The position numbers were made by a program, and so were the translations under genes. Of a stretch of DNA of 64,000 nucleotides, positions 1 through 64,000 are shown piece by piece. This stretch comes from Rhodococcus sp. ABRD24 (lineage in GTDB: Bacteria; Actinomycetota; Actinomycetes; Mycobacteriales; Mycobacteriaceae), in assembly GCF_004328705.1 (NCBI RefSeq), contig NZ_CP035319.1:2294001-2358000 (forward strand), given 5' to 3'. Below the pieces are notes generated by a model, which worked only from the letters and a program-made list of their open reading frames with translations, searched no databases and had not been told where the DNA came from. Positions within the stretch are counted from its first letter, which is position 1. The number at the start of each line of letters is the position of its first letter.

Positions 1-1
1 C

Positions 2-196
2 GTCCTGGACGGGTTCGCCCACGAAAGCCAGGAGTCACGGATCGGCCGTGCCGGGCTGGCCGTGCCGATCCGCGACGAGTCCACGTGCGTGGTCGGCGGT
101 CTCTATCTCCAGGGCGCTGCCGGACGCGTCCACCCGGACGACGCCCTGGTGCGATTCCTGATCGACGGGTCGGCGCGGCTGACCGGAATGCTCTGA
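2..196 (+). CDS. IclR-type regulator, C-terminal fragment (5' end outside window)
   Basis: Open frame entering from the left edge and ending in TGA at 194-196. The 64 visible residues contain the pattern GLAVPIRDESTCVVGGLYLQG, which resembles the end of the IclR effector-binding domain (small-molecule sensing, usually controlling an adjacent catabolic gene). No DNA-binding domain is visible, so the family call rests on the C-terminus only. A GAF-type regulator is an alternative. It converges on the ATPase operon with only 4 bases between the two stops. Confidence 0.5.
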   Translation, partial: VLDGFAHESQESRIGRAGLAVPIRDESTCVVGGLYLQGAAGRVHPDDALVRFLIDGSARLTGML

Positions 197-200
197 GCCC

Positions 201-827
201 TCAGCCGTTCGTGCGGCGCGGAGCACGTCGAGCGGCCCAGCGCCGGCGCAGACCATCGGCCCGCTCCTGCTCCTCGAGCGCGAGCGCCGAATGTGCGAGC
301 GCCTCCTGCAGCGCCGGAATCCATCGATCCGTGATGGCCCGCAGCCGTTTCCGCGTCGCCCGCTCCTCCGAGTCGACGGCCCGCAGCGCAGCCGATGCAG
401 CGGCGTGCCGAACCGCGATCTCCAGGGCCGCCGTATGACGCAGTCGCGCCTCGATGGACGCGGACCCGCCCACGGAGGCCGCGTCGGGCGCGGGAGGTGG
501 CACGACGCAGATGGCCTCCGCCGGGTAGGTGATACCCATCGAGTGCGACCAGGCGATCTGGATGTCGGCAGACTGCCCGGACGCCGGCCGGAGCGCGCGC
601 TGCCCGTCCAGCATGGCCGCACGTACCAGCCAGGTTTCGGCGTCGTGGGCGGCCCGCTCCCATTCTGCACCCGTCTCCTCGGCGCGTTGCGCGAACCGCT
701 GCCGTGCGGTGTGGAGGATCCGCTGCTTCCGGTCGAGCAGTTCGGCACCACTGCGGGCAACGGCCAGCCGCCTCTGCAGCCACACGCGACCCGCCCGGCC
801 GGGCGGCACACGACCGAGCCGGGTCAC
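201..827 (-). CDS. atpD: V/A-type ATPase subunit D (central stalk)
   Basis: Last gene of the ATPase operon, 208 aa. Subunit D is the long coiled-coil rotor shaft that turns inside the A3B3 head. The N-terminus (VTRLGRVPPGRAGRVWLQRR...) has the family's basic start followed by a long Ala/Arg/Glu-rich helix. A second long helix (about residues 140-200) completes the antiparallel coiled coil. The GTG start at 827 is chosen because it overlaps the TGA of subunit B in the GTGA arrangement used elsewhere in this operon. Length fits the family (about 200-220 aa). The symbol follows V-type naming and is not the F-type beta subunit. Confidence 0.9.
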   Translation of the reverse strand: MTRLGRVPPGRAGRVWLQRRLAVARSGAELLDRKQRILHTARQRFAQRAEETGAEWERAAHDAETWLVRAAMLDGQRALRPASGQSADIQIAWSHSMGITYPAEAICVVPPPAPDAASVGGSASIEARLRHTAALEIAVRHAAASAALRAVDSEERATRKRLRAITDRWIPALQEALAHSALALEEQERADGLRRRWAARRAPRRTNG

Positions 828-2224
828 GATTCCCCGCCTCTTTCGGATCCGCGGAACCACCTGTCCAGGAAGGTCTCCGGCAGCATCGTCAGCTCCCGGC
901 GTGGCAGCGCCGACAGCGCCTCCCAGACCCGTTCGAGCGTCCCGTTCAGCGAGCGCGCCTCGCCGCGCCGCTGATCGAACAGGCGCCGCTGCACCACCCG
1001 CGCGAACTCGAGATAGGCGCGGTCGGTTGCGGACAGCGCATCCTCGCCCATGAGCTCCACCAGCTCGCCCGCCTGCCGCGCGCGAGCCAGCGCAGCCATC
1101 GTCTGAGCAGCGACGTCCAGATGGTCCTCGCGTGTTCGACCCGGTCCGGCCCCCTTCCGCATGAGCCGCGACAGCGAGCTCAGCGCGTCCACCGGCGGGT
1201 AGATCCCGGCTGCATGGAGATCCGCCGAAAGAACGATCTGCCCCTCGGTGATGTACCCCGTCAGGTCGGGCACCGGATGGGTGATGTCTCCACCGGGCAT
1301 CGTGAGTACCGGAAGTACCGTCACCGAGCCCTCCCGATTCCGGATCCGCCCGCACCGCTCGTAGAGCGACGCGAGGTCGCTGTAGAGATAGCCCGGGTAC
1401 GCCCGCCGACCGGGGATCTCCCCACGCGCAGCCGACACCTCCCGCAGCGCCTCGGCGTAGGCGGTCATGTCCGCCATGACGACCAGAACGTGACGGCCGG
1501 ACTCGAACGCAAGATCCTCCGCGACCGTCAGCGCCAGCCGCGGTGTGAGTATCCGCTCCACGACCGGATCGTCCGCGGTGTTGATCAGGAGCACCAGACT
1601 CCCTGCCGTGGAACGCTCTTCGAGAGCATCCCGGACAGTGGCCGCATCCGTGTGCGTGAGACCCATGCCCGCGAAGACCACGGCAAACGGTGCGTCACCC
1701 GCGGTGGCCTGCGCGGCCACCTGCGTCGCCAACTCGAGATGCGGGAGACCGGCCAGGGAGAACACCGGAAGCTTTTGTCCCCGAACGATAGTGGTGAGGG
1801 CATCGATCGCGGAGATCCCGGTGAGCACGGGTTCCGCCGGCGGGTCACGATGGCTCGGGTTGAGCGGGAACCCCGATACCGGCGCCCGGCGGTCCGCGAG
1901 CACGGGCGGTCCGCCGTCCATCGGTTCACCGCGTCCATTGCAGACCCTGCCGAGCCAGCCGGGCCCGACCGGAATGTGGATCGGCTCGCCGGCGAACACC
2001 ACCCGCGTGCCGTCGGGCCGCATGCCATCGGTCCCCTCGAGGACCTGGACGACGGCGAGATCCCGATCCACCTCGAGTACGAGTCCGTGTCGCACCTCAC
2101 CGGAGTCGAGCCGGATCAGTGCCGACTCGTCCCAACCCACACCCGCCACATCGCGCACCACCAGCAGGGGTCCGCGCAACGCCCGCACGTCCGAGAACTC
2201 GACCTTGCCCAGGCCGGTGATCAC
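824..2224 (-). CDS. atpB: V/A-type ATPase subunit B (non-catalytic nucleotide-binding)
   Basis: A 466-aa subunit of the cytoplasmic A3B3 hexamer. It has the beta-barrel start followed by a RecA-like core. The P-loop region reads SLAGLPHLELATQV in place of GxxGxGKT, as expected for the non-catalytic B subunit. Downstream blocks VVFAGMGLTHTDA, MADMTAYAEALREVS, GRRAYPGYLYSDLASLYERCG and GSVTVLPVLTMPGGDITHPVPDLTGYITEGQIVLS are diagnostic. ATG at 2224 overlaps the subunit A stop by 4 bp, implying translational coupling. Confidence 0.95.
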   Translation of the reverse strand: MITGLGKVEFSDVRALRGPLLVVRDVAGVGWDESALIRLDSGEVRHGLVLEVDRDLAVVQVLEGTDGMRPDGTRVVFAGEPIHIPVGPGWLGRVCNGRGEPMDGGPPVLADRRAPVSGFPLNPSHRDPPAEPVLTGISAIDALTTIVRGQKLPVFSLAGLPHLELATQVAAQATAGDAPFAVVFAGMGLTHTDAATVRDALEERSTAGSLVLLINTADDPVVERILTPRLALTVAEDLAFESGRHVLVVMADMTAYAEALREVSAARGEIPGRRAYPGYLYSDLASLYERCGRIRNREGSVTVLPVLTMPGGDITHPVPDLTGYITEGQIVLSADLHAAGIYPPVDALSSLSRLMRKGAGPGRTREDHLDVAAQTMAALARARQAGELVELMGEDALSATDRAYLEFARVVQRRLFDQRRGEARSLNGTLERVWEALSALPRRELTMLPETFLDRWFRGSERGGES

Positions 2225-3945
2225 CGCAACTCCTCGAGTCGGGCGAGCACGGCGTCACGGATCCGCCGGACGCCGTCCGCGTCGTCCGGGCCGGTGTCCT
2301 CGCGGGCCCGCACCAGTGGGCCGTAGTCGACGTCCTCGAGCGTGTCGGCGGAGACACCCGCGTCAGCGCGTTCCGTGCACCGGTCGACAACCGCGAGCAC
2401 CGCATCGACCAGCGCGGCTCCCTTTGCGGCGGAACAGAATGCGTCCGACGCACTGAGGGCGCTCTGCTGTAGCACCGCCTCCCTCAGCAGCCGTCCGGCC
2501 AGCAGCACCACCCGCTCCCCCGCAGGCATCGACCGACGCCCCACGAGATCGGCCAGTGCGTCGAGGCGGCCGGCGTCGGCAAGCAGCGACAGCACCCGAC
2601 CGCGTCGCCGCGCCCACTCCGGGTCGCCCTCTCGCGCCCGACGCAGCCCGAGCGCCTCCGCATCCCGTGAGAAGGAGCCCGCCCACGCCACCGCCGGGTA
2701 GTGCCGCGCATAGGCGAGGTCGCGGTCGAGTGTCCATACGCACCGAACGAAGCGCTGAGTGTGCGCGGTGACCGGTTCGGTCATGTCGCCACCCGACGGC
2801 GAGACGGCGCCGACAATGGTCACCGAGCCGCGGCGGCCGCCGAGCGTGACGACGTGCCCGGCACGTTCGTAGAAGGCCGCCAGCGCCGACGCCAACCCGG
2901 CCGGATACCCCTCCTCGGCGGGCAGCGCTCCTGTGCGCGAGGCGAACTCGCGCAGTGCCTCGGCCCAGCGGGAGGTGGAATCGGCGATGACGACGACGTG
3001 GCAGCCGAGATCCCTGAAGTACTCGGCGACCGTGACTCCGGAGTAGATACTGGCCTCCCGCGCCATCATCGGCATGTTCGACGTGTTCGCGATGACCACA
3101 GTGCGGGCGGACAGGCGATGCCCGGTACGCGGATCCGACAGGGCCGCGAGTTCGTCTACCACGTCAGCCATCTCGTTCCCACGCTCACCGCACCCGACAT
3201 AGACGATGACGTCCGCATCGCACCACTTCGCGATCTGCTGTAGCAGCATCGTCTTACCCGTCCCGAAACCGCCCGGCACCGCAGCGGTACTGCCCCGCGC
3301 GATCGGGTACAGCACATCGAGCACCCGCTGTCCGGTATGCAGGTTCTCCGGATCGTCGATCCGCTCCTGGAACGGCCGGGCCCGACGCACCGGCCACGTC
3401 GCGGTGAGGGTGACAGGTCGGCCGGCGACCGTCGCAACGACCGCGTCCGCGACGTACGCACCGGCCACCGCGACGTCGCCCACCGTTCCGGCCAGCCCGG
3501 GGGGAACGAGGATTCGCAGCCGCAGGGGGCCGTCGTAGGTCACCACACCCACCTCGTCACCGCCGGAGACCGAGGCGCCCACCTCCACGGTCGGCGCGAA
3601 ATCCCACTCACGATCGACTGCCGCCGCCTGGGCGGACCCGGACATCAACCAGGTTCCAGCGCCCGACAACGGCCGGAGCAGACCGTCGAAGACGCCGCCC
3701 AGCAGACCCGGCCCCAAACGCGCGGACAGCGGGCCGCCGCGAGAGTTTGCAGGTGCACCCGGCGCCAATCCGCCGGTGTCCTCGTACGCCTGGACGGTGA
3801 CCCGGCCGTCCTCGATCGCGACGACCTCTCCGGGCAGCCCGGTCGCACCCAGCGAGACGACGTCGAACATCGACACACCTTGCAGCTGTTCCACTTCCAC
3901 GAGCGAGCCCGAGACCCGTACCACGCGCGCGGTCACGATTCCCAC
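2221..3945 (-). CDS. atpA: V/A-type ATPase subunit A (catalytic)
   Basis: A 574-aa catalytic subunit that hydrolyses or makes ATP in the A3B3 head. From the GTG at 3945 ([19 protein letters not shown]) it shows the barrel domain, the non-homologous insert (about residues 110-185), the P-loop GGFGTGKT at 225-232, GERGNE at 253-258 and the [12 protein letters not shown] block. An upstream in-frame start adds about 21 residues that do not look like the family, so 3945 is preferred. It overlaps the end of subunit E by 13 bp. Intact Walker A supports it as the catalytic partner of the P-loop-degenerate B subunit. Confidence 0.95.
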
Positions 3946-4457
3946 AATCGGGTGAGCCGGACACCGAGCGCATCGAACCGGGCGTCGGCCAGCGCATCGA
4001 GGGTGCACACCGCCCGTCGCCCGCGCACCTGCCCCACCACTCCGCCGCCCGGGTCCTCGGTGATCGTGGCATCGGGTCCGAGGGCGGCCCGAGCCTGCGC
4101 CGCGAGCTGCTCGAGCAGGGCTGGATAGACGGCATCGCCGCGCAGCGCGGTCACCGCCTCCCGGATCCGGTCGTGCAGATCCTCGTAGACCTCACGGCGC
4201 GCCTCGAGCACGATCGTCCGGGAACGCCGCCGGGCCCGGGAGCGCTCGGCCGCGAGCACCGTTTCCGCATCCGCCTCGCCCTGAGTCCGCGCGGCGGCAA
4301 GCAGCCCGTCGGCCTCCGTGCGCGCTCGCGCTTCGAGCGCGGCGGCATCGGCGTCCGCGGCGCCGCGGATCCGGGCGGCATCCGCGCGGGCCCGGTCCAG
4401 CAGGGCCTTGCGTACCGGGGCCAGCGGGTCACCGGACCGCGTCCGCACGGTGGTCAC
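3933..4457 (-). CDS. atpE: V/A-type ATPase subunit E (peripheral stalk)
   Basis: A 174-aa protein forming, with the G/H-type subunit, the peripheral stalk that holds the head against rotation. An alanine/arginine/glutamate-rich helix (about residues 10-95) precedes a small C-terminal alpha/beta domain with the family-like GPDATITEDPGGGVVGQVRGRR stretch. ATG at 4457 overlaps the subunit F stop by 4 bp. Short for the family (about 185-200 aa) but apparently complete. Confidence 0.85.
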   Translation of the reverse strand: MTTVRTRSGDPLAPVRKALLDRARADAARIRGAADADAAALEARARTEADGLLAAARTQGEADAETVLAAERSRARRRSRTIVLEARREVYEDLHDRIREAVTALRGDAVYPALLEQLAAQARAALGPDATITEDPGGGVVGQVRGRRAVCTLDALADARFDALGVRLTRLWES

Positions 4458-4672
4458 GAGGGCATCACCACCGTCAAGCGTCGCCCCCCGACAGCGGCCG
4501 CACCCAGGGCGCGCGCCGCGGCCGGCGTGAGGATCACCACCGCGACGTCACGGTCGAGATCATGCCAAGCCGCCCGGACGGCGGCATCGTCCTCCGCCGG
4601 CACGACGACGGCCCCAGCCAGGGCGTAACCCTGGATCGCGACTTCCGCACCGAGCACCGCCACCCGCGCCAC
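4454..4672 (-). CDS. atpF: V/A-type ATPase subunit F
   Basis: A 72-aa protein, shorter than the usual 100 or so residues. It is recognised from its position and the compact fold MARVAVLGAEVAIQGYALAGAVVV, with a central AAWHDLDRDVAVVILTPAAARAL strand/helix. Subunit F binds the D shaft and modulates ATP hydrolysis. The C-terminal helix of typical F subunits is mostly missing, the main oddity. Four bases separate it from the subunit K stop; it overlaps subunit E by 4 bp. Confidence 0.75.
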   Translation of the reverse strand: MARVAVLGAEVAIQGYALAGAVVVPAEDDAAVRAAWHDLDRDVAVVILTPAAARALGAAAVGGRRLTVVMPS

Positions 4673-4676
4673 GACG

Positions 4677-6503
<1,827 letters not shown>

Positions 6504-6517
<14 letters not shown>

Positions 6518-7454
6518 CGAAGGCCTCCATCACCGCGGGACCGGTCACGGTGCGGCGAGCGGCCGCCTCGAGCGCGGCCCGGACCCGCCACGCGTCCGCC
6601 GCCAGCACCGCCACGGCTCCCGTGATCGGCCCACGCTCGAATCCCGAGCCGCGCAGCAGGGTGAAGCCCTCGCGCTCGAGCCGGTGCCACCACGCCGCCT
6701 CCGCCCGCCAGAGATCCTCGGGCCGGTCCACCCCCGAAAACGCCCCGCGCGCACCCGACGGCAGGAGCGCCGACAGCCCCGCCACGCTCGCCGATGGTGA
6801 CCCGGCGGCATCGACGAACCCGCCGCCCAGCACCACCGATGCCCGTCGATCGAGGGCCGTCGGCCACCGGCGACCGTCGACAAGCACCTCACGGGCAACC
6901 AAGAGCGCTGCCGCAGTTCGGGCCCAGCCGGACGCTTCGGGGATGCGGGCGACGAGGTCGCCGGCCCACGCCAGCCGTGCGCCCAGGCTGATCTCGCGCG
7001 GTGTCGTGCCGCCCGGGTCTCCCCACGCCGAGGACCGCAGGCACTCGCGCACCGCCGCTGGCGAGTCGGCCTCGGCCACCCGCCGCGATGCGGTGTCCAG
7101 GGCGCCGAGCCGGTACGCCGGTCCGGTGTCGGTCCCCGCCAACCGGGCCAGCTGGTCGTCGATGCCGGCGATCTCGAATCCCCGCGCGAGCAACCGGATG
7201 ACGTCGGCGCCCGATCGGGGCAGCCAACCCGCGAGCACCCGCAGGTGCCAGAGCAGGGTCGCACCCACCCCGTGCTGGGCCTGCACCAATGTCGCCGTGG
7301 GCGATACGTCGTGGCCGTACGGCGTGGCCGACAACGCCGTCAGCGCGTCGGCCCAGGTGGGGCAGGAGGCGAGCGCGCGGGCGGCGCCGGCCCCGATTCG
7401 CCTCCGTGCCAGGGCCTCGGCCCGCACGGTGCCCGCCACCCACGATGCGGTCAC
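6504..7454 (-). CDS. atpC: V/A-type ATPase subunit C (AC39/d-like)
   Basis: A 316-aa soluble protein that sockets the central shaft onto the membrane ring. It is helical and Ala/Arg-rich, with GHDVSPTATLVQAQHGVGATLLWHLRVLAGWLPRSGADVIRLLARGFEIAGIDDQLA, matching the FxxxxxEIxNID-type core of AC39 proteins. The GTG at 7454 (VTASWVAGTVRAEALARRRIG) is used because it makes a GTGA overlap with the upstream stop. The assignment rests on these motifs plus position. Confidence 0.8.
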
Positions 7455-7903
7455 GGCCCGGCTTCGTCCGGTTCGTTCCCGCTCAGGTCGGCGCGGACGG
7501 ATGCGACGATCCGGTCCACGAAGCCGGGTACGCGGGCACGTCCACGGTTCCGCACGGCGTCGGCCTCCTGTTCGGCGGCGGCGAGGGTGGCCGCAGACTC
7601 GCCGCCCGCCCGCTCTGTCACCCGGGCCGCCGCGGCGGCCCGTTCGGATTCGACCCGGCGCCGAGCGGATTCGACGCGATCTCGCGCCCACTCTTCGGCG
7701 GCCCGACGCCGTTGGGCGGCGTCCCGCTCGGCATCGTCCCGAATACGCTGCGCTTCATCGGTGGTCTCGGCGAGCAACGCCAGTATCGGCTCGAGTTCGG
7801 CGGACAGCTCCGCCACCCGGTCGGCCGGGACACCCGTGACCGCGGCCGCCCCGGGAGTGCCCACGGGGCGGAAACGTTGGAGCAGGTCACGGGAACGAGG
7901 CAT
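7451..7903 (-). CDS. V/A-type ATPase peripheral-stalk subunit G/H-like
   Basis: First gene of the operon, 150 aa. After a 30-residue leader it is one long charged helix (about residues 30-115, rich in A, E and R), predicted to form a coiled coil with subunit E. It has no motif beyond the heptad pattern, so the name depends on operon position, which is where archaeal-type operons carry subunit H. A GGGAGGAC element 5 bases before the ATG is a good ribosome binding site. The promoter of the whole operon should lie in 7904-8108, shared with the divergent LapA-like gene. Confidence 0.7.
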   Translation of the reverse strand: MPRSRDLLQRFRPVGTPGAAAVTGVPADRVAELSAELEPILALLAETTDEAQRIRDDAERDAAQRRRAAEEWARDRVESARRRVESERAAAAARVTERAGGESAATLAAAEQEADAVRNRGRARVPGFVDRIVASVRADLSGNEPDEAGP

Positions 7904-8108
7904 GCGTCCTCCCGGCGCGCCGGCAGTATCCGGAGTCCAGGGTACTCAGGACGCAGTACCGGAACCCGAACACCGCAAGACGGGGCACCACTGGTACACG
8001 ATTCGAGACCTCGGCAGGACGAACCCGGCGAATCGGATCACACGTCCCGGGGGATACAAATCCGGCGTGCTCGGCCGAAAACCGCTTCGGGTTGGCTAAT
8101 CTCAGGCG

Positions 8109-8342
8109 ATGACCACCCCGAAGTCCGGTTCTTTCCTCAGCCGAGTGTCGCCGCCACAGTGGGCAGCTCTGGTCCTGGCCGTGCTCGCGATCATCTTCGT
8201 GGCGCAGAACCGCAATACCGTGTCGATATCGCTGTTCTGGGTCAGCGTCGAAGCGCCGCTCTGGCTGACGCTGACGATAATCTTCGCGATCGGCTGGGTG
8301 GCCGGTGTGCTGACGATGCGCCGCCGGGGCAAGGCTGGGTAG
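8109..8342 (+). CDS. LapA-domain small membrane protein
   Basis: A 77-aa inner-membrane protein with two hydrophobic helices (about residues 17-33 and 50-69), an intervening QNRNTVSISLFWVSVEAPLWL segment and a basic tail MRRRGKAG. This is the lipopolysaccharide-assembly-protein-A (DUF1049) pattern; in Gram-positive actinobacteria its role is unknown. Transcribed divergently from the ATPase operon. Confidence 0.75.
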   Translation: MTTPKSGSFLSRVSPPQWAALVLAVLAIIFVAQNRNTVSISLFWVSVEAPLWLTLTIIFAIGWVAGVLTMRRRGKAG

Positions 8343-8438
8343 CGCACCGCACCGCAGGCACACCGTAGAGAATCTGCCTCACCGGTGCCGCCGTCGTGAC
8401 GACGGCGGCGTGATCGGGCATCGAGTCCGGCGGCCACA

Positions 8439-9758
8439 ATGTACGCCGTGAGTTCCGAGATCGCCCCGCCCCTTTCCACCCTGCCATCCGCCCCGGACGG
8501 GCGCCGACCTCGGATCCATCCGGCCTGGCCCGCCGCCGCCGTCGCATTCCTCGCCCTGGTGGGCGCCGCCGCCTTCCGGGCAGCGCCGTCGGTGCTCATC
8601 GAGCCGCTGCACGCCGACTTCGGCTGGTCGCGGGCGAGCATCTCCGCGGCAGTGTCCGTCAACCTGGTGTTGTACGGGCTGACGGCACCATTCGCGGCAG
8701 CTCTGATGGAACGGTTCGGCATCCGCAAGGTCGTGACCGCGGCGCTGGCACTGATCGCGCTCGGCAGCGGACTCACCGTGTTCATGTCCGCGACGTGGCA
8801 ACTGGTGCTGCTGTGGGGCGTGATGGTGGGTCTCGGAACGGGGTCGATGGCGCTGGCCTTCGTCGCCACCGTGACGGACCGGTGGTTCGTTGCCCGCCGC
8901 GGTCTGGTCACCGGCATCCTCACCGCTGGCGGCGCCGCCGGCCAGCTGGTGTTCCTGCCGGTGCTGGCGATGCTCGCCGAACGCTACGACTGGCAAACGG
9001 TGTCGCTGACCGTGTCGTCAGCGGCGCTCGCAGTGGTGCCGCTGGTGCTGATGTTCCTGCGCAACCGCCCCGAGGACATCGGCGCCACCCCCTACGGCGC
9101 CCCCGACGACTACGTCCGCCCCACGCCCCCGGCCTCGCCGGGTGGACCCGTCGCCCGCGCGCTCGGGGTCCTGCGCTCCGCAGCCCGCACGCGCGTCTTC
9201 TGGCTGTTGGCCGGCACGTTCGCAATCTGCGGCGCCAGCACCAACGGGCTGGTGGGCACCCACTTCGTGCCCGCCGCGCACGATCACGGCATGCCGGTGA
9301 CCGCGGCCGCGAGTCTGCTCGCCGTGATCGGCATCTTCGACCTGATCGGCACCATCGCCTCCGGCTGGTTCACCGACCGCTTCGATTCCCGCAAGCTTCT
9401 CGGCATCTACTACCTGCTGCGTGGGATCTCGCTGATGCTCCTGCCGCTACTGTTCGCGAACACCGTGCATCCGCCGATGATCGCGTTCATAATCTTCTAC
9501 GGCCTCGACTGGGTTGCCACGGTGCCGCCGACCGTGGCACTGTGCCGCAAGCATTTCGGCGCCGACGGCCCAATCGTGTTCGGCTGGGTCCTCGCCTCGC
9601 ACCAGATCGGCGCTGGGCTGGTGGCCTTCCTCGCGGGCCTGGTCCGCGACCATTTCGGCGGCTACGACGCCGCGTTCTACGTTGCCGGCGGCCTGTGTGC
9701 GGTCGCGGCGGTGATGGCGTTGGCAATTGCGAAACCGGCTCGGGTGGCGACCCGATGA
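8439..9758 (+). CDS. MFS transporter, monocarboxylate/oxalate-formate type
   Basis: A 439-aa protein with about 12 membrane segments. The DFGWSRASISAAVSVNLVLYGLTAPFAAALMERFGIRKV block is typical of the OFA/monocarboxylate MFS group, and the second half contains DRFDSRKLLGIYYLLRG. It probably moves an organic or aromatic acid. Location beside an IclR regulator and lower meta-cleavage genes suggests uptake of their substrate (inference). No strong ribosome binding site is seen before the ATG at 8439; a GTG at 8448 is an alternative start. Confidence 0.85.
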   Translation: MYAVSSEIAPPLSTLPSAPDGRRPRIHPAWPAAAVAFLALVGAAAFRAAPSVLIEPLHADFGWSRASISAAVSVNLVLYGLTAPFAAALMERFGIRKVVTAALALIALGSGLTVFMSATWQLVLLWGVMVGLGTGSMALAFVATVTDRWFVARRGLVTGILTAGGAAGQLVFLPVLAMLAERYDWQTVSLTVSSAALAVVPLVLMFLRNRPEDIGATPYGAPDDYVRPTPPASPGGPVARALGVLRSAARTRVFWLLAGTFAICGASTNGLVGTHFVPAAHDHGMPVTAAASLLAVIGIFDLIGTIASGWFTDRFDSRKLLGIYYLLRGISLMLLPLLFANTVHPPMIAFIIFYGLDWVATVPPTVALCRKHFGADGPIVFGWVLASHQIGAGLVAFLAGLVRDHFGGYDAAFYVAGGLCAVAAVMALAIAKPARVATR

Positions 9759-9836
9759 ACGGGACTGCGGACGCACTCACTCCCGAGCAGTTCACCGCGA
9801 CATCGGGTACGAACGTGCACCGCCCCACGTGAGCGT

Positions 9837-10631
9837 TTACTCGGCTCTGCTGCCTTCGGCCAGGTGCGCTCGTCTCGCGAGAGTGGCACCGACACCAGCG
9901 GCCGCGGCCCGGACCGACGCAGCGTGAAGCTCGGGCCGGAACCGTCCGACGGTGCCGGTGACGCTCAGTGCCGCAATCGGACGGTCGTCGGCATCGAGCA
10001 CCGGCGCCGCCACACAGGTGATCCCCACGGCGGACTCTTCGAACTCGTATGCGACGCCCTCACGTGCAATGCGCTCGAGCTGGGTTCGCAGAACGCCCGG
10101 GGCGATCAGGGTTCGGGGCGTTCGCCGCTCGAGCCGGCCGCGGAGAACCCGTTCGATGGCGGCCGGCTCGGAGTGAGCCAGCATCGCCTTGCCGATAGCG
10201 GTGCAATGCAACGGCATTCGGCCGCCGACCCGGGACGGGGAGGTAGCCTGGCGGTGGCCGCCGATCTTGGAGACGTAGACCACCTCGGAGCCCTCGAGGA
10301 CGCCGATGTGAACCGTCTCGTGCGTCCGCTCGTAGAGGTCCTCCATGAACGGCGTCGCGACCTCGATCAGACTCCGCTCCACGGACGCCCGCATTCCCAG
10401 TTCGAACAGTTGACCACTGAGCCGGTACCCGGACGGGGTCCGATCGAGCAGTCGAACGGCGACGAGATCGGACACGACGCGGTGCAGGGTCCCCTTGGGG
10501 ATGTCGGTACGACGGCCGAGCTCCGCGAGGCTGACGCCGTGATCATCGATGGTGAACGCGCGAAGGACGGTGACCACCTTGCCGAGCACGGTATTCCTGT
10601 CGATCACAGCGTCGAGCGAGGGATCGTCCAT
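9837..10631 (-). CDS. IclR-family transcriptional regulator
   Basis: A 264-aa regulator. The N-terminal winged helix (about residues 10-70: VTVLRAFTIDDHGVSLAELGRRTDIPKGTLHRVVSDL) precedes the IclR effector domain, which contains SRVGGRMPLHCTAIGKAMLA and YEFEESAVGITCVAAPVLD. The start at 10631 (MDDPSLDAV) is chosen because longer in-frame readings cross the divergent promoter and do not look like the family. It is divergent from the hydratase operon and is its likely regulator, responding to an aromatic or keto acid (inferred). Confidence 0.9.
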   Translation of the reverse strand: MDDPSLDAVIDRNTVLGKVVTVLRAFTIDDHGVSLAELGRRTDIPKGTLHRVVSDLVAVRLLDRTPSGYRLSGQLFELGMRASVERSLIEVATPFMEDLYERTHETVHIGVLEGSEVVYVSKIGGHRQATSPSRVGGRMPLHCTAIGKAMLAHSEPAAIERVLRGRLERRTPRTLIAPGVLRTQLERIAREGVAYEFEESAVGITCVAAPVLDADDRPIAALSVTGTVGRFRPELHAASVRAAAAGVGATLARRAHLAEGSRAE

Positions 10632-10670
10632 GGTGTGCCCTTCCGCTGACCTGGGAGTTTCTGAATCATA

Positions 10671-10690
10671 CTCACTCGCGTTCCGGTGAG
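10671..10690. promoter_or_regulatory. Candidate IclR operator
   Basis: Inverted repeat CTCAC-N10-GTGAG in the 136-bp gap between the divergent IclR gene and the hydratase gene. Its position suits a site that controls both promoters. Prediction only. Confidence 0.4.
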
Positions 10691-10767
10691 CCGAACGCCA
10701 ACGTGGCGGCCGTGCCATGCCAACGGTGACAGTGGACGAACCCAGCCCCTCGACGCCAGGACGCCCC

Positions 10768-11607
10768 ATGACGACTATTCCCGAGCCCGACGGCACGTCG
10801 GTCTCCGATTCCGACGGTTCGGCCGCCGATCAGGCGGTCGACGCAGCGTTCGAGCGACTCGAACGCGCGAACAGCACACAGACGCCATGCGCCCCGGTGC
10901 GTGACCTGATCGGAAGCGGCGACGTCGAGCGCGCCTATGCAGTCCAGCAGAAATTGACCGCTGCGCGGATAGCCGCCGGAGCCCGCGTGCTCGGCCGGAA
11001 GATCGGCCTGACGTCACCGGCCGTGCAGCAGCAACTCGGTGTCGACCAGCCGGACTTCGGCGTCCTGTTCGACGACATGCACTGCCCCGAGAACGAGGCC
11101 GTACCGTTCGGTCGACTACTCCAACCGAAGGTCGAGGCGGAAATCGCCTTCGTCCTGGGCGCCGACCTCTCGGACGGTCCGCTCGACGAACAGCAGATCC
11201 GCGAAGCGGTGGACTATGCCGTCGCCGCACTCGAGATCGTCGACAGCCGGATCGCCGGATGGGACATCAGCTTCGGTGACACGGTGGCCGACAACGCATC
11301 GAGCGGACTGTTCGTCCTCGGTGCGCAGCGCCGCACCCTCGACGACTTCACCCCGATCGAGACCACGATGGAGATGCGGATCGACGGTGTGGCCGTCTCG
11401 GCCGGCACCGGAGCAGCATGTCTCGGCGATCCGCTCCGCGCCCTGGCCTGGCTGGCAGAGAAGAGCCGCCACTTCGGCACTCCGCTCCGAGCCGGTCAGG
11501 TGGTCCTCTCCGGCGCCCTCGGACCGATGGCTGTCGTCGAACCCGGCGTCACCGTGGTCGCCGACATCACCGGCCTCGGTTCGGTCACCGCAACTTTCAG
11601 CAGATAG
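10768..11607 (+). CDS. mhpD: 2-oxopent-4-enoate hydratase (lower meta-cleavage pathway)
   Basis: A 279-aa enzyme that hydrates 2-hydroxypenta-2,4-dienoate to 4-hydroxy-2-oxovalerate. Family blocks are [79 protein letters not shown] and [13 protein letters not shown]. The ATG at 10768 has AGGA 6 bases upstream; the ATG at 10717 would add 17 residues and lacks such a site. Next gene starts 8 bp downstream. Steroid-pathway (HsaE) and phenylpropionate-pathway (MhpD) paralogues cannot be separated by eye. Confidence 0.85.
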
Positions 11608-11615
11608 GAAGACAC

Positions 11616-12599
11616 ATGAGCGACGAAAGACGCCGAATCAAGGTGGCCGTGATCGGCTCCGGCAACATCGGCACCGACCTGATGATCAAGGTCATCCGGC
11701 ACTCGGAGAACCTCGAGATGGGAGCCATGGTCGGCATCGACCCGGACTCCGACGGGCTCGCCCGGGCACGCCGGTTGAAGGTCCCGACGACGGCCGAGGG
11801 CGTCACCGGCCTGATCGGTCTGCCGAACTTCGACGAGATCGACATCGTGTTCGACGCGACGGCCGCCAAGGCCCACATCGCCAATGCGAAGGCGCTCGAG
11901 CCGTTCGGCAAGCGGCTGGTCGACCTCACCCCCGCGGCGATCGGGCCGTTCGTCGTCCCCGCCGTCAATCTCCCCGAGCACCGCGACGCCACGAACGTCA
12001 ACATGGTCACGTGCGGCGGCCAGGCGACCATCCCGGTCGTCGCCGCGGTATCCCGGGTCACGCCGGTGCCGTACGCCGAGATCGTCGCCTCCATCGCCTC
12101 GAAGTCCGCGGGACCGGGCACGCGCGCAAACATCGACGAGTTCACCGAGACCACTTCACACGCAATTGAATCCGTCGGTGGTGCCGAGCGCGGAAAGGCC
12201 GTGATCATCCTCAATCCGGCCGAGCCGCCGCTGATCATGCGCGATACGGTTCTGTGCCTGATCACCGATCCGGACGAGCAGGTGCACCAGGCGATCCGGG
12301 AGTCGATCGAGCAGATGGTCGCCGAGGTGGCGGGTTACGTCCCGGGCTACCGGCTCAAGCAGCAGGTCCAGATCACCCCGCTCCCGGAGGGGTACCCGGT
12401 CCACACGCTGCTGGCCGAGGGTTCGACGGCGACCCCCACCCATCAGGTGTCGGTGTTCCTCGAGGTCGAGGGCGCTGCGCACTACCTCCCGGCCTACGCC
12501 GGCAACCTGGACATCATGACCTCCGCCGCACTGCGATACGCGGAGAGCATTGCCGAGACGATCGCCGTGCCTACGGCAGAGCTGGGAGTCAACCGATGA
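11616..12599 (+). CDS. mhpF: Acetaldehyde dehydrogenase (acylating)
   Basis: A 327-aa NAD enzyme converting acetaldehyde or propionaldehyde plus CoA to acyl-CoA. It works in a channelling complex with the next gene product. It has the Rossmann start [18 protein letters not shown] and the catalytic-cysteine segment [14 protein letters not shown]. [17 protein letters not shown] is represented by [17 protein letters not shown] at the end. GGAAGA precedes the ATG, and the stop overlaps the aldolase start (ATGA). Could equally be called HsaG, DmpF or BphJ. Confidence 0.93.
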
Positions 12600-13606
12600 C
12601 GGACGCACTGTTCATCCAGGACGTCACGCTGCGGGACGGCATGCACGCCGTCCGGCACCGAATCACGCCACAGGACGTGGGTCGCATCGTGGCCGCCCTC
12701 GACGCCGCCGGCGTCGACGGGATCGAGGTCGCGCACGGCGACGGGCTGGCCGGTGGCAGCCTCAACTACGGACCGGGCAGCCACACCGACTGGGAATGGA
12801 TCGAGGCGGCTGCCGAGAACATCTCCCGGGCCCGGCTGACCACACTCCTGCTACCGGGCATCGGCACCATCCAGGAACTCGAGCGCGCCTACAGCCTCGG
12901 AGTGCGTTCGGTCCGCGTGGCCACCCACTGCACCGAGGCCGACGTCTCGGCCCAGCACATCGCCAAGGCGCGTGAGCTCGGCATGGACGTCTCCGGCTTC
13001 CTGATGATGAGCCACATGGCACCGGCCGAGGTTCTCGCGCAGCAGGCCAAGCTGATGGAATCGTATGGCGCGCACTGCGTCTACGTCACCGATTCCGGCG
13101 GCCGGCTCACCATGAACGGGGTCCGCGAACGCGTCCGCGCCTACCGCGACATCCTCGATCCGGGCACCGAGATCGGCATCCACGCCCACGAGAACCTCTC
13201 GCTCTCCGTCGCGAACAGTGTTGTCGCAGTTGAGGAAGGCGTCACCCGTGTCGACGCATCCCTCGCCGGTCACGGCGCCGGTGCCGGTAACTGCCCCATC
13301 GAACCGTTCATCGCCGTCGCGAACCTGCACGAGTGGAAGCACAACTGCGACCTGTTCGCGCTGCAGGACGCCGCCGACGACCTCGTCCGCCCGCTGCAGG
13401 ACCGCCCTGTCCGCGTCGACCGCGAGACCCTGACCCTGGGCTACGCCGGCGTGTACTCCTCGTTCCTCCGTCACGCGGAGGCGGCGTCCGAGCGCTACGG
13501 CATCGACGTGCGGACGATCCTGCTCGAGGTCGGCCGACGCTCACTGGTCGGCGGCCAGGAGGACATGATCGTCGACATCGTCCTCGACCTGATCGCGGAA
13601 CGGTAG
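12596..13606 (+). CDS. mhpE: 4-hydroxy-2-oxovalerate aldolase
   Basis: A 336-aa Mn-dependent pyruvate aldolase splitting 4-hydroxy-2-oxo acids into pyruvate and an aldehyde passed to the preceding dehydrogenase. The HMGL-like TIM barrel opens with [13 protein letters not shown]. It has [27 protein letters not shown] and the metal-binding [15 protein letters not shown]. The DmpG communication domain forms the C-terminus. Couples to the dehydrogenase by a 4-bp overlap. An operon-terminating hairpin follows 13 bp after the stop. Confidence 0.93.
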
Positions 13607-13618
13607 CGAGTCGACGAG

Positions 13619-13663
13619 ATGCGCTGTGACAGTTCTCGATATACGAGAATCGTTACAGCGCAT
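13619..13663 (+). terminator. Long inverted repeat after the aldolase gene
   Basis: A 45-bp imperfect palindrome. The 20-base left arm at 13619-13638 (starting ATGCGCTGTGACAG) pairs with 13644-13663 with three mismatches around a 5-base centre. It lies just beyond the last gene of the operon and before a convergent gene, so a factor-independent terminator is likely. There is no T-tract, which is common in high-GC actinobacteria. Confidence 0.65.
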
Positions 13664-13741
13664 CACGTCCAGGCAGGCCGAGCGACTCTGACGGAGATCG
13701 ACCCGTCGGGACTCCAAGCGGTATGGCCAACTGAGCCTGAA

Positions 13742-14638
13742 TCAACTCTCGGTGGCCGCTATCTCGGCGATCAGAGCAGACGCGCGGTCGATGGCATCAT
13801 CAGCCGAACGTCCCTCGCCCTGGACCGCTCCCACCACGAGGCGGCCGGGCGTACCGACGGTCGCGGCGAACAGGAACACCCCACCCGCCGCATCCGTGGT
13901 ACCGGTCTTGAGCCCGACCACGCCCTGCTGTCCGAGCAGCCAGTTCGTGTTGCGCACCGGACCCACTCCAGGAATCACCGCCTCGGGACGTGCCACTATC
14001 TCGGCGATCACCGGCTCGCGCATCGCAGCGGTCGCGAGCCGGGTCAGATCCTCGGCGGTACTGGTCGTGGTCGGGGAGAAACCGCTCGCATCCTCGCCGA
14101 TTGTGGTCGCCTTCATTCCCAGTGAACGAACCAACTGTGTTGCTGCGGAGCGATACCCGTCGATCGAGCCGAATGCCCAGATCGCGAGCGTGTCCGCCAG
14201 ATTATTGGCCGAGGGCAACAGCATCGCCTCGAGAATCTCGTACTGTGTCAGTTCCTGCCCCTGCCCGACCGCCACCACCGATCCGCCGTGAGTGGCATAG
14301 TCCCAGTACAGCTGGGAGTCGGCCTCCGTCATTGTCAGAACCGGACCCTCCTCCCCGGGCACCAGCGGCGCCTTACCCAGCACGGCCAGGGCCGTGATCA
14401 CCTTCGCGGCACTCGCGGTCGGCTGTGGGCGCTGGCCGGGATTAGCGACCCGGACCGTCCCGTCTTCCCCATCCACGAATGCGAAGGCGATGGACGCGCC
14501 GTGCCGGTACAGGCCGGCGGGACCGCCGGATCCCGGACCGGTCACGACGTAGACGAGCCACAACGCAATCCCCACCAGCATGGCGGCGCCGGCGATCGGA
14601 AGTGCTATTCCCCTGCGGAAGTTCTGCATGACGTCCAC
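13742..14638 (-). CDS. D-alanyl-D-alanine carboxypeptidase-like protein (peptidase S11)
   Basis: A 298-aa membrane-anchored penicillin-binding-type serine peptidase. An N-terminal helix (residues 13-33) anchors it outside the membrane. The three active-site motifs are present: SAAK at 76-79, SAN at 143-145 and KTG at 244-246. It probably trims peptidoglycan stem peptides. It diverges from a two-component system with about 100 bp between them, suggesting the system regulates it in a cell-wall response (inference). Confidence 0.85.
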   Translation of the reverse strand: MDVMQNFRRGIALPIAGAAMLVGIALWLVYVVTGPGSGGPAGLYRHGASIAFAFVDGEDGTVRVANPGQRPQPTASAAKVITALAVLGKAPLVPGEEGPVLTMTEADSQLYWDYATHGGSVVAVGQGQELTQYEILEAMLLPSANNLADTLAIWAFGSIDGYRSAATQLVRSLGMKATTIGEDASGFSPTTTSTAEDLTRLATAAMREPVIAEIVARPEAVIPGVGPVRNTNWLLGQQGVVGLKTGTTDAAGGVFLFAATVGTPGRLVVGAVQGEGRSADDAIDRASALIAEIAATES

Positions 14639-14739
14639 CGTCGCGGGCGAGTGTCCGGATTCGGCTGGGGCAGTGTCACCGTTCTGCTACAAGGTGTGGC
14701 GCCGATTGTGTCAGCCGGTCCGCCCCGCAGAATGGCCCC

Positions 14740-15426
14740 ATGAGTTCGGTGCTGCTGATCGAGGACGACGACAACCTCCGCGACGCCTTCACCTTGGCTC
14801 TGAGCCGATACGGGCACGAGGTCATCGCGACGCCGTCGGGCGAATCGGGGCTCACCGCCCTGTCCGCCGGAGCCTTCGACATCGTCGTGCTCGACGTCAT
14901 GCTCCCCGGAGTGGACGGGTTCGAGGTCTGCCGACGGATTCGATCCGACAGTCTCGTCCCGATCGTGATGCTGACGGCCCGCAGCGAGGACATCGACGTG
15001 GTGTCGGGGCTCGAGACCGGCGCGGACGACTACGTGATCAAGCCCGTGCAGCCGCGCATCCTCGACGCGCGGATCAAGGCCGTGCTGCGCCGTGCCGCCA
15101 CAGTCCCCGAACTCCCGTCCACACGGGAGGTCCACGGCGACCTGGTGATCGACCGCGACTCACTGACCATCAGCGAGGGTGACCGGCAGCCGGAACTCAC
15201 CCGCACCGAATGGCTACTGCTGCTGGCACTCTCGACCCGACCGGGACAGGTGTTCTCCCGTGAACAGCTGCTCGAGTCGGTATGGGGGTTCGACCACCTC
15301 GGCGGGTCGCGTCTGGTGGATGCGTGCGTCCAGCGACTGCGCGCCAAGATCGAGAAGGATCCGTCGTCTCCACGCTACGTGCAAACCGTACGCGGCTTCG
15401 GATACCGATTCGGACCCGTCTCGTGA
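14740..15426 (+). CDS. OmpR-family response regulator
   Basis: A 228-aa regulator. The receiver domain (residues 1-115) has acidic DD residues near position 9-10, phospho-acceptor D52 in VLDVMLPG and K101 in DDYVIKP. The winged-helix DNA-binding domain covers residues 125-226, ending in RYVQTVRGFGYRF. It resembles CseB/AfsQ1-type envelope-stress regulators, though targets are unknown. The stop overlaps the kinase GTG by 4 bp. Confidence 0.93.
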   Translation: MSSVLLIEDDDNLRDAFTLALSRYGHEVIATPSGESGLTALSAGAFDIVVLDVMLPGVDGFEVCRRIRSDSLVPIVMLTARSEDIDVVSGLETGADDYVIKPVQPRILDARIKAVLRRAATVPELPSTREVHGDLVIDRDSLTISEGDRQPELTRTEWLLLLALSTRPGQVFSREQLLESVWGFDHLGGSRLVDACVQRLRAKIEKDPSSPRYVQTVRGFGYRFGPVS

Positions 15427-16796
15427 CGATCCGGCGGCCCGGGCTGCAGGCGCAGCTCACCGTCCTCGTTGCGGCTGTCGCGCTGGCAGCCGGGGTAGCA
15501 GCCTCAGCCGCGGTGTATCTGCAGGCTCGCAGCAACATCTTCTCCGCCGCTCAGAACCAGATCCTGAGCGGTTTCGCCGACACCATCGACGCCGCGGCCA
15601 ACTGGATCGGACCCGAACCGACCCACGGCGAACTACGGGAACTCGCCAGCGTCGGCGACGGCAGTCTCGCACGGTCCGGCGGCATACAGGTCGGCAGCTG
15701 GCCATCCGACGTACCCGGACCGCCGCAGGAACTACTGGATCGTGTGGAGGCGTCGCCTCTTCCGGTCTTCCAACGCGAATCGGGGCGAGCGGCACCGCTC
15801 TTCTACGTCGCCGGGAAGGTCCGCAGCGAACCGGACGGTCAGCCGGTGCTCGTCGCCGCCGTCTTCAACCTCGCACAGGCACAGTTTCAGATCGACGAAC
15901 TGGAACGCCGGGCCGCAGCCGTCGCCGCAGCCGTCGCCGCACTCGGCGCCCTGGTCGGGCTGTGGACTGCCCGGCGGCTCGTCCTGCCTCTCCGCCAGCT
16001 CAATCTCGCGGCAGCTGCACTCGTACCCGGTGAGCCGCGACACGAGTTGGCGGCCGGATCCAGTCACGAACTGGCCGAGTTGGTTTCAACTTTCAACCGG
16101 ACCGCGGCCGAGCTCGATCGGACAGTCGCCGATCTCGCGGCCAAGGAGTCCGACGCCCGCCGATTCGTCGCCGACGTGTTCCACGAATTACGGACGCCAC
16201 TCGCAGCATTGGTCGCCGTCGCCGAGGTACTCGAGGAGGACGCCGTGTCGATGGGGCCGGACACCGCGCGAGCCGCGCGGATCGTCAGCCGCGGCGCAGA
16301 ACGGCTCTCCCGTCTCACCGAGGACGTCATCGAGATATCGCGCTTCGATGCCGGACGCGCCGACCTGGAGCTGCACGTGCACGATCTCGGGGATCTGGTG
16401 CGGGATTCTTTGCGCACCCGCGGTTTCCAGGACCAGGTGCAGTTCGCGGACAGCACCCCCGTGCGGTGCGCAGTCGACCGGAGACGCCTGGACCTCGTGA
16501 TCGCGAATCTAGTGACCAACGCACTCGCCCACGGCCGGCCACCGGTCGTGGTGACCGTCAGCGAGGACGACCGGTCCGCCGTCATCGCCGTCACCGATCA
16601 CGGCCCGCCCATTCCGGCACAGGAGCGACAGCAGCTGTTCGAGCGGTTCTACAAGGCGGACGCGTCCCGCGGCCGCACCGATGGCAGCGGGATCGGCCTA
16701 GCGCTGGTCGCAGAGAATGTGCGCCTGCACGGCGGCACGGTGACGGCCACCTCGGGCAGCGCGTCGAATACATTCACGGTTCGGTTGCCCCGATAA
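15423..16796 (+). CDS. Sensor histidine kinase
   Basis: A 457-aa partner of the preceding regulator. It has an N-terminal membrane helix (about 10-30), an extracytoplasmic sensor (about 30-165), a second helix followed by a HAMP domain, the H-box DVFHELRTPLAAL and an N-box NLVTNALAHG. It ends with an abbreviated G-box region GSGIGLALV. The GTG at 15423 is coupled to the regulator stop; an in-frame reading that starts earlier overlaps the regulator and is discarded. The H-box has F where S is usual. The gene ends 23 bp inside the convergent SDR gene. Confidence 0.92.
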   Translation: MTIRRPGLQAQLTVLVAAVALAAGVAASAAVYLQARSNIFSAAQNQILSGFADTIDAAANWIGPEPTHGELRELASVGDGSLARSGGIQVGSWPSDVPGPPQELLDRVEASPLPVFQRESGRAAPLFYVAGKVRSEPDGQPVLVAAVFNLAQAQFQIDELERRAAAVAAAVAALGALVGLWTARRLVLPLRQLNLAAAALVPGEPRHELAAGSSHELAELVSTFNRTAAELDRTVADLAAKESDARRFVADVFHELRTPLAALVAVAEVLEEDAVSMGPDTARAARIVSRGAERLSRLTEDVIEISRFDAGRADLELHVHDLGDLVRDSLRTRGFQDQVQFADSTPVRCAVDRRRLDLVIANLVTNALAHGRPPVVVTVSEDDRSAVIAVTDHGPPIPAQERQQLFERFYKADASRGRTDGSGIGLALVAENVRLHGGTVTATSGSASNTFTVRLPR

Positions 16797-18354
16797 TCTG
16801 CTCCCGGGCCCGCGGCTCGTCGAACCTCGGCGCACAGGTCGCCACGATCTCGTCGACCAGCGATTCACCGGGACCGCGGATGGCTCGGCCGTCCACACCA
16901 CGCAACACCCGCGGAAGCAGTGGGTCGGACGGGTTGACCGGCGTGTACGCAATGGACCCGGTGATGCGCGCCCGCAGTCTCGCGGTCCAGGGTGCCGAGC
17001 GAGCAGGCTCCCCGGCCCCGCGAATGTGGAACACCACCGGTGAGCCGCCGAACCAGTTTCGCGCGTATGACACTGCCGCCTCGACGGCCTCCGCCACCGA
17101 CACAGCAGTCAGCCGACCCCGTGGCCCCGTGCTGAGCCCGTGCCCGGGCAGGTCCATCAGGACGACGTCGAATCCCTTCTCCGACAGCGATTTTGCGACG
17201 GCTGTCAGGTATCGGGCGTGCAGACCCTCGGGTACCGGGATCACCAGCGGCCGACCACCGGGGACGGGGCCTGCGGGATGGACCTCGAGGTGTACGGATC
17301 CCTCGCGCACCGGAACCTGAACGTGTTCGAGCCCGCCGGTATCCACCCCGGTGAACGCGGTCGACGGTTCCAATGCCGCCTCGCAGGCCACGTGGCGCGT
17401 GAGAGCATTCTCCTTGCGCAGCAGCCCCTTTCCCTGAAAAAGAACCATCAACGCTGCGGCCTCGTGAGCCGTCAGCATCGGCCGCCATCCAGTGGCCTCC
17501 GCAAAGCGAGTCGAGTCCACCACCGTCTCACCCGCGGTGATCCACTGGCCGGAAAACCGGCTCAGACCCAGACGGAAGGCGATGTTCGCCGCGATGACGG
17601 CCGGCCGTTCCGGGACGTCGAACAGGCGCTGACCCTGCATCGCGGCGAGCTCACGCACACCCACCCAATCGGGCGGCCCGATGTTGAACGGTCCCACGAG
17701 GTCAAGTGTGGTCGCGCGATGAAAGGCGTCCGCGAGATCACGCTCGTGAAGGAACTGGTAGGCGGCCTCGTCGGCCCGTGGGAAGGCGCCGACCGACGCA
17801 GTCAGCTGATCGATGCCGTCGTTCGAGAAGTGCGGTCCGACAACATAGGTGGATCTCAGCAGTGAGATTGTCATTTCACCCGGATGACGACGCAGCCACC
17901 ACTCGGCATAGTGCTCCACTTCCGCCTTGTCGTGAAAGTAGTAGCGGTCGGGATCACCGGCCGGATACGCACTCTCGTCGACGGGCTTGGGACGCAGTTC
18001 GGGACCGTACGCGTTGACACTCGATGCCACCACTACGCGGCGAACACCCGCCCGGTACGCAGCGTCGATCACATTGCGCGAACCGCGCAGATTGATGTCG
18101 TGGGTCTCGGCCTTGTTGCGCATCTCCTCGACCACGAACGCCAGGTGCACAACGACATCGCAGCCCCGGAACGCCTCCTCGAGTTCCGGCGACCGAATGT
18201 CCATCCGGACCGATTCCAGCTTGTCGTGCGCCACCCGCGGAACGCTTCGTGCAATGCCGACAACGGATTCCACGTCAGGATCAGCCAGTAGGACCGGAAG
18301 GATCACCGCAGCGAAATCACTTGTCGCACCGGTAACCGCAATCCTCGTTCTCAT
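16774..18354 (-). CDS. NAD-dependent epimerase/reductase fused to an alpha/beta-hydrolase-like domain
   Basis: A 526-aa two-part protein. Residues 1-310 are an extended SDR: Rossmann start VTGATSDFAAV, D at 66 (CDVVVHLA), S111/S112 and Y139-x3-K143. The usual TGxxGxxG is degenerate (S12 and A15 replace glycines). Residues 350-526 look like an alpha/beta hydrolase (LVIPVPEGLHARYL, LMDLPGHGLSTGP). However, the nucleophile elbow reads FHIRGAG with no serine, so that domain is probably non-catalytic. Located 46 bp after the alpha-oxoamine synthase on the same strand; it may reduce that enzyme's 3-keto product (inference). Confidence 0.75.
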   Translation of the reverse strand: MRTRIAVTGATSDFAAVILPVLLADPDVESVVGIARSVPRVAHDKLESVRMDIRSPELEEAFRGCDVVVHLAFVVEEMRNKAETHDINLRGSRNVIDAAYRAGVRRVVVASSVNAYGPELRPKPVDESAYPAGDPDRYYFHDKAEVEHYAEWWLRRHPGEMTISLLRSTYVVGPHFSNDGIDQLTASVGAFPRADEAAYQFLHERDLADAFHRATTLDLVGPFNIGPPDWVGVRELAAMQGQRLFDVPERPAVIAANIAFRLGLSRFSGQWITAGETVVDSTRFAEATGWRPMLTAHEAAALMVLFQGKGLLRKENALTRHVACEAALEPSTAFTGVDTGGLEHVQVPVREGSVHLEVHPAGPVPGGRPLVIPVPEGLHARYLTAVAKSLSEKGFDVVLMDLPGHGLSTGPRGRLTAVSVAEAVEAAVSYARNWFGGSPVVFHIRGAGEPARSAPWTARLRARITGSIAYTPVNPSDPLLPRVLRGVDGRAIRGPGESLVDEIVATCAPRFDEPRAREQIIGATEP

Positions 18355-18400
18355 TCAACCCCCTCGTGACGCGCGTGCCGCCGACGCCTCCAGCCCGATC

Positions 18401-19633
18401 CTATTCCGCCATTTCGTCGACGGTCTGCGAGATCACGTCGATCGCCGTCCGCAGTTGGGCGTCCGTGTGCGTGGCCATCACACACAGTCTCAGTAGCGCA
18501 CCGCTCCGTGGGACCGCGGGATGCAGCGCCGCGCTGGTGAAGACTCCACGATCGAAGAGCTTGCGCCACAGTGCTATCGCCTTCAGATCATCACCCACAT
18601 GAAGCGCGACGATGGGCGAGGCTGCCTGGGTACCATCCGGCATCGGCGACTGCACACCGATGTCGAGCCCGCTCGCAACCAACCCATCGCGCAGGGTCGT
18701 CGCGTTGGCGACGGCTCGTCGAGCCAGCTGCTCGCCCTCCTCGCTGCGAATGATGCGGATCGCGGCGAGCGCACCTCCGATCGCAGCAGGCACGCCGGAG
18801 GTGGTGAAGAGGAAGCCACGAGCATGCACTCGCAGGGTGTCGAGCAGGTCGTGGGATCCGGCAATGAATCCACCGGTGGAGCTGGGGCCCTTGGACAGTG
18901 ACGCCATGCGGATGTCCGTAGTTCCCGCCACGCCGAGCAGTTCGGCTACTCCGGTCCGCTTCGGTCCGAACAACCCCAGGCTGTGCGCCTCGTCCACCAT
19001 CAACGCGGCACCGTACCGCTCGCACACCTGCGACATCGCGTCGAGCGGCGCGAAGTCGCCCTCCATCGAATACAACCCATCGACGACGACCAGCACCGCG
19101 CCGCCGCCCTCCACCGGCTCGGCCAGCACGCTCTCGAGATGTTCGACGTCGTTGTGCCGGAACTTGCGCACGGTGGCCCCGGACAGCGCGCTTCCGTCAC
19201 GGATCGAGGCGTGGGCCGCGGCATCGACGACGATCACATCGCCCTTGCCCACGATCGCGCTGATGGTTCCGAGATTCGTCTGATACCCGGTGGTGAACAC
19301 AATCGCACCGTCGGTGCCGTGCCAATCCGCAATCTCGGCCTCGAGCTCGATGTGCAAATCGAGGGTGCCGTTGAGGAGACGGCTCCCGGTGACAGCACAG
19401 CCGAACCGGTCCAGCGCCTGCTGCGCCCCCTGCTTGAGGCCCGGATGGTCGGCGAGACCGAGGTAGTTGTTGGAGCCGAGCATGATCTTGTCGGCCCCCT
19501 CGACCCGGACGACGGGCGCCGTCGCGGACTCCATCACCCGGAAGTACGGGGAGACGTCCGACTCCCGGATCGCGCGCAACAGCTCCACCCGTGCATCCCC
19601 GCCGAGTCGCTGCATCAGCTGGTTGACCGCCAT
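18401..19633 (-). CDS. Alpha-oxoamine synthase (AONS/serine palmitoyltransferase-like)
   Basis: A 410-aa PLP enzyme that condenses an amino acid with an acyl-CoA to an alpha-amino ketone. Visible features are SNNYLGLADHPGLKQ, GSRLLNGT, FTTGYQTNLG, the DEAHS aspartate at 214 and the Schiff-base lysine K248 in SLSKGPSSTGG. No other biotin genes are adjacent, so biotin synthesis is not assumed; an SPT-, CqsA- or BioF2-like role is as likely. The ATG at 19633 has AGGGGA 9 bases upstream. The ATG at 19642 overlaps that site. Confidence 0.85.
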   Translation of the reverse strand: MAVNQLMQRLGGDARVELLRAIRESDVSPYFRVMESATAPVVRVEGADKIMLGSNNYLGLADHPGLKQGAQQALDRFGCAVTGSRLLNGTLDLHIELEAEIADWHGTDGAIVFTTGYQTNLGTISAIVGKGDVIVVDAAAHASIRDGSALSGATVRKFRHNDVEHLESVLAEPVEGGGAVLVVVDGLYSMEGDFAPLDAMSQVCERYGAALMVDEAHSLGLFGPKRTGVAELLGVAGTTDIRMASLSKGPSSTGGFIAGSHDLLDTLRVHARGFLFTTSGVPAAIGGALAAIRIIRSEEGEQLARRAVANATTLRDGLVASGLDIGVQSPMPDGTQAASPIVALHVGDDLKAIALWRKLFDRGVFTSAALHPAVPRSGALLRLCVMATHTDAQLRTAIDVISQTVDEMAE

Positions 19634-19817
19634 CGATTCCATTCCCCTGTTCTTCTGTTCAGCCGCGATCGAAGGCAGCAAGCCGGTGCCGCATATCGGT
19701 GTAGCTGGGACCCTGTACAGGATGTGAACTATATCCGTGTTTCCGCTCCCGCCCGAACATTTCACCGGTTCCCCCGGCGGGCATCACAGGCAGCTCGAAC
19801 GATCGATGCAGATTTGC

Positions 19818-19831
19818 CAAAACTTGTTTTG
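19818..19831. promoter_or_regulatory. Palindrome in divergent promoter region
   Basis: CAAAAC-TT-GTTTTG, a perfect 14-bp inverted repeat. It sits inside a TTTGCCA direct repeat, between the alpha-oxoamine synthase and the MFS exporter. It could be a repressor operator; no dedicated regulator is adjacent. Confidence 0.35.
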
Positions 19832-19864
19832 CCACAACCAATTTGGACGTTCGGAGGGCCTGCG

Positions 19865-19914
19865 GCCCCGTGCGTGGTTTGCGAGTCCAGAGACTCGCAA
19901 ACCACGCACGGGGC
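19865..19914. repeat. Perfect 22-bp inverted repeat (hairpin)
   Basis: Arms 19865-19886 and 19893-19914 are exact complements around a 6-base loop (CCAGAG), 52 bp before the MFS start. The stem contains GTGCGTGGTTTGCGAGT. Because the flanking genes diverge, this is not an ordinary operon-end terminator. It may be an attenuator in the MFS leader, an operator or a mobile remnant. Confidence 0.8.
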
Positions 19915-19966
19915 GGAGTTGGCCCGATCGGCCCCCGTTCGGGGGGAGACGCTGATTCAATGAGGG

Positions 19967-21577
19967 ATGCGCCGAAATGCTGGGCTGACGACCGGATCGG
20001 GGGCGGGCCTGGTCCTGCTCGTCCTCGCGGCCGGGCAGTTCCTGATGACGCTCGACAGTTCGGTGATGAACGTGTCGATGGCCGCAGTCGCGTCCGATCT
20101 CGGCACCACCATCACCGGAATCCAGACCGCAATCACGCTGTACACCCTGGTCATGGCGACACTGATGATCACGGGCGGCAAGATCGGCAGCATCCTCGGC
20201 CGCCGCCGCGCGTTCGCCATCGGACTCGTCGTCTACGGCGCGGGATCGTTCACCACCGCGCTGGCACCGAATCTTCCAGTGCTGTTGGTCGGCTGGTCCC
20301 TGCTCGAGGGGATCGGAGCCGCGCTCATCATGCCCGCAATCGTCGCTCTGGTCGCGTCGAACTTTGCGGCGGAGCGACGGCCCGGCGCCTACGGGCTGAT
20401 CGCCGCGGCCGGAGCGGTTGCAGTGGCGGCTGGACCGCTCATCGGCGGCGCCGTGACGACATTCGCCTCGTGGCGTTATGTTTTCGCAGGCGAGGTTGTA
20501 CTGGTCGTACTGATCCTCCCGGTATTGCGCCGGATCGAGGACGTCCCGGCGTCGAGGGTCCGGCTCGACCTTGTCGGCTCGGTACTGTCGGTCGTCGGCT
20601 TGGGCCTGGCGGTCTTCGCCGTGCTCCGATCCGGCGAATGGGGCTGGCTGCGCGGCCGGCCGGGTAGTCCGGAGATCCTCGGCCTCTCACCCGTCTTCTG
20701 GTTGATCCTCACCGGGCTCCTGGTGGTGTACGTGTTCATACAGTGGGAGTCGCATGTGGCCCGCACTGGCCGGGAACCGCTGCTCGACACGAGCCTGCTC
20801 GCCAACCGCCAGCTGTCCGGCGGCCTGGCGATGTTCTTTGCCCAGTTCATCGTTCAGGCGGGCGTCTTCTTCGCAGTACCGTTGTTCCTGTCCGTCGTAC
20901 TCGAACTCAGCGCTCTGCAGACGGGTATCCGACTGTTCCCGCTGTCGCTGGCGCTTCTGTTGGCCGCGATCGGCATCCCGCGGCTTCGACCGCACGCCTC
21001 GCCGCGCCGTGTCGTCCGGCTCGGGCTCGCGTCGATGATCGTCGGCATCGTCATCCTCGCGGGCGGCATGAGTCCGGGCGCCGACGCCGAAGTTGTGGCA
21101 ATTCCGATGGTGTTGATGGGGCTCGGTCTGGGTGCGCTGGCATCCCAGCTCGGCGCGGTCACCGTCTCGGCGGTGCCCGATTCGCGCAGCGCCGAGGTGG
21201 GCGGACTGCAGAACACCGCGACCAACCTCGGCGCTTCCCTCGGCACCGCCCTCATCGGCTCGGTGCTGATCGCGACCCTGAGCGCATCGGTGATCGCCGG
21301 GATCGAGAACGACCCCCGGGTGCCCGACTCGGTTCGCAGCCAAGCCACCACCGAACTCACCGGTGGTGTGCCATTCCTCAGCGATACCCAGCTGCGTACG
21401 GCACTCGACGGGGCCTCGGTGGATCCCACCGTCGCAGATGCCGTGGTCGAGGCCAATTCCGATGCGCGCCTCGAGGCGCTACAGGGCGCTTTCTCGGTGG
21501 CTGCCCTGCTGGCCGTCTCGGCGCTGTTCTTCACCGGGAGGTTGCCCCGCCGAGCCCCCGGCGACCCGGAAACCTGA
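19967..21577 (+). CDS. MFS drug exporter, DHA2 (14-TM) family
   Basis: A 536-aa membrane protein. Motif LDSSVMNVSMAAVASDLG in helix 1 and GGKIGSILGRRRAFAIGL (motif A) in the loop between helices 2 and 3 are characteristic of EmrB/QacA-type proton antiporters. About 14 hydrophobic segments fit the length. A soluble extracellular loop lies near residues 440-490. It probably exports hydrophobic drugs or metabolites; the substrate is not predictable. Confidence 0.9.
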   Translation: MRRNAGLTTGSGAGLVLLVLAAGQFLMTLDSSVMNVSMAAVASDLGTTITGIQTAITLYTLVMATLMITGGKIGSILGRRRAFAIGLVVYGAGSFTTALAPNLPVLLVGWSLLEGIGAALIMPAIVALVASNFAAERRPGAYGLIAAAGAVAVAAGPLIGGAVTTFASWRYVFAGEVVLVVLILPVLRRIEDVPASRVRLDLVGSVLSVVGLGLAVFAVLRSGEWGWLRGRPGSPEILGLSPVFWLILTGLLVVYVFIQWESHVARTGREPLLDTSLLANRQLSGGLAMFFAQFIVQAGVFFAVPLFLSVVLELSALQTGIRLFPLSLALLLAAIGIPRLRPHASPRRVVRLGLASMIVGIVILAGGMSPGADAEVVAIPMVLMGLGLGALASQLGAVTVSAVPDSRSAEVGGLQNTATNLGASLGTALIGSVLIATLSASVIAGIENDPRVPDSVRSQATTELTGGVPFLSDTQLRTALDGASVDPTVADAVVEANSDARLEALQGAFSVAALLAVSALFFTGRLPRRAPGDPET

Positions 21578-21618
21578 ACCGGCGATCGGCGTCACCTACA
21601 CGAAAATCCCGCCGGCCG

Positions 21619-23172
21619 TCACTCCGGCCGCATCGAACCCGTCTCGCTGAACCGCTGGTGGAACGACAGCGCCTCACCCAGCAAGTGCGGTGTGTGGCCC
21701 GCTGACGGGAATGCCTCCGCCCGGTCGACATAGTCGAGCAACATCGCCCGATAGTCGGGGTGCGCGCACTTGTCGATCACGACGCGGGAGCGCTTGCGCG
21801 GCGACAGGCCGCGCAGGTCGGCCAGGCCCTGCTCGGTGACGAGCACCTGGACATCGTGCTCGGTGTGGTCGACGTGCGGGACCATCGGCACGATCGAGGA
21901 GATCGCGCCGCCCTTCGCGGTGGACGGGCTCAGGAACATCGACAGGTAACCGTTACGGGCGAAATCACCCGAGCCGCCGATACCATTCATGATCTTGGTG
22001 CCCATGACGTGCGTGGAATTCACGTTGCCGTAGATGTCGGCCTCGAGCATGCCGTTCATCGCGATGACGCCCAGGCGGCGGACGATCTCCGGGTGGTTGC
22101 TGATCTCCTGTGGGCGCAACACGATGTGCTTGCGGTAGAAGTCGATGTTCGACACCAGTTCGTCGATACCGGCATCCGACAGTGCGAGCGACGTGGCCGA
22201 CGCGTACCGCACGGTGCCGTGCTTGATGAGGTGCAGCATTCCGTCCTGGATCACCTCGGAGAAGCAGGTCAGGCCCTTGTGTGGACCGGCGTCCAAGCCC
22301 TGCAACACGGCATTGGCGACGTTGCCGATGCCGGACTGCAGCGGCAGCAGACCGTCGGCGGGCAGCCGTCCCTTGGACACCTCGTACTCGAAGAAGTCCA
22401 GCACGTGCGCCGCGATGGCCTGGCTCACGGCGTCCGGCGCAGTGAGCGGGCTCGCTGCGTCGCGGGCGTTCGTCTCGACGACAGCAACCACCTTCTGCGG
22501 GTCCACCTTCATGGTGGGCTGGCCGATGCGGTCCTCGACGGACGTCAGCTGGATCGGCTTGCGGAACGGCGGCAGCGCGGTGCCGTAGTAAACGTCGTGG
22601 ATACCGGTCATCGCGTCGGGCACCCACGAGTTGACTTCGAGGATGATCTTGTCGGCGACGTCGAGCCAGGTCTTGTTGTTGCCGATGGAGGTGGACGGGA
22701 TCAGCTCACCGGACTCGGTGATACCGGCGATCTCGACTACCGCGACGTCGACGTTGCCGTAGTAGCCCTCCCACACCTGCTGCGCGACGTGCGAGAGGTG
22801 GATGTCGACGTAGTCCATCCGTCCGTTGTTGATGTTGCGGCGCGCGGTGGGCTCGGACTGGTACGGCATGCGCAGCGAGATGCCGTCGACCTCGGCGAGC
22901 AGCTTCTCGGTGCTCGCCGACACGGACGCCCCGGTGAGCAGGTTGATGGTGAAGTTCGATCCGGCGCCGCGGACCGCATGGATCCGTTCCGCCAGCGCGG
23001 GAATGATCGCCTTGGGCGTGCCGGCGCTGGCGAAACCGCTGATCGCGACCGTGTCGTGGGGGTGGATGAACTCGACGGCCGCCTGCGCGGATGTCACTTT
23101 GCTCCGGAACACCGAACTCTGGATCCGGGTCGGGTTCGACTGGGATCCGGCTTCGTCCACGCACAGGGTCAC
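21619..23172 (-). CDS. Acetyl-CoA hydrolase/transferase (succinyl-CoA:acetate CoA-transferase type)
   Basis: A 517-aa class I CoA-transferase that exchanges CoA between acetate or propionate and succinyl-CoA. Family blocks are FRSKVTSAQAAVEFI, DTVAISGFASAGTPKAI, the catalytic-glutamate region CFSEVIQDGMLHLI, NVNSTHVMGTKIMNGIGGSGDFARNG and VDHTEHDVQVLVTEQGLADLRG. The GTG at 23172 is chosen; an earlier in-frame start would add 36 residues of unrelated character. Convergent with the MFS exporter; no operon partner. Confidence 0.88.
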   Translation of the reverse strand: MTLCVDEAGSQSNPTRIQSSVFRSKVTSAQAAVEFIHPHDTVAISGFASAGTPKAIIPALAERIHAVRGAGSNFTINLLTGASVSASTEKLLAEVDGISLRMPYQSEPTARRNINNGRMDYVDIHLSHVAQQVWEGYYGNVDVAVVEIAGITESGELIPSTSIGNNKTWLDVADKIILEVNSWVPDAMTGIHDVYYGTALPPFRKPIQLTSVEDRIGQPTMKVDPQKVVAVVETNARDAASPLTAPDAVSQAIAAHVLDFFEYEVSKGRLPADGLLPLQSGIGNVANAVLQGLDAGPHKGLTCFSEVIQDGMLHLIKHGTVRYASATSLALSDAGIDELVSNIDFYRKHIVLRPQEISNHPEIVRRLGVIAMNGMLEADIYGNVNSTHVMGTKIMNGIGGSGDFARNGYLSMFLSPSTAKGGAISSIVPMVPHVDHTEHDVQVLVTEQGLADLRGLSPRKRSRVVIDKCAHPDYRAMLLDYVDRAEAFPSAGHTPHLLGEALSFHQRFSETGSMRPE

Positions 23173-23391
23173 AGTGAGAAGGCTAACTCTCGACCTGCCG
23201 GCGAAATGGCGCCGACAAACAGACGAAATGCCTCTGACATGCGGGTTTCGTTCCATGGCAGCCTTTCGGATCGGCGACACGTCCGGAATGTGCGACGAGC
23301 GCGCGGATCACCGCGACGAGCTGCATCCTCCAGCTGACCGACTATCGAGTTGTTCCGCCCATCGGCATGTCCGGCATTTCCGCGCCGACGC

Positions 23392-23994
23392 TCAAACTGC
23401 CCGCCCGACCGTGATTGCGTCGATGAACTGGTCGCAGATGGCGCGCATGCGCGTCGGAGTCATGTGCGCAGACCCGGTCAGAACCTGAATGGCCAGGCCG
23501 TCGAGCAAACCCAGCAACATGTCAGTGGCCACCCCCGGGTCTTCAGCGCGCAGGACGCCCTGGTCGATACCGGCCTCCACGGTGTCGTACACCACAGCGC
23601 GCCACTCGCCGTAGACGTTGTCGTTGAGCTTCTGCAATTCCGCGTCGCCGAGCGCAGATGCCCACAGTTCGACCCAGACTCGCCATGCGGTCACCGTTTC
23701 CGGACCGGCAGGCAGATACGACTCGACGAGGCGATGCAGCCGGACCAACGGGCCGTCACTCTTCTCCATGATCCACGCACGCCGGTCCAGTGAGTTCTCG
23801 AAATTGAACTGGAATGCGGCGTGCAGCAACGCATCCTTCGAGTCGAAGTAGTAGTGCACGGTCCCGTTGCTCACGCCGGCGCGTCGGGATACATCGGAGA
23901 TGCGGACATCCCGGAAGCCGAGCTCGGCGATGGCCTCGCAAGTCGCCTGCAGAATCTGTTCTCGGCGTTCGGCTTCAACGCTGGGTCGTGGCAT
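23392..23994 (-). CDS. TetR-family regulator (last gene of the catabolic cluster)
   Basis: A 200-aa regulator. The helix-turn-helix (about residues 11-55) reads ILQATCEAIAELGFRDVRISDVSRRAGVSNGTVHYYFDSKDALL. The C-terminal ligand domain contains YLPAGPETVTAWRVWVELWASA, a BetI-like pattern. It lies 31 bp after the DMT transporter on the same strand, so it probably controls the 24-37 kb cluster (inference). Confidence 0.88.
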   Translation of the reverse strand: MPRPSVEAERREQILQATCEAIAELGFRDVRISDVSRRAGVSNGTVHYYFDSKDALLHAAFQFNFENSLDRRAWIMEKSDGPLVRLHRLVESYLPAGPETVTAWRVWVELWASALGDAELQKLNDNVYGEWRAVVYDTVEAGIDQGVLRAEDPGVATDMLLGLLDGLAIQVLTGSAHMTPTRMRAICDQFIDAITVGRAV

Positions 23995-24025
23995 TGAGTG
24001 GACAACTCCTCGAGTGTGACGTGTT

Positions 24026-24988
24026 CTAGTTCGAAACCGTAACTGAACGTTCGCTTGTGTCTGTGGAACCTCGCGCTCTCCGCCATCTCGTTGCCCACGG
24101 CAATAGCGAGCAAGCCAGGAGAATCGTGGTTACCCCTGCCCATTGGAGGCCGCCCAGCCTTTCCGAGAGCACGATAGCCGCGACGACCACCCCGACGATC
24201 GGTTCGAGCAATCCGAGCAGGCTCATCGAGACCGAACCCAGGTGCCGGACCGCATAGAAGGCGCCGCCGACTCCGATCGGGATGAGAAACACTGCTTGCA
24301 GAATGACGGTGCGCCATCCCCCAGACGACAGTGCGAAGTCCTGATGTGTCGCGAGAGCGACAATGCCGACGGCGAGGGTCGACCCCGCCGTGACCAGGCC
24401 CGTGGCGGCAATCGCACCAACCTGTCGAACCCACGGCTCGCCGAGAACCAGGTACACCGCGTACCCAGCGGCGCTCAACACCGCCATACCGGCGCCGACC
24501 GCCGTTATCGAAGACGAGCCTGAGCCGGAAACCAGACCGATCCCGCCCATCATCAGGGCACACACCATCAGCACGGGGAGCCCGGCTCGCTGTCCCCTGG
24601 TCAGCATGACCAGCAGCAACACGAACACCGGATAGACGTGCACGAGCACAAGGGCGATCTGCGCTCCCGTTGACTGCACTGCGGCGAAGTACGCGAGGAT
24701 CTGTAGCCCGAAGATCGGTCCGCACAGGAACGTCAGACCCAGCGACGCCCTGAGGGGCAGCCGCCGGAGACGCCCGGTGGCTGCGGCAAAGGCGAGTATG
24801 AGCGCGCCACCGAGCAGCCCGCGAAGAGTCACCAACACGGAGGGCGAGACACCCTCCGTGTAGGCAAGGGCTGCCACGGTCGGTGTCAGACCGTACGCGA
24901 TCGCGGACGCTATCCCGCCGACCCAGGCACCGGCAACGCGCCGATCCTCGACGTGCACCGCCGATCCGGTGCCCGGGCGCCGAGTCAC
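24026..24988 (-). CDS. DMT-family (EamA) transporter
   Basis: A 320-aa membrane protein with ten hydrophobic segments in two EamA repeats (about residues 20-155 and 165-300). The second repeat includes SVSMSLLGLLEPIVGVVVAAIVLSERL, the classic EamA block. The GTG at 24988 overlaps the acyl-CoA dehydrogenase stop (GTGA); the longer upstream reading is mostly the dehydrogenase gene in another frame. It may export a metabolite of the pathway. Confidence 0.85.
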   Translation of the reverse strand: MTRRPGTGSAVHVEDRRVAGAWVGGIASAIAYGLTPTVAALAYTEGVSPSVLVTLRGLLGGALILAFAAATGRLRRLPLRASLGLTFLCGPIFGLQILAYFAAVQSTGAQIALVLVHVYPVFVLLLVMLTRGQRAGLPVLMVCALMMGGIGLVSGSGSSSITAVGAGMAVLSAAGYAVYLVLGEPWVRQVGAIAATGLVTAGSTLAVGIVALATHQDFALSSGGWRTVILQAVFLIPIGVGGAFYAVRHLGSVSMSLLGLLEPIVGVVVAAIVLSERLGGLQWAGVTTILLACSLLPWATRWRRARGSTDTSERSVTVSN

Positions 24989-26145
24989 CCCAGATTCCGG
25001 GAGATGACGAGCCGCATGATGTCGGAGGTACCTTCCTCGATCTCCTCGAGTTTGACGTCCCGCATCCACTGCTCGACGGGGTACTCGCGGGAGTAGCCCC
25101 AGCCACCAAGGGTCTGCACGGCCGCCCACGTCACGAACATGGCGGTCTCGGACGCTGTCAGCTTCGCCATGGCTGCGAGTCCTGTGGCATCCCCTCCGGC
25201 ATCGATGACCCGCGCAGTGTTGAGGACCATCAGCCGAGCTGTCTCGATCCGGGTGGCCATGTCGGCCAGACGGAAAGCGACGGCCTGGTGCTCGATGATC
25301 GGCTTGCCGAACTGCTTTCGGGTTCGCGCGTAGTCCAGCGCGTATTCATAGGCCGCACGGGAGGCGCCGACCGCCGCCGCCCCGAGCACCGTGCGGGAGA
25401 TGTCGAACGTCTTCATCAGCCCGTAGAAGCCCTGGCCCTCGTCGCCAAGTCGGTTCTCGTCCGGGACGAAGACATCGTCGAAGAACAGCTCGCGGCAGAC
25501 GATCGCGCGCTGCCCCATCTTCTTCATCGGTTCGCCCCACGAGAATCCGGGAGCATCCTTCTTCAGCAAGAAGGCAGAAACACCCTTGGAGCGCTCGTTG
25601 CGATCGGTCTTGGCAAACACGACGTACTGCTCGGCGGCGCCGGCGTTGGAGATCCACGCCTTCTGTCCATTGATCCTGTAGCCGCCATCGACCTTGGTGG
25701 CGGTGGTGATGATCGAGGCAGCATCGGAACCGGAGCCGGGCTCGGTGGTGGCGAGGGCAGTCATCACCGGGTTGTCGCCGGTGAGCGGACGCAGCCACTT
25801 CTCCTTCTGCTCGAGTGTTCCCAATGCCATCAGAGGATCCGAGAAGAAGCCGTTGGAACACACCAGGTTTCCGATGCCCGGATCGCCCCAGCACAGTTCT
25901 TCCTGGACCAGACACTGGGTGAAGACGTCGGAGAACCCGCCGCCGCCGAACTCTTCGTCGATCATGAAGTCGGTGATGCCGACCTTGGCGGCCTTCTGAA
26001 AAATGTCGACCGGCGTGACGACATCGGCCTCGTCGACCTCGCGTCCGCGCGGACGGATCTCCTTCTCCGCGAAGTCGCGGCACAGCTTGACGATCTCCTG
26101 CTGTTCGGTGGTGAGGGGCCAAGGGTCGAACTGCGTGGTGGCCAT
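24985..26145 (-). CDS. Acyl-CoA dehydrogenase
   Basis: A 386-aa FAD flavoenzyme introducing an alpha-beta double bond into an acyl-CoA. It has MTALATTEPGSGSDAAS (flavin/substrate site), GYRINGQKAWISNA, RTRKQFGKPIIEHQAVAFRLADM, QTLGGWGYSREYPVEQWMRDVK and the catalytic glutamate E371 in EEIEEGTSDI. It starts 70 bp after the hydroxyacid dehydrogenase stop, with a candidate operator in between, so it may have its own promoter. Coupled to the DMT transporter. Confidence 0.93.
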   Translation of the reverse strand: MATTQFDPWPLTTEQQEIVKLCRDFAEKEIRPRGREVDEADVVTPVDIFQKAAKVGITDFMIDEEFGGGGFSDVFTQCLVQEELCWGDPGIGNLVCSNGFFSDPLMALGTLEQKEKWLRPLTGDNPVMTALATTEPGSGSDAASIITTATKVDGGYRINGQKAWISNAGAAEQYVVFAKTDRNERSKGVSAFLLKKDAPGFSWGEPMKKMGQRAIVCRELFFDDVFVPDENRLGDEGQGFYGLMKTFDISRTVLGAAAVGASRAAYEYALDYARTRKQFGKPIIEHQAVAFRLADMATRIETARLMVLNTARVIDAGGDATGLAAMAKLTASETAMFVTWAAVQTLGGWGYSREYPVEQWMRDVKLEEIEEGTSDIMRLVISRNLG

Positions 26146-26170
26146 GATGAGCCTTTCCTGGTTGGCTAGT

Positions 26171-26184
26171 CAGTTAATTTACTG
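26171..26184. promoter_or_regulatory. Candidate regulator site before the acyl-CoA dehydrogenase gene
   Basis: CAGTTAATTTACTG, arms CAGT/ACTG around an AT-rich centre, in the only sizeable gap (70 bp) within the lower half of the cluster. A related TAACTG-containing stretch occurs at 37026-37047, before the binding-protein gene. Possibly the operator of the cluster's TetR protein. Confidence 0.4.
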
Positions 26185-26215
26185 GCGAGGTGAATGGGGA
26201 AGTGAGGGAGATCGG

Positions 26216-27169
26216 TCAGGACGCTGCAGTCACCTCCCGGGTCAGCAGCCACTCAACGGCGTTCTCCGCCTGTATCCGCACGTAGTCACCGGCGCTCTCC
26301 GGCGACAGGTAAGCCGCGTGCGGGGTGACCAAGATCCGCGGATGCCCACAGATGCGTTGATCGGTGGGCGGCTCCACTGGCAGCACATCGAGGGCGGCCC
26401 CGCCGAGCTGCCCCCGATCGAGGCTCGCGAGCAGAGCATCGTGATCGACCACACCACCCCGAGCCACGTTGACCAGGAACGATCCCGGCCGCATCCGCGC
26501 CAGCGCGGCGGCGTCGATCAGCCGCTCCGTCTGCTTCGTGAGTGGGACGTGCACAGACACCACATCACTCGATTCCAGCAGCGCATCGAACTCGAGGCGC
26601 CGCACCGCGGTGGGCCACTGGCCGTCCGCCAGCACGGGATCGTATCCGACCACCTCGCCGAAGATTCCGTCACCGAGCGCGGCGAGTCGCTGCCCGATCC
26701 GGCCCATGCCGACCACACCCAGAGTGGATGCTGATGGCCGCAGCAGACGCTCGGCCGTGCCGTCCCAGCCGCCCGCGCGCACGTCCCGATCGAGGAACGG
26801 CAGACCGCGGATCAGCGAGAGTGCCATCGCCAGAGCATGGACCGCGACCTCCTCGGTGGCGGCTCCCGGCACGGTGGCAACGCTGATGCCGCGCTCGGCC
26901 GCGGCGGCGGTGTCGACCATGTCCACCCCGACGGACTGGGTGGCGATCAGGCGCAGCTTCGGCAACCCCTCGATGATCGCGCGGGTGATGTGCAGGTAGC
27001 CCACCAGCAGCACCTCGGCGTCTTGCGCCTCCCGCAGCACCGACGCCTCGTCGGCACCGTGCAGAACCCGAGTCTCGAATCCCGCGCGTTCCAACAGCTC
27101 CAGGCCGGGCGCGATATCGGTATCGACCACATCGGTGTAGATGGCCAGCGGCCGGCGGGGCGCGCTCAC
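26216..27169 (-). CDS. D-isomer 2-hydroxyacid dehydrogenase
   Basis: A 317-aa NAD(P)-dependent enzyme interconverting 2-hydroxy and 2-oxo acids. It has the Rossmann motif GVVGMGRIG (151-159) and the catalytic triad R237 (NVARGG), E266 (LPVEPP) and H284 (TPHAAY). The GTG at 27169 overlaps the aldehyde dehydrogenase stop. Glyoxylate/hydroxypyruvate reductase, phosphoglycerate dehydrogenase and D-lactate dehydrogenase share this fold, so the exact substrate is open. In context it may supply the 2-oxo acid for the neighbouring decarboxylase. Confidence 0.88.
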   Translation of the reverse strand: MSAPRRPLAIYTDVVDTDIAPGLELLERAGFETRVLHGADEASVLREAQDAEVLLVGYLHITRAIIEGLPKLRLIATQSVGVDMVDTAAAAERGISVATVPGAATEEVAVHALAMALSLIRGLPFLDRDVRAGGWDGTAERLLRPSASTLGVVGMGRIGQRLAALGDGIFGEVVGYDPVLADGQWPTAVRRLEFDALLESSDVVSVHVPLTKQTERLIDAAALARMRPGSFLVNVARGGVVDHDALLASLDRGQLGGAALDVLPVEPPTDQRICGHPRILVTPHAAYLSPESAGDYVRIQAENAVEWLLTREVTAAS

Positions 27170-28575
27170 AGCTGCACCGCCGTCAGCTCGGTGAACTCCT
27201 CGACGCCCACACTCCCGAGTTCGCGGCCCAGCCCCGATGCCTTCCAGCCGCCGAACGGCGCAACGGGATTGAACGCGGCACCGTTGACGTCGACCTGGCC
27301 GGTGTCCATTCGGCCGGCTACTGCGACGGCACGCTCGCGATCGGCCGACCACACCGCGCCGGCAAGACCGTATGCGCTGTCGTTGGCCGCGGCAATCGCG
27401 TCGTCGTCGCCATCGTGCGGAAGAACCACGAGGACGGGGCCGAAGATCTCCTCGTGGGCAATCGGATCCGCACGGTCGACGTCTGCGAGCACCGTCGGTC
27501 GCAGGTAGTGACCGCGCTCGGCAATCTGTTCGGTTCCGCCGGCCGCGATCCGGGCGCCACGGCGGACCGCACTCTCCACGGCATTAGCGATCGAACTGCG
27601 CTGCCGTGCCGAAATCACCGGCCCGAGTTGGGTATTCCGATCGACCGGATCGCCGACAATCATCGCGTCCGCGCGGGCAGCCGCGATCGCTACCGCTTCG
27701 GTGTAGCTCTCCCGAGGGACCAGCAGTCGGGTCCACGCGCTGCACGTCTGGCCGCTGTTGAACATCGCGGAATCCACGGTGCCGACAACCGAGGCGGCCA
27801 GGTCTGCGCCGTCGAGCACCACACTCGCCGACTTCCCGCCCAGCTCGAGGCAGGCGCGCTTGAGCTGTTCGCCGGCAACACGGCCAACCTGACGTCCCAC
27901 CGCGGTCGAACCGGTGAACGAGACCACATCGATTCCCGGGTGTGCCGCGAGGGCCGCGCCGACGACTGACCCCGGTCCGGGAACCAGATTGACGACGCCG
28001 GGCGGAAGGGCCGTCCCGAGTACCGCATCACAGAACAGGTATGTCGTCAGTGGGGTCAACTCGGCAGGTTTGATCACGGTGGTGCACCCGGCAGCCAGAG
28101 CCGCACCAACTTTCGCAGCAAGCTGGTAAAGCGGATAGTTCCACGGAGTGATCGCACCGACCACTCCTGCGGGACGCCGCAGCACCGTCGAGTTCCCGAT
28201 CACCCACTCGGCCGGCTGCTCGCGAGCAATGCGGGCGAAGGCTGCGATCAGCTCGATCGCCAGGTCGACGTGCGCATCTTCAGCCACCGTCACCGGCGCA
28301 CCGACCTCGGCAACGATGGCATCGACCAACTGGCTCCGGTCAGCGGACAGACGGACGCGCAGCGAGTCCAGGACGTCGGCACGCTCTGCGCCGGTGGTAC
28401 GGCCCCACTCGACACCGGCGGTGCGCGCAGCGCGCACCGCCCGGTCGACCTGCTCGACCCCTGCGGCGGCCGACTGGCCGATGACCTCTTCCGTCGCCGG
28501 GTTGTACACCGAGGTAACGTCGGCACATTCGTGCCACTTCCCGTCGATGAGGACCGTGTTACGCGTCCAGCTCAT
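27166..28575 (-). CDS. Aldehyde dehydrogenase (NAD(P)+)
   Basis: A 469-aa enzyme oxidising an aldehyde to a carboxylic acid. TPWNYP (N145), FTGSTAVGRQVG, ELGGKSA (general base E244) and GQTCSAWTRL (nucleophile C278) are intact. The start ATG at 28575 overlaps the preceding TAA by one base (TAATG), so an earlier in-frame reading is dropped. Placed directly after a 2-oxoacid decarboxylase-like gene, it is well suited to oxidise the aldehyde that enzyme releases. Confidence 0.93.
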   Translation of the reverse strand: MSWTRNTVLIDGKWHECADVTSVYNPATEEVIGQSAAAGVEQVDRAVRAARTAGVEWGRTTGAERADVLDSLRVRLSADRSQLVDAIVAEVGAPVTVAEDAHVDLAIELIAAFARIAREQPAEWVIGNSTVLRRPAGVVGAITPWNYPLYQLAAKVGAALAAGCTTVIKPAELTPLTTYLFCDAVLGTALPPGVVNLVPGPGSVVGAALAAHPGIDVVSFTGSTAVGRQVGRVAGEQLKRACLELGGKSASVVLDGADLAASVVGTVDSAMFNSGQTCSAWTRLLVPRESYTEAVAIAAARADAMIVGDPVDRNTQLGPVISARQRSSIANAVESAVRRGARIAAGGTEQIAERGHYLRPTVLADVDRADPIAHEEIFGPVLVVLPHDGDDDAIAAANDSAYGLAGAVWSADRERAVAVAGRMDTGQVDVNGAAFNPVAPFGGWKASGLGRELGSVGVEEFTELTAVQL

Positions 28576-30167
28576 TACTCGTCCTCGCTCTCGCGCACAT
28601 GAATCAAGGTCGGGCGGTCGGCGTCCAGCGCCCACCGGACCGCGTCACCGACCTCGTCGGCAGAGCTGAGGGCGACCCCATGACATCCGAGAGACCTTGC
28701 CAGAGCGGGGAAATCGAGTGAACCGAGCTCCACCGCGTGCACCGCCTCCCCGCGATCGACCATCTCGTTGCGGATCTCGCCGTAGCCGCCGTTGTCGACG
28801 ATGATCACCGGGATCGCCAGCCCAGCCTCCGCCGCGGCCGCGAGCTCGGCCACCGTGAACATCACACCGCCGTCTCCGAGCATGGCGACCACCTGCCGAT
28901 CCGGTGCCGCGACCTTTGCACCTATCGCGGCCGGCAGACCGTATCCCAATGTCCCCAGGCCGGTCGGATAGAGGAACGAACGCGGTTGATGCAGTGGGAG
29001 ATTCGACAAGGCCCCGTAATAGCAGGCCATGGCGCTGTCTGCGGACAGGATCGCTCCCTCATCGAGCGACTTGTCCAGGGAAGCGCAGAGACTGACATAG
29101 CGCGCACCTTCATGCTCGGCATCGACCCGAAGCCGCTTGCGCCAATCAGCGGCCCGTTCCACGCCGGATCCGCCGGACGACCCGGCGCTATTCTGCAGCG
29201 CTGCGAGCGTGGCACCGGAATCACCGACCAGAGCAATCGTTGCCACGGCATTGGTCGAGACCGAAGTGGGATCGATATCGATTCGGATCAACCTTCCTTC
29301 CGCCCGCAACGGGCCGATCCACAGGTCCGAAGGCGCCAACTCCGTACCGACAGCGATGACGAGGTCGGCGTCCGCGACCAGGTCCGCCACCGTCGGATGG
29401 TGCAGGCCTGCACCGAGGGAAAGCGGATGCTCCTCCGACAGGACGCCCTTGCCGTTGGCGGTCGTGATAACCGGGGCACCAATTGTCTCGGCAAAATCGC
29501 GCAACTGCCCTGCCGCGGAACAGGATCCTCCGCCGGCGATGAGCAGTGGCCTGCTGGCCGCTGCGATCAACTCGGCGGCGGCCCGCACCTGGTCGGGCGA
29601 CGGCACCATGACCGGGACCTGCACCGGCGGGACCGGCTGCACATCGGCGCACGCATCGAGCAGATCCAGCGGCACCTCCAGATAGGCAGGCCGCGGGCGG
29701 CCGGTGGTCATTGCCGCAAAGCACTGAGCCACCGCGAGTGGGATCTCTTCGACGCTGGTGACACGCTGGCTGTGACCGACGATCGAATCCATTGCACCGA
29801 ACTGATTCTTGACCTCGTGGAGGTACCCGTTGCCGTTGCTCGGATGCCCCAGCGGAAGCCCCGGCGCAATGAACAACACTGGGACCGAGTCCGAATATGC
29901 TTGCGCCGCAGCCGCGGCCGCATTCAGAATCGCTGGTCCGGTGGTGGTGATGCACACGCCAGGTCTACCGCTGACCCGGGCGTAGCCGTCTGCCGCATAT
30001 CCGGCACCCTGCTCGTGCCGCGGCGAGATATGCGTGATTCCAGATTCGGCGAGTGCCGCGTAGATCGGGAGATTGTGGGTGCCGGGAATGCCGAAGACGA
30101 CTTCGACGCCGTGCGCCGACAATGCGGTGACGAGCGCCCGTCCGCCGGTCTGCTTTTCGACCGTCAT
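28575..30167 (-). CDS. ThDP-dependent enzyme (benzoylformate decarboxylase/acetolactate synthase-like)
   Basis: A 530-aa three-domain thiamine-diphosphate enzyme. The PYR domain has FGIPGTHNLPIYAAL and the cofactor-activating glutamate E52 (RHEQGAGYAADGYAR). A central Rossmann-type domain spans about 190-320. The PP domain has GDG at 431-433 and N459 binding Mg-diphosphate. No FAD-site motif was clear, and there is no small ALS subunit beside it. Decarboxylation of a 2-oxo acid to an aldehyde is preferred given the aldehyde dehydrogenase neighbour. Carboligase or acyl-CoA-type chemistry remains possible. Confidence 0.82.
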   Translation of the reverse strand: MTVEKQTGGRALVTALSAHGVEVVFGIPGTHNLPIYAALAESGITHISPRHEQGAGYAADGYARVSGRPGVCITTTGPAILNAAAAAAQAYSDSVPVLFIAPGLPLGHPSNGNGYLHEVKNQFGAMDSIVGHSQRVTSVEEIPLAVAQCFAAMTTGRPRPAYLEVPLDLLDACADVQPVPPVQVPVMVPSPDQVRAAAELIAAASRPLLIAGGGSCSAAGQLRDFAETIGAPVITTANGKGVLSEEHPLSLGAGLHHPTVADLVADADLVIAVGTELAPSDLWIGPLRAEGRLIRIDIDPTSVSTNAVATIALVGDSGATLAALQNSAGSSGGSGVERAADWRKRLRVDAEHEGARYVSLCASLDKSLDEGAILSADSAMACYYGALSNLPLHQPRSFLYPTGLGTLGYGLPAAIGAKVAAPDRQVVAMLGDGGVMFTVAELAAAAEAGLAIPVIIVDNGGYGEIRNEMVDRGEAVHAVELGSLDFPALARSLGCHGVALSSADEVGDAVRWALDADRPTLIHVRESEDE

Positions 30168-30169
30168 CC

Positions 30170-30976
30170 TCAGGCCCCCTTGGTGGGATCGGTGTAGATC
30201 GCCTTGCCCAGCCACTGACCACCGTCGACGACCAGGACATCACCGGTGACGTAGGAGGCCCGGTCGGAGAGCAAGTAGGCCGCCGACTCGGATACCTCTT
30301 CCGGATTGGTGAACCGGCCGGCGGGAACGCTCGAGAGCACCTGGGCCCGGGCCTCCGGGGTGGGCCACAGTGCCGCACCAGCACCTTCGGTCTCCGTGGG
30401 GCCGGGGGCGATGCAGTTCAATCGAACACCACGAGCCGCCCATTCGACAGCCAGCGTGCGGGTCATCGCGACCACACCAGCTTTGGCCGCTGCACTGTGG
30501 ACGGTGCCGGGGTGACCATGCCAGGCGTACGTGGCGATCACGTTGAGAATCGATCCCCGGCCCGCCGGCAGCATGTGTCGTGAGGCGGCTCGGGTGCAGT
30601 AGAAGGTGCCGTTGAGGACGATGTCGATGACGGCCTTCCAGCCGCCGGGAGACAGGTTCTCACCAGGTACGACGAAGTTCCCGGCCGCGTTGTTGACCAG
30701 AGCGTCGAGACGGCCGTGTCGCTCGACCACGGAATCGATGGCCGCATCGACGGCGGCGTGGTCGCGAACATCGCACGGGAGAGCCTGCGCCTTGCCGCCC
30801 GCCCGCTCCGCAAGGGCCACCGTCTCGTTGAGCGCGTCCTCGCGGCGACCGAGCACCGCTACCGTGCCGCCCGCGGCCGCCCATCGCACCGCAATGGCGC
30901 GACCGATGCCGGAGCCGCCTCCGGTGACCACGGCCACCCGGTCGGCGAACTCGGCCCTGATGTCTGGTGCAGTCAT
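30170..30976 (-). CDS. SDR oxidoreductase, 2,4-dienoyl-CoA reductase-like
   Basis: A 268-aa short-chain dehydrogenase. The NAD(P) motif GGGSGIG occupies 19-25 and NNAAGNF 95-101. The active-site position reads VHSAAAKAGV: K165 is present but tyrosine is replaced by S161. This, with NNAAGNFVVPGENLSPGGWKAVIDI and APGPTETEG, is the pattern of peroxisomal-type 2,4-dienoyl-CoA reductases. A role in reducing an unsaturated acyl-CoA fits the acyl-CoA dehydrogenase and CoA ligase nearby. Two bases separate it from the ThDP gene. Confidence 0.82.
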   Translation of the reverse strand: MTAPDIRAEFADRVAVVTGGGSGIGRAIAVRWAAAGGTVAVLGRREDALNETVALAERAGGKAQALPCDVRDHAAVDAAIDSVVERHGRLDALVNNAAGNFVVPGENLSPGGWKAVIDIVLNGTFYCTRAASRHMLPAGRGSILNVIATYAWHGHPGTVHSAAAKAGVVAMTRTLAVEWAARGVRLNCIAPGPTETEGAGAALWPTPEARAQVLSSVPAGRFTNPEEVSESAAYLLSDRASYVTGDVLVVDGGQWLGKAIYTDPTKGA

Positions 30977-30996
30977 GAATTGTCCTTATCTGATGG

Positions 30997-33042
30997 TCAG
31001 CGAGGGTCGTCGATGATCAGTGCGTCGACGGCCAGGACACCGTCCGGGCCGACACGGAGGGGATTGAGCTCGAGCTCACGAATGTGGGGATGAGCGGCGG
31101 CGAGCTCGGATACCGCCGCCACCGCCGATGCCAGGGCATCGATATCGGTGGGCGGCCGTCCCCGCCAACCCTGCAGTAGGGGTGCGCATTCGAGCTGACG
31201 CAGCATCGCATGCGCGGTGTCGATGGAAACCGGGGCCATCTCGACGGTGACGTCGCGATACACCTCGGCCTCGGTACCGCCGGCGCCCACGACCACGACG
31301 GGTCCCAGATCCGGGTCCCGGCGCGCACCGAGAAGGATCTCCACTGTGTGCGGGCGGGTGTCGAGTTCCTCGATGACGTAGTCACCCTCACCGAGCGCGG
31401 CGTACATGGTCTCGAAGGCGGCAGCGAGGGCTCCGAGATCCGAAAGGCCGACCGCGACCCCGCCCACCTCGCTCTTGTGCTCGAGCCAGCTGGCCTTGAG
31501 GACATAGGGAGCCGTGAGCTGAGCCTCGACGACCGCCAGATCTTCCCGACTTCGCACCGTGACTCCGCGAGGAAAGCGGATTCCGAACTCCGTCAGGATC
31601 TCCTGTGCCCCCAGATAGCCCGCTGCGATGGGCTCGGACCACTCGGGCAGGCAGGGCAGAACGCGTCCGGCTCGCGAGAGCCTGTCGGCATCGACCAGGG
31701 CCCGGACTGCCGTCTCGATGTTGCCGTACACAGGAATCCGGTGCTTCCACATCGCCTCGGTCGCGAGGTTGCCGTCGACCATGGTGTGCACGAGGAGCGG
31801 CGTACCGGTGCGGATGACCGCATCCCCCATCGCATCGACGATCTCGAGCTCCCGCCCGACCAGAGACGGGGTGTCCGCGCCGTACGTGCCGAAGTACCCG
31901 GTGAGCACCACCGAGTCGACCTCATCCGACGCCAGCAACACCGACACGACATCGGAATAGGAGGCCAGATCCTTCTCGCCGGCACCCGCGAGATCGACAG
32001 GGTTACTACACGAGGCGCCGTCCGGAAGCAGCTGAGCCAGCTCTGTGGCCAACTCGGCAGAGAATGCCGGAACACGCAGCTTTGCAGCGGCAGCCACGTC
32101 GGCCGCGATGCCGGTCTGCCCACCGCTGTCCCCGACAATCGCCACTCGGTTCCCCCGCGGCAGCGACGTCGCAAGCAACAGCCGCGCCACGTCGACCAGC
32201 TCACTCGGCGTATTGACCCGCACCGCACCGGCCGCACGAACTGCCGCGTCCACGACGTCGAGATTGGAGGTGAGGGAGCCGGTGTGGGATCGGGCGAGTC
32301 GAGAACTGGCCTCACTCCCCCCGACCGTGAGCAAGATCGTGTACTTGCCCGCATTACGTAACGTGACCAGGGCTTCGATCAGCTCCCTTCCCGCGGAGAA
32401 GCTTTCGAGGTACAGGGCAACCACCCGGGTGCCCTCGTCCTCGACGAGGTCGGCAAGCAGCTCGGCGGCGCGAACGTCCGCCTGGTTACCGATGGATACG
32501 AATCGGGACACCCCGAGGCCCGCGCGGGCGGCGAGGATAGCGATCTCGGAGCCGAGTTGACCGCTCTGCGAAATCACCGCGATCGGTCCGGGGGTGAACC
32601 GACCCCACGCCAGCTGCAAGTCGGTCGAACTGTCGTAGATGCCGAGGCTGTTCATGCCCACCAGACGTGCACCCGCGTCGGCGATGCGCTGCGCGATCGC
32701 GGACTCGTCAGGGACGCCGGCAGTGATGCCGAGGAAGCCGCGCACGCCGAGTGCAAGCCCTTCATCGACGACGGCACCGATGTGGGCGGCGGGCACGCAC
32801 AAGGCAACCAGCTCGGGAGTAGTGGGCAGTTCGCTGAGCGAGCCGTGACTCGGCTCGCCGAGAATGTCTGCCTTCGAACGATTGATCAGGAACACGTCCC
32901 GCCGGGAGCGGCCGGTGAGCGCGCCCTTTGCCAACCAGTAACCCCACTTGGCCGGGTCCGAGGTGGAGCCGACGACCGCCACCGAGGCCGGGTCTCGGAA
33001 GACACGCAGATCACGGTCGGTCGGCGACATCGTTTGCGCCAT
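30997..33042 (-). CDS. Acyl-CoA synthetase, ADP/NDP-forming (fused alpha-beta)
   Basis: A 681-aa acetate-CoA-ligase-family enzyme activating a carboxylic acid with ATP and CoA via phosphohistidine. The order is CoA-binding Rossmann domain (about 15-140), succinyl-CoA-ligase-like domains with the SHTGSL histidine H253, then a C-terminal ATP-grasp domain (about 465-680) containing YVLKASWLEHKSEVGGVAVGL and ELELNPLRV. The ATG at 33042 has AGGAG 8 bases upstream. The product of the aldehyde dehydrogenase is its expected substrate (inference). Confidence 0.88.
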   Translation of the reverse strand: MAQTMSPTDRDLRVFRDPASVAVVGSTSDPAKWGYWLAKGALTGRSRRDVFLINRSKADILGEPSHGSLSELPTTPELVALCVPAAHIGAVVDEGLALGVRGFLGITAGVPDESAIAQRIADAGARLVGMNSLGIYDSSTDLQLAWGRFTPGPIAVISQSGQLGSEIAILAARAGLGVSRFVSIGNQADVRAAELLADLVEDEGTRVVALYLESFSAGRELIEALVTLRNAGKYTILLTVGGSEASSRLARSHTGSLTSNLDVVDAAVRAAGAVRVNTPSELVDVARLLLATSLPRGNRVAIVGDSGGQTGIAADVAAAAKLRVPAFSAELATELAQLLPDGASCSNPVDLAGAGEKDLASYSDVVSVLLASDEVDSVVLTGYFGTYGADTPSLVGRELEIVDAMGDAVIRTGTPLLVHTMVDGNLATEAMWKHRIPVYGNIETAVRALVDADRLSRAGRVLPCLPEWSEPIAAGYLGAQEILTEFGIRFPRGVTVRSREDLAVVEAQLTAPYVLKASWLEHKSEVGGVAVGLSDLGALAAAFETMYAALGEGDYVIEELDTRPHTVEILLGARRDPDLGPVVVVGAGGTEAEVYRDVTVEMAPVSIDTAHAMLRQLECAPLLQGWRGRPPTDIDALASAVAAVSELAAAHPHIRELELNPLRVGPDGVLAVDALIIDDPR

Positions 33043-33083
33043 AAGTTGACTCCTGAATGAATGAGTTTCGGACGGCATTCGCG

Positions 33084-34202
33084 TCAGGCGGAGACGGCCG
33101 TCGAACTGTCGATAGGATCGGAGAGGATGGTGACGTCGCCGACATTCCAGTACACGCTCACCCGTGCTCCTGGCGTGACGGCATCGTGGCTCAGCGGAAC
33201 CGGGGTACGGGCGATGACGACGCGATCCGCCTTGGTACGGACCAGGACCTGGCGGCTGCTGCCGAAGTACACACTGTCCTCGACCACTCCGGTCACGGAG
33301 TCGCACCCGACAGGAATGGGCTCGGTGTGCGCACACACCTGAAGACGCTCCGGTCGCAGTAGAACGCTCACATCGCCGCGGTGACCGGATCCAGGAAGCC
33401 GGAAACACTGCCCGGTGTCCTTGTCCGCGAAATCCGCACCCACGGCCCGTCCGGCGAAGATGTTCGACGCCCCGATGAACTCGGCCGCGTATCGGGAGTT
33501 GGGGGATTTGTACAGCTCCTCTGGCGAGCCCACCTGAACGATGGAACCGTTGCGCAGCAGAGCGATCCGATCCGACATCGCCAGCGCTTCGTCCTGGTCG
33601 TGCGTGACGAAGATGAATGTGATCCCCAGTTCCTGGTGCAGCCTGCGGACCTCGAGTTGCAACTGCTCGCGGAGCAGTTTGTCCAGAGCGCCGAGCGGTT
33701 CGTCCATCAGCAGCACCGGCGGACGGAACACGATGGCGCGGGCGAGAGCGACGCGCTGCTGCTGGCCACCCGAGAGCTCGGACGGCTTACGGGCACCGAG
33801 ATGCCCGAGCTGGACGACGTCGAGGGCCTCGGCCACGCCGGCGGCGATCCGTTCCTTCGACCAACCGCGTCGCTTCAGCGGGAACGCGACGTTCTCAGCG
33901 ATCGTCATGTGCGGGAACAGCGAGTAATTCTGGAACACCATCCCGAATCCGCGCTTGTGCGGCGGCACCTTGTTCATGGTCGCGCCGTCCACCTCGACGG
34001 TGCCTCCGGTCGGCTTGACGAATCCGGCAATGATGTTGAGCAGGGTGGACTTTCCCGATCCGCTCGCACCGAGCAGCGTGAGGAACTCGCCACCCCGGAT
34101 GTCGAGACTCAGATCGTCGAGAATGACGGTGTCGCCGTAGCTCTTACTGATGTTCGACAGCCGAATCGGCGCCCCGCTGGTCGTATTGGTCTTCCGGGTC
34201 AT
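33084..34202 (-). CDS. ABC importer ATPase, PotA/spermidine-putrescine type
   Basis: A 372-aa ATP-binding subunit. Walker A GASGSGKST (45-53), Q-loop FQNYSLFPHMT, signature LSGGQ (143-147), Walker B LLMDEP (164-169) and the HDQDEAL switch histidine region. It has a C-terminal TOBE domain (about 285-365). The ATG at 34202 overlaps the permease stop (ATGA). Binding protein, two permeases and ATPase form a complete importer for polyamine-like or organic-acid ligands. Confidence 0.93.
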   Translation of the reverse strand: MTRKTNTTSGAPIRLSNISKSYGDTVILDDLSLDIRGGEFLTLLGASGSGKSTLLNIIAGFVKPTGGTVEVDGATMNKVPPHKRGFGMVFQNYSLFPHMTIAENVAFPLKRRGWSKERIAAGVAEALDVVQLGHLGARKPSELSGGQQQRVALARAIVFRPPVLLMDEPLGALDKLLREQLQLEVRRLHQELGITFIFVTHDQDEALAMSDRIALLRNGSIVQVGSPEELYKSPNSRYAAEFIGASNIFAGRAVGADFADKDTGQCFRLPGSGHRGDVSVLLRPERLQVCAHTEPIPVGCDSVTGVVEDSVYFGSSRQVLVRTKADRVVIARTPVPLSHDAVTPGARVSVYWNVGDVTILSDPIDSSTAVSA

Positions 34203-35035
34203 GCTTGAACTCCAATCACATTGGGCACGTTTCGACTTCGGTACGCGCGGAGTGCCTTCTGGAGCAGCTTGCCCGCGCCCAGGGCGAGGAAGGCGGCAAG
34301 GATCACGAAGAGTGAGAGCGCGGAGATCGCGGCAACGGTCGGATCGACTTGTACCTTGACACCGGACCAGATCCGCACGGGCAAGGTGGTCATCCGCGGT
34401 CCGGTCAGGAAGATCGCGGTGACGACCTCGTCCCAGCTGGTGACGAAGGCGAACACCGCGCCTGCAAACACGCTGGGAGCGATGTTGGGCAGCGTAATTC
34501 GGAAGAAGGTGGACACCGGACCCGAACCGAGGGACTGAGCTGCCAGTTCGATGTTGCGATCGAAGCTGACCAGACCGGACGCCACGTTGATCGTCACATA
34601 CGGTACTGCCAACGCGGTGTGCACCAGCACCAGCCCGAGCGTTGTCTCGGTGAGCCCGATCCGCAGGAACACGATGTACACAGAGAGGCCGACGATCACG
34701 TACGGCACGATTACCGGTGCCAGGATCAGAGCAGTGATGCCGCCGCGGAACGGGAATCGCCCGCGGACCAGACCCAGCGCAGCCAGGACTCCCAGGACGA
34801 CCGCGCAAACAGTCGAGACAAGAGCCACCCGCATGCTCGTCGCGGCAGAGTGCAGCCAGGTGGGGTCGTCGATCAGCCTCTGATACCAGCGTCCGGACAG
34901 GCCTTCGGGCGGAAAGTTCAGGAACGAACTGTCCGAGAACGACATCGGGATGACGATCAGGATCGGGAGCAGCAGGTAGCAGACGGTGAGAGCGGCGATC
35001 ACCCCAAGGAGCACCCGGGTGAGTGTTCGTGTCAT
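34199..35035 (-). CDS. ABC importer permease, PotC-like
   Basis: A 278-aa permease with six membrane segments. The cytoplasmic EAA loop NIELAAQSLGSGPVSTFFRITLPNIAPSVFAGAVFAF docks onto the ATPase. Overlaps both neighbours by 4 bp. Confidence 0.92.
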   Translation of the reverse strand: MTRTLTRVLLGVIAALTVCYLLLPILIVIPMSFSDSSFLNFPPEGLSGRWYQRLIDDPTWLHSAATSMRVALVSTVCAVVLGVLAALGLVRGRFPFRGGITALILAPVIVPYVIVGLSVYIVFLRIGLTETTLGLVLVHTALAVPYVTINVASGLVSFDRNIELAAQSLGSGPVSTFFRITLPNIAPSVFAGAVFAFVTSWDEVVTAIFLTGPRMTTLPVRIWSGVKVQVDPTVAAISALSLFVILAAFLALGAGKLLQKALRAYRSRNVPNVIGVQA

Positions 35036-35952
35036 TTCGACCCCATCAGGTATTTCTTCATATCGACGAACCGGCTCGCGATGGCGAGCAGGATCAGCGT
35101 GCTGCCCAGCAGCACCACAGCCAGCGCTGCCGCGAAGCCGAACTTGAGCACGGTCGACACCTGCTCGACAATCAGCTGGCCGATCATGGTGTTCTGCGGA
35201 CCGCCCAGCAGGGCTGGCGTGATGTAGTAGCCGAGTGCCTGGATGAAGACCAGGATCAATCCGGCGAAGACACCCGGAATCGTCAACGGTACGAACACCT
35301 TCCAGAAGGCCACCGACGGTCGTGCGCCCAGGCTCTCGGCAGCGAGCAACAACCGCCGGTCGATCGTGCGCATCGTCGCGTACAGCGGCAGTACAGCGAA
35401 CGGCAGCGTGATCTGAACCATGCCGAACATCACGCCGGACAGGTGTCTCAGCATCGGGATCGGTTCATCGATCACGCCGACCGAATCGAGCACCGTGTTG
35501 ATGACGCCCGTATCGCGCAGCAGCAGCACCAGGGCGAAGCTGCGCACCAATAGGCTGGTCCAGAACGGGATGAGTACTGCGATCATCATCACGCCGCGCC
35601 AGAAGGGCGTCGCCAGTGTCATCAGGTAGGCGAAGGGGAAGGCGATGACGACAGTCACCAGCGTCACGGTGATCGCGGTGACGAACGTGTTGCGTAGCAC
35701 CTTCAGGTACAGCGGGTTGGTCAGGATATCCGAGTAGTTCGCTAGTCCCACTGCGGGATCCGTGAAACTCTTCGACAGCAAAAGCAGCAGCGGGATCACG
35801 AAAACCAGGGTGAGGAATCCGAGCAGCGGCAACAGGAGCAGAGCCCAGTTGTCGAACTCGAGCCGGGCCCAACGCCGCACGCGCGGAGCCGGGTTCGGCG
35901 GTCCGGTCCGATCGGCTTGTTCGTCTGCCGCAGCCTCCAATGTCTGCGTCAC
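35032..35952 (-). CDS. ABC importer permease, PotB-like
   Basis: A 306-aa permease with six membrane segments after a 35-residue cytoplasmic lead. The EAA loop reads LLLAAESLGARPSVAFWKVFVPLTIPGVFAGLILVF. Polyamine-type features include ITPALLGGPQNTMIGQLI near the C-terminus. ATG at 35952 overlaps the binding-protein stop by 4 bp. Confidence 0.92.
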   Translation of the reverse strand: MTQTLEAAADEQADRTGPPNPAPRVRRWARLEFDNWALLLLPLLGFLTLVFVIPLLLLLSKSFTDPAVGLANYSDILTNPLYLKVLRNTFVTAITVTLVTVVIAFPFAYLMTLATPFWRGVMMIAVLIPFWTSLLVRSFALVLLLRDTGVINTVLDSVGVIDEPIPMLRHLSGVMFGMVQITLPFAVLPLYATMRTIDRRLLLAAESLGARPSVAFWKVFVPLTIPGVFAGLILVFIQALGYYITPALLGGPQNTMIGQLIVEQVSTVLKFGFAAALAVVLLGSTLILLAIASRFVDMKKYLMGSK

Positions 35953-37013
35953 GACAACGCCCAGGCGTTCAGTCGTTCGGTCGCCGTGTTGTAGTTCTCC
36001 GCCCAGTACTTGTAGTTCATCGTCGTGGCGGCCTGCGCCTGATTGGCAGGGAAGGTGGCGAGTTCCTTGGCAACTTCGGGATCGACGAGTTCCATGGCTT
36101 TCGGGTTGATGGGATCGTAAGCACTGGCTTCGGCATCGGCGGCTTGCCCCTGGACGTCACCGACAAATGCGGTCATCCACTTCATCGCGAGGTCGGTGTT
36201 TGGGTAACCGGCGGGGATCACCACCTGGTCATAGGAAACGAGGTTCTGGCCCCACTCGTTCGCGACGGGCTGGCCTTCCTTGGCCGCGTGATAGATCCGG
36301 CCGTTCCATGCCTGTACAAGGGGTGCCTCGCCGCTCGCGACCAGCTGAGCTTGCTCGTCACCCGTCTCGTAGAAGACGATGTCCTGCTTGATGGTATCCA
36401 GCTTGCGGAACGCCCGGTCCAGATCGAGGGGGTAGAGCTGGTCCGCGGGCACCCCATCGGCGAGCAGAGCAGCCTCGAACATCCCTCCGGTGGCGTACTT
36501 CCAGAATCCACGCTTCCCGGGGAAGAGTTGCGTATCGAAGAACTCTGCCCACGTTTTGGGGTGATTGTCGGCGAAGGTATCGGTGTTGTAGGCAATCGTG
36601 AAGGCGTAGGAGAGGTTCGGAATCGCGCAGTCGTTGATGTAGCCGGGATTGATACCGGCGTCGGTCGCGGCCTGCTTGACCTCGGGGGTGAGCTTAGTCA
36701 GTACTCCGCTAGCACAGGCAGTTTCGGAGAAGTTCGGCTCGACCTCGGTCACGCCCCAGGTGACGTTCTTGGAATCGACCTGGGCCTTGATCTTGGCGTA
36801 GTCGGTGGGGGAATCCTCACTGACCGTGAGCCCGTTGGCCTCCGCCCACGGCTTGATGTAGGTGTCGACATGTGCACGCTGCGCCGATCCGCCCCACATC
36901 GTGACTTCGAGGGTCTTGCTCGGATCTCCAGCCGACGACCCGCATGCCGCAACTGCCGCGGCCACGAGAGTCAGCCCCGTCGCCAATCGAGTCCGCCTGT
37001 GCGCTGTACTCAT
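35949..37013 (-). CDS. ABC importer substrate-binding lipoprotein, PotD-like
   Basis: A 354-aa extracytoplasmic binding protein. A Tat/Sec-type lead MSTAHRRTRLATGL precedes a lipobox (VAAC, lipidated C24). The mature type-II fold has TMWGGSAQRAHVDTYIKPWAEANG, LSYAFTIAYNTD, PKTWAEFFD, LVQAWNGRIY and DQVVIPAGYPNTD. Ligand residues do not settle polyamine versus organic acid. First gene of the cluster; the promoter should be in 37014-37060, where an AT-rich stretch (37043-37055) and TAACTG-type repeats occur. Confidence 0.9.
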   Translation of the reverse strand: MSTAHRRTRLATGLTLVAAAVAACGSSAGDPSKTLEVTMWGGSAQRAHVDTYIKPWAEANGLTVSEDSPTDYAKIKAQVDSKNVTWGVTEVEPNFSETACASGVLTKLTPEVKQAATDAGINPGYINDCAIPNLSYAFTIAYNTDTFADNHPKTWAEFFDTQLFPGKRGFWKYATGGMFEAALLADGVPADQLYPLDLDRAFRKLDTIKQDIVFYETGDEQAQLVASGEAPLVQAWNGRIYHAAKEGQPVANEWGQNLVSYDQVVIPAGYPNTDLAMKWMTAFVGDVQGQAADAEASAYDPINPKAMELVDPEVAKELATFPANQAQAATTMNYKYWAENYNTATERLNAWALS

Positions 37014-37756
37014 GAGTGGGCTCCTTAGTTGACTGAACAGCCAGTTATTTTTTAAGAAGTGTGGCGTGCACCACTTGTCATGTCAATAGGTGACTGTAGT
37101 CACTTCACGGAAGGGGTCGATCACTTCCCGGGACCTCCCCCACCGCCAGTGCCGCATCGAACACGGTACGCAAGAGCACCGCAACAGGAGTCACGAGACC
37201 AACTGGTACGCAACAACGCTCGAGAGATCGAAGAGCACCCCTGGCGCGCACCCGGGGGTCCTTCGGCAGTAGAAGGGCACACAGTCGGCCATGCCCACAC
37301 TCCGCCCCCTCCTGCACAGCCGAGACACCCAGTCGGGTGCAACAACAGGTCGCCGCCGAGCATTCAGCCGCCGGACCGCCCACACGATTGCGTCCGCAGA
37401 TGCTCCAGACGCCCAGGATCTCCGTTCTCGCCAACCCATCTCTATGTGATGCCCGTCACACTTCCCGGAGCCGGCTATCCCGACCCGGCTACACGAGTCC
37501 ATCGAATCTTCGACAGGACGCGGACAGCGCACCGCCCGTGGGCGATCACCGTCTTGGTGACGGAATTGCCCGAGGACACCGTGACGGGCATCGTCGTGAC
37601 CTCGACATTCGCCGCATGCTGCATGGGTCGACCGACGGACCCGCCGTCTACCCGCGTGCAGTCACAGGGCCGACCGCAACCCGCCCAGCACCCTGACCAG
37701 CACTTACTCTCGAAACTGGTCGGTTTATAACTCATCAAGATAAAGATTCGGTCACG
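37014..37756. other. Gene-free stretch between divergent units
   Basis: About 740 bp with no convincing coding region: short readings on both strands lack family patterns and ribosome sites. It should hold the promoter of the ABC/catabolic cluster at its left end, a CRP-type site near 37445 and the promoter of the M23 gene at the right (possible -10 TATAAC at 37727-37732). Confidence 0.6.
37445..37460. promoter_or_regulatory. CRP/GlxR-type cAMP-receptor site
   Basis: TGTGA-TGCCCG-TCACA is an exact match to the actinobacterial CRP/GlxR consensus TGTGA-N6-TCACA. It lies in the gap between the ABC cluster (about 430 bp away) and the M23 gene (about 400 bp away), so the controlled gene is unclear. 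Confidence 0.55.
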
Positions 37757-37853
37757 GTAGACGTGTCGATATCGTTTTGTTACTTTCATGTGACCGGGGG
37801 GATATACCGAGGTCGCGAATCCCGATCAGGGCCGACCAGAGACACAGATGAGG
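37757..37853 (+). ncRNA. Candidate cyclic-di-AMP riboswitch (ydaO-yuaA type)
   Basis: The leader of the M23 peptidase gene contains, in order, GTGACCGGGGGGATATACCG, GGTCGCGAATCC, CAGGGCCGACC and ACAGATGAGGTA. This is the conserved layout of actinobacterial ydaO riboswitches, which precede rpf and cell-wall hydrolase genes. The 3' end runs into the GAGG ribosome site (37850-37853), so control could be translational as well as by termination. Boundaries are approximate; identified by pattern memory, not by covariance search. Confidence 0.68.
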
Positions 37854-37861
37854 TACTTACT

Positions 37862-38689
37862 GTGGCCAATCACCACAGGACGGTTAGTCCTTCGAACTCC
37901 CCGACCAAGGCTTCGCACACCACCCGCGGCCGTCGTTCGCTCAAGGTCGCCGCAGTTGCAGCTGCCACCGGCGCCATCCTCACTGGCAGCGCGCAGATCG
38001 GCGTCACCACCGCCGCAGCAGCCCCACTCCAGCTCCCGATCCTCGGCAATGTCGAAATCGAGCTGCCCGCAGGCCTCCTACTGCCTCGAGTCCCGGCACC
38101 TGCCGCCCCGGCGACACCCACCCCTCCGGCAGCACCGGCACCCCAGCAGTGGACGCCGTCCGATCAGCAGTGGACGCCGGCGCCGAAGAAGCTGGCACCC
38201 GCACCCGCACCCACACCCGCACCCGCACCCGCACCCGATGCGACACCTGCACCTGCACCTGCGCCCGCCAACCGGGTCTTTCCGCAGCGAGCGCGTGCCA
38301 TCCAGCCGGTCTCCGGCGTCCTGACCTCCGGTTATGGCCCGCGCTGGGGCACACACCACAACGGCATCGACATCGGCGCCAATCTCGGCACACCGATCTA
38401 CTCCGCCGCTGACGGTGTGATCATCAACGCCGGCCCGGCCTCCGGATTCGGCCAATGGGTCCGCGTCCAACACGATGATGGCACCATCACCGTGTATGGC
38501 CATGTCGACACCTTCACAGTCGGCGTCGGTGAACGCGTCGTCGCCGGCCAGCAGATCGCGACCGTCGGCAACCGCGGCCAGTCCACCGGACCGCACCTCC
38601 ACTTCGAGGTCTGGGATCCGGCTGGCAACCAGGTCGATCCGCAGATCTGGCTGCGCGACAACGACGTTGCTGTCACCTGGGGCGGCTAG
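37862..38689 (+). CDS. Secreted M23 (lysostaphin-type) peptidoglycan endopeptidase
   Basis: A 275-aa protein. A basic start and a hydrophobic stretch (about residues 28-55, TTAAAA) form a signal sequence. A Pro/Ala-rich linker (80-137) leads to the M23 domain (about 145-270). Zinc/catalytic residues are H166-x3-D170, H214 (VYGHVD) and H245-x-H247 (GPHLHFEV). The GTG at 37862 has GAGG 8 bases upstream and starts the mature-looking VANHHRTVSPS; earlier readings run through the riboswitch. It hydrolyses wall cross-links during growth. Confidence 0.93.
   Translation: MANHHRTVSPSNSPTKASHTTRGRRSLKVAAVAAATGAILTGSAQIGVTTAAAAPLQLPILGNVEIELPAGLLLPRVPAPAAPATPTPPAAPAPQQWTPSDQQWTPAPKKLAPAPAPTPAPAPAPDATPAPAPAPANRVFPQRARAIQPVSGVLTSGYGPRWGTHHNGIDIGANLGTPIYSAADGVIINAGPASGFGQWVRVQHDDGTITVYGHVDTFTVGVGERVVAGQQIATVGNRGQSTGPHLHFEVWDPAGNQVDPQIWLRDNDVAVTWGG
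38195..38266 (+). repeat. Hexanucleotide repeat (GCACCC) in the M23 linker
   Basis: Twelve imperfect GCACCC/ACACCC/GCACCT units encode alternating Pro-Ala in the linker. Whole-unit gain or loss keeps frame, so linker length can vary between strains without breaking the gene. Confidence 0.85.
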
Positions 38690-38730
38690 ATCCCACACCG
38701 CACCGCAAGGTCAGGCGGCTCGAACCTGCC

Positions 38731-39333
38731 CTACTCGGCAGGGTCGAGCCGTCGACGGCTCAGTTCCTCTGCCGCCAAGTGTCGCTGCCGGACGACGAGC
38801 ACGACGAACCACACCACGACGACGGTGGCACCGAGCCCCCACCACAGCGGTCTGCCGACGTCGTCGGCACCGATATCGCCGACCTGCCGTTCCGGCGGCC
38901 TCGCCGGGCCGAACGCGGTCACAGCCGCGTCGCGAGTCCGTGTATTGCTCGACTCGGTTGTCGCCGAGCAGCTTTCGACAGCCCAGGGGGCACCCTGAGT
39001 GTCGTACGTAGACGTGAACACCAGGTACTCGGTACCTATCTCGAAGCCACGGCCGCAGGCGCTGCCCTGCACACTCGACGACACCACAGTCGTCGCGCCC
39101 ACCTCTCCCCGGAACACCTCGTGGACCTCGAACTCGTAGTACGCCGTGTCGCCGTCCACGCGCATCGCCGCAGCAGTGCCGGCAAAGGCCGACGCGGCAT
39201 GCGAGACCTGCTCGACGATCTCCGGGCCGTCGGGAGTGTAGGCGCATGAACAGGCGCAGGCCGTCCCCGGCGCGGACAACGACACCGCGCCTGTCAGTCC
39301 CAGCACGGCGAGTATCGACAGCAGCCACCGCAC
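38731..39333 (-). CDS. TIMP/NTR-like secreted, membrane-anchored protein
   Basis: A 200-aa protein. A signal peptide (residues 1-26) is followed immediately by CACSCAYTPDGPEIVEQ, a cysteine-rich start like the bacterial TIMP/netrin-like fold. The beta-rich domain (about 27-130) has two more cysteines (GSACGRGFEIG, VESCSA). A C-terminal membrane helix (about 163-182) and basic tail anchor it. Function unknown; the fold call is tentative. It converges on the M23 gene, 41 bp away. Confidence 0.6.
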   Translation of the reverse strand: MRWLLSILAVLGLTGAVSLSAPGTACACSCAYTPDGPEIVEQVSHAASAFAGTAAAMRVDGDTAYYEFEVHEVFRGEVGATTVVSSSVQGSACGRGFEIGTEYLVFTSTYDTQGAPWAVESCSATTESSNTRTRDAAVTAFGPARPPERQVGDIGADDVGRPLWWGLGATVVVVWFVVLVVRQRHLAAEELSRRRLDPAE

Positions 39334-39379
39334 GACGCCCCCCGTCCCATATCGGCCCGATCACCGATTCCCAGCGATG

Positions 39380-40912
39380 CTAGACCGGGTCCAACACTGT
39401 GCGCAGCTCCCGCTTGAGGAGCTTTCCGCTCTGGTTGCGAGGAAGCGCCTCGACGAACCGAATTCGCTTGGGCACCTTGAACGGAGCGATCCTATCTCGC
39501 ACGTGCTCGATCAGCGTATCGGCATCGACTCCGTCGACATCGGCGCGCAGCACCACGACGGCGGTGATCGCCTCGATCCACTTCTCGTCCGGGGTACCGA
39601 CGACGGCCACCTCCGCGACCGCGGGGTGCGTGTAGAGCGCATCCTCCACCTCACGCGACGCGACCAGGATGCCGCCGGTGTTGATCACGTCCTTGATCCG
39701 GTCGACGACGGTGACGAAACCCTCCGCATCGCGTGTCACCAGGTCACCCGAATGGAACCAGCCGTCACGGAAGGCCTCCGCCGTCGCCTCCGGATTCTCC
39801 CAATATCCTTCGCACAGTTGAGGAGATCGGTAGAGAATCTCGCCCGGCTCGCCGTCGGCAACGTCGCGACCGTCCGCGTCCACGACACGCGTCTCGACGA
39901 AGAACACCGCGCGCCCGCATGACGAGGGTCGGTCCGCATGTTCTGCGGGCTGCAGCACGGTGGCGAGCGGGCCTATCTCCGACTGCCCGAAACAGTTGTA
40001 GAAGCCCAGATCGGGATACCGCTCACGCAGCCGGTTGAGCACCGTCACCGGCATGATCGACGCCCCGTACTGTGCCTTCTTCAGTGAGGACAGGTCGCGG
40101 GTGTCGAGATCGGGATGGTTGGCCAGCGGCACCCATACCGTGGGCGCGAGGAACAGCGACCCGATCCGATCCGCCTCGACGCGCCGGAGGATCTCCGGAA
40201 TATCCGGGGACTGCATCAGATTCACGGTCGCCCCCACCGAGAGGTACGGAAGCATGAACACATGCATCCCGGCCGAGTGGTAAAGCGGCATACAGATCAA
40301 CGGGTTGTCCTCGGCGCCGAGCCCAAGTGCAATCACGGAAGACACGTACTCGTGGACCAGGCTGCCGTGGGTCATCATGGCGCCCTTGGGCTTCGACGTG
40401 GTGCCCGAGGTATAGAGCAGCTGTGCCAGATCGCCGGACGCCGCCAGAGGATGCAGTGCGGGAACCGCACCCGTAGCGCTCGATTCAAGCAGCGAGCCGG
40501 CGTCGTCACGCAGCGCCACCACATGTTCGACGGCGAGCCCGTCGCTCACCGTCCGCAGGGTCGGCTCGAGCGCCGGATCTACCAGTACCGCCCGGGCGCC
40601 GGACTGCCCGAGTAGGTAGCTCAGCTCGGCACCGGTGAGCGCATAGTTGATCGGCACGTGCACCAATCCGGCTCGCGCGCAACCGAGGAATCCGATGACG
40701 TAGGCATCGGAGTTGACGCCGTACCCGGCCACCCTGTCGCCAGGACCGAGCCCGAGGGCCAGTAGGCGGGCGGCCGCCCTGGTGACCGCGTCGTCCAGCT
40801 CGCGGTAGGTCCAGGTGCGGTCACCGAAGGTGAGAGCGGTGCGATCGGGCTGCCGAGCGGCAGCCCGTCGCAGTACTCCGTCGACGGTGTCGGTGCGCGG
40901 ATCCTGACTCAT
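39380..40912 (-). CDS. fadD: Acyl-CoA ligase (AMP-forming, FadD-like)
   Basis: A 510-aa adenylate-forming enzyme. The A3 motif is LLYTSGTTSKPKGAMMTH, the A5 region YNCFGQSEIGPL and the A7-A8 segment GWFHSGDLVTRDAEGFVTVVDRIKDVINTGG. The A10 lysine lies in LPRNQSGKLLKRELR. It activates a fatty or terpenoid-type acid to its CoA ester. The ATG at 40912 is chosen because a TATAAT box sits 9 bases upstream, implying a nearly leaderless message; a GTG at 40921 would overlap the expected start of transcription. Neighbours include an epoxide-hydrolase-like gene and an acyl-CoA kinase-like gene. Confidence 0.92.
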   Translation of the reverse strand: MSQDPRTDTVDGVLRRAAARQPDRTALTFGDRTWTYRELDDAVTRAAARLLALGLGPGDRVAGYGVNSDAYVIGFLGCARAGLVHVPINYALTGAELSYLLGQSGARAVLVDPALEPTLRTVSDGLAVEHVVALRDDAGSLLESSATGAVPALHPLAASGDLAQLLYTSGTTSKPKGAMMTHGSLVHEYVSSVIALGLGAEDNPLICMPLYHSAGMHVFMLPYLSVGATVNLMQSPDIPEILRRVEADRIGSLFLAPTVWVPLANHPDLDTRDLSSLKKAQYGASIMPVTVLNRLRERYPDLGFYNCFGQSEIGPLATVLQPAEHADRPSSCGRAVFFVETRVVDADGRDVADGEPGEILYRSPQLCEGYWENPEATAEAFRDGWFHSGDLVTRDAEGFVTVVDRIKDVINTGGILVASREVEDALYTHPAVAEVAVVGTPDEKWIEAITAVVVLRADVDGVDADTLIEHVRDRIAPFKVPKRIRFVEALPRNQSGKLLKRELRTVLDPV

Positions 40913-40921
40913 GTGACGCAC

Positions 40922-40927
40922 ATTATA
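40922..40927 (-). promoter_or_regulatory. -10 box of the acyl-CoA ligase gene
   Basis: Perfect TATAAT on the minus strand, 9 bases before the chosen ATG, with no recognisable -35 at 17-bp spacing. It implies transcription starting within a few bases of the ATG. Confidence 0.5.
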
Positions 40928-40999
40928 GGACGTCCAACTATCCCGTAAGGCCTTTCTTTCCTCCGGCGCTATGTGTAGATTGCCCGCGATGCGCCCGAG

Positions 41000-41371
41000 T
41001 CAGCCACCGAACGCCGCATTGACAGCGCCCATGTCGAAATAGTCGCGCCAGGCCGCGATCTTGCCGTCCGCCACCTCGAAGACGCCCATCACCGGCAGCG
41101 CGATCTCCTTGCCGGCGCCGCGCAGCACGTCGGTACGCTCGTTCATCACGATGCCGTCTACGGCGATCTGCCGATGGATCTGGAAGTCGATGCCGTCGAA
41201 CGCGGCAAGGAATCCCTCTATGAAGGCGCGGATATCCTCACGCCCTTTGACCGGCTCCATCGGAATATTATGGTAAACAGCATCTTCAGCGAAGTAGCTT
41301 GTAATCAAGGCCGAATCCGGGTTCGCCCACAGACCGCAGAACTCCGTGACCAGATCCTCGGCAGCACTCAT
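41000..41371 (-). CDS. Limonene-1,2-epoxide hydrolase-like (SnoaL fold) protein
   Basis: A 123-aa small alpha+beta barrel. Y33 and N35 (YHNIP), R79 and D81 (NERTDVL) and D110 (WRDYFD) align with the Y/N/R/D/D set of limonene epoxide hydrolase with matching spacing. It may open a terpene or other epoxide. The close link with an acyl-CoA ligase and TetR genes suggests a small terpenoid/lipid route (inference). A non-enzymatic SnoaL-like role is possible. Confidence 0.78.
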   Translation of the reverse strand: MSAAEDLVTEFCGLWANPDSALITSYFAEDAVYHNIPMEPVKGREDIRAFIEGFLAAFDGIDFQIHRQIAVDGIVMNERTDVLRGAGKEIALPVMGVFEVADGKIAAWRDYFDMGAVNAAFGG

Positions 41372-41463
41372 GCATACTCTCCTGTTCTCATTTCCACATC
41401 CCGAACGTTTCGGGCGAGTTGTTCGACGTAGCGCGCCCGACCGAGACCGGGCAGAATGGCCAG

Positions 41464-41607
41464 ATGACCTCGCTTCAGCGCGTCGCAGTCACCATCGCAA
41501 TCGTCGTCGCAGCCTGGGCCGTATGGACACGGCTTCGGTTCGAATCGCCACTGAGCGGACGAGAATGGCGGACGGACGAGATCGGCCCCGACGACCTGGC
41601 CGGCTGA
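41464..41607 (+). CDS. Small single-span membrane protein, hypothetical
   Basis: A 47-aa reading with a hydrophobic helix (about residues 5-20, VAVTIAIVVAAWAVW) and a charged tail ending in DEIGPDDLAG. It sits between two minus-strand genes. The hydrophobic pattern favours it over the Cys/Asp-rich reading on the other strand. No strong ribosome site. May be spurious. Confidence 0.35.
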   Translation: MTSLQRVAVTIAIVVAAWAVWTRLRFESPLSGREWRTDEIGPDDLAG

Positions 41608-41621
41608 CTCGATACGGCAAG

Positions 41622-42215
41622 TCATCGCGGCAGGACTCCGTTCAGCACGATTTCGGCAAGCGACGCCGCGAGCCGCTCCTGATCCTGGAGGTCCCGGACA
41701 GACTGCGCAAAGATCGCGGCCCCCGCAATGACATCGAGCAGCGTGTCCGGATCGACGCCGTCGCGCAGTTCACCTGCCTCCACTGCCTGCGCCATCCGGC
41801 GTCCCAGCTCCTCGCGAATCACCTCGAGTTGGTCTGAGATCAGCGCCCTGCGCAGCTCCTCGGAGCTGCGGCCTTCGCTCATCAGCCCAGGCACCGCCTC
41901 GCGAGTGGCAGCGTCCCCGAACAATGCGACGGCGCCGAAGATGAGGCGGCGGATCTCGTCGCCGATCGCGAGGTCGGATACGCTCTCGGACTCCGTCACC
42001 GGATACACCGCGTCGTGGACGATATGCGCCTTGGAGGGCCAGCGTCGGTATATCGCCGGGCGGCCGACACCCGCGCGCGTGGCGATGGCGTCAATCGAAG
42101 TTCCGGCATAGCCGTTCTCGACGAGCAGCTCCCTCGTCGCATTCAGAACAGCCTCGTCGATGGCGGGATTGCGTTGCGGCCCAAGCTTGTGCTGCATCTG
42201 GCGCTGCCCGGACAT
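41622..42215 (-). CDS. TetR-family regulator
   Basis: A 197-aa repressor-type protein. The helix-turn-helix (about residues 18-62) reads VLNATRELLVENGYAGTSIDAIATRAGVGRPAIYRRWPSKAHIV. The C-terminal domain (TetR_C_33/AcrR-like) spans 80-197. Divergent from the kinase-like gene, with a TetR-style palindrome in the gap, so it probably regulates that unit. Confidence 0.9.
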   Translation of the reverse strand: MSGQRQMQHKLGPQRNPAIDEAVLNATRELLVENGYAGTSIDAIATRAGVGRPAIYRRWPSKAHIVHDAVYPVTESESVSDLAIGDEIRRLIFGAVALFGDAATREAVPGLMSEGRSSEELRRALISDQLEVIREELGRRMAQAVEAGELRDGVDPDTLLDVIAGAAIFAQSVRDLQDQERLAASLAEIVLNGVLPR

Positions 42216-42270
42216 CGCTGAACCCCTTGCATCGAAGTGTGATGGAGGTTACATTGTTCCACGCCATAGC

Positions 42271-42287
42271 CGATACAGATCGTATCG
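42271..42287. promoter_or_regulatory. Candidate TetR operator
   Basis: CGATAC-AGATC-GTATCG: perfect 6-bp arms with a 5-base centre, 56 bp from the TetR start and 152 bp before the phosphotransferase start. Size and symmetry fit a TetR dimer site. Confidence 0.5.
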
Positions 42288-42438
42288 ACTATCCCCACAC
42301 GCCGGGTCACTGCTCTCGGGCAGAGGACCGTTGTGTCACTGTTTCGCCGGAACATGTCGTATTGCTCGAACATTCTGTGCCGCATCGAGTCTCAACATTT
42401 CGAGGCCCTGTACGCCTCGCGACCATCGAAGGGTCGTC

Positions 42439-43626
42439 ATGAGTTCCGATAACACCCGCGAAGACCAGGATTTCGCCGAGGTCGCCCGGCCCGGCCAGTC
42501 CCGCACCGATCCATCCGAGCTGGCCGATCGACTCGGCGGATGGCTGCAGACCAAACTGCCACCAGGCTCGGATCCACGGGTCACCGATGTGCAGGTTCCG
42601 GCCGCGAACGGCATGTCCAACGAGACGATCCTGTTCGATGCACTCTGGAACGAGGACTTCGTGCGGCGCAACCACCACCTGGTGGCCCGCATCGCTCCGG
42701 CACCGTCGGCAGTACCGATCTTCCCGTCCTACGACCTGGACCAGCAGTTCGAGGTGATCAAGGCCGTCGGCACGCACTCCCGCGTCCCGGTCCCGCGGGT
42801 CTACTGGTCCGAAACCTCACCTGAAGCACTGGGCGGCGAGTTCTTCGTCATGGAGCGTATCGACGGGCAAGTGCCCCCCGACGTGATGCCGTACAACTTC
42901 GGCTCATGGCTGTCCGAAGGTTCTGCCGAGGATCGCCGACGTCTGCAGGACAACTCGGTCCGGCTCCTCGCCGATCTGCACGCGATACCCTCACCAGCGC
43001 AGCTATTTCCGGGCTTGACCGGCGAGCTGGGTCGCAACCACGTCTCCGCCGATGCGGCGTTGCACGCGCACGTGGACGGGCAGCGGCGCTACTACCAGTG
43101 GGTAATCGAGTCCGGTCCGCACTCGCCGCTGATCGAACGCGGTCTCGACTGGTTGGACGCCCATTGGCCGACCGTGTCCGGACCCGCGGTGCTGTGCTGG
43201 GGCGACTCCCGCATCGGGAACGTCATCTATCAGGACTTCACCCCGGTGGCCGTACTCGACTGGGAGATGGCAACTCTCGGTCCCCGTGAGTTGGACCTCG
43301 GTTGGATGATCTTCCTGCACCGCTTCTTCGAAGATCTTGCCGGCATGGCGGGCCTGCCCGGCCTGCCGGACTTTCTCCGCCGCGAGGACGTGGCCGCCGA
43401 GTACCGTGTCCTTACCGGTCACGACGCGGCGAACCTGGACTTCTTCACCCTCTACGCCGCGCTACGTCACGCGATCATCATGTTCCGCGTCCAGAGCCGC
43501 GCGGTCGCATTCGCTCAGGCGCAGGCTCCCGAGGATCCCGACGACATGATCATGCACCGTGCGACGGTGGAACAGATGCTCGACGGCACGTACTGGGACC
43601 GTATCGGCCGCCAGGGGGTGGCGTGA
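42439..43626 (+). CDS. Aminoglycoside-phosphotransferase-fold kinase (ACAD11/LvaA-like)
   Basis: A 395-aa APH-fold protein. VARIAP (nucleotide lysine position changed to arginine), FFVMERIDGQVPPDVMP, the catalytic loop CWGDSRIGN (D256, N261) and metal ligand D274 in VLDWEMATLG are visible. Tryptophan replaces the HGD histidine, as in the ACAD11-like branch. That branch includes kinases that phosphorylate 4-hydroxyacyl-CoA before elimination. GAAGGG lies 6 bases before the ATG. Shares a TGATG junction with the next gene. Confidence 0.82.
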   Translation: MSSDNTREDQDFAEVARPGQSRTDPSELADRLGGWLQTKLPPGSDPRVTDVQVPAANGMSNETILFDALWNEDFVRRNHHLVARIAPAPSAVPIFPSYDLDQQFEVIKAVGTHSRVPVPRVYWSETSPEALGGEFFVMERIDGQVPPDVMPYNFGSWLSEGSAEDRRRLQDNSVRLLADLHAIPSPAQLFPGLTGELGRNHVSADAALHAHVDGQRRYYQWVIESGPHSPLIERGLDWLDAHWPTVSGPAVLCWGDSRIGNVIYQDFTPVAVLDWEMATLGPRELDLGWMIFLHRFFEDLAGMAGLPGLPDFLRREDVAAEYRVLTGHDAANLDFFTLYAALRHAIIMFRVQSRAVAFAQAQAPEDPDDMIMHRATVEQMLDGTYWDRIGRQGVA

Positions 43627-44786
43627 TGCTCTCCCCCATGGACGACTACCCGATCCACCAGGTCGCCGAGCCCATTCGCTACGTGGGCACATCGGATCGC
43701 AACTTCTACGACCGCTACTACTTCAACTGCCACCCGGGACTCGACTACGATGGCGAACCGCTGTTCCTCATCGTCGGTCTGGGCCAGTACCCGAATCTCG
43801 GCGTCACGGATGGCTTCGCGGTGCTTCGGCGCGGTGACGATCACATCGTCGCGCGGGCGTCGAAGGCGCTCGGCTCCGACCGGCTGGACATCACCGTCGG
43901 CCCACTGCGCATCGAAGTGCTCGAGGGACTGCACCGGCTGCGGGTCGTGCTCGAGCCCACTGCCGAGGCACCCGACCTGTCCTTCGACCTCGTCTTCGAA
44001 TCCGATATCCCGGCGTCCTTGGAGGCACGGCACTTCCATCGTCAGCTCGAACGCGTCACATTCGACACTCAGCGGTTCGTCCAGACCGGCCGATGGAGCG
44101 GCATTCTCACCGTCGACGGCGAGGCCATCCCGGTCACCCCGGACACCTGGCGCGGCAACCGCGACCGCTCGTGGGGTGTGCGTCCCGTCGGCGAGGCGGA
44201 GCCGCCCGGCCGCCGAGCCGATCCGGCGATCGCGGGTGAGCAAAACTTCTTTTGGATCTACGCGATCATGCAGTTCGAGGCGTTCTCGATCGTCGCGATC
44301 ATGCAGGAGGACCGGCACGGTCGCCGAATCCTGGAGGACGCGACCCGCGTGTGGACGGATCGCACCCGTGAACCGGAGTGGCTGGGCCGTCCCGAGCACG
44401 ACCTGGCCTTCGCCGCGGGCGGCCGAGAGGTCACTGCCGGAACGCTCGAGTTCCATCGTCCCGGTGGTTACCGCAAGCCGGACGAGATCCTTTCCGTCGC
44501 ATGCGATCCGGTGCTCCCCCACTATCTGGGCGTCGGCACCGGTTATGGGCTGGAGCAGGACTGGCGGCACGGCATGTGGCAGGGCGATCTGGTGGTCCAA
44601 GGCCTGCGCGAAAAGGTCTCCGACCTCGAGCCGTGGAAGAAGATGCTGTGCCCGGTAGACAACCTGGCACGGTTCACCCTCACCGAGGACGGTGAGACCG
44701 TCGTCGGTGAGGGGTTGTTCGAGGTCGCCGTGATCGGGCCGTGCGATCGCTACGGATTCACTGGGGCCGGCGACGTCGCACCGTGA
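43626..44786 (+). CDS. Conserved hypothetical protein coupled to the kinase-like gene
   Basis: A 386-aa soluble protein without a signal peptide. It is rich in beta strands and aromatic residues: GTSDRNFYDRYYFNCHPGLDYDG, RWSGILTVDGEAIPV, TWRGNRDRSWGVRPVGE and NFFWIYAIMQFEAF. The NRDRSWGVRP block and overall pattern recall lipocalin-like CrtC/AttH hydratase-fold proteins, but this is tentative. The ATG at 43626 overlaps the kinase stop by one base, so the two products probably act together. Confidence 0.65.
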   Translation: MLSPMDDYPIHQVAEPIRYVGTSDRNFYDRYYFNCHPGLDYDGEPLFLIVGLGQYPNLGVTDGFAVLRRGDDHIVARASKALGSDRLDITVGPLRIEVLEGLHRLRVVLEPTAEAPDLSFDLVFESDIPASLEARHFHRQLERVTFDTQRFVQTGRWSGILTVDGEAIPVTPDTWRGNRDRSWGVRPVGEAEPPGRRADPAIAGEQNFFWIYAIMQFEAFSIVAIMQEDRHGRRILEDATRVWTDRTREPEWLGRPEHDLAFAAGGREVTAGTLEFHRPGGYRKPDEILSVACDPVLPHYLGVGTGYGLEQDWRHGMWQGDLVVQGLREKVSDLEPWKKMLCPVDNLARFTLTEDGETVVGEGLFEVAVIGPCDRYGFTGAGDVAP

Positions 44787-44949
44787 TCCATATTCACGGA
44801 GGGCGCCGCTATGCAGAGGTAGAGATCGGAGAACCCGAGGGTCCGGTCAGTCGAGCCGGCAGCTCGTCCGAATAGCTCGCCTGGCGACCCTCCCGATCAG
44901 CATGCCGAGCACGGTGTAGGTGGTCCGGGATCATGAGTCATTAATTAAG

Positions 44950-44959
44950 TGAGCACTCA
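44950..44959. promoter_or_regulatory. Candidate operator of the downstream TetR gene
   Basis: TGAGCACTCA, a 10-bp palindrome in an AT-rich segment 36 bp before the TetR start. The position suits autoregulation of the TetR-DUF418 unit. Confidence 0.4.
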
Positions 44960-44994
44960 ATGTATTATTCCGGCGAGGACGAAAGGACACCTGA

Positions 44995-45597
44995 ATGCGC
45001 ACCGTCGACGAGACCGCACGAGAAGCGAAGAGGACGGCGCTGCTCGACGCCGCGGCGGATTGCTTCGCCGAGCGCGGTTACAACGCCACCCGCACTGCCG
45101 ACATCTGCGCCGCCGCCGGAATGAGCTCGGGCAACCTGTTCCACTACTTCCCCACCAAGCACGCAGTGCTGTTGGCACTGGTCGAACGCGAGGGCAACGA
45201 GACGGCGGCGTCGATCGCCGAACTGTCCACGACGGCAGACCCCTTCGCCGCCCTGCTGTTGCTGCTCGACGAGATCTGCAGGCTTGCTGCGGATCCCACA
45301 TATTCGGGACTGGCGCTGGAGATCTCGGCGCTCGCGCATCGCGACGAGGATGTCTCCCTCCGGTTCAAAGAGAACGACCTCAGATTTCGGCAGGGGCTCG
45401 AGAGCCTCCTCCGGCGCGCCGACGAGGCCGGGCAGCTCGACACCGACCTCGCCCTCGACAGCGCCGCCACGTGGCTCGCCGGGCTGGTCGACGGCATGTT
45501 CGCGCGCGTGGCCGCCGATCCCGACTTCGAGCCGGCCACGCAAGCGCCGGTGCTGCGCCGCATCGTCACGCAGCTGCTGTCGGGCCGGGGCCGATGA
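44995..45597 (+). CDS. TetR-family regulator
   Basis: A 200-aa regulator. The helix-turn-helix (about residues 14-58) reads LLDAAADCFAERGYNATRTADICAAAGMSSGNLFHYFPTKHAVL, followed by a helical ligand domain. The stop overlaps the DUF418 gene (ATGA), so it is cotranscribed with and probably controls it. Confidence 0.9.
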   Translation: MRTVDETAREAKRTALLDAAADCFAERGYNATRTADICAAAGMSSGNLFHYFPTKHAVLLALVEREGNETAASIAELSTTADPFAALLLLLDEICRLAADPTYSGLALEISALAHRDEDVSLRFKENDLRFRQGLESLLRRADEAGQLDTDLALDSAATWLAGLVDGMFARVAADPDFEPATQAPVLRRIVTQLLSGRGR

Positions 45598-46808
45598 CGG
45601 ACACCGTCGGCTCATCCATCCGCTCGGATCCAGATCCTCGGCTGCTCAACGTCGACGCCCTGCGCGGCTTCGCCCTGTTCGGGATCCTCGTCGTGAACAT
45701 CTGGGCGTTCGCCGATCCGTACTACGCGTCGACGCAGACGAACCCTGCCTTCGACTCCGGAGCGGACCACGCTGTCCGGTTCCTGATTTCGTTGCTGTTC
45801 GAGACCAAGTTCTACCTGCTGTTCTCGTTCCTGTTCGGGTACAGCTTCACGCTGCAGATGGCGGCGGCCGAACGTGCCCGAACCGGTTTCGTCCCCCGGA
45901 TGCTCCGCCGGCAGTCGGGTTTGCTCGCTATCGGACTGCTGCACGGCGCCGTCCTCTACTACGGCGAGATCCTCTCGACGTACGCGATTCTGGGACTGAT
46001 CCTGCTGGCGTGCCGCAACATTTCCCCAGCCACCGCTACCAAGATCGGGATAGGACTCGTCGTCGCGGTCGGCACGGTGTGGATGTTGCTCGGAATCGCG
46101 CAACTGGCCGCGGGCGAGGTGACCGGATCGAGCGCAGTGGATGCGGCGACCAAGCTGTCCGCGTTCCGCGGCGACGCACCGGCGACACTCGGATTCCACA
46201 CCGGGCACCTGCCGGACACCATCGGGGCCCTCGCGGCACTGCAGGCACCCAGCGCGATGGCGATGTTCTTCTTCGGATTCGCAGCGGGCAGAGTCCGGAT
46301 GTTCGCGCATCCCGACCGATACCGCGCCGCGATGCGTCGAGTCCTGTCGTTCGGACTTCCGATCGGACTTTTCGGTGCGGTCATCTACGCGTCGGCCGCC
46401 GCTTACGCTCCCGGCGGCGGCATCGAGACGTTCGCATTCGGCCTCGGCCAGCTCACCGCTCCGGCGCTCACCGCAACGTACGTGGTGGCCGGGCTGCTGC
46501 TCTTCCGGTCCGACCGTGGTCGACGCATCGAGTCGGCCTTGGCTCCGATGGGCAAGATCGCGCTCACCAACTACCTGATGCAATCCGCGGTGCTCGGTGT
46601 GTTGTTCACCGGGTACGGATTCGGTCTCGTGGACCGGCTGGCGCCGGCCACCGTCGTCGCCGTCGTCGCGGTGGTGTTCACGGCGCAGGTAGTCGCGAGC
46701 CGGTGGTGGCTGCGTGGACACCGGTACGGTCCGGCCGAGTGGGCGCTGCGGGCCGTCACGCTGGCCGCACTTCCGCCGTGGCGTAGGAGCCGACAAACGG
46801 TCTCGTGA
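45594..46808 (+). CDS. DUF418-domain membrane protein
   Basis: A 404-aa multi-span protein with about nine hydrophobic helices. The opening RLLNVDALRGFALFGILVVNIWAF and the closing MGKIALTNYLMQSAVLGVLFTGYGFGL with a WLRGHRYGPAEWALRA end are the DUF418 hallmarks. Family function is unknown; transport or acyl transfer has been suggested from its resemblance to acyltransferase-3 proteins. Confidence 0.88.
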   Translation: MTDTVGSSIRSDPDPRLLNVDALRGFALFGILVVNIWAFADPYYASTQTNPAFDSGADHAVRFLISLLFETKFYLLFSFLFGYSFTLQMAAAERARTGFVPRMLRRQSGLLAIGLLHGAVLYYGEILSTYAILGLILLACRNISPATATKIGIGLVVAVGTVWMLLGIAQLAAGEVTGSSAVDAATKLSAFRGDAPATLGFHTGHLPDTIGALAALQAPSAMAMFFFGFAAGRVRMFAHPDRYRAAMRRVLSFGLPIGLFGAVIYASAAAYAPGGGIETFAFGLGQLTAPALTATYVVAGLLLFRSDRGRRIESALAPMGKIALTNYLMQSAVLGVLFTGYGFGLVDRLAPATVVAVVAVVFTAQVVASRWWLRGHRYGPAEWALRAVTLAALPPWRRSRQTVS

Positions 46809-46891
46809 CCGGCGCCCGCGCGGTAGCGTCGAACCTGCGATGAGCACTTCGTAGCACGACCCTCGACGAGCGACGAACCAAGGAGACTCTC

Positions 46892-47305
46892 GTGGACTCT
46901 CGTCTCAACCCCTACATCAACTTCGACGGCAGCGCACGCGAGGCCATGGAGTTCTACAAAAGCGTGTTCGGCGGCACCCTCACCCTAACTACCTTCGGCG
47001 ATATGGGTGCCCCCGGCGAGGAGGGTTCCGACAAGATCATGCACAGCATGCTCGAAACCGACAGTGGTTTCACGATCATGGGGGCTGACACCCCGCCCGG
47101 TATGGAGTTCACACCCGGCACCAATATGACGGTGAGCCTCAGCGGCGACAACGATGCCGAGCTGCGGGGGTATTGGGCGGCGATCTCGGAGTCCGGGACC
47201 GTCCAGGTGCCCCTCGAGAAGCAGATGTGGGGCGACGAGTTCGGGGCGTGCCAGGACCGGTTCGGAGTCCCGTGGCTGGTCAATATCTCCCAGACGCAGG
47301 GCTGA
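46892..47305 (+). CDS. VOC/glyoxalase-fold protein (PhnB-like)
   Basis: A 137-aa protein with the VOC start LNPYINFDGSAREAMEFYKSVFGGTL and end MWGDEFGACQDRFGVPWLVNI, typical of PhnB-like proteins. Metal ligands are not obvious beyond H51-region and E/D positions, so the enzymatic role is uncertain. GTG start with AAGGAG 6 bases upstream. Confidence 0.85.
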   Translation: MDSRLNPYINFDGSAREAMEFYKSVFGGTLTLTTFGDMGAPGEEGSDKIMHSMLETDSGFTIMGADTPPGMEFTPGTNMTVSLSGDNDAELRGYWAAISESGTVQVPLEKQMWGDEFGACQDRFGVPWLVNISQTQG

Positions 47306-47400
47306 CCGCGGCAAAAGCCCAGGTGAGTTGATCTCGCCTTCATTCATGACCACACTCGTTTCTGCCGAAGACGACAGCGTGTGATCATCAGGAAGGCCCC

Positions 47401-48138
47401 ATGGACAGCAGCTCACCGAAGACGACCGTGGTTGTACCGACGTACAATGAGCGCGACAATCTCCCCAGGATCGTCGAGCGACTGGCCGCGTTGGAGGTCC
47501 CGAACCTGCATCTGCTGGTGGTCGACGACAACTCCCCCGACGGCACCGGCGAGGTCGCCGACAAGCTTGCGATCGACGGGCCGATCCCGATCGGTGTCCT
47601 GCACCGGACCGAGAAGGACGGGCTGGGGCGCGCCTACGTGGCCGGCATGAGCCGCGCCCTCGCCGAGGGCGCGGACATCGTCGTCCAGATGGATGCGGAC
47701 CTGTCACACCCATGCGAGACCGTTCCGGTGATGATCCGAACCCTGGAGACCACCGATGCGGCCGTCGTGCTCGGATCCCGATACGTGCCCGGCGGCGCTG
47801 TCGCGAGCGACTGGCCGTGGCATCGCAAAGCGCTGTCGGCGTGGGCCAACTTCTACGTCAACGCAATCCTGCGACTCGGCGTCAAGGACGCGACCGCCGG
47901 GTTCAAGGCGTGGCGTGCGAGCACGCTCGATGCCATCGACGTCGCGTCTGTGCAGTGCAACGGATACGCCTTCCAGGTGGAGATGAACTATCGCACCACC
48001 AGCCGCGGCATGAAGATCGCGGAGGTGCCGATCCGGTTCGAGGAGCGCACCGAAGGTGTCTCCAAGATGAGTCTGGGGGTCCAGCTCGAATCAGCACTCG
48101 TGCCGTGGAAGCTACGATTCGGCAAGCACGCCAAGTAG
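47401..48138 (+). CDS. ppm1: Polyprenol-phosphate mannosyltransferase (Ppm1 catalytic domain)
   Basis: A 245-aa family-2 glycosyltransferase. TTVVVPTYNERDNL, VVDDNSPDGTGE, the metal-binding DAD at 98-100 (QMDADLSHP), GSRYVPGG and RFEERTEGVSKMS match dolichol/polyprenol-phosphate mannose synthases. It transfers mannose from GDP-mannose to the lipid carrier used for lipomannan and protein glycosylation. Mycobacterial Ppm1 is often fused to an acyltransferase domain; here the catalytic domain is alone and soluble. Confidence 0.85.
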   Translation: MDSSSPKTTVVVPTYNERDNLPRIVERLAALEVPNLHLLVVDDNSPDGTGEVADKLAIDGPIPIGVLHRTEKDGLGRAYVAGMSRALAEGADIVVQMDADLSHPCETVPVMIRTLETTDAAVVLGSRYVPGGAVASDWPWHRKALSAWANFYVNAILRLGVKDATAGFKAWRASTLDAIDVASVQCNGYAFQVEMNYRTTSRGMKIAEVPIRFEERTEGVSKMSLGVQLESALVPWKLRFGKHAK

Positions 48139-48221
48139 ATTCGCGGGCGACGAAGGAATATCCGGTCGGCGGCCGGAAATTGACGAGCGATCCGAGGCGA
48201 TCTCTGCAAGCATTGACGGAT

Positions 48222-49427
48222 ATGACCCTGCACGACACGATTTCCGTCCGGCCGGCCACCGACAACGATTGGCCGGCGCTCGAACTGCTCGACTCGGTGG
48301 CGTTCGCCTATCACCCAGTAGATGCCGACCGCACCCTCACCCGCGCGCTGACGCGGACCGAAGACGTCGTCGTCGCCACCGACGCCGGAACACCGATCGG
48401 CCTGGCGTTGGATCTGCCGATGGACCTGACGGTGCCCGGCGGTACGCAGGTGCCCGTTCGCGGCGTCACGTGGGTATCGGTGGCCCCGACGCACCGCCGC
48501 CGCGGGGTGCTGCGGGCTCTCTTCGCCCAGATACACAACAACATCGGCCGTACCGGCGTCCCGCTGGCCATGCTCACGGCGAGCGATGCCGGGATCTACG
48601 GCCGCTTCGGGTACGGACCGGCGACGGTGAGCACAAGCGTCACGATCGACCGCCGTTTCGCCCGCTTCCGCGACGACGCACCCGACCCGGGCGGCGTCGT
48701 GCTGACCGACCAGGCCACCGCCGTGACCCGTCTACCGGAGATCTACGAACGCTGGCGACTGATCACCCCGGGCGCGCAGAACCGCCCGCAGCCGCAGTGG
48801 GACTACACGTTCGCCGATCCCGAAGAGCACCGCGACGGCAAGTCCGGTCTGCACTACCTCATCCATCCGGATGGCTACGCGACGTTCCGGTATCGCAGCG
48901 CCGACGACGGCATGGTGGCCGTAGTCGCGGAGCTCGTCGCGGTCACCGATGCGGCGCACACCGCGCTGTGGCGGACCCTGTGCGGGCTGGACCTGACGCA
49001 ACGAATCGAGGCGACCCAGCACCCGGACGACCCGCTGCGGCTCATGCTCACCGACTATCGGCTGCCCCGCACGACCCGCCGGTCGGACGACCTGTGGGTT
49101 CGCATCATGGACGTGCCAGCCGCGCTCGGAGCGCGCACGTACGCGCTCGACGGGGACATCGTTCTCGCGGTTCGGGACCCGTACCTCGACGCCGGCGGCA
49201 CATTCGCGCTCACCGTCCGCGACGGCCACGCCGAGTGCCGGCGAACCGACGCCACCGCGCACGTCACACTCGACCTGGACGCGCTGGGCAGCCTGTATCT
49301 GGGCGCGCACCGGGCGCGGACGCTGGCCGCCGCACACCGGATCGAAGCGGCGTCGGACCGCGATCTCGCGCTGGTCGACATGATGTTCGCTGCCGATCGT
49401 CCCGCCGTGCTCGGGTACGGATTCTGA
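48222..49427 (+). CDS. eis: Eis-like GNAT N-acetyltransferase
   Basis: A 401-aa enhanced-intracellular-survival-type protein, matching the family length. The first GNAT domain has the acetyl-CoA motif VSVAPTHRRRGVLRAL (about residues 85-100) and LTASDAGIYGRFGYGPAT. A second GNAT-like domain and a C-terminal SCP2-like domain follow. The terminal residues VLGYGF supply the free carboxylate that acts as base in Eis enzymes (F ends the chain). It acetylates amines such as aminoglycosides; the natural substrate is unknown. Confidence 0.88.
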   Translation: MTLHDTISVRPATDNDWPALELLDSVAFAYHPVDADRTLTRALTRTEDVVVATDAGTPIGLALDLPMDLTVPGGTQVPVRGVTWVSVAPTHRRRGVLRALFAQIHNNIGRTGVPLAMLTASDAGIYGRFGYGPATVSTSVTIDRRFARFRDDAPDPGGVVLTDQATAVTRLPEIYERWRLITPGAQNRPQPQWDYTFADPEEHRDGKSGLHYLIHPDGYATFRYRSADDGMVAVVAELVAVTDAAHTALWRTLCGLDLTQRIEATQHPDDPLRLMLTDYRLPRTTRRSDDLWVRIMDVPAALGARTYALDGDIVLAVRDPYLDAGGTFALTVRDGHAECRRTDATAHVTLDLDALGSLYLGAHRARTLAAAHRIEAASDRDLALVDMMFAADRPAVLGYGF

Positions 49428-49571
49428 GCGGGGCCGAATCCCGGTTCACCCGAAACGGGTGAAAACCGACGCTCCTCTGCAAAGTCCGCTCCGGCGACAT
49501 TCGGCGGTCGTACGCTGATCGGGAACCTCTCAGCATTCGCCGCAGATACCGCCGACACCAAGGGGATTCGC

Positions 49572-49979
49572 ATGAGCTCGTCTCGAACGTCCATCGCCGT
49601 GGCCGCCCTGGCAGGGACAGCGTGGCTCGCCTTCGCTCCCAGCGCGGCCGCGGCGACGACCTATCAGGTCACTGCGATCCCGCCGATCGGCACCGTGTTC
49701 GCGAACACCATCACGACAATCGCGGTGGTTGTCTCACCCACGCCCGCCGGCGCGGACGGCACCTCCCCGGTCGTCATGGTGATCACCGAACCAGGCGGAG
49801 ACTCGAGCACCGTCACAGTGCCGCTGACCCTGGGCGGGGCGACAGTGGCGACCCGCGTCCACGAGGCCGGACGGTACAGCGCAGTGTTCACCTTCGCGCC
49901 ACCCGTCGGGGATCCGGCGTCGGCCACGATGCAGTTCGACGTCTCGCCCTCCCCGTTCGGGACGGCTAGCGCCTCGTAA
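49572..49979 (+). CDS. Small secreted protein, hypothetical
   Basis: A 135-aa exported protein. The signal peptide (MSSSRTSIAVAALAGTAWLAFAPSAAAA) is cleaved near residue 28. The remaining 105 residues are beta-rich with Thr/Val/Pro repeats (Ig-like), no cysteine and no catalytic motif. CAAGGGGA precedes the ATG by 6 bases. Confidence 0.7.
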   Translation: MSSSRTSIAVAALAGTAWLAFAPSAAAATTYQVTAIPPIGTVFANTITTIAVVVSPTPAGADGTSPVVMVITEPGGDSSTVTVPLTLGGATVATRVHEAGRYSAVFTFAPPVGDPASATMQFDVSPSPFGTASAS

Positions 49980-50041
49980 CAGCATCGTCGATACGGTGAT
50001 CTCACCCGCCGCACGGCGGGCCGGGGATATCCCCGGTTCGC

Positions 50042-50608
50042 TCAGTCTCGAGTGTGAATCTCCACCGACGACGCCGTCGCGAGCTTCTCCAGCAAACCGA
50101 TGAGGACCGTTCGCTCGGACTTGGTCAGAGCGTTCGCCCACACCTGTTCACGCCTGTTGTGGTCGGCATAGGTCGTCATGATTGCGTCCCGGCCGGCTTC
50201 GGTCAGGCTCAGCTGCACCGCTCGACGGTCCACCTCGGAGCGTCGCCGCGCAACGTATCCATCCCGTTCGAGCGTATTCACCAACGCGGACACTGCCGCC
50301 CGGCTCATGCCCGACAGCTTCGCCACACGCTTCGCCTCGCTCGGCCCGGCCAGCCACAACACGAAGAGCACTCGGAAGCCCGGCCAGCTCCAGCCGCCGG
50401 GGCGATGGACGGTGGACTCGAGGTCGTAGACCAGCGCGCTGGCCACTCGGGTCAGCTCGAGAACCAGTTTCATGGAGACGGGGTCGACCTCGGGCATCGC
50501 CCGCGTCGTCTCGAGCACCGCGAAGTCGACGAAGGACAGAAAGTCCAGGTCGTCCACATTCGCCGGGACTTCGCGGCCCTCGCCGCCCTCACATTGCGCG
50601 TCGGTCAT
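50042..50608 (-). CDS. MarR-family regulator
   Basis: A 188-aa regulator with a winged helix at about 72-140 (FRVLFVLWLAGPSEAKRVAKLSGMSRAAVSALVNTLERDGYVARRRSEVDRRAVQLSLTEAG). It is divergent from the MBL/hydroxylase pair, and the gap holds two related palindromic sites, so it is the probable local repressor responding to an aromatic ligand. Confidence 0.92.
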   Translation of the reverse strand: MTDAQCEGGEGREVPANVDDLDFLSFVDFAVLETTRAMPEVDPVSMKLVLELTRVASALVYDLESTVHRPGGWSWPGFRVLFVLWLAGPSEAKRVAKLSGMSRAAVSALVNTLERDGYVARRRSEVDRRAVQLSLTEAGRDAIMTTYADHNRREQVWANALTKSERTVLIGLLEKLATASSVEIHTRD

Positions 50609-50703
50609 GCCGCCAGAGTAGAGCCCTCATCAGCCGATCCCGCGAGAATTTAGTCAAAGGCTTGCGCATTTGGTGTGACATGACTTACCTTCTCTACACA
50701 TTC

Positions 50704-50719
50704 AATCAAAGCTTTGATT
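50704..50719. promoter_or_regulatory. MarR operator (perfect 16-bp palindrome)
   Basis: AATCAAAGCTTTGATT is fully self-complementary and lies 16 bp before the MBL GTG, where bound MarR would block the promoter. A weaker copy (AGTCAAAGGCTTGCGC, from 50652) is nearer the marR start, suggesting autoregulation too. Confidence 0.7.
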
Positions 50720-50734
50720 ATTTGGGGTGATTAC

Positions 50735-51697
50735 GTGTCAGCACTGTCCTTCGCGTCCTCCGCCGACCTCGGCGAGAAGGAGCAGACCCTCGAGATTCTC
50801 GCCAACGGCGTTTACGCACTCACTGCGGAAGGTGACCCCAACCTGGGCGCGATCGAGGGCGAGGACTTCCTCGTCTGCTTCGAGGCGCTCGCGACACCGG
50901 TTGCAGCGCAGGACTGGCTGGCGAAACTGCGCCAGCACACCGACAAGCCCGTGCGCTACCTCGTGCTTTCGCACTACCACGCCGTCCGGGTCCTGGGCGC
51001 GTCCGCGTTCGACGCCGAGATCATCGTCGCTCACGAGAACACCCACAAGCTGATCGCCGAACGCGGCCAGGAGGATTGGGCGTCCGAGTTCGGTCGCATG
51101 CCGCGCCTGGCAAAGGGCGCCGAGTCGGTTCCGGGGCTGACATGGCCGACCATGACGTTCTCGGACCGTCTCACCATCGATCTGGGCGGCGACCGCGGCG
51201 AACTGATCCTCCAGCACCTCGGCCGCGGACATACCGAGGGCGATATCGTGGCGTGGCTGCCGCAGCAGAAGATCCTCTTCGCCGGCGACCTCGTCGAGGC
51301 ACAGGCCGCGCTCTACACCGGCGACGCTTTCCACCGGGACTGGGCCACAGGCACTCTCGACGGAGTGAAGGCCCTCGGTGCCGAGGCCCTGATCGGCGGC
51401 CGCGGTGCCGTGAGCCGCGGACGGGACGAGGTGGACGCCGCGATCGAACAGACCCGGCGCTTCCTCAACGTCATGCTCGCCGAGGTGGGGGCCGTGCAGC
51501 AGCGCGGCGGCACGCTCAAGGAAGCGTTCGAGGCCACGCACGCCGCACTGTTCGAGCAGTACGGGCACTGGCCGATCTTCGAACACTGCTTGCCCTTCGA
51601 CGTCTCGCGGGTATGGGACGAACTGTCCGGCATCGAACGCCCCATCATCTGGACCGCCGAGCGCGACCGCGAGGTCTGGGCACAACTGCAGGGCTGA
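50735..51697 (+). CDS. Metallo-beta-lactamase-fold hydrolase with altered metal motif
   Basis: A 320-aa MBL-fold protein. The expected HxHxDH reads H80-Y-H82-A-V84-R85, so two ligands are changed. H166 (RGHTEGD) and D185 (FAGDLVE) are kept. This suggests one metal or an altered centre. GTG at 50735 is preceded by GGGGTGA. Lies 32 bp before an FAD hydroxylase; may hydrolyse a ring-derived ester or lactone (inference). Confidence 0.82.
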   Translation: MSALSFASSADLGEKEQTLEILANGVYALTAEGDPNLGAIEGEDFLVCFEALATPVAAQDWLAKLRQHTDKPVRYLVLSHYHAVRVLGASAFDAEIIVAHENTHKLIAERGQEDWASEFGRMPRLAKGAESVPGLTWPTMTFSDRLTIDLGGDRGELILQHLGRGHTEGDIVAWLPQQKILFAGDLVEAQAALYTGDAFHRDWATGTLDGVKALGAEALIGGRGAVSRGRDEVDAAIEQTRRFLNVMLAEVGAVQQRGGTLKEAFEATHAALFEQYGHWPIFEHCLPFDVSRVWDELSGIERPIIWTAERDREVWAQLQG

Positions 51698-51729
51698 GCC
51701 GGCTACAGCTGTAACAGGAGGATCTTTCG

Positions 51730-53373
51730 ATGAGCGTCAACCACATTCGCACCGGCACCGTGGCAGTAGTCGGCAATGGTCCGGTAGGCCAGACCACGGC
51801 ACTGCTGCTCGCCCGCTGGGGCGTCCGCGTCGTCCTGCTCGACGGTCGGGCCGAACGGGACCCGATCGGCTCCAAGGCCATCTGCCAGCAGCGCGACGTG
51901 CTCGAGGTGTGGGCCGCAATCGGCGTCGGCGAGCAGATCGCAGCGGAGGGGGTCACGTGGGACACCGCGCGCACGTTCCACCGTGGACACGAACTGTTCT
52001 CGCAGCAGTTCGTCGATCACGGGCAGTCGCCGTTCCCGCCCTTTGTCAACGTCTCACAGGCCCGCACCGAGGAACTGCTCGACGGCGCCATCGCGCGGCA
52101 ACCGCTCATCGACGTCCGCTGGGGCCATGCGGTCGAGGACATCGAGCAGGACGGATCCGAGGTCCGACTCGGGTGCGCCACCGAGGCGGGATCGGTAACG
52201 GTTGCCGCCGATTATGCGGTGCTCGCCAGCGGATCCCGCAGTGACGAACTGCGCCGTCAGCTCGGGATCGGGTTCCCCGGCCGGTCGTTCGACGACAAGT
52301 TCCTCATCTGTGACATCCAGGCCGACATTCCAGGCTGGGCCGACGAGCGCCGCTTCTACTTCGACCCGGAGTGGAACCCGGGTCGGCAGGTGCTGATCCA
52401 TCCCTGCCCGGACTCGACCTTCCGGATCGACTGGCAGGTCCCCGGCGATTACGACCTCGACGAGGAGGCAGAGAGTGGCGCACTGGACGCGCGGATCCGG
52501 CAGATCATCGGCGACACGCCCTACCGAATCGTATGGAAGTCGTTGTACCGCTTCCATGCCCGTCTCACCGACCGCATGCGGGTGGGCAGGGTGCTGCTTG
52601 CCGGGGACTGCGCGCACATCGTGTCGCCGTTCGGTGCGCGTGGACTGAACTCGGGTGTCGGCGACGCCGAGAACGCCGCCTGGAAGCTGGCGTTCGTGCT
52701 GCGCGGCTGGGCCGGCCCATCGCTGCTCGACACCTACGATCTCGAACGTCGCGCCGCGGCCTCCGAGAACCTCGCGGTCACGTCCGCGACGATGGACTTC
52801 CTGGTGCCCCGGACTGATGCACAGCACGCCCGTCGCGCCGCCGTTCTCGAGGCCGCGATCGCCGATCCCGAGGCGCGGGCGGACGTCGACTCCGGCCGGC
52901 TCGCCGAACCGTTCTGGTACGTCGATTCACCGCTGACGACGCCGGACCCGACCCGACCCTTCGCCGGACGCCCCGCTCGCGGCGTCGCACCCGAGCCCGT
53001 TCCGGGCGTGCTCGTGCCTGATGTTCCGGTGTCGGTCCGTGGCCAGAGTTGCGCGCGTCTGCGGGAGATCGCCCGGCACGGCGTCCTGCTGCTGTACGGC
53101 ACCGAGATCGATCCGACGGAAATTCGCGAGAGCGCGCTCACCGCCACCCACGCCCCCATCCGGATACACGCCCTGGCCGATGTCGACACCACCGGACTGC
53201 TCACTGCTGCAATGAAAGCAGCGGCGAACGAGGTATGGATCGTACGCCCCGACGCCCATATCGCCGCGGTCGTCGACGGCCGCAACCAACCCGCCCTGGT
53301 AACGGCGCTACGCCGTGCCGTGGGCGCCGAGGTGATGGCTGGTGAGCGACAGGACGGCTCTCTCACCGCCTGA
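51730..53373 (+). CDS. FAD-dependent aromatic hydroxylase (MhpA-like)
   Basis: A 547-aa class A flavoprotein monooxygenase. FAD motif GNGPVG (15-20), the DG motif region (YAVLASGSRSDELR) and the GD motif LLAGDCAHIVSPFGARGLNSGVGDAENAAWKLA (about 289-321). A thioredoxin-like C-terminal domain follows. It hydroxylates a phenolic substrate with NAD(P)H and O2, as in 3-hydroxyphenylpropionate, resorcinol or polyketide-type routes. An AGGAGG site lies 7 bases before the ATG. The 3' end overlaps the LysR gene by 11 bp convergently. Confidence 0.9.
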   Translation: MSVNHIRTGTVAVVGNGPVGQTTALLLARWGVRVVLLDGRAERDPIGSKAICQQRDVLEVWAAIGVGEQIAAEGVTWDTARTFHRGHELFSQQFVDHGQSPFPPFVNVSQARTEELLDGAIARQPLIDVRWGHAVEDIEQDGSEVRLGCATEAGSVTVAADYAVLASGSRSDELRRQLGIGFPGRSFDDKFLICDIQADIPGWADERRFYFDPEWNPGRQVLIHPCPDSTFRIDWQVPGDYDLDEEAESGALDARIRQIIGDTPYRIVWKSLYRFHARLTDRMRVGRVLLAGDCAHIVSPFGARGLNSGVGDAENAAWKLAFVLRGWAGPSLLDTYDLERRAAASENLAVTSATMDFLVPRTDAQHARRAAVLEAAIADPEARADVDSGRLAEPFWYVDSPLTTPDPTRPFAGRPARGVAPEPVPGVLVPDVPVSVRGQSCARLREIARHGVLLLYGTEIDPTEIRESALTATHAPIRIHALADVDTTGLLTAAMKAAANEVWIVRPDAHIAAVVDGRNQPALVTALRRAVGAEVMAGERQDGSLTA

Positions 53374-54220
53374 GACGGTGAGCCTCGGCTAGCGCGCAGT
53401 CCCGCAGGACCCGCACCAGCGGAGTCACACGGGATGCGATGTAGACGAGGCTCACCGCAGTCGGTGCGGCGTCCTCGATATCGACGAAGCGGACATTGTG
53501 ATGGTGCACCCGACGCCGCGCGGCGATCGGCACGGCCCCGACGCCGCGGTCGGTCGCGATCAGTTCCAGCCACTCGTCGAAGTTGGTGCAGGTCACAATC
53601 TCTCGGCCGGGGTCCGGTTCCGTCCAGGACTCGGCACGGGTCGTCCCGGTCAGGGTGTTGACGACGAGTGGATACGTTCCCAACTCGGCCCACGTGATCG
53701 TGTCCCGCTCCGCTAGGAGTGACCGGGCGCTGACCGCGGCGACACGTGGCTCCGAGAACAGATGGTGTACCGCCAGCACCCCACCGGGAACCTCGCCACG
53801 CATCACCGCGGCATCGATGACACCGTCGCGCAGTGCAGTCTGCGGATCGTCGCATCGCTGCAGCAACACTCTCGCGCCAGAGCGTTCCTCGCACGCGGCG
53901 ATCGTGTCGTGCGCCCATGGGTCCGGAAGCAGCCAGCTGAATCCGAGTCGCACCGTCCGATTGGCCTGCGCGGATGCGACCGCGGCATCCAGATCGCCGA
54001 GGACGTGGCGGATGCGTTCCGCGAACGCCCGCCCGTCCTCGGTCGGTGTCATCGACCGCGAGGTCCGCTCCAACAGACGGGTTCCGAGGGTGGCTTCGAG
54101 TTGCTGGATCGTTCGCGTCAACGCGGGTTGTGTGATGTTCAGCCGCTCAGCGGCGGCCGTGAAGGTGCCGGCATCGATCACCGCGACCAACGCCCGCATA
54201 TGTCGCAGCTCGACATTCAT
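53363..54220 (-). CDS. LysR-family regulator
   Basis: A 285-aa regulator. The N-terminal helix-turn-helix (residues 1-60: MNVELRHMRALVAVIDAGTFTAAAERLNITQPALTRTIQQLEATLGTRLLER) precedes a short effector-binding domain. The ATG at 54220 gives the canonical family start; a longer reading into the upstream gap is discarded. Divergent from the MFS gene, its likely target. Confidence 0.92.
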   Translation of the reverse strand: MNVELRHMRALVAVIDAGTFTAAAERLNITQPALTRTIQQLEATLGTRLLERTSRSMTPTEDGRAFAERIRHVLGDLDAAVASAQANRTVRLGFSWLLPDPWAHDTIAACEERSGARVLLQRCDDPQTALRDGVIDAAVMRGEVPGGVLAVHHLFSEPRVAAVSARSLLAERDTITWAELGTYPLVVNTLTGTTRAESWTEPDPGREIVTCTNFDEWLELIATDRGVGAVPIAARRRVHHHNVRFVDIEDAAPTAVSLVYIASRVTPLVRVLRDCALAEAHRLRR

Positions 54221-54235
54221 AATCAACAAGCATAG

Positions 54236-54253
54236 ATGCCGCCGAAACGGCAT
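54236..54253. promoter_or_regulatory. Candidate LysR site
   Basis: ATGCCG-CCGAAA-CGGCAT, an 18-bp inverted repeat in the 85-bp gap between the divergent LysR and MFS genes, positioned to influence both. Confidence 0.5.
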
Positions 54254-54305
54254 TTCCGTACGGCGCCCGTCCCACATAGCGTCGAGATGACGAAGGGGGA
54301 CGGCC

Positions 54306-55442
54306 GTGAACGTGCCGACACGGATCCGGACGGGTGCTCCGCCCCGGAATGCCCGCGTGACGGTCCTGCGCGCTGCCGCCGGACTCGCCGCGGCGATGGG
54401 TGTCGGCCGATTCGTCTACACCCCACTGCTACCACTCATGCAGGAGCAGACCGGCGTTTCGCACTCCGATACCGCACTGATCGCGACCGCCAACTACCTC
54501 GGCTACTTCCTGGGCGCGATCGCGCTCGCCCTCCTCCCGTCCGGAGCACGCTCGCGGGTCCTGTTCCGCTCGTCCATCCTCGCCCTCATTGCGAGCGAAC
54601 TCGTGATGATCACCGGTACCGACGTTCGCCTGTGGCTGGCCGCGCGCGTCGTGGCCGGCATCGCGAGTGCCGCCGTCTTCGTGTACTGCGCCACGGCGGT
54701 GGTCGGTCACCCGTCGGCTGGGGTGACGTTCACCGGTGTCGGGGTCGGCATCGCGACGTCGGGCATCCTTGTCGTCGCGCTCGGGCCGATCGTGTCGTGG
54801 AACATGCTGTGGGCCGCCGCTGCCGCGATCACGGCGGGCTACGCAGCGATCGCCTGGAGCCTGCCGCCCGGGGCTCCTCCTCCCCTGCACCAGAACAGCT
54901 CTGGGATACGCGCCTCGCCATCGGCGCGCTGGTGGACACTCGGCACTTCCTACTTCCTCGAAGGCCTGGGCTACATCATCCTCGGCACATTCCTGGTCGC
55001 GGCGGTGTCTACCGGGGGTGCGGACTGGACGGGCCCCGCGGCATGGGTGGTGGTCGGGTTCGCCGCGATCCCGTCCCCGCTGCTGTGGGCGAAGGCCCTG
55101 CGCCGCTGGTCCGCGGAGTCACTGCTCGCGGTGGCACTTGCGCTACAGGCCTTCTCCGCACTGCTACCCGCACTGGTCGCAGGTCCGGCAGCTGCCCTGC
55201 TCGCGGCGGTGCTGTTCGGCGGGACCTTCATGGGCATCACGCTGCTAGCCATGGATTCGGCCCTCGGACTGGGCATTCCGCGTGCCGCGGCGGCCTTGAC
55301 GGCGGTGTACGGGCTCGGGCAGATCCTCGGGCCGCTGGCGGTGGCGCCGATGCTGGGAGATGGCTTCCGGGCGGCGTTCGTCTGCGCGGCAATCGTTCTC
55401 GTCGTGGCCGCGCTACTGGCGAGTGCCACCCGGCGCCGATAA
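54306..55442 (+). CDS. MFS transporter, YbfB/YjiJ type
   Basis: A 378-aa membrane protein with about 11-12 helices. The start AAGLAAAMGVGRFVYTPLLPLMQEQTGVS is the YbfB/YjiJ signature, and GLGYIILGTFLVAAV opens the second half. GTG start with AAGGGGGA upstream. The transported molecule is unknown. Confidence 0.9.
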   Translation: MNVPTRIRTGAPPRNARVTVLRAAAGLAAAMGVGRFVYTPLLPLMQEQTGVSHSDTALIATANYLGYFLGAIALALLPSGARSRVLFRSSILALIASELVMITGTDVRLWLAARVVAGIASAAVFVYCATAVVGHPSAGVTFTGVGVGIATSGILVVALGPIVSWNMLWAAAAAITAGYAAIAWSLPPGAPPPLHQNSSGIRASPSARWWTLGTSYFLEGLGYIILGTFLVAAVSTGGADWTGPAAWVVVGFAAIPSPLLWAKALRRWSAESLLAVALALQAFSALLPALVAGPAAALLAAVLFGGTFMGITLLAMDSALGLGIPRAAAALTAVYGLGQILGPLAVAPMLGDGFRAAFVCAAIVLVVAALLASATRRR

Positions 55443-55571
55443 CGGAAGATCAAGAGCCTGGATCGGCATAGTCCTGCTTCGGTATGGTCCTGGAGCGCGC
55501 GGACACCCGCGCGGCGGACCTGCCACGCCGGATCGGGACGGCGCCCGATCCGGCGTGACGGGTCTATCGAG

Positions 55572-57194
55572 TCACAACCGGGTGACGTCGAGACTGCCGT
55601 CGTGGAAATCGGCGCGCAGCCGCTTCTTGTCGAACTTGCCGACGCTCGTCTTCGGCACTTCCTGGATCACGGCCCAGTTCTCGGGAAGCTGCCACTTGGC
55701 AACCTTGTCCGCCAGGAAATCTCGCAGCTCGTCCAGTGTCGTCGTGCTGCCCTCGCGCAACACGACGGCTACGAGCGGGCGCTCGTCCCACTTCTCGTCC
55801 GGCACGCCGATCACCGCGGCCTCCGTCACCGACGGATGTCCCATCACGGCGTTCTCCAGATCCACCGAAGAGATCCACTCACCACCGGACTTGATGATGT
55901 CCTTGGTACGGTCCGAGAGCGTCAGGAAGCCGTCCGGGGTGATGGAGCCGACGTCCCCGGTCCGCAGCCAGCCGTCGCGGAACTTGTCGGGAGCGTCCAC
56001 GCCGTAGTACGACGCGGTGATCCACGGACCACGCACCTCGAGTTCGCCGACGCTGCGGCCGTCGTGCGCAACGACGTTGCCGTCGTCGTCGATCAGGCGC
56101 GCCTCGACGGACGCCGGGAAGCGGCCCTGCGTGTACCGGTACTTCCACATCTCGTCCCCGGACGTCCCGGCGGGCGGACGGGCCACAGATCCGAGCGGGG
56201 AAGTCTCGGTCATTCCCCAGGCATGCAACACCGAGACCTTGTGGTCCTCTTCGAACGCGTGCATCAGCGACGGCGGCACTGCCGCACCACCGATCAGCAC
56301 CTCCCGCATCGACGAGATGTCCTGCGGATGATGTTCGAGGTGCAGGTGCAGGCCCTGCCAGATGGTCGGGACAGCCGCCGCGATCGTGGGGCGCTCGGCG
56401 GCGATGAGCTCGGCGAGCGGCGCCGGCTGCAGGAACCGGTCCGGCATGATCAGCGAGGCACCGATCAGGAAGGCTCCGTACGGCAGGCCCCACGACATCG
56501 CGTGGAACTGCGGCACGACGGCCAGAACGCGGTCGCCCTGCGCCAGATTGGGCCCGTCGCTCATGCACACCTGCATGGAATGCAGATAGATCGACCGGTG
56601 CGAGTACACGACACCCTTCGGGTCGCCCGTGGTTCCGGATGTGTAACACATTGCGGCAGCAGAGCGTTCGTCGAGCTCCGGCCAGTCGAACTCGGTCGGC
56701 AGTCCCGAAATCAGGCTCTCGTAGGCGTGCACCTGCACCCCTTCGGGCGCTTCGAGTCCGCCGGTCGAGTCGCCGGTGACGATTACGTGCTCCACCGTCT
56801 TCATCTGTGACAGCTGCGGTGCAAGCAGTGGAATCAGCGACGCGTCGACGATGATCACACGATCCTCGGCGTGGTTTGCCACGTGCACCAGCTGCTCCGG
56901 GAACAAGCGAATGTTCAAGGTGTGCAATACCGCACCCATCGACGGCACCGCCAGGTACGCCTCGAGGTGCTCGGCGTTGTTCCACATGAACGTCGCGACC
57001 CGGTCATCGCCCTCGACGCCCAGACCACGCAACGCGTGGGCCAGAGCCGCACAGCGCCGACCGACCTCGGCGTAGGTACGACGGCGCGCACCGGCCTCCG
57101 TCCAGGTCACCACCTCCGCCTCCGCGTGGACGGTACTTCCGTGCCGCAGCAACTGCGCGATGGAAAGAGGTAAATCATTCATCGTACTGAACAT
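55572..57194 (-). CDS. fadD: Long-chain fatty-acid-CoA ligase (FadD-like)
   Basis: A 540-aa adenylate-forming ligase. Motifs are CYTSGTTGDPKGVVYSHRS (A3), LHAWGMTETSPLGSVA (A5), GWLRTGDVGSITPDGFLTLSDRTKDIIKSGGEWIS (A7-A8) and VPKTSVGKFDKKRLR (A10 lysine). The HRSIYLHSMQVCMSDGPNL segment is typical of the medium/long-chain acyl group. ATG at 57194 has AGGAG upstream at good spacing; an ATG at 57182 is less likely. Monocistronic, in a separate unit from the other FadD. Confidence 0.93.
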   Translation of the reverse strand: MFSTMNDLPLSIAQLLRHGSTVHAEAEVVTWTEAGARRRTYAEVGRRCAALAHALRGLGVEGDDRVATFMWNNAEHLEAYLAVPSMGAVLHTLNIRLFPEQLVHVANHAEDRVIIVDASLIPLLAPQLSQMKTVEHVIVTGDSTGGLEAPEGVQVHAYESLISGLPTEFDWPELDERSAAAMCYTSGTTGDPKGVVYSHRSIYLHSMQVCMSDGPNLAQGDRVLAVVPQFHAMSWGLPYGAFLIGASLIMPDRFLQPAPLAELIAAERPTIAAAVPTIWQGLHLHLEHHPQDISSMREVLIGGAAVPPSLMHAFEEDHKVSVLHAWGMTETSPLGSVARPPAGTSGDEMWKYRYTQGRFPASVEARLIDDDGNVVAHDGRSVGELEVRGPWITASYYGVDAPDKFRDGWLRTGDVGSITPDGFLTLSDRTKDIIKSGGEWISSVDLENAVMGHPSVTEAAVIGVPDEKWDERPLVAVVLREGSTTTLDELRDFLADKVAKWQLPENWAVIQEVPKTSVGKFDKKRLRADFHDGSLDVTRL

Positions 57195-57338
57195 TCACGG
57201 CTCCTGGTTCGATGCGTGCCTGTGTGGCAAGGTCATTGTGCGCCGAAACTACGGCACGTGGGAGACCCGGATCACTCAGGCACCAATTCTGGGCGTTTCG
57301 GACTAATCGGTCTACCGCTCCGCATGCCTTCCCCATGA

Positions 57339-58511
57339 TCAGGACCCGAGTCGGTACGCGCGGTGGGCATTGCCGACGCCGATCATCCGCGCGATCCGTT
57401 CGGCGTCGGCGATCGACCACGAGTCCTCGGCGACGCCCGCGCCGAGGACGTCGGCCAGCGCCTGCCGGAAGAGCACCGTGCTCACGTGGAACAGCTCCGG
57501 CAGCCCGCACCCGTCGGTGGAGAACAGCACCGAACCGAACGGCGCCAGCTCGAGCAGCTCTGTGAGGACCCGTCCGGTGCCGGTCCCGACATTCTGCACC
57601 GCCAGGCCGATGTCGACGAAGACGTGGTCGAACACCTGTGCCAGGTAGCCGGCGTGCCGGTGGAACGGATAGGTGTGCAGCAGCATGATCGGCACCCCGT
57701 GGTGTGCGGTGGCCCGCAGCAAGGGAGTGAGCAGCAACGGATCGGCGCGGGCCAGATCGGTATCGGCGTCGCCGTAGCCGGTGTGGAACTGGATCGGCAT
57801 GCCGAGGTCGATGGCCGCCCAGATCAGAAAGCGGATCACAGTCTCATCGGTCAGACGCGGGGTCGCCCCGTGCTGGATGTCCGATGCCCATCGCGCCACC
57901 GCTGTGACGACCGCGGCCTCGGAAGGACGGGCGGGATCCAGGTCGAGGCCGACGCGATACGCCGCGATGGACTTGAACGCGATCGCTGATTCCGCCGCAG
58001 CCGTGAGCCTTTCGCGGCACACGTCCGCGAAGACGATCGGATCGTGTTCGGGGATCACCTGTTCGGCAACCATCTCGAGCCGGACCACCTCGCGCGCGGT
58101 CGCCCCGGTGTACGCCGCCAGCTCGTCGGGTGATGTCAGTTGGTCGGCGAAAAATCCTGTATCGACCAGGAATTGGAAGATTCCGGTCGCCGTCAGAAGA
58201 CGTCGGCTCACCTCGGCGGGGCCGAGCTCGGCGCGGCGCTCGAGGTAGGCGTCGGGCTCGGTGTGCGGCGTGAGGTCCAACAGCGGCGCACAGAACCTTC
58301 GGACCGCGAACCCGACCTGGGTGTCGAACAGGGTGCCGTGCCAGGGACCGGGTGCGTCGGCCTCGCACAGCCACGACTCGAACGCAGCCCGATCCAGCGG
58401 CTCGCGCAGCACCCCGTGACAGTGGTGGTCGACGAGGGAAATCCGCTCGATCACCTCCGCAATCCGGCTTCTCCCGCGGCTTCCCGGCGTATCGTCTGGA
58501 CACGGCTCCAC
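57339..58511 (-). CDS. Amidohydrolase-family protein (FluG N-terminal-like)
   Basis: A 390-aa TIM-barrel hydrolase. The metal motif H30-C-H32 (SLVDHHCHGVL) near the start, IQFHTGYGD, LLHTYPFHRHAGYLAQ and FSTDGCGLPELFHVS near the C-terminus match the COG2159 group. That group forms the N-terminal half of fungal FluG-type proteins. The start is uncertain: GTG at 58511 is used; a reading from 58568 would overlap the divergent glutamine-synthetase gene. Divergent pairing suggests a shared promoter region and linked function. Confidence 0.78.
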   Translation of the reverse strand: MEPCPDDTPGSRGRSRIAEVIERISLVDHHCHGVLREPLDRAAFESWLCEADAPGPWHGTLFDTQVGFAVRRFCAPLLDLTPHTEPDAYLERRAELGPAEVSRRLLTATGIFQFLVDTGFFADQLTSPDELAAYTGATAREVVRLEMVAEQVIPEHDPIVFADVCRERLTAAAESAIAFKSIAAYRVGLDLDPARPSEAAVVTAVARWASDIQHGATPRLTDETVIRFLIWAAIDLGMPIQFHTGYGDADTDLARADPLLLTPLLRATAHHGVPIMLLHTYPFHRHAGYLAQVFDHVFVDIGLAVQNVGTGTGRVLTELLELAPFGSVLFSTDGCGLPELFHVSTVLFRQALADVLGAGVAEDSWSIADAERIARMIGVGNAHRAYRLGS

Positions 58512-58556
58512 CCCTGCATTGTGCCGCTGACCCGGACCCGGCGTGAGGGAGATGCG

Positions 58557-59930
58557 ATGGATCGGCACGACCGCGAGCGACGCGCCATCGAGGCCGCCCG
58601 ACTGACCCGCCGGCTCACTGACCGGGGCGTCGTCGGCGTGGCCCTGACGTGGGTCGACAACAGTGGCGTCGTGCGCACCAAGGCGGTGCCCGTACAGCGA
58701 CTCGAACGGACCGCGGAGTGGGGCGTGGGCGCCTCACCGGTGTTCGACGCGTTCACACCCGACGACACCATCGTCGCCGGGCGGTATGCCGGCGGTCCGA
58801 TCGGCGACCTGCGTCTGCTGCCCGACCTGAACCGGGTCACCGTGCTCGCCGCGCAGCCGGGCTGGGCCTGGGCGCCCGTCGACCGGTACACGCGAGGAGG
58901 CGAACCACACCCGCAGGATTCGCGAGGCGCGCTGCACCGCGCCGTCGCGAAGCTGTCCGCGGACGGGCTGACCGTGAAGGCGGCCGTCGAGATCGAATGG
59001 GCGCTCAGGCTGGACCGCAAGGAGTTCGTGCCGGCCACCCGTGGGCCCGCCTACGGATTCACCCGCGTGGTGGAGCGGTCGGACTACCTGGCCGAATTGC
59101 TGACCGCGCTGTGGGACCAGGACGTCGCGGTGGAGCAGATCCACCCCGAGTACGCATCCGGGCAGTTCGAGGTGTCCGTCGCCGCCGAGGACCCGGTGGG
59201 CGCAGCCGACACGTTCGTGCTGGTCCGGGAGACGATCCGGGCGGTGTCGCTGCGACACGGGCTGCGAGCGTCGTTCTCGCCGAAGGTGGACGCCGCCGGC
59301 GTCGGGAACGGCGGCCACGTGCACCTGTCGGTATGGCAGGACGGGGTGAACCTGCACGGCGGCGGCGACGGCCCGTGCGCAATGACGACCACGGCAGAAG
59401 GATTCGCCGCCGGAATCCTGGAACGGCTGCCCGCACTGCTGGCCATCGGCGCGCCGTCCGTCGCCAGCTATCTGCGGTTGGTTCCCGGACAGTGGGCCGC
59501 ACCATTCCAGGCCTGTGGGCACGAGAATCGGGAAACGGCACTGCGTTTCGTCACCGGTAGCACTGGGGAGGAACGGACGGCGCCGAATCTCGAGGTCAAG
59601 GTGTTCGACCAGTCCGCGAACCCGTATCTGTGCCTGGCGGGGCTGCTGTTCGCGGGCATGGCCGGAGCCCGCAGCGGCGCCCGGCTGCCCCCGCTCGTCG
59701 ACGTCGACCCCTCGTCGCTCACCGAGCAGCAACGTGCCGAGCGCGGAATCCGCATGCTGCCGACATCACTCGCGGAGGCCACCGACGCCCTGGAGGCCGA
59801 CGCGTTGCTGACCGAGGCGTTCGGCGCCGAGTTGGTGGCCACCATCGCAGACGTGCACCGCGCCGAGATCGCCCGGTTCGCCGACGCGTCACCGGAGGAC
59901 ATCGCCGCGGCGTTGCGGTGGGCGTTCTGA
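58557..59930 (+). CDS. Glutamine synthetase-like enzyme (gamma-glutamyl amide ligase)
   Basis: A 457-aa GS-fold protein. The beta-grasp start (LTRRLTDRGVVGVALTWVDNSGVVRTKAVPV) precedes the catalytic domain. Metal-binding acidic residues are E145/E147 (VEIEW) and the EYASGQFEVSV segment. NGGHVHLSVW (H254, H256) and the ENRETALRFV arginines are present. GS-like proteins of this group condense glutamate with amines or polyamines rather than ammonia. ATG at 58557 has GAGGGAG upstream. Confidence 0.85.
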   Translation: MDRHDRERRAIEAARLTRRLTDRGVVGVALTWVDNSGVVRTKAVPVQRLERTAEWGVGASPVFDAFTPDDTIVAGRYAGGPIGDLRLLPDLNRVTVLAAQPGWAWAPVDRYTRGGEPHPQDSRGALHRAVAKLSADGLTVKAAVEIEWALRLDRKEFVPATRGPAYGFTRVVERSDYLAELLTALWDQDVAVEQIHPEYASGQFEVSVAAEDPVGAADTFVLVRETIRAVSLRHGLRASFSPKVDAAGVGNGGHVHLSVWQDGVNLHGGGDGPCAMTTTAEGFAAGILERLPALLAIGAPSVASYLRLVPGQWAAPFQACGHENRETALRFVTGSTGEERTAPNLEVKVFDQSANPYLCLAGLLFAGMAGARSGARLPPLVDVDPSSLTEQQRAERGIRMLPTSLAEATDALEADALLTEAFGAELVATIADVHRAEIARFADASPEDIAAALRWAF

Positions 59931-59952
59931 GGAACGCGCGGTGCGGCGAAAA

Positions 59953-59980
59953 CAACTCCGAAACAACTTCCTACAACTCC
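59953..59980. repeat. Three phased CAACTYC direct repeats
   Basis: CAACTCC, CAACTTC and CAACTCC begin at 59953, 59964 and 59974, with 11- and 10-bp spacing (one helical turn). They lie just after the glutamine-synthetase-like gene. CAACTT and CAACTC recur at 60103 and 60114 with 11-bp spacing. Pattern suggests a cooperative protein-binding array. Confidence 0.6.
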
Positions 59981-60086
59981 GAGAAGACCGTGCCCATCGA
60001 TCCGAGAAGGCTCCTGAACTCGGATTATGGCGTCTCCGACGCGCTTCCCACCCCGCATGGCGCAGCGCGTGAATCCAGATAGTTTT

Positions 60087-60112
60087 TGCAGAGTTGTTGA
60101 AACAACTTTGCA
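60087..60112. promoter_or_regulatory. 26-bp near-perfect palindrome before the AlbA-type gene
   Basis: TGCAGAGTTGTT-GA-AACAACTTTGCA: 12-bp arms with one mismatch. It shares the GTTG/CAAC core with the repeats at 59953-59980. Likely an operator for the AlbA-type gene starting at 60181. Confidence 0.55.
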
Positions 60113-60180
60113 GCAACTCGCCGTAAAGTCGCTAGTCTTGCCTCGTCAAACCGAGCTGACCCGATGCCGTCCCTACCGCG

Positions 60181-60681
60181 TTGGACGCGATCTGGGCCGG
60201 CGCGACGGGGGGTTCGCAGGAGACTGCGGTTCTCGTTTTCAAAGAGGATCCCGCTCGGGTACCCAGCCGGCCCGCCGCCAGGGGGAACCCCGACGCCGAA
60301 GTAGCCGAAACACTGATCGACGGATGCATCTGCTTCGCCATCGGCAGCGGCGGTGACGCCTACGTGGTGCTCGGGGTTTCCGACAGGCGCTCCGGGCCGG
60401 ATGCGTTCGCCGGAACCGTTCGCGACGCCGACTGGGTGGAGAAGAAGGTCTTCGACAAGACAGTGCCCAATCTGCGGGTAGTGCTCAGGCATCTGTCACA
60501 TGCGCCCTTGATGACGTTGCGGCAGGTGGCTACCCAGACCCGGGACATCGTCGCCGCCACAGGTGCCGACCGGCGAGACGTCACGCAACTGACGTACCTC
60601 CGTCAGTCGGGGCGAGCTGAGAAGGATCCCACCGGCCCGTCGCGTGGACCGGGCGTACGGTGGTTAACCCCGAAACGGTAA
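60181..60681 (+). pseudogene. AlbA_2/Schlafen-type ATP-binding HTH protein, internally deleted
   Basis: A 166-aa reading (TTG start, 60181). Residues 1-90 match the AlbA_2 domain of divergent AAA-4/Schlafen-like regulators: GGSQETAVLVFKEDPARVPS, then ETLIDGCICFAIGSGGDAYVVLGVSD. Residues 112-166 look like the C-terminal winged helix of the same proteins (LRQVATQTRDIVAATGADRRDVTQLTYLRQSGRAEKDPTGPSRGPGVRWLTP). The normal middle of several hundred residues is missing without a frameshift, so a clean deletion probably fused the ends. Confidence 0.65.
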
Positions 60682-60820
60682 GCGCGGCTTCACAGCGACC
60701 ACCCCCGCTGGGTGTGCTCGCGCGCCGCAACCGGATCGATCGTGCTCATCGAGCCCTCCCCTCACCCCGGAGATCGGGGTCCGCATCGGAGCATAAACGG
60801 GCAGTGGCGCCGCCCGGCGG

Positions 60821-61426
60821 TCAGGAATCCAACCGGCCGAATCCCACGACGGCGGAGTCGGACTGCCAGTCGAGGTCGTGGACCCGGATCTTGCCGAGTT
60901 CGTTGCCGCCGACCGTGGTGGCGGTGTCACCGTCAACCGCGACGACGAAGTTGGTGTGCTGCCCGATCCGGAATTCGTTGTTGTAGAGCACCACATCACC
61001 CGTCTTGGGCCGGTAGCCGTTGCCGATGGGCTCGAACCGATCTGCCGATTCGTAGTACTCCTGCAGCGTGTAAACGCCGGGGATGCGCCAAGACCCGGAG
61101 TTGGGGTTCGACAGCGGCTGGCCCGCCTCCCGCATTATCCAACTGACGAAGTTGGCGCACCACGGCTCGTCGGCTCCGTCCGAATAGAAGGTGCCGGGAC
61201 GCTGCTGCCCGTGTTCCTGCTCGAGCAGGTCGACGACCCGCGCCTGCGTCGGCGACAGCTGCGACATGTCGACGTCGGGGAAGGACGCCGTGTCCCACGG
61301 CATGTACCGCTCCGGCGCCCACCACAGCACACCGCCCGCCACCACAGCCAGCACCGCGATCACGGCAGCGATCCAGACGACGAGGCGACGGCGGCGGCAG
61401 CGACGAACGGTGGGCTGTGCGGTCAT
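60821..61426 (-). CDS. CHAP-type amidase/endopeptidase-like membrane protein
   Basis: A 201-aa protein. A basic start and membrane helix (about 15-36) anchor it outside. The NlpC/P60-superfamily CHAP domain has nucleophile C90 (EPWCANFVSWIMREAG), H157 (GQHTNFVVAVDGD) and N175 (VGGNELG). It may cut peptidoglycan bonds in wall remodelling. Monocistronic, facing the LexA-controlled DUF222 gene. No linker or binding repeats, so a small enzyme. Confidence 0.78.
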   Translation of the reverse strand: MTAQPTVRRCRRRRLVVWIAAVIAVLAVVAGGVLWWAPERYMPWDTASFPDVDMSQLSPTQARVVDLLEQEHGQQRPGTFYSDGADEPWCANFVSWIMREAGQPLSNPNSGSWRIPGVYTLQEYYESADRFEPIGNGYRPKTGDVVLYNNEFRIGQHTNFVVAVDGDTATTVGGNELGKIRVHDLDWQSDSAVVGFGRLDS

Positions 61427-61606
61427 ACCCTCGAATGTAGCCAGTTCACCGCCGCGGACCGGCCACCGCCGCGTACGCCGAGGTCAGTCGGGGTCGGCAT
61501 GTCGACCTGCATTGTCGCCTGCCCGGATACGAGTAGCGTCGGGCCGCCGCGGTGCAGGGGGATTCAGCGGCATGCCCCTTCTTCCAGAACAGAATCCCCG
61601 AGCCGA

Positions 61607-61635
61607 TTGACTCGAACACTAGTTCGATCTAAACT
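61607..61635 (+). promoter_or_regulatory. LexA-controlled promoter of the DUF222 gene
   Basis: -35 TTGACT (61607-61612), 17-bp spacer, -10 TAAACT (61630-61635). The spacer contains a perfect mycobacterial-type SOS box TCGAAC-ACTA-GTTCGA (61612-61627). The ATG is only 6 bases after the -10, so the message is leaderless. Confidence 0.8.
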
Positions 61636-61641
61636 GACTGC

Positions 61642-62244
61642 ATGAATCCGGGGGGAATCATCGAACCAGGCACCGCAGCCAACACACTGCACGCCGACGA
61701 CATCCGCAGACTCCCCGAACCCGAACTCCTCACCGCCGCCGTTCAGATCTCCCACGAGATCGCACGCCTGGAAACCCTCCGCGTCGCCGCCGTCACCGAA
61801 ATCGACCAACGCCCCGTCGCACTGGACACCCTCGGATTCCGCAGCGTCAAAATGTGGCTCGCATCGACCACCCTGCTGGAAGTACCCGCAGCCGCACGAA
61901 TCCTCGCCCTCGGCAAAGCCCTCGAATCATGCCGAAACATCCTCCTGGACTGCGCCACCGGACCCACCGCCAACACCGACACCCTCCGCGGCACCATCAC
62001 GAAACTCGAGCGGATCTTCGAATCTGCCGGACTGCCCGCCAGCGAAGACACCGACCGCAACGAACTCCACGCCTCCAAAACACTCAACGGACGCATCGCC
62101 GCCAAAGGCGACTTCGACAACGAGACCGGCGAAATGCTCCTCACCGCACTGTCCACACTCACCAAACCCCGCAACCCGATCGACGACCCCGCCAACACCC
62201 GCACACCCGGACAAGGGACTGCTGCATGGATAGGTGACATCTGA
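61642..62244 (+). pseudogene. DUF222 (13E12-type) HNH-endonuclease-family gene, truncated by IS3-type element
   Basis: A 200-aa reading with the DUF222 start (LPEPELLTAAVQISHEIARLETLRVAAVTEIDQR) and conserved GFRSVKMWL and GDFDNETGEMLLTAL blocks. It reads normally to DPANTRTPGQ at about 62214, then four foreign codons lead to a stop in the IS. Full-length members are about 400-500 aa and end with an HNH nuclease, which is lost. Transcription is under a LexA box. Codons use a high-A third-position style (ACC/CTC/GAA rich) unlike neighbours. Confidence 0.82.
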
Positions 62245-62274
62245 TCTGTGGTGCCGACAGGCACTGCTGGAAGG

Positions 62275-62577
62275 ATGTACCCCGTGCCGAAGCCGTATCC
62301 CAAAGAGTTCCGTGACGACATCGTCCGCGTCGCCCGAGGCCGTGAGCCTGGTCAGCAACTGAAGCAGATCGCCGCCGACTTCGGGATCAGCGAGTCCTGC
62401 CTGGCCAGCTGGATGAAGGCCGCCGATGTCGAAGACGGCATCAAACCCGGAACCACCGCGAGCGAGAACGCCGAGCTGCGCGAGGCGCGGAAGCGGATCC
62501 GGCTGCTCGAACAGGAGAACGAAGTCCTGCGTCGGGCGGCGGCGTATCTGTCGCAGGCGAACCTGCCGGGAAAATGA
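62275..62577 (+). CDS. IS3-family transposase OrfA
   Basis: A 100-aa DNA-binding subunit. A helix-turn-helix (KEFRDDIVRVARGREPGQQLKQIAADFGISESCLASWMKAADVEDG) is followed by a leucine-zipper-like coil (ENAELREARKRIRLLEQENEVLRRAAAYLSQANLPGK). Intact. The stop overlaps the orfB ATG (ATGA), the usual frameshift/coupling region for making OrfAB. Confidence 0.88.
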   Translation: MYPVPKPYPKEFRDDIVRVARGREPGQQLKQIAADFGISESCLASWMKAADVEDGIKPGTTASENAELREARKRIRLLEQENEVLRRAAAYLSQANLPGK

Positions 62578-63246
62578 TCTTCCCCCGCACGCGGGAGGTG
62601 CCCCCACCGCTCGTCCGTGAACTGGCCGCCGACGGCATCCCCGTCGCGGTGACGTGCAGGGTCCTCAAAATCGCGCGTCAGCCTTACTACCGGTGGCTTG
62701 CCGCACCTGTGACCGCTGCCGAACTCGATGAGGCATACCGGGCCAACGCCCTGTTCGACGCCCACCGCGACGACCGAAGAGTTCGGGTACCGGTTCCTCG
62801 TCGACGAGGCCGCGGACGCCGGCCAGACGATGGCGCCGCGCACCGGCTGGCGGATCTGCTCAGCCAACAAGTGGTGGAGCTCATTCGGCAAGAAACGCGG
62901 CACCAAACATGTCCGTTCCGGGCCGCCGGTCCACGACGACCTCGTCGCCCGAGACTTCACCGCCGATGAACGAAATCGGTTGTGGCTCACAGACATCACC
63001 TAGCATCACACCGGTGAGGGCAAGCTCTACCTGTGTGCAATCAAGGACGTGTACTCGAACCGGATCGTCGGCTACTCCATCGACTCGAGGATGAAGGCCC
63101 GACTCGCCGTCGACGCCCTCGACTCCGCCGTCGCCCGCCGGGCCGCGGCCGGGGATCAGGTCGCCGGCTGCATCGTCCACAGCGACCGCGGATCGCAGGG
63201 CGGATTCAAGGGGTCGTCGCAACACTGCCTGGATATTCAGGCGGTA
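62574..63246 (+). pseudogene. IS3-family transposase OrfB, broken
   Basis: Starts as MIFPRTREVPPPLVRELAADGIPVAVTCRVLKIARQPYYRW. A one-base shift near 62773 moves EFGYRFLVDEAADAGQTMAPRTGWRICSANKWWSSFGKKRG to another frame. A TAG at 63001-63003 interrupts LTDIT*HHTGEGKLYLCAIKDVYSNRIVGYSID, and the integrase DDE core ends abruptly after HSDRGSQ near 63205. An 8-codon insertion made by a mini-repeat lies just after the start. The transposase cannot be functional. Confidence 0.85.
62581..62606. repeat. Mini-repeat copy 1 (inside IS3 orfB)
   Basis: TCCCCC-GCACGC-GGGAGGTGCCCCCA. It adds eight codons in frame between MI and LVREL of OrfB. Same ends as the copy at 63874-63900, with a different centre. 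Confidence 0.75.
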
Positions 63247-63334
63247 AGTAGATCACGCGGGACTGTCTGAATAACGGTGGATCCGGGTTGGCCTGACACG
63301 CCGAGCCGCAGCGGCTTGGCGGGAAGGACCGGCC

Positions 63335-64000
63335 ATGACGGAAACACTGGAGCCCGTGGCTACCGAGGTGGATCCAAAGCAGCTCGCCGAGCAACTGCTG
63401 GAGCAGGCCCGCGGGCAAGGTGTCGAGCTGATGGGCCCGAACGGGCTGCTCAACCAGCTGACGAAGAACGTGCTCGAAACCGCGCTCGAGGCGGAGATGA
63501 CCGAGCACCTCGGCTACGACAAGCACGACCCGGCCGGCCGCGGCAGCGGCAACTCCCGGAACGGCACCCGCACCAAGACCGTGCTCACCGAGATCGGACC
63601 AGTCGACATCGAGGTCCCACGTGACACCGAGTCGTCGTTCGACCCGAAGATCGTCCGCAAGCGCCAGCGCCGACTCACGGGCATCGATGAAGTCGTATTG
63701 TCGCTCAGTGCAAAGGGTTTGACTACCGGAGAGATCGCCGCGCACTTCGACGACATCTACGGTGCAACGGCGAAAGAAGGACACCATCTCCCGCATCACC
63801 GACAAGGTGATCGAGGAGATGACCGAGTGGCAGAACCGGCCCCTGGACCGCGTCTACCCGGTGGTGTTCATCGTCCCCCACTCCGTGGGAGGTGCCCCCA
63901 GCCATCCACGTCAAGGTCCGCGACGGGCAGGTCACCAACCGGCCCGTCTACGTGGCTATCGGGGTCACCGTGGGCGGTGAACGAGACATCCTCGGGCTGT
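63335..64000 (+). pseudogene. IS256-family (mutator-type) transposase, broken and partial
   Basis: Opens as MTETLEPVATEVDPKQLAEQLL and continues with TKNVLETALEAEMTEHLGYDKHDPAG, GNSRNGTRTKTVLTEIGPVDIEVPRDTESSFDPKIVRKRQ. A one-base frame change near 63765 shifts ISRITDKVIEEMTEWQNRPLDRVYPVVFI into another frame. A 27-bp mini-repeat at 63874-63900 then breaks the first catalytic aspartate region (normally VVFIDAIHVKVRD). The element is not active from this copy. Confidence 0.85.
63874..63900. repeat. Mini-repeat copy 2 (inside IS256 transposase)
   Basis: TCCCCC-ACTCCGT-GGGAGGTGCCCCCA replaces two bases of the transposase (net +25), destroying its frame at the catalytic aspartate. Ends identical to the copy at 62581-62606. 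Confidence 0.78.

Follow-up and report, generated by a model that had tools for sequence, protein, structure and literature searches.

A probable catabolic operon for imported cationic 2-hydroxyacids in Rhodococcus sp. ABRD24, with an exchangeable entry enzyme

A gene cluster of Rhodococcus sp. ABRD24 probably forms an operon that imports and breaks down a D-2-hydroxyacid whose short chain ends in a positively charged group, and its entry enzyme appears to be exchangeable. Judged from related loci, it is also likely to be a variant, entered through a hydroxyacid, of a route more widespread in actinobacteria, in which the first step would fall to an amino-acid dehydrogenase (AADH). Every reaction of the operon, and its substrate, we infer from the sequences. 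The PotABCD-type importer, with a solute-binding protein (SBP) of the GABA/opine type, would take up the hydroxyacid, which the 2-hydroxyacid dehydrogenase (HADH) would oxidize to a 2-oxoacid. An AruI-like ThDP enzyme would decarboxylate this to an aldehyde, the aldehyde dehydrogenase (ALDH) would yield the acid, the ADP-forming synthetase its acyl-CoA, and the acyl-CoA dehydrogenase (ACAD) the enoyl-CoA, under the probable control of the TetR regulator. A single route of this kind, shortening the acid by one carbon and served by its own importer, had been proposed in an earlier note on this DNA, and comparative genomics speaks in its favor.

Gene content and family assignment

In the window, that is, the whole stretch of 64,000 nucleotides analyzed, ORF and profile scans delimited 12 contiguous minus-strand genes at 23392 to 37013, listed in Table 1 in the order SBP to TetR. 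A codon-usage gene call returned the identical 12 genes, some with shorter starts. The earlier note was right about a contiguous minus-strand cluster and about the families and their coordinates, though not about the number of genes, given as 13. Its "mostly 1-4-bp overlaps" was overstated: overlaps of 1 to 4 bp occur at only 5 of the 11 junctions (27166-27169, 28575, 34199-34202, 35032-35035, and 35949-35952), the other six having gaps of approximately 2 to 70 bp. Other genera and families carry these genes as a group as well, more than would be expected by chance.

Table 1. Genes of the cluster, with positions in the window
Feature	Position	Strand	Basis
SBP, PotD superfamily, GABA/opine subgroup	35949..37013	-	Lipobox-like start, judged by eye
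ABC permease, PotB-type	35032..35952	-	ORF; found repeatedly with SBP
ABC permease, PotC-type	34199..35035	-	ORF; found repeatedly with SBP
ABC ATPase, PotA-type	33084..34202	-	TIGR01187 potA 360.1 bits, cut-off 355.6; scan used longer ORF 33084-34808
ADP-forming acyl-CoA synthetase	30997..33042	-	PF13380, PF13607, PF13549; start codon tentative, ORF open to 33408
SDR with 2,4-dienoyl-CoA-reductase-type active site	30170..30976	-	NF005811 (2,4-dienoyl-CoA reductase) 297.9 bits, below cut-off of 318
ThDP-dependent 2-oxoacid decarboxylase, AruI-like	28575..30167	-	NF005712 500.8 bits, cut-off 500
ALDH	27166..28575	-	PF00171 490 bits
D-2-hydroxyacid dehydrogenase (HADH), CtBP-like	26216..27169	-	PF02826, PF00389
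ACAD with EEGTSDI	24985..26145	-	PF02771/PF02770/PF00441; aligned to solved ACADs
EamA/DMT-family transporter	24026..24958	-	PF00892
TetR regulator, BetI-type C-terminal domain	23392..23994	-	PF13977, PF00440

The best-scoring model for the ThDP enzyme was NF005712 (5-guanidino-2-oxopentanoate, or 2-ketoarginine, decarboxylase), a subfamily model whose curated cut-off of 500 bits was passed by a margin of about 1 bit (500.8/501.1 bits). That the enzyme might be a biosynthetic acetolactate synthase, a concern raised in the earlier note, was rejected on a TIGR00118 score of 343.6 bits, far under the 538-bit cut-off. A second ThDP protein is encoded elsewhere in the genome (G000:C1:848125-849756). 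For the ALDH, none of the best 25 of 42 NCBIfam families reached its cut-off. The synthetase carries an HTG motif (phospho-His) at residue 255 of the fragment, and its best solved relatives were a 4-hydroxybutyrate-CoA ligase (8wzu), a 3-HP-CoA ligase (9y43), and, third, DddX (7cm9). The Glu of the ACAD motif is presumably catalytic. When the SDR was aligned to human DECR1 (1w6u), TYA...SAAAK fell over IYA...SASAK; the Tyr, Ser, and Lys, which we take to have the active-site roles of the DECR type, are conserved across 31 SDRs sharing 60% identity or more, in which YAWHGHPGTVHSAAAK is near-invariant.

The TetR regulator is not BetI itself, TIGR03384 scoring only 86.4 bits against a cut-off of 201.3. 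Searches for operator palindromes and sigma-70 promoters found none, and no guanidine riboswitch, a marker for guanidine release, was present at the gathering threshold in the window or in loci L022, L037, and L042. The EamA transporter (cluster k35) also occurs in these three loci. A Rieske-like protein is present in locus L163.

Co-occurrence, entry enzymes, and the importer binding site

Conservation and co-occurrence of these genes, exchange of the entry enzyme, and a change in the binding site were all observed. Across 298 genomes of the order, ThDP matches of at least 54% and synthetase matches of at least 54% fell in the identical ten genomes. Among 89 non-redundant ThDP loci, the synthetase was found in 58, the ACAD in 57, both in 57, and neither in 31, a few of which lie on short contigs; the SDR was missing from 30 loci and the ALDH from 20, absences that weigh against the proposed route. 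In the gene-neighborhood comparison suggested in the earlier note, the genes were kept together in many relatives instead of falling into unrelated neighborhoods.

The AADH, which has the glutamate-dehydrogenase fold, was found in 59 of the 89 loci and the HADH in eight, including the window, with both together only in L061. In a 63-row ThDP tree, the HADH label needed three changes even on well-supported branches, and the window enzyme was placed among seven AADH rows with support of 98/94. Locus L164, from the same genus, shares 75% (ThDP enzyme), 93% (SDR), 90% (ACAD), 74% (synthetase), and 76% (ALDH) identity with the window and has an AADH, while the importer and HADH are absent from the 20 kb read. 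In L159, an amine oxidase stands ahead of TetR-ACAD-synthetase-SDR-ALDH and the ThDP enzyme is absent from the locus. A point against the proposal is L042, where the importer is present along with the downstream genes, in a genome with no AADH match and with HADH matches of just 34 to 37%.

The R, E, and H segments of the HADH, presumably catalytic, are conserved in all eight rows; 298 homologues were obtained at E<=1e-60 among 7997 candidates scored. The AADH lacks the glutamate-binding Lys, which we take to be the gamma-carboxylate binder of glutamate dehydrogenase (GDH), and of 62 rows at least 95% show Ser instead (S48 in 15/15 rows). A Trp-lined "aromatic pocket" in the AADH was considered and dropped because it was alignment dependent: Trp occupied the carboxylate site only in the by-eye alignment, whereas MAFFT left the GDH stretch GVIVSYFEWVQ unpaired and set WWWW against QAYWW after it.

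The SBP, present in seven of the eight HADH loci, is of the GABA/opine type, and the closest binding proteins bind GABA. It retains six of the eight GABA-site residues of iGABASnFR2, including the Arg and Asp of a GABA-type site. It differs from the GABA-binding proteins Atu4243 and Pf622 (iGABASnFR) by T13 to A and F100 to L, and its acidic E216 replaces the Ser of Atu4243 and the Gly of Pf622. One site position was Asp in 10/10 AADH rows (nine non-redundant) and Ala or Gly in 7/7 HADH rows. On the SBP tree this switch falls on roughly a single branch and therefore counts as one event. Because six of the eight residues are kept and Asp gives way to Ala/Gly, the substrate is likely a 2-hydroxyacid that ends in a cationic group and not a mandelate-like compound.

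Candidate substrates and rival routes

Within the reading of a cationic hydroxyacid, the likeliest single substrate type would be arginine-like (argininic acid, 2-ketoarginine, 4-guanidinobutyrate, and its CoA ester), with about an even chance. Agmatinase-family genes above the TIGR01230 cut-off lie directly before ThDP homologues of 46 to 48% identity in L030 and L031 and near a 39% homologue in L125; in both L030 and L125 the gene directly following that of the ThDP enzyme encodes a GlcD-type FAD hydroxyacid dehydrogenase. Dimethylargininase was found in six non-redundant loci. By tblastn, only three of 114 loci had agmatinase-family genes, and all three lacked the synthetase/ACAD set, so the guanidino evidence comes only from distant homologues. 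The cluster does not match the classic arginine route, which includes a ureohydrolase step, because it has no ureohydrolase; the only PF00491 match in the genome, at 2075657 and outside the window, was identified as a formimidoylglutamase (287.9 bits with TIGR01227, cut-off 229). It counts against the arginine type that a 4-guanidinobutyryl chain offers the SDR no clear function. Titles and abstract openings of the papers listed for argininic acid described no bacterial catabolism.

The main rival, itself unlikely, is suggested by the dienoyl-CoA-reductase active site of the SDR: a lysine-type substrate, for which the acyl-CoA would be 5-X-pentanoyl-CoA (X being trimethylamine, amine, or guanidine). 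The ACAD would form 5-X-pent-2-enoyl-CoA, vinylogous loss of HX would give 2,4-pentadienoyl-CoA, and the SDR would reduce this to 3-pentenoyl-CoA for beta-oxidation. 5-Aminovalerate fermenters are a chemical precedent. Besides the match to DECR1, this is consistent with the lack of any ureohydrolase match in the 58 synthetase loci, with by-eye EtfA, thiolase, and enoyl-CoA hydratase lookalikes after the ACAD in L045 (EtfB in L061 by scan), and with a permease, k25, nearest to S-methylmethionine permease and, in second place, to a model that we take to be LysP-like. However, of the ten genomes that have both the ThDP enzyme and the synthetase, six (G198, G106, G223, G215, G004, and G033) lack an SDR ortholog at E<=1e-80, the dimethylargininase loci and the agmatinase near distant homologues are left unaccounted for, and we know of no metabolite corresponding to the hydroxyacid. 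Among the matches listed for trimethyllysine, titles and abstract openings held no bacterial gene cluster. Quite unlikely, in turn, is an undescribed way of degrading amino and hydroxy acids of the omega-onium type, in which one-carbon oxidative shortening would be followed by elimination of the tail nitrogen from the 2-enoyl-CoA, neither hydrolyzed nor transaminated; a dedicated dienoyl-CoA reductase would return 2,4-pentadienoyl-CoA to beta-oxidation, and the entry modules (AADH, HADH with importer, or amine oxidase) would be interchangeable.

An aryl, mandelate-like hydroxyacid, as the earlier note had it, would follow the identical order of reactions but is extremely unlikely. ACADs are not known to alpha,beta-dehydrogenate arylacetyl-CoA, the SBP keeps its GABA-type site with Arg and Asp, and no benzoylformate decarboxylase was among the best 25 of 55 NCBIfam or the best 60 of 160 PDB rows for the ThDP enzyme. 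The SBP type and the best match of the ThDP enzyme, the 2-ketoarginine decarboxylase model, make an aryl group less likely than an aliphatic tail with a positive charge. A sulfonium substrate is very improbable: S-methylmethionine or 4-dimethylsulfonio-2-hydroxybutyrate would pass through DMSP to DMSP-CoA by a DddX-like synthetase. The k25 permease (S-methylmethionine permease, 484 to 488 bits, cut-off 716), the third rank of DddX, and the top NCBIfam match of the ACAD, acryloyl-CoA reductase (335.5 against 640 bits), fit this, yet hydroxyacid-CoA ligases outscore DddX, the SDR and ACAD have no role past acryloyl-CoA, and k25 occurs in just 6 of 89 loci and not in the window cluster. The criterion for a DddX DMSP lyase was cation-pi Trp391/Phe435 with the base Glu432, residues Trp391 and Glu432 being described for DddX (PMC8163506). 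Import of an omega-amino acid (GABA or 5-aminovalerate) entering at the synthetase, with HADH, ThDP enzyme, and ALDH serving a second substrate, is distinctly unlikely. It accords with the GABA-binding relatives of the SBP and with PA4985, adjoining aruSR, which binds GABA at 0.58 uM and 5-aminovalerate at 1.6 uM (PMC11113362); against it, the SBP pocket is unlike that of GABA binders and varies with the entry enzyme, and seven of eight HADH loci carry the SBP.

Related systems and significance

The arginine transaminase (aru) region of Pseudomonas aeruginosa also has a ThDP enzyme of the 2-ketoarginine decarboxylase family. There, entry is by an aminotransferase, arginine:pyruvate transaminase, which adjoins AruI; PA4977 is presumably aruI and PA4976 aruH. 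The window route and its relatives would instead use a hydroxyacid or amino-acid dehydrogenase, respectively, and TetR replaces two-component control; no aminotransferase was found among 10 of the 12 operon proteins scanned (two permeases excluded). An acyl-CoA synthetase (PA4978), ACAD (PA4979), and enoyl-CoA hydratase (PA4980) are named alongside PA4982/PA4983 (PMC4412052), which are aruSR, adjoined by the GABA-binding PA4985 (PMC11113362). Unlike the window, no SDR is named in the available passages of either source (PMC4412052, PMC11113362). The earlier statement that no operon with this exact set is described may hold for the exact set, but this region is a close precedent (PMC4412052, PMC11113362).

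In the IlvB1/AspC arginine transamination network of Sinorhizobium meliloti, as proposed for the window, an AruI-homologous decarboxylase feeds aldehyde dehydrogenases. An AruI homologue of this species shows a seven-fold preference for 5-amino-2-oxopentanoate, which weighs against the reading favored here; the network differs in using aminotransferases and ureohydrolases, with no acyl-CoA branch described in the available text (PMC7268258). 4-Guanidinobutyryl-CoA, the ester expected if the substrate is arginine-like, also figures in Streptomyces polyketide supply. It is there a biosynthetic starter unit, not part of catabolism.

If correct, the assignment of the operon to cationic hydroxyacids would name the substrate class of a conserved actinobacterial gene set at present annotated piecemeal ("5-guanidino-2-oxopentanoate decarboxylase," "acetate--CoA ligase family," and "C-terminal binding protein"), and could account for the acyl-CoA genes close to the Pseudomonas arginine transaminase genes. 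These loci would also amount to a natural experiment: the importer binding site varies along with the entry enzyme, and the later enzymes stay constant.

The operon and its retention as a unit

The minus-strand run in the window holds 12 genes (table); thirteen had been claimed in an earlier note. The gene families named there were recovered, but the 1- to 4-bp overlaps said to occur at most junctions were present at only 5 of 11. The reading frames were open, and the catalytic segments checked by eye were all present. The host genome is a single contig of 5.10 Mb, in which the window spans G000:C1:2294001-2358000. The CoA-transferase gene downstream of TetR probably lies outside the operon. 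Among the open-licence full texts matched and listed, no report of this actinobacterial cluster was found by title or abstract start. The arginine transaminase pathway shares the chemistry of the proposed operon route as far as the acid but differs in its first enzyme.

Features of the window, of loci around homologues (L-numbers) and of a genome of the order (G215)
Feature	Location	Strand	Remarks
12-gene operon	window 23392-37013	-	As transcribed: binding protein, PotB, PotC, PotA, ADP-forming acyl-CoA synthetase, dienoyl-CoA-reductase-like SDR, ThDP enzyme, aldehyde dehydrogenase (ALDH), D-2-hydroxyacid dehydrogenase (HADH), acyl-CoA dehydrogenase (ACAD), EamA transporter, TetR
Succinyl-CoA:acetate CoA-transferase	window 21619-23172	-	NF053853, 720 bits, above cut-off
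Agmatinase-family gene, AruI-like ThDP gene, GlcD-type FAD dehydrogenase	L030 8030-11992		actinobacterium
Same three gene types	L125 4119-11978		Pararhizobium plasmid
Group II intron match	L037 15194-15267	-	49.4 bits
ThDP homologue	G215:C54:295110-296132		one in-frame TGA; possibly broken gene or sequencing error

The 12-gene stretch is a unit, parts of which recur together in many relatives. ThDP matches of at least 54% identity occurred in 10 of 298 genomes of the order (the host G000, G297, G176, G198, G223, G261, G106, G004, G033, and G215) and synthetase matches of at least 54% in the same ten, a line chosen after both tables had been viewed; two genomes are counted on partial matches (G215 for ThDP, G033 for synthetase). 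Below it, ThDP matches were found in ten more genomes (E<=1e-100) and synthetase matches in four (E<=1e-120), with G213 common to both. The two genes are ∼123 kb apart in G004 and on separate contigs in G033. The 95 ThDP loci retrieved (89 nonredundant, including the window) contain the best 80 of 369 relatives and are therefore biased toward close kin. Among the 89, the synthetase was present at 58, ACAD at 57, both together at 57, and neither at 31; SDR was present at 30, ALDH at 20, the operon-type binding protein at 17, a polar amino-acid ABC transporter at 10 (never with that binding protein), and dimethylargininase at 6.

Exchange of the entry enzyme

The entry enzyme of the route is exchangeable. 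An amino-acid dehydrogenase of glutamate-dehydrogenase fold (AADH, cluster k2) was present at 59 of the 89 ThDP loci and HADH at 8, with both only in L061, a swap ahead of the same decarboxylase that is expected if the 2-oxoacid is the shared intermediate. A ThDP tree of 63 rows required three changes of the HADH label when well-supported branches alone were counted, gains and losses not being distinguished, and the window grouped with seven AADH loci (support 98/94). Of the 13 genomes available from the same genus besides the host's, three encode the ThDP enzyme; all three loci (L164 to L166) carried AADH and, within the 20 kb read, neither HADH nor the importer. The closest, L164, encodes downstream proteins 74 to 93% identical to those of the window. 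No AADH ortholog was found in the host genome, where the best match (34%) was glutamate-dehydrogenase-like. Of 119 HADH homologues listed, 14 had a longest contig of exactly the length found for one of 119 ThDP homologues listed, which was taken as co-location.

Other candidate entry genes were also observed. Another 2-hydroxyacid dehydrogenase (k88) directly precedes 47 to 49% ThDP homologues in L114 to L116. In L159, an amine oxidase and an NCS1 permease precede TetR-ACAD-synthetase-SDR-ALDH, with no ThDP enzyme or AADH within the locus; similar amine oxidases were found at eight ThDP loci, NCS1 permeases at eight, and both at seven, and the best solved relatives of one such oxidase were monoamine oxidase (8p84) and putrescine oxidases.

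L042 keeps the window's gene order from importer to TetR, minus HADH; AADH had no counterpart in its genome at E<=1e-30, and the only matches to HADH there were 34 and 37% identical. L129 (Arthrobacter plasmid) has a similar gene set round a distant (41%) ThDP enzyme: a 2-hydroxyacid dehydrogenase-type "C-terminal binding protein," two amidohydrolases, SSADH, ACAD, and SDR. The TetR proteins of L044 and L046 share 85% identity with that of the window despite the absence of importer and HADH from these loci, which suggests that the regulator may sense a common downstream compound.

Substrate type

An arginine-type substrate was given an even chance. The ThDP enzyme exceeded the NF005712 cut-off by about one bit, and agmatinase-family genes (above the TIGR01230 cut-off) lie directly before 46 to 48% ThDP homologues in L030 and L031, with another near the 39% homologue in L125. 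A GlcD-type FAD hydroxyacid dehydrogenase directly follows the ThDP gene in L030 and L125; since argininic acid breakdown would require a guanidino hydrolase, a hydroxyacid dehydrogenase, and an AruI-like enzyme, these trios are candidate sets for argininic acid or a guanidino-hydroxyacid. The six dimethylargininase loci (one member scanned, above its cut-off), each with a polar amino-acid importer, point the same way; the nearest matches of that importer's binding protein, GlnH (94 bits) and Lys/Arg/Orn (88 bits), were both far under cut-offs. The Pseudomonas aeruginosa aru region has the same kinds of genes as the operon (PMC4412052, PMC11113362). Against arginine, Sinorhizobium meliloti IlvB1 prefers 5-amino-2-oxopentanoate (PMC7268258), and the SDR is left without explanation. 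The SDR's dienoyl-CoA-reductase active site would be explained by a delta-leaving group, as on a lysine-type C5 chain, a reading also favored by the k25 permease, nearest to S-methylmethionine permease, and by N-methyl-tryptophan-oxidase-type and mycothiol-dependent formaldehyde dehydrogenase genes in Streptomyces loci (each above cut-off in L049), which indicate N-methyl substrates there. The SDR is, however, missing at E<=1e-80 from 6 of the 10 genomes with ThDP enzyme and synthetase, and a lysine-type substrate was judged unlikely; a sulfonium-type one was considered very improbable.

N-methyl-amino-acid-oxidase-type genes adjoin AADH in five Streptomyces loci (L049, L073, L078, L122, and L123), and in the first three ACAD is also followed by a gene of the mycothiol formaldehyde dehydrogenase type. 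In L163, likely an N-methyl-compound cluster, paralogs of the synthetase, ACAD, and SDR and a hydratase-like gene adjoin a gene for a Rieske protein whose closest match is glycine betaine monooxygenase (137 of 670 bits), together with a mycothiol formaldehyde dehydrogenase-like gene, PotABCD, an amine oxidase-like gene, and ALDH. L124 (Shinella plasmid) has a demethylation-type set, its 41% ThDP homologue lying beside NADH:flavin oxidoreductase, EtfAB, purU, folD, an aminotransferase, and a GlcD-type FAD protein.

For the arginine-type reading, agmatinase-family genes were present at 3 of 114 loci searched, none of which had the synthetase/ACAD set; the ureohydrolase and CoA genes may thus be alternatives following the same decarboxylation.
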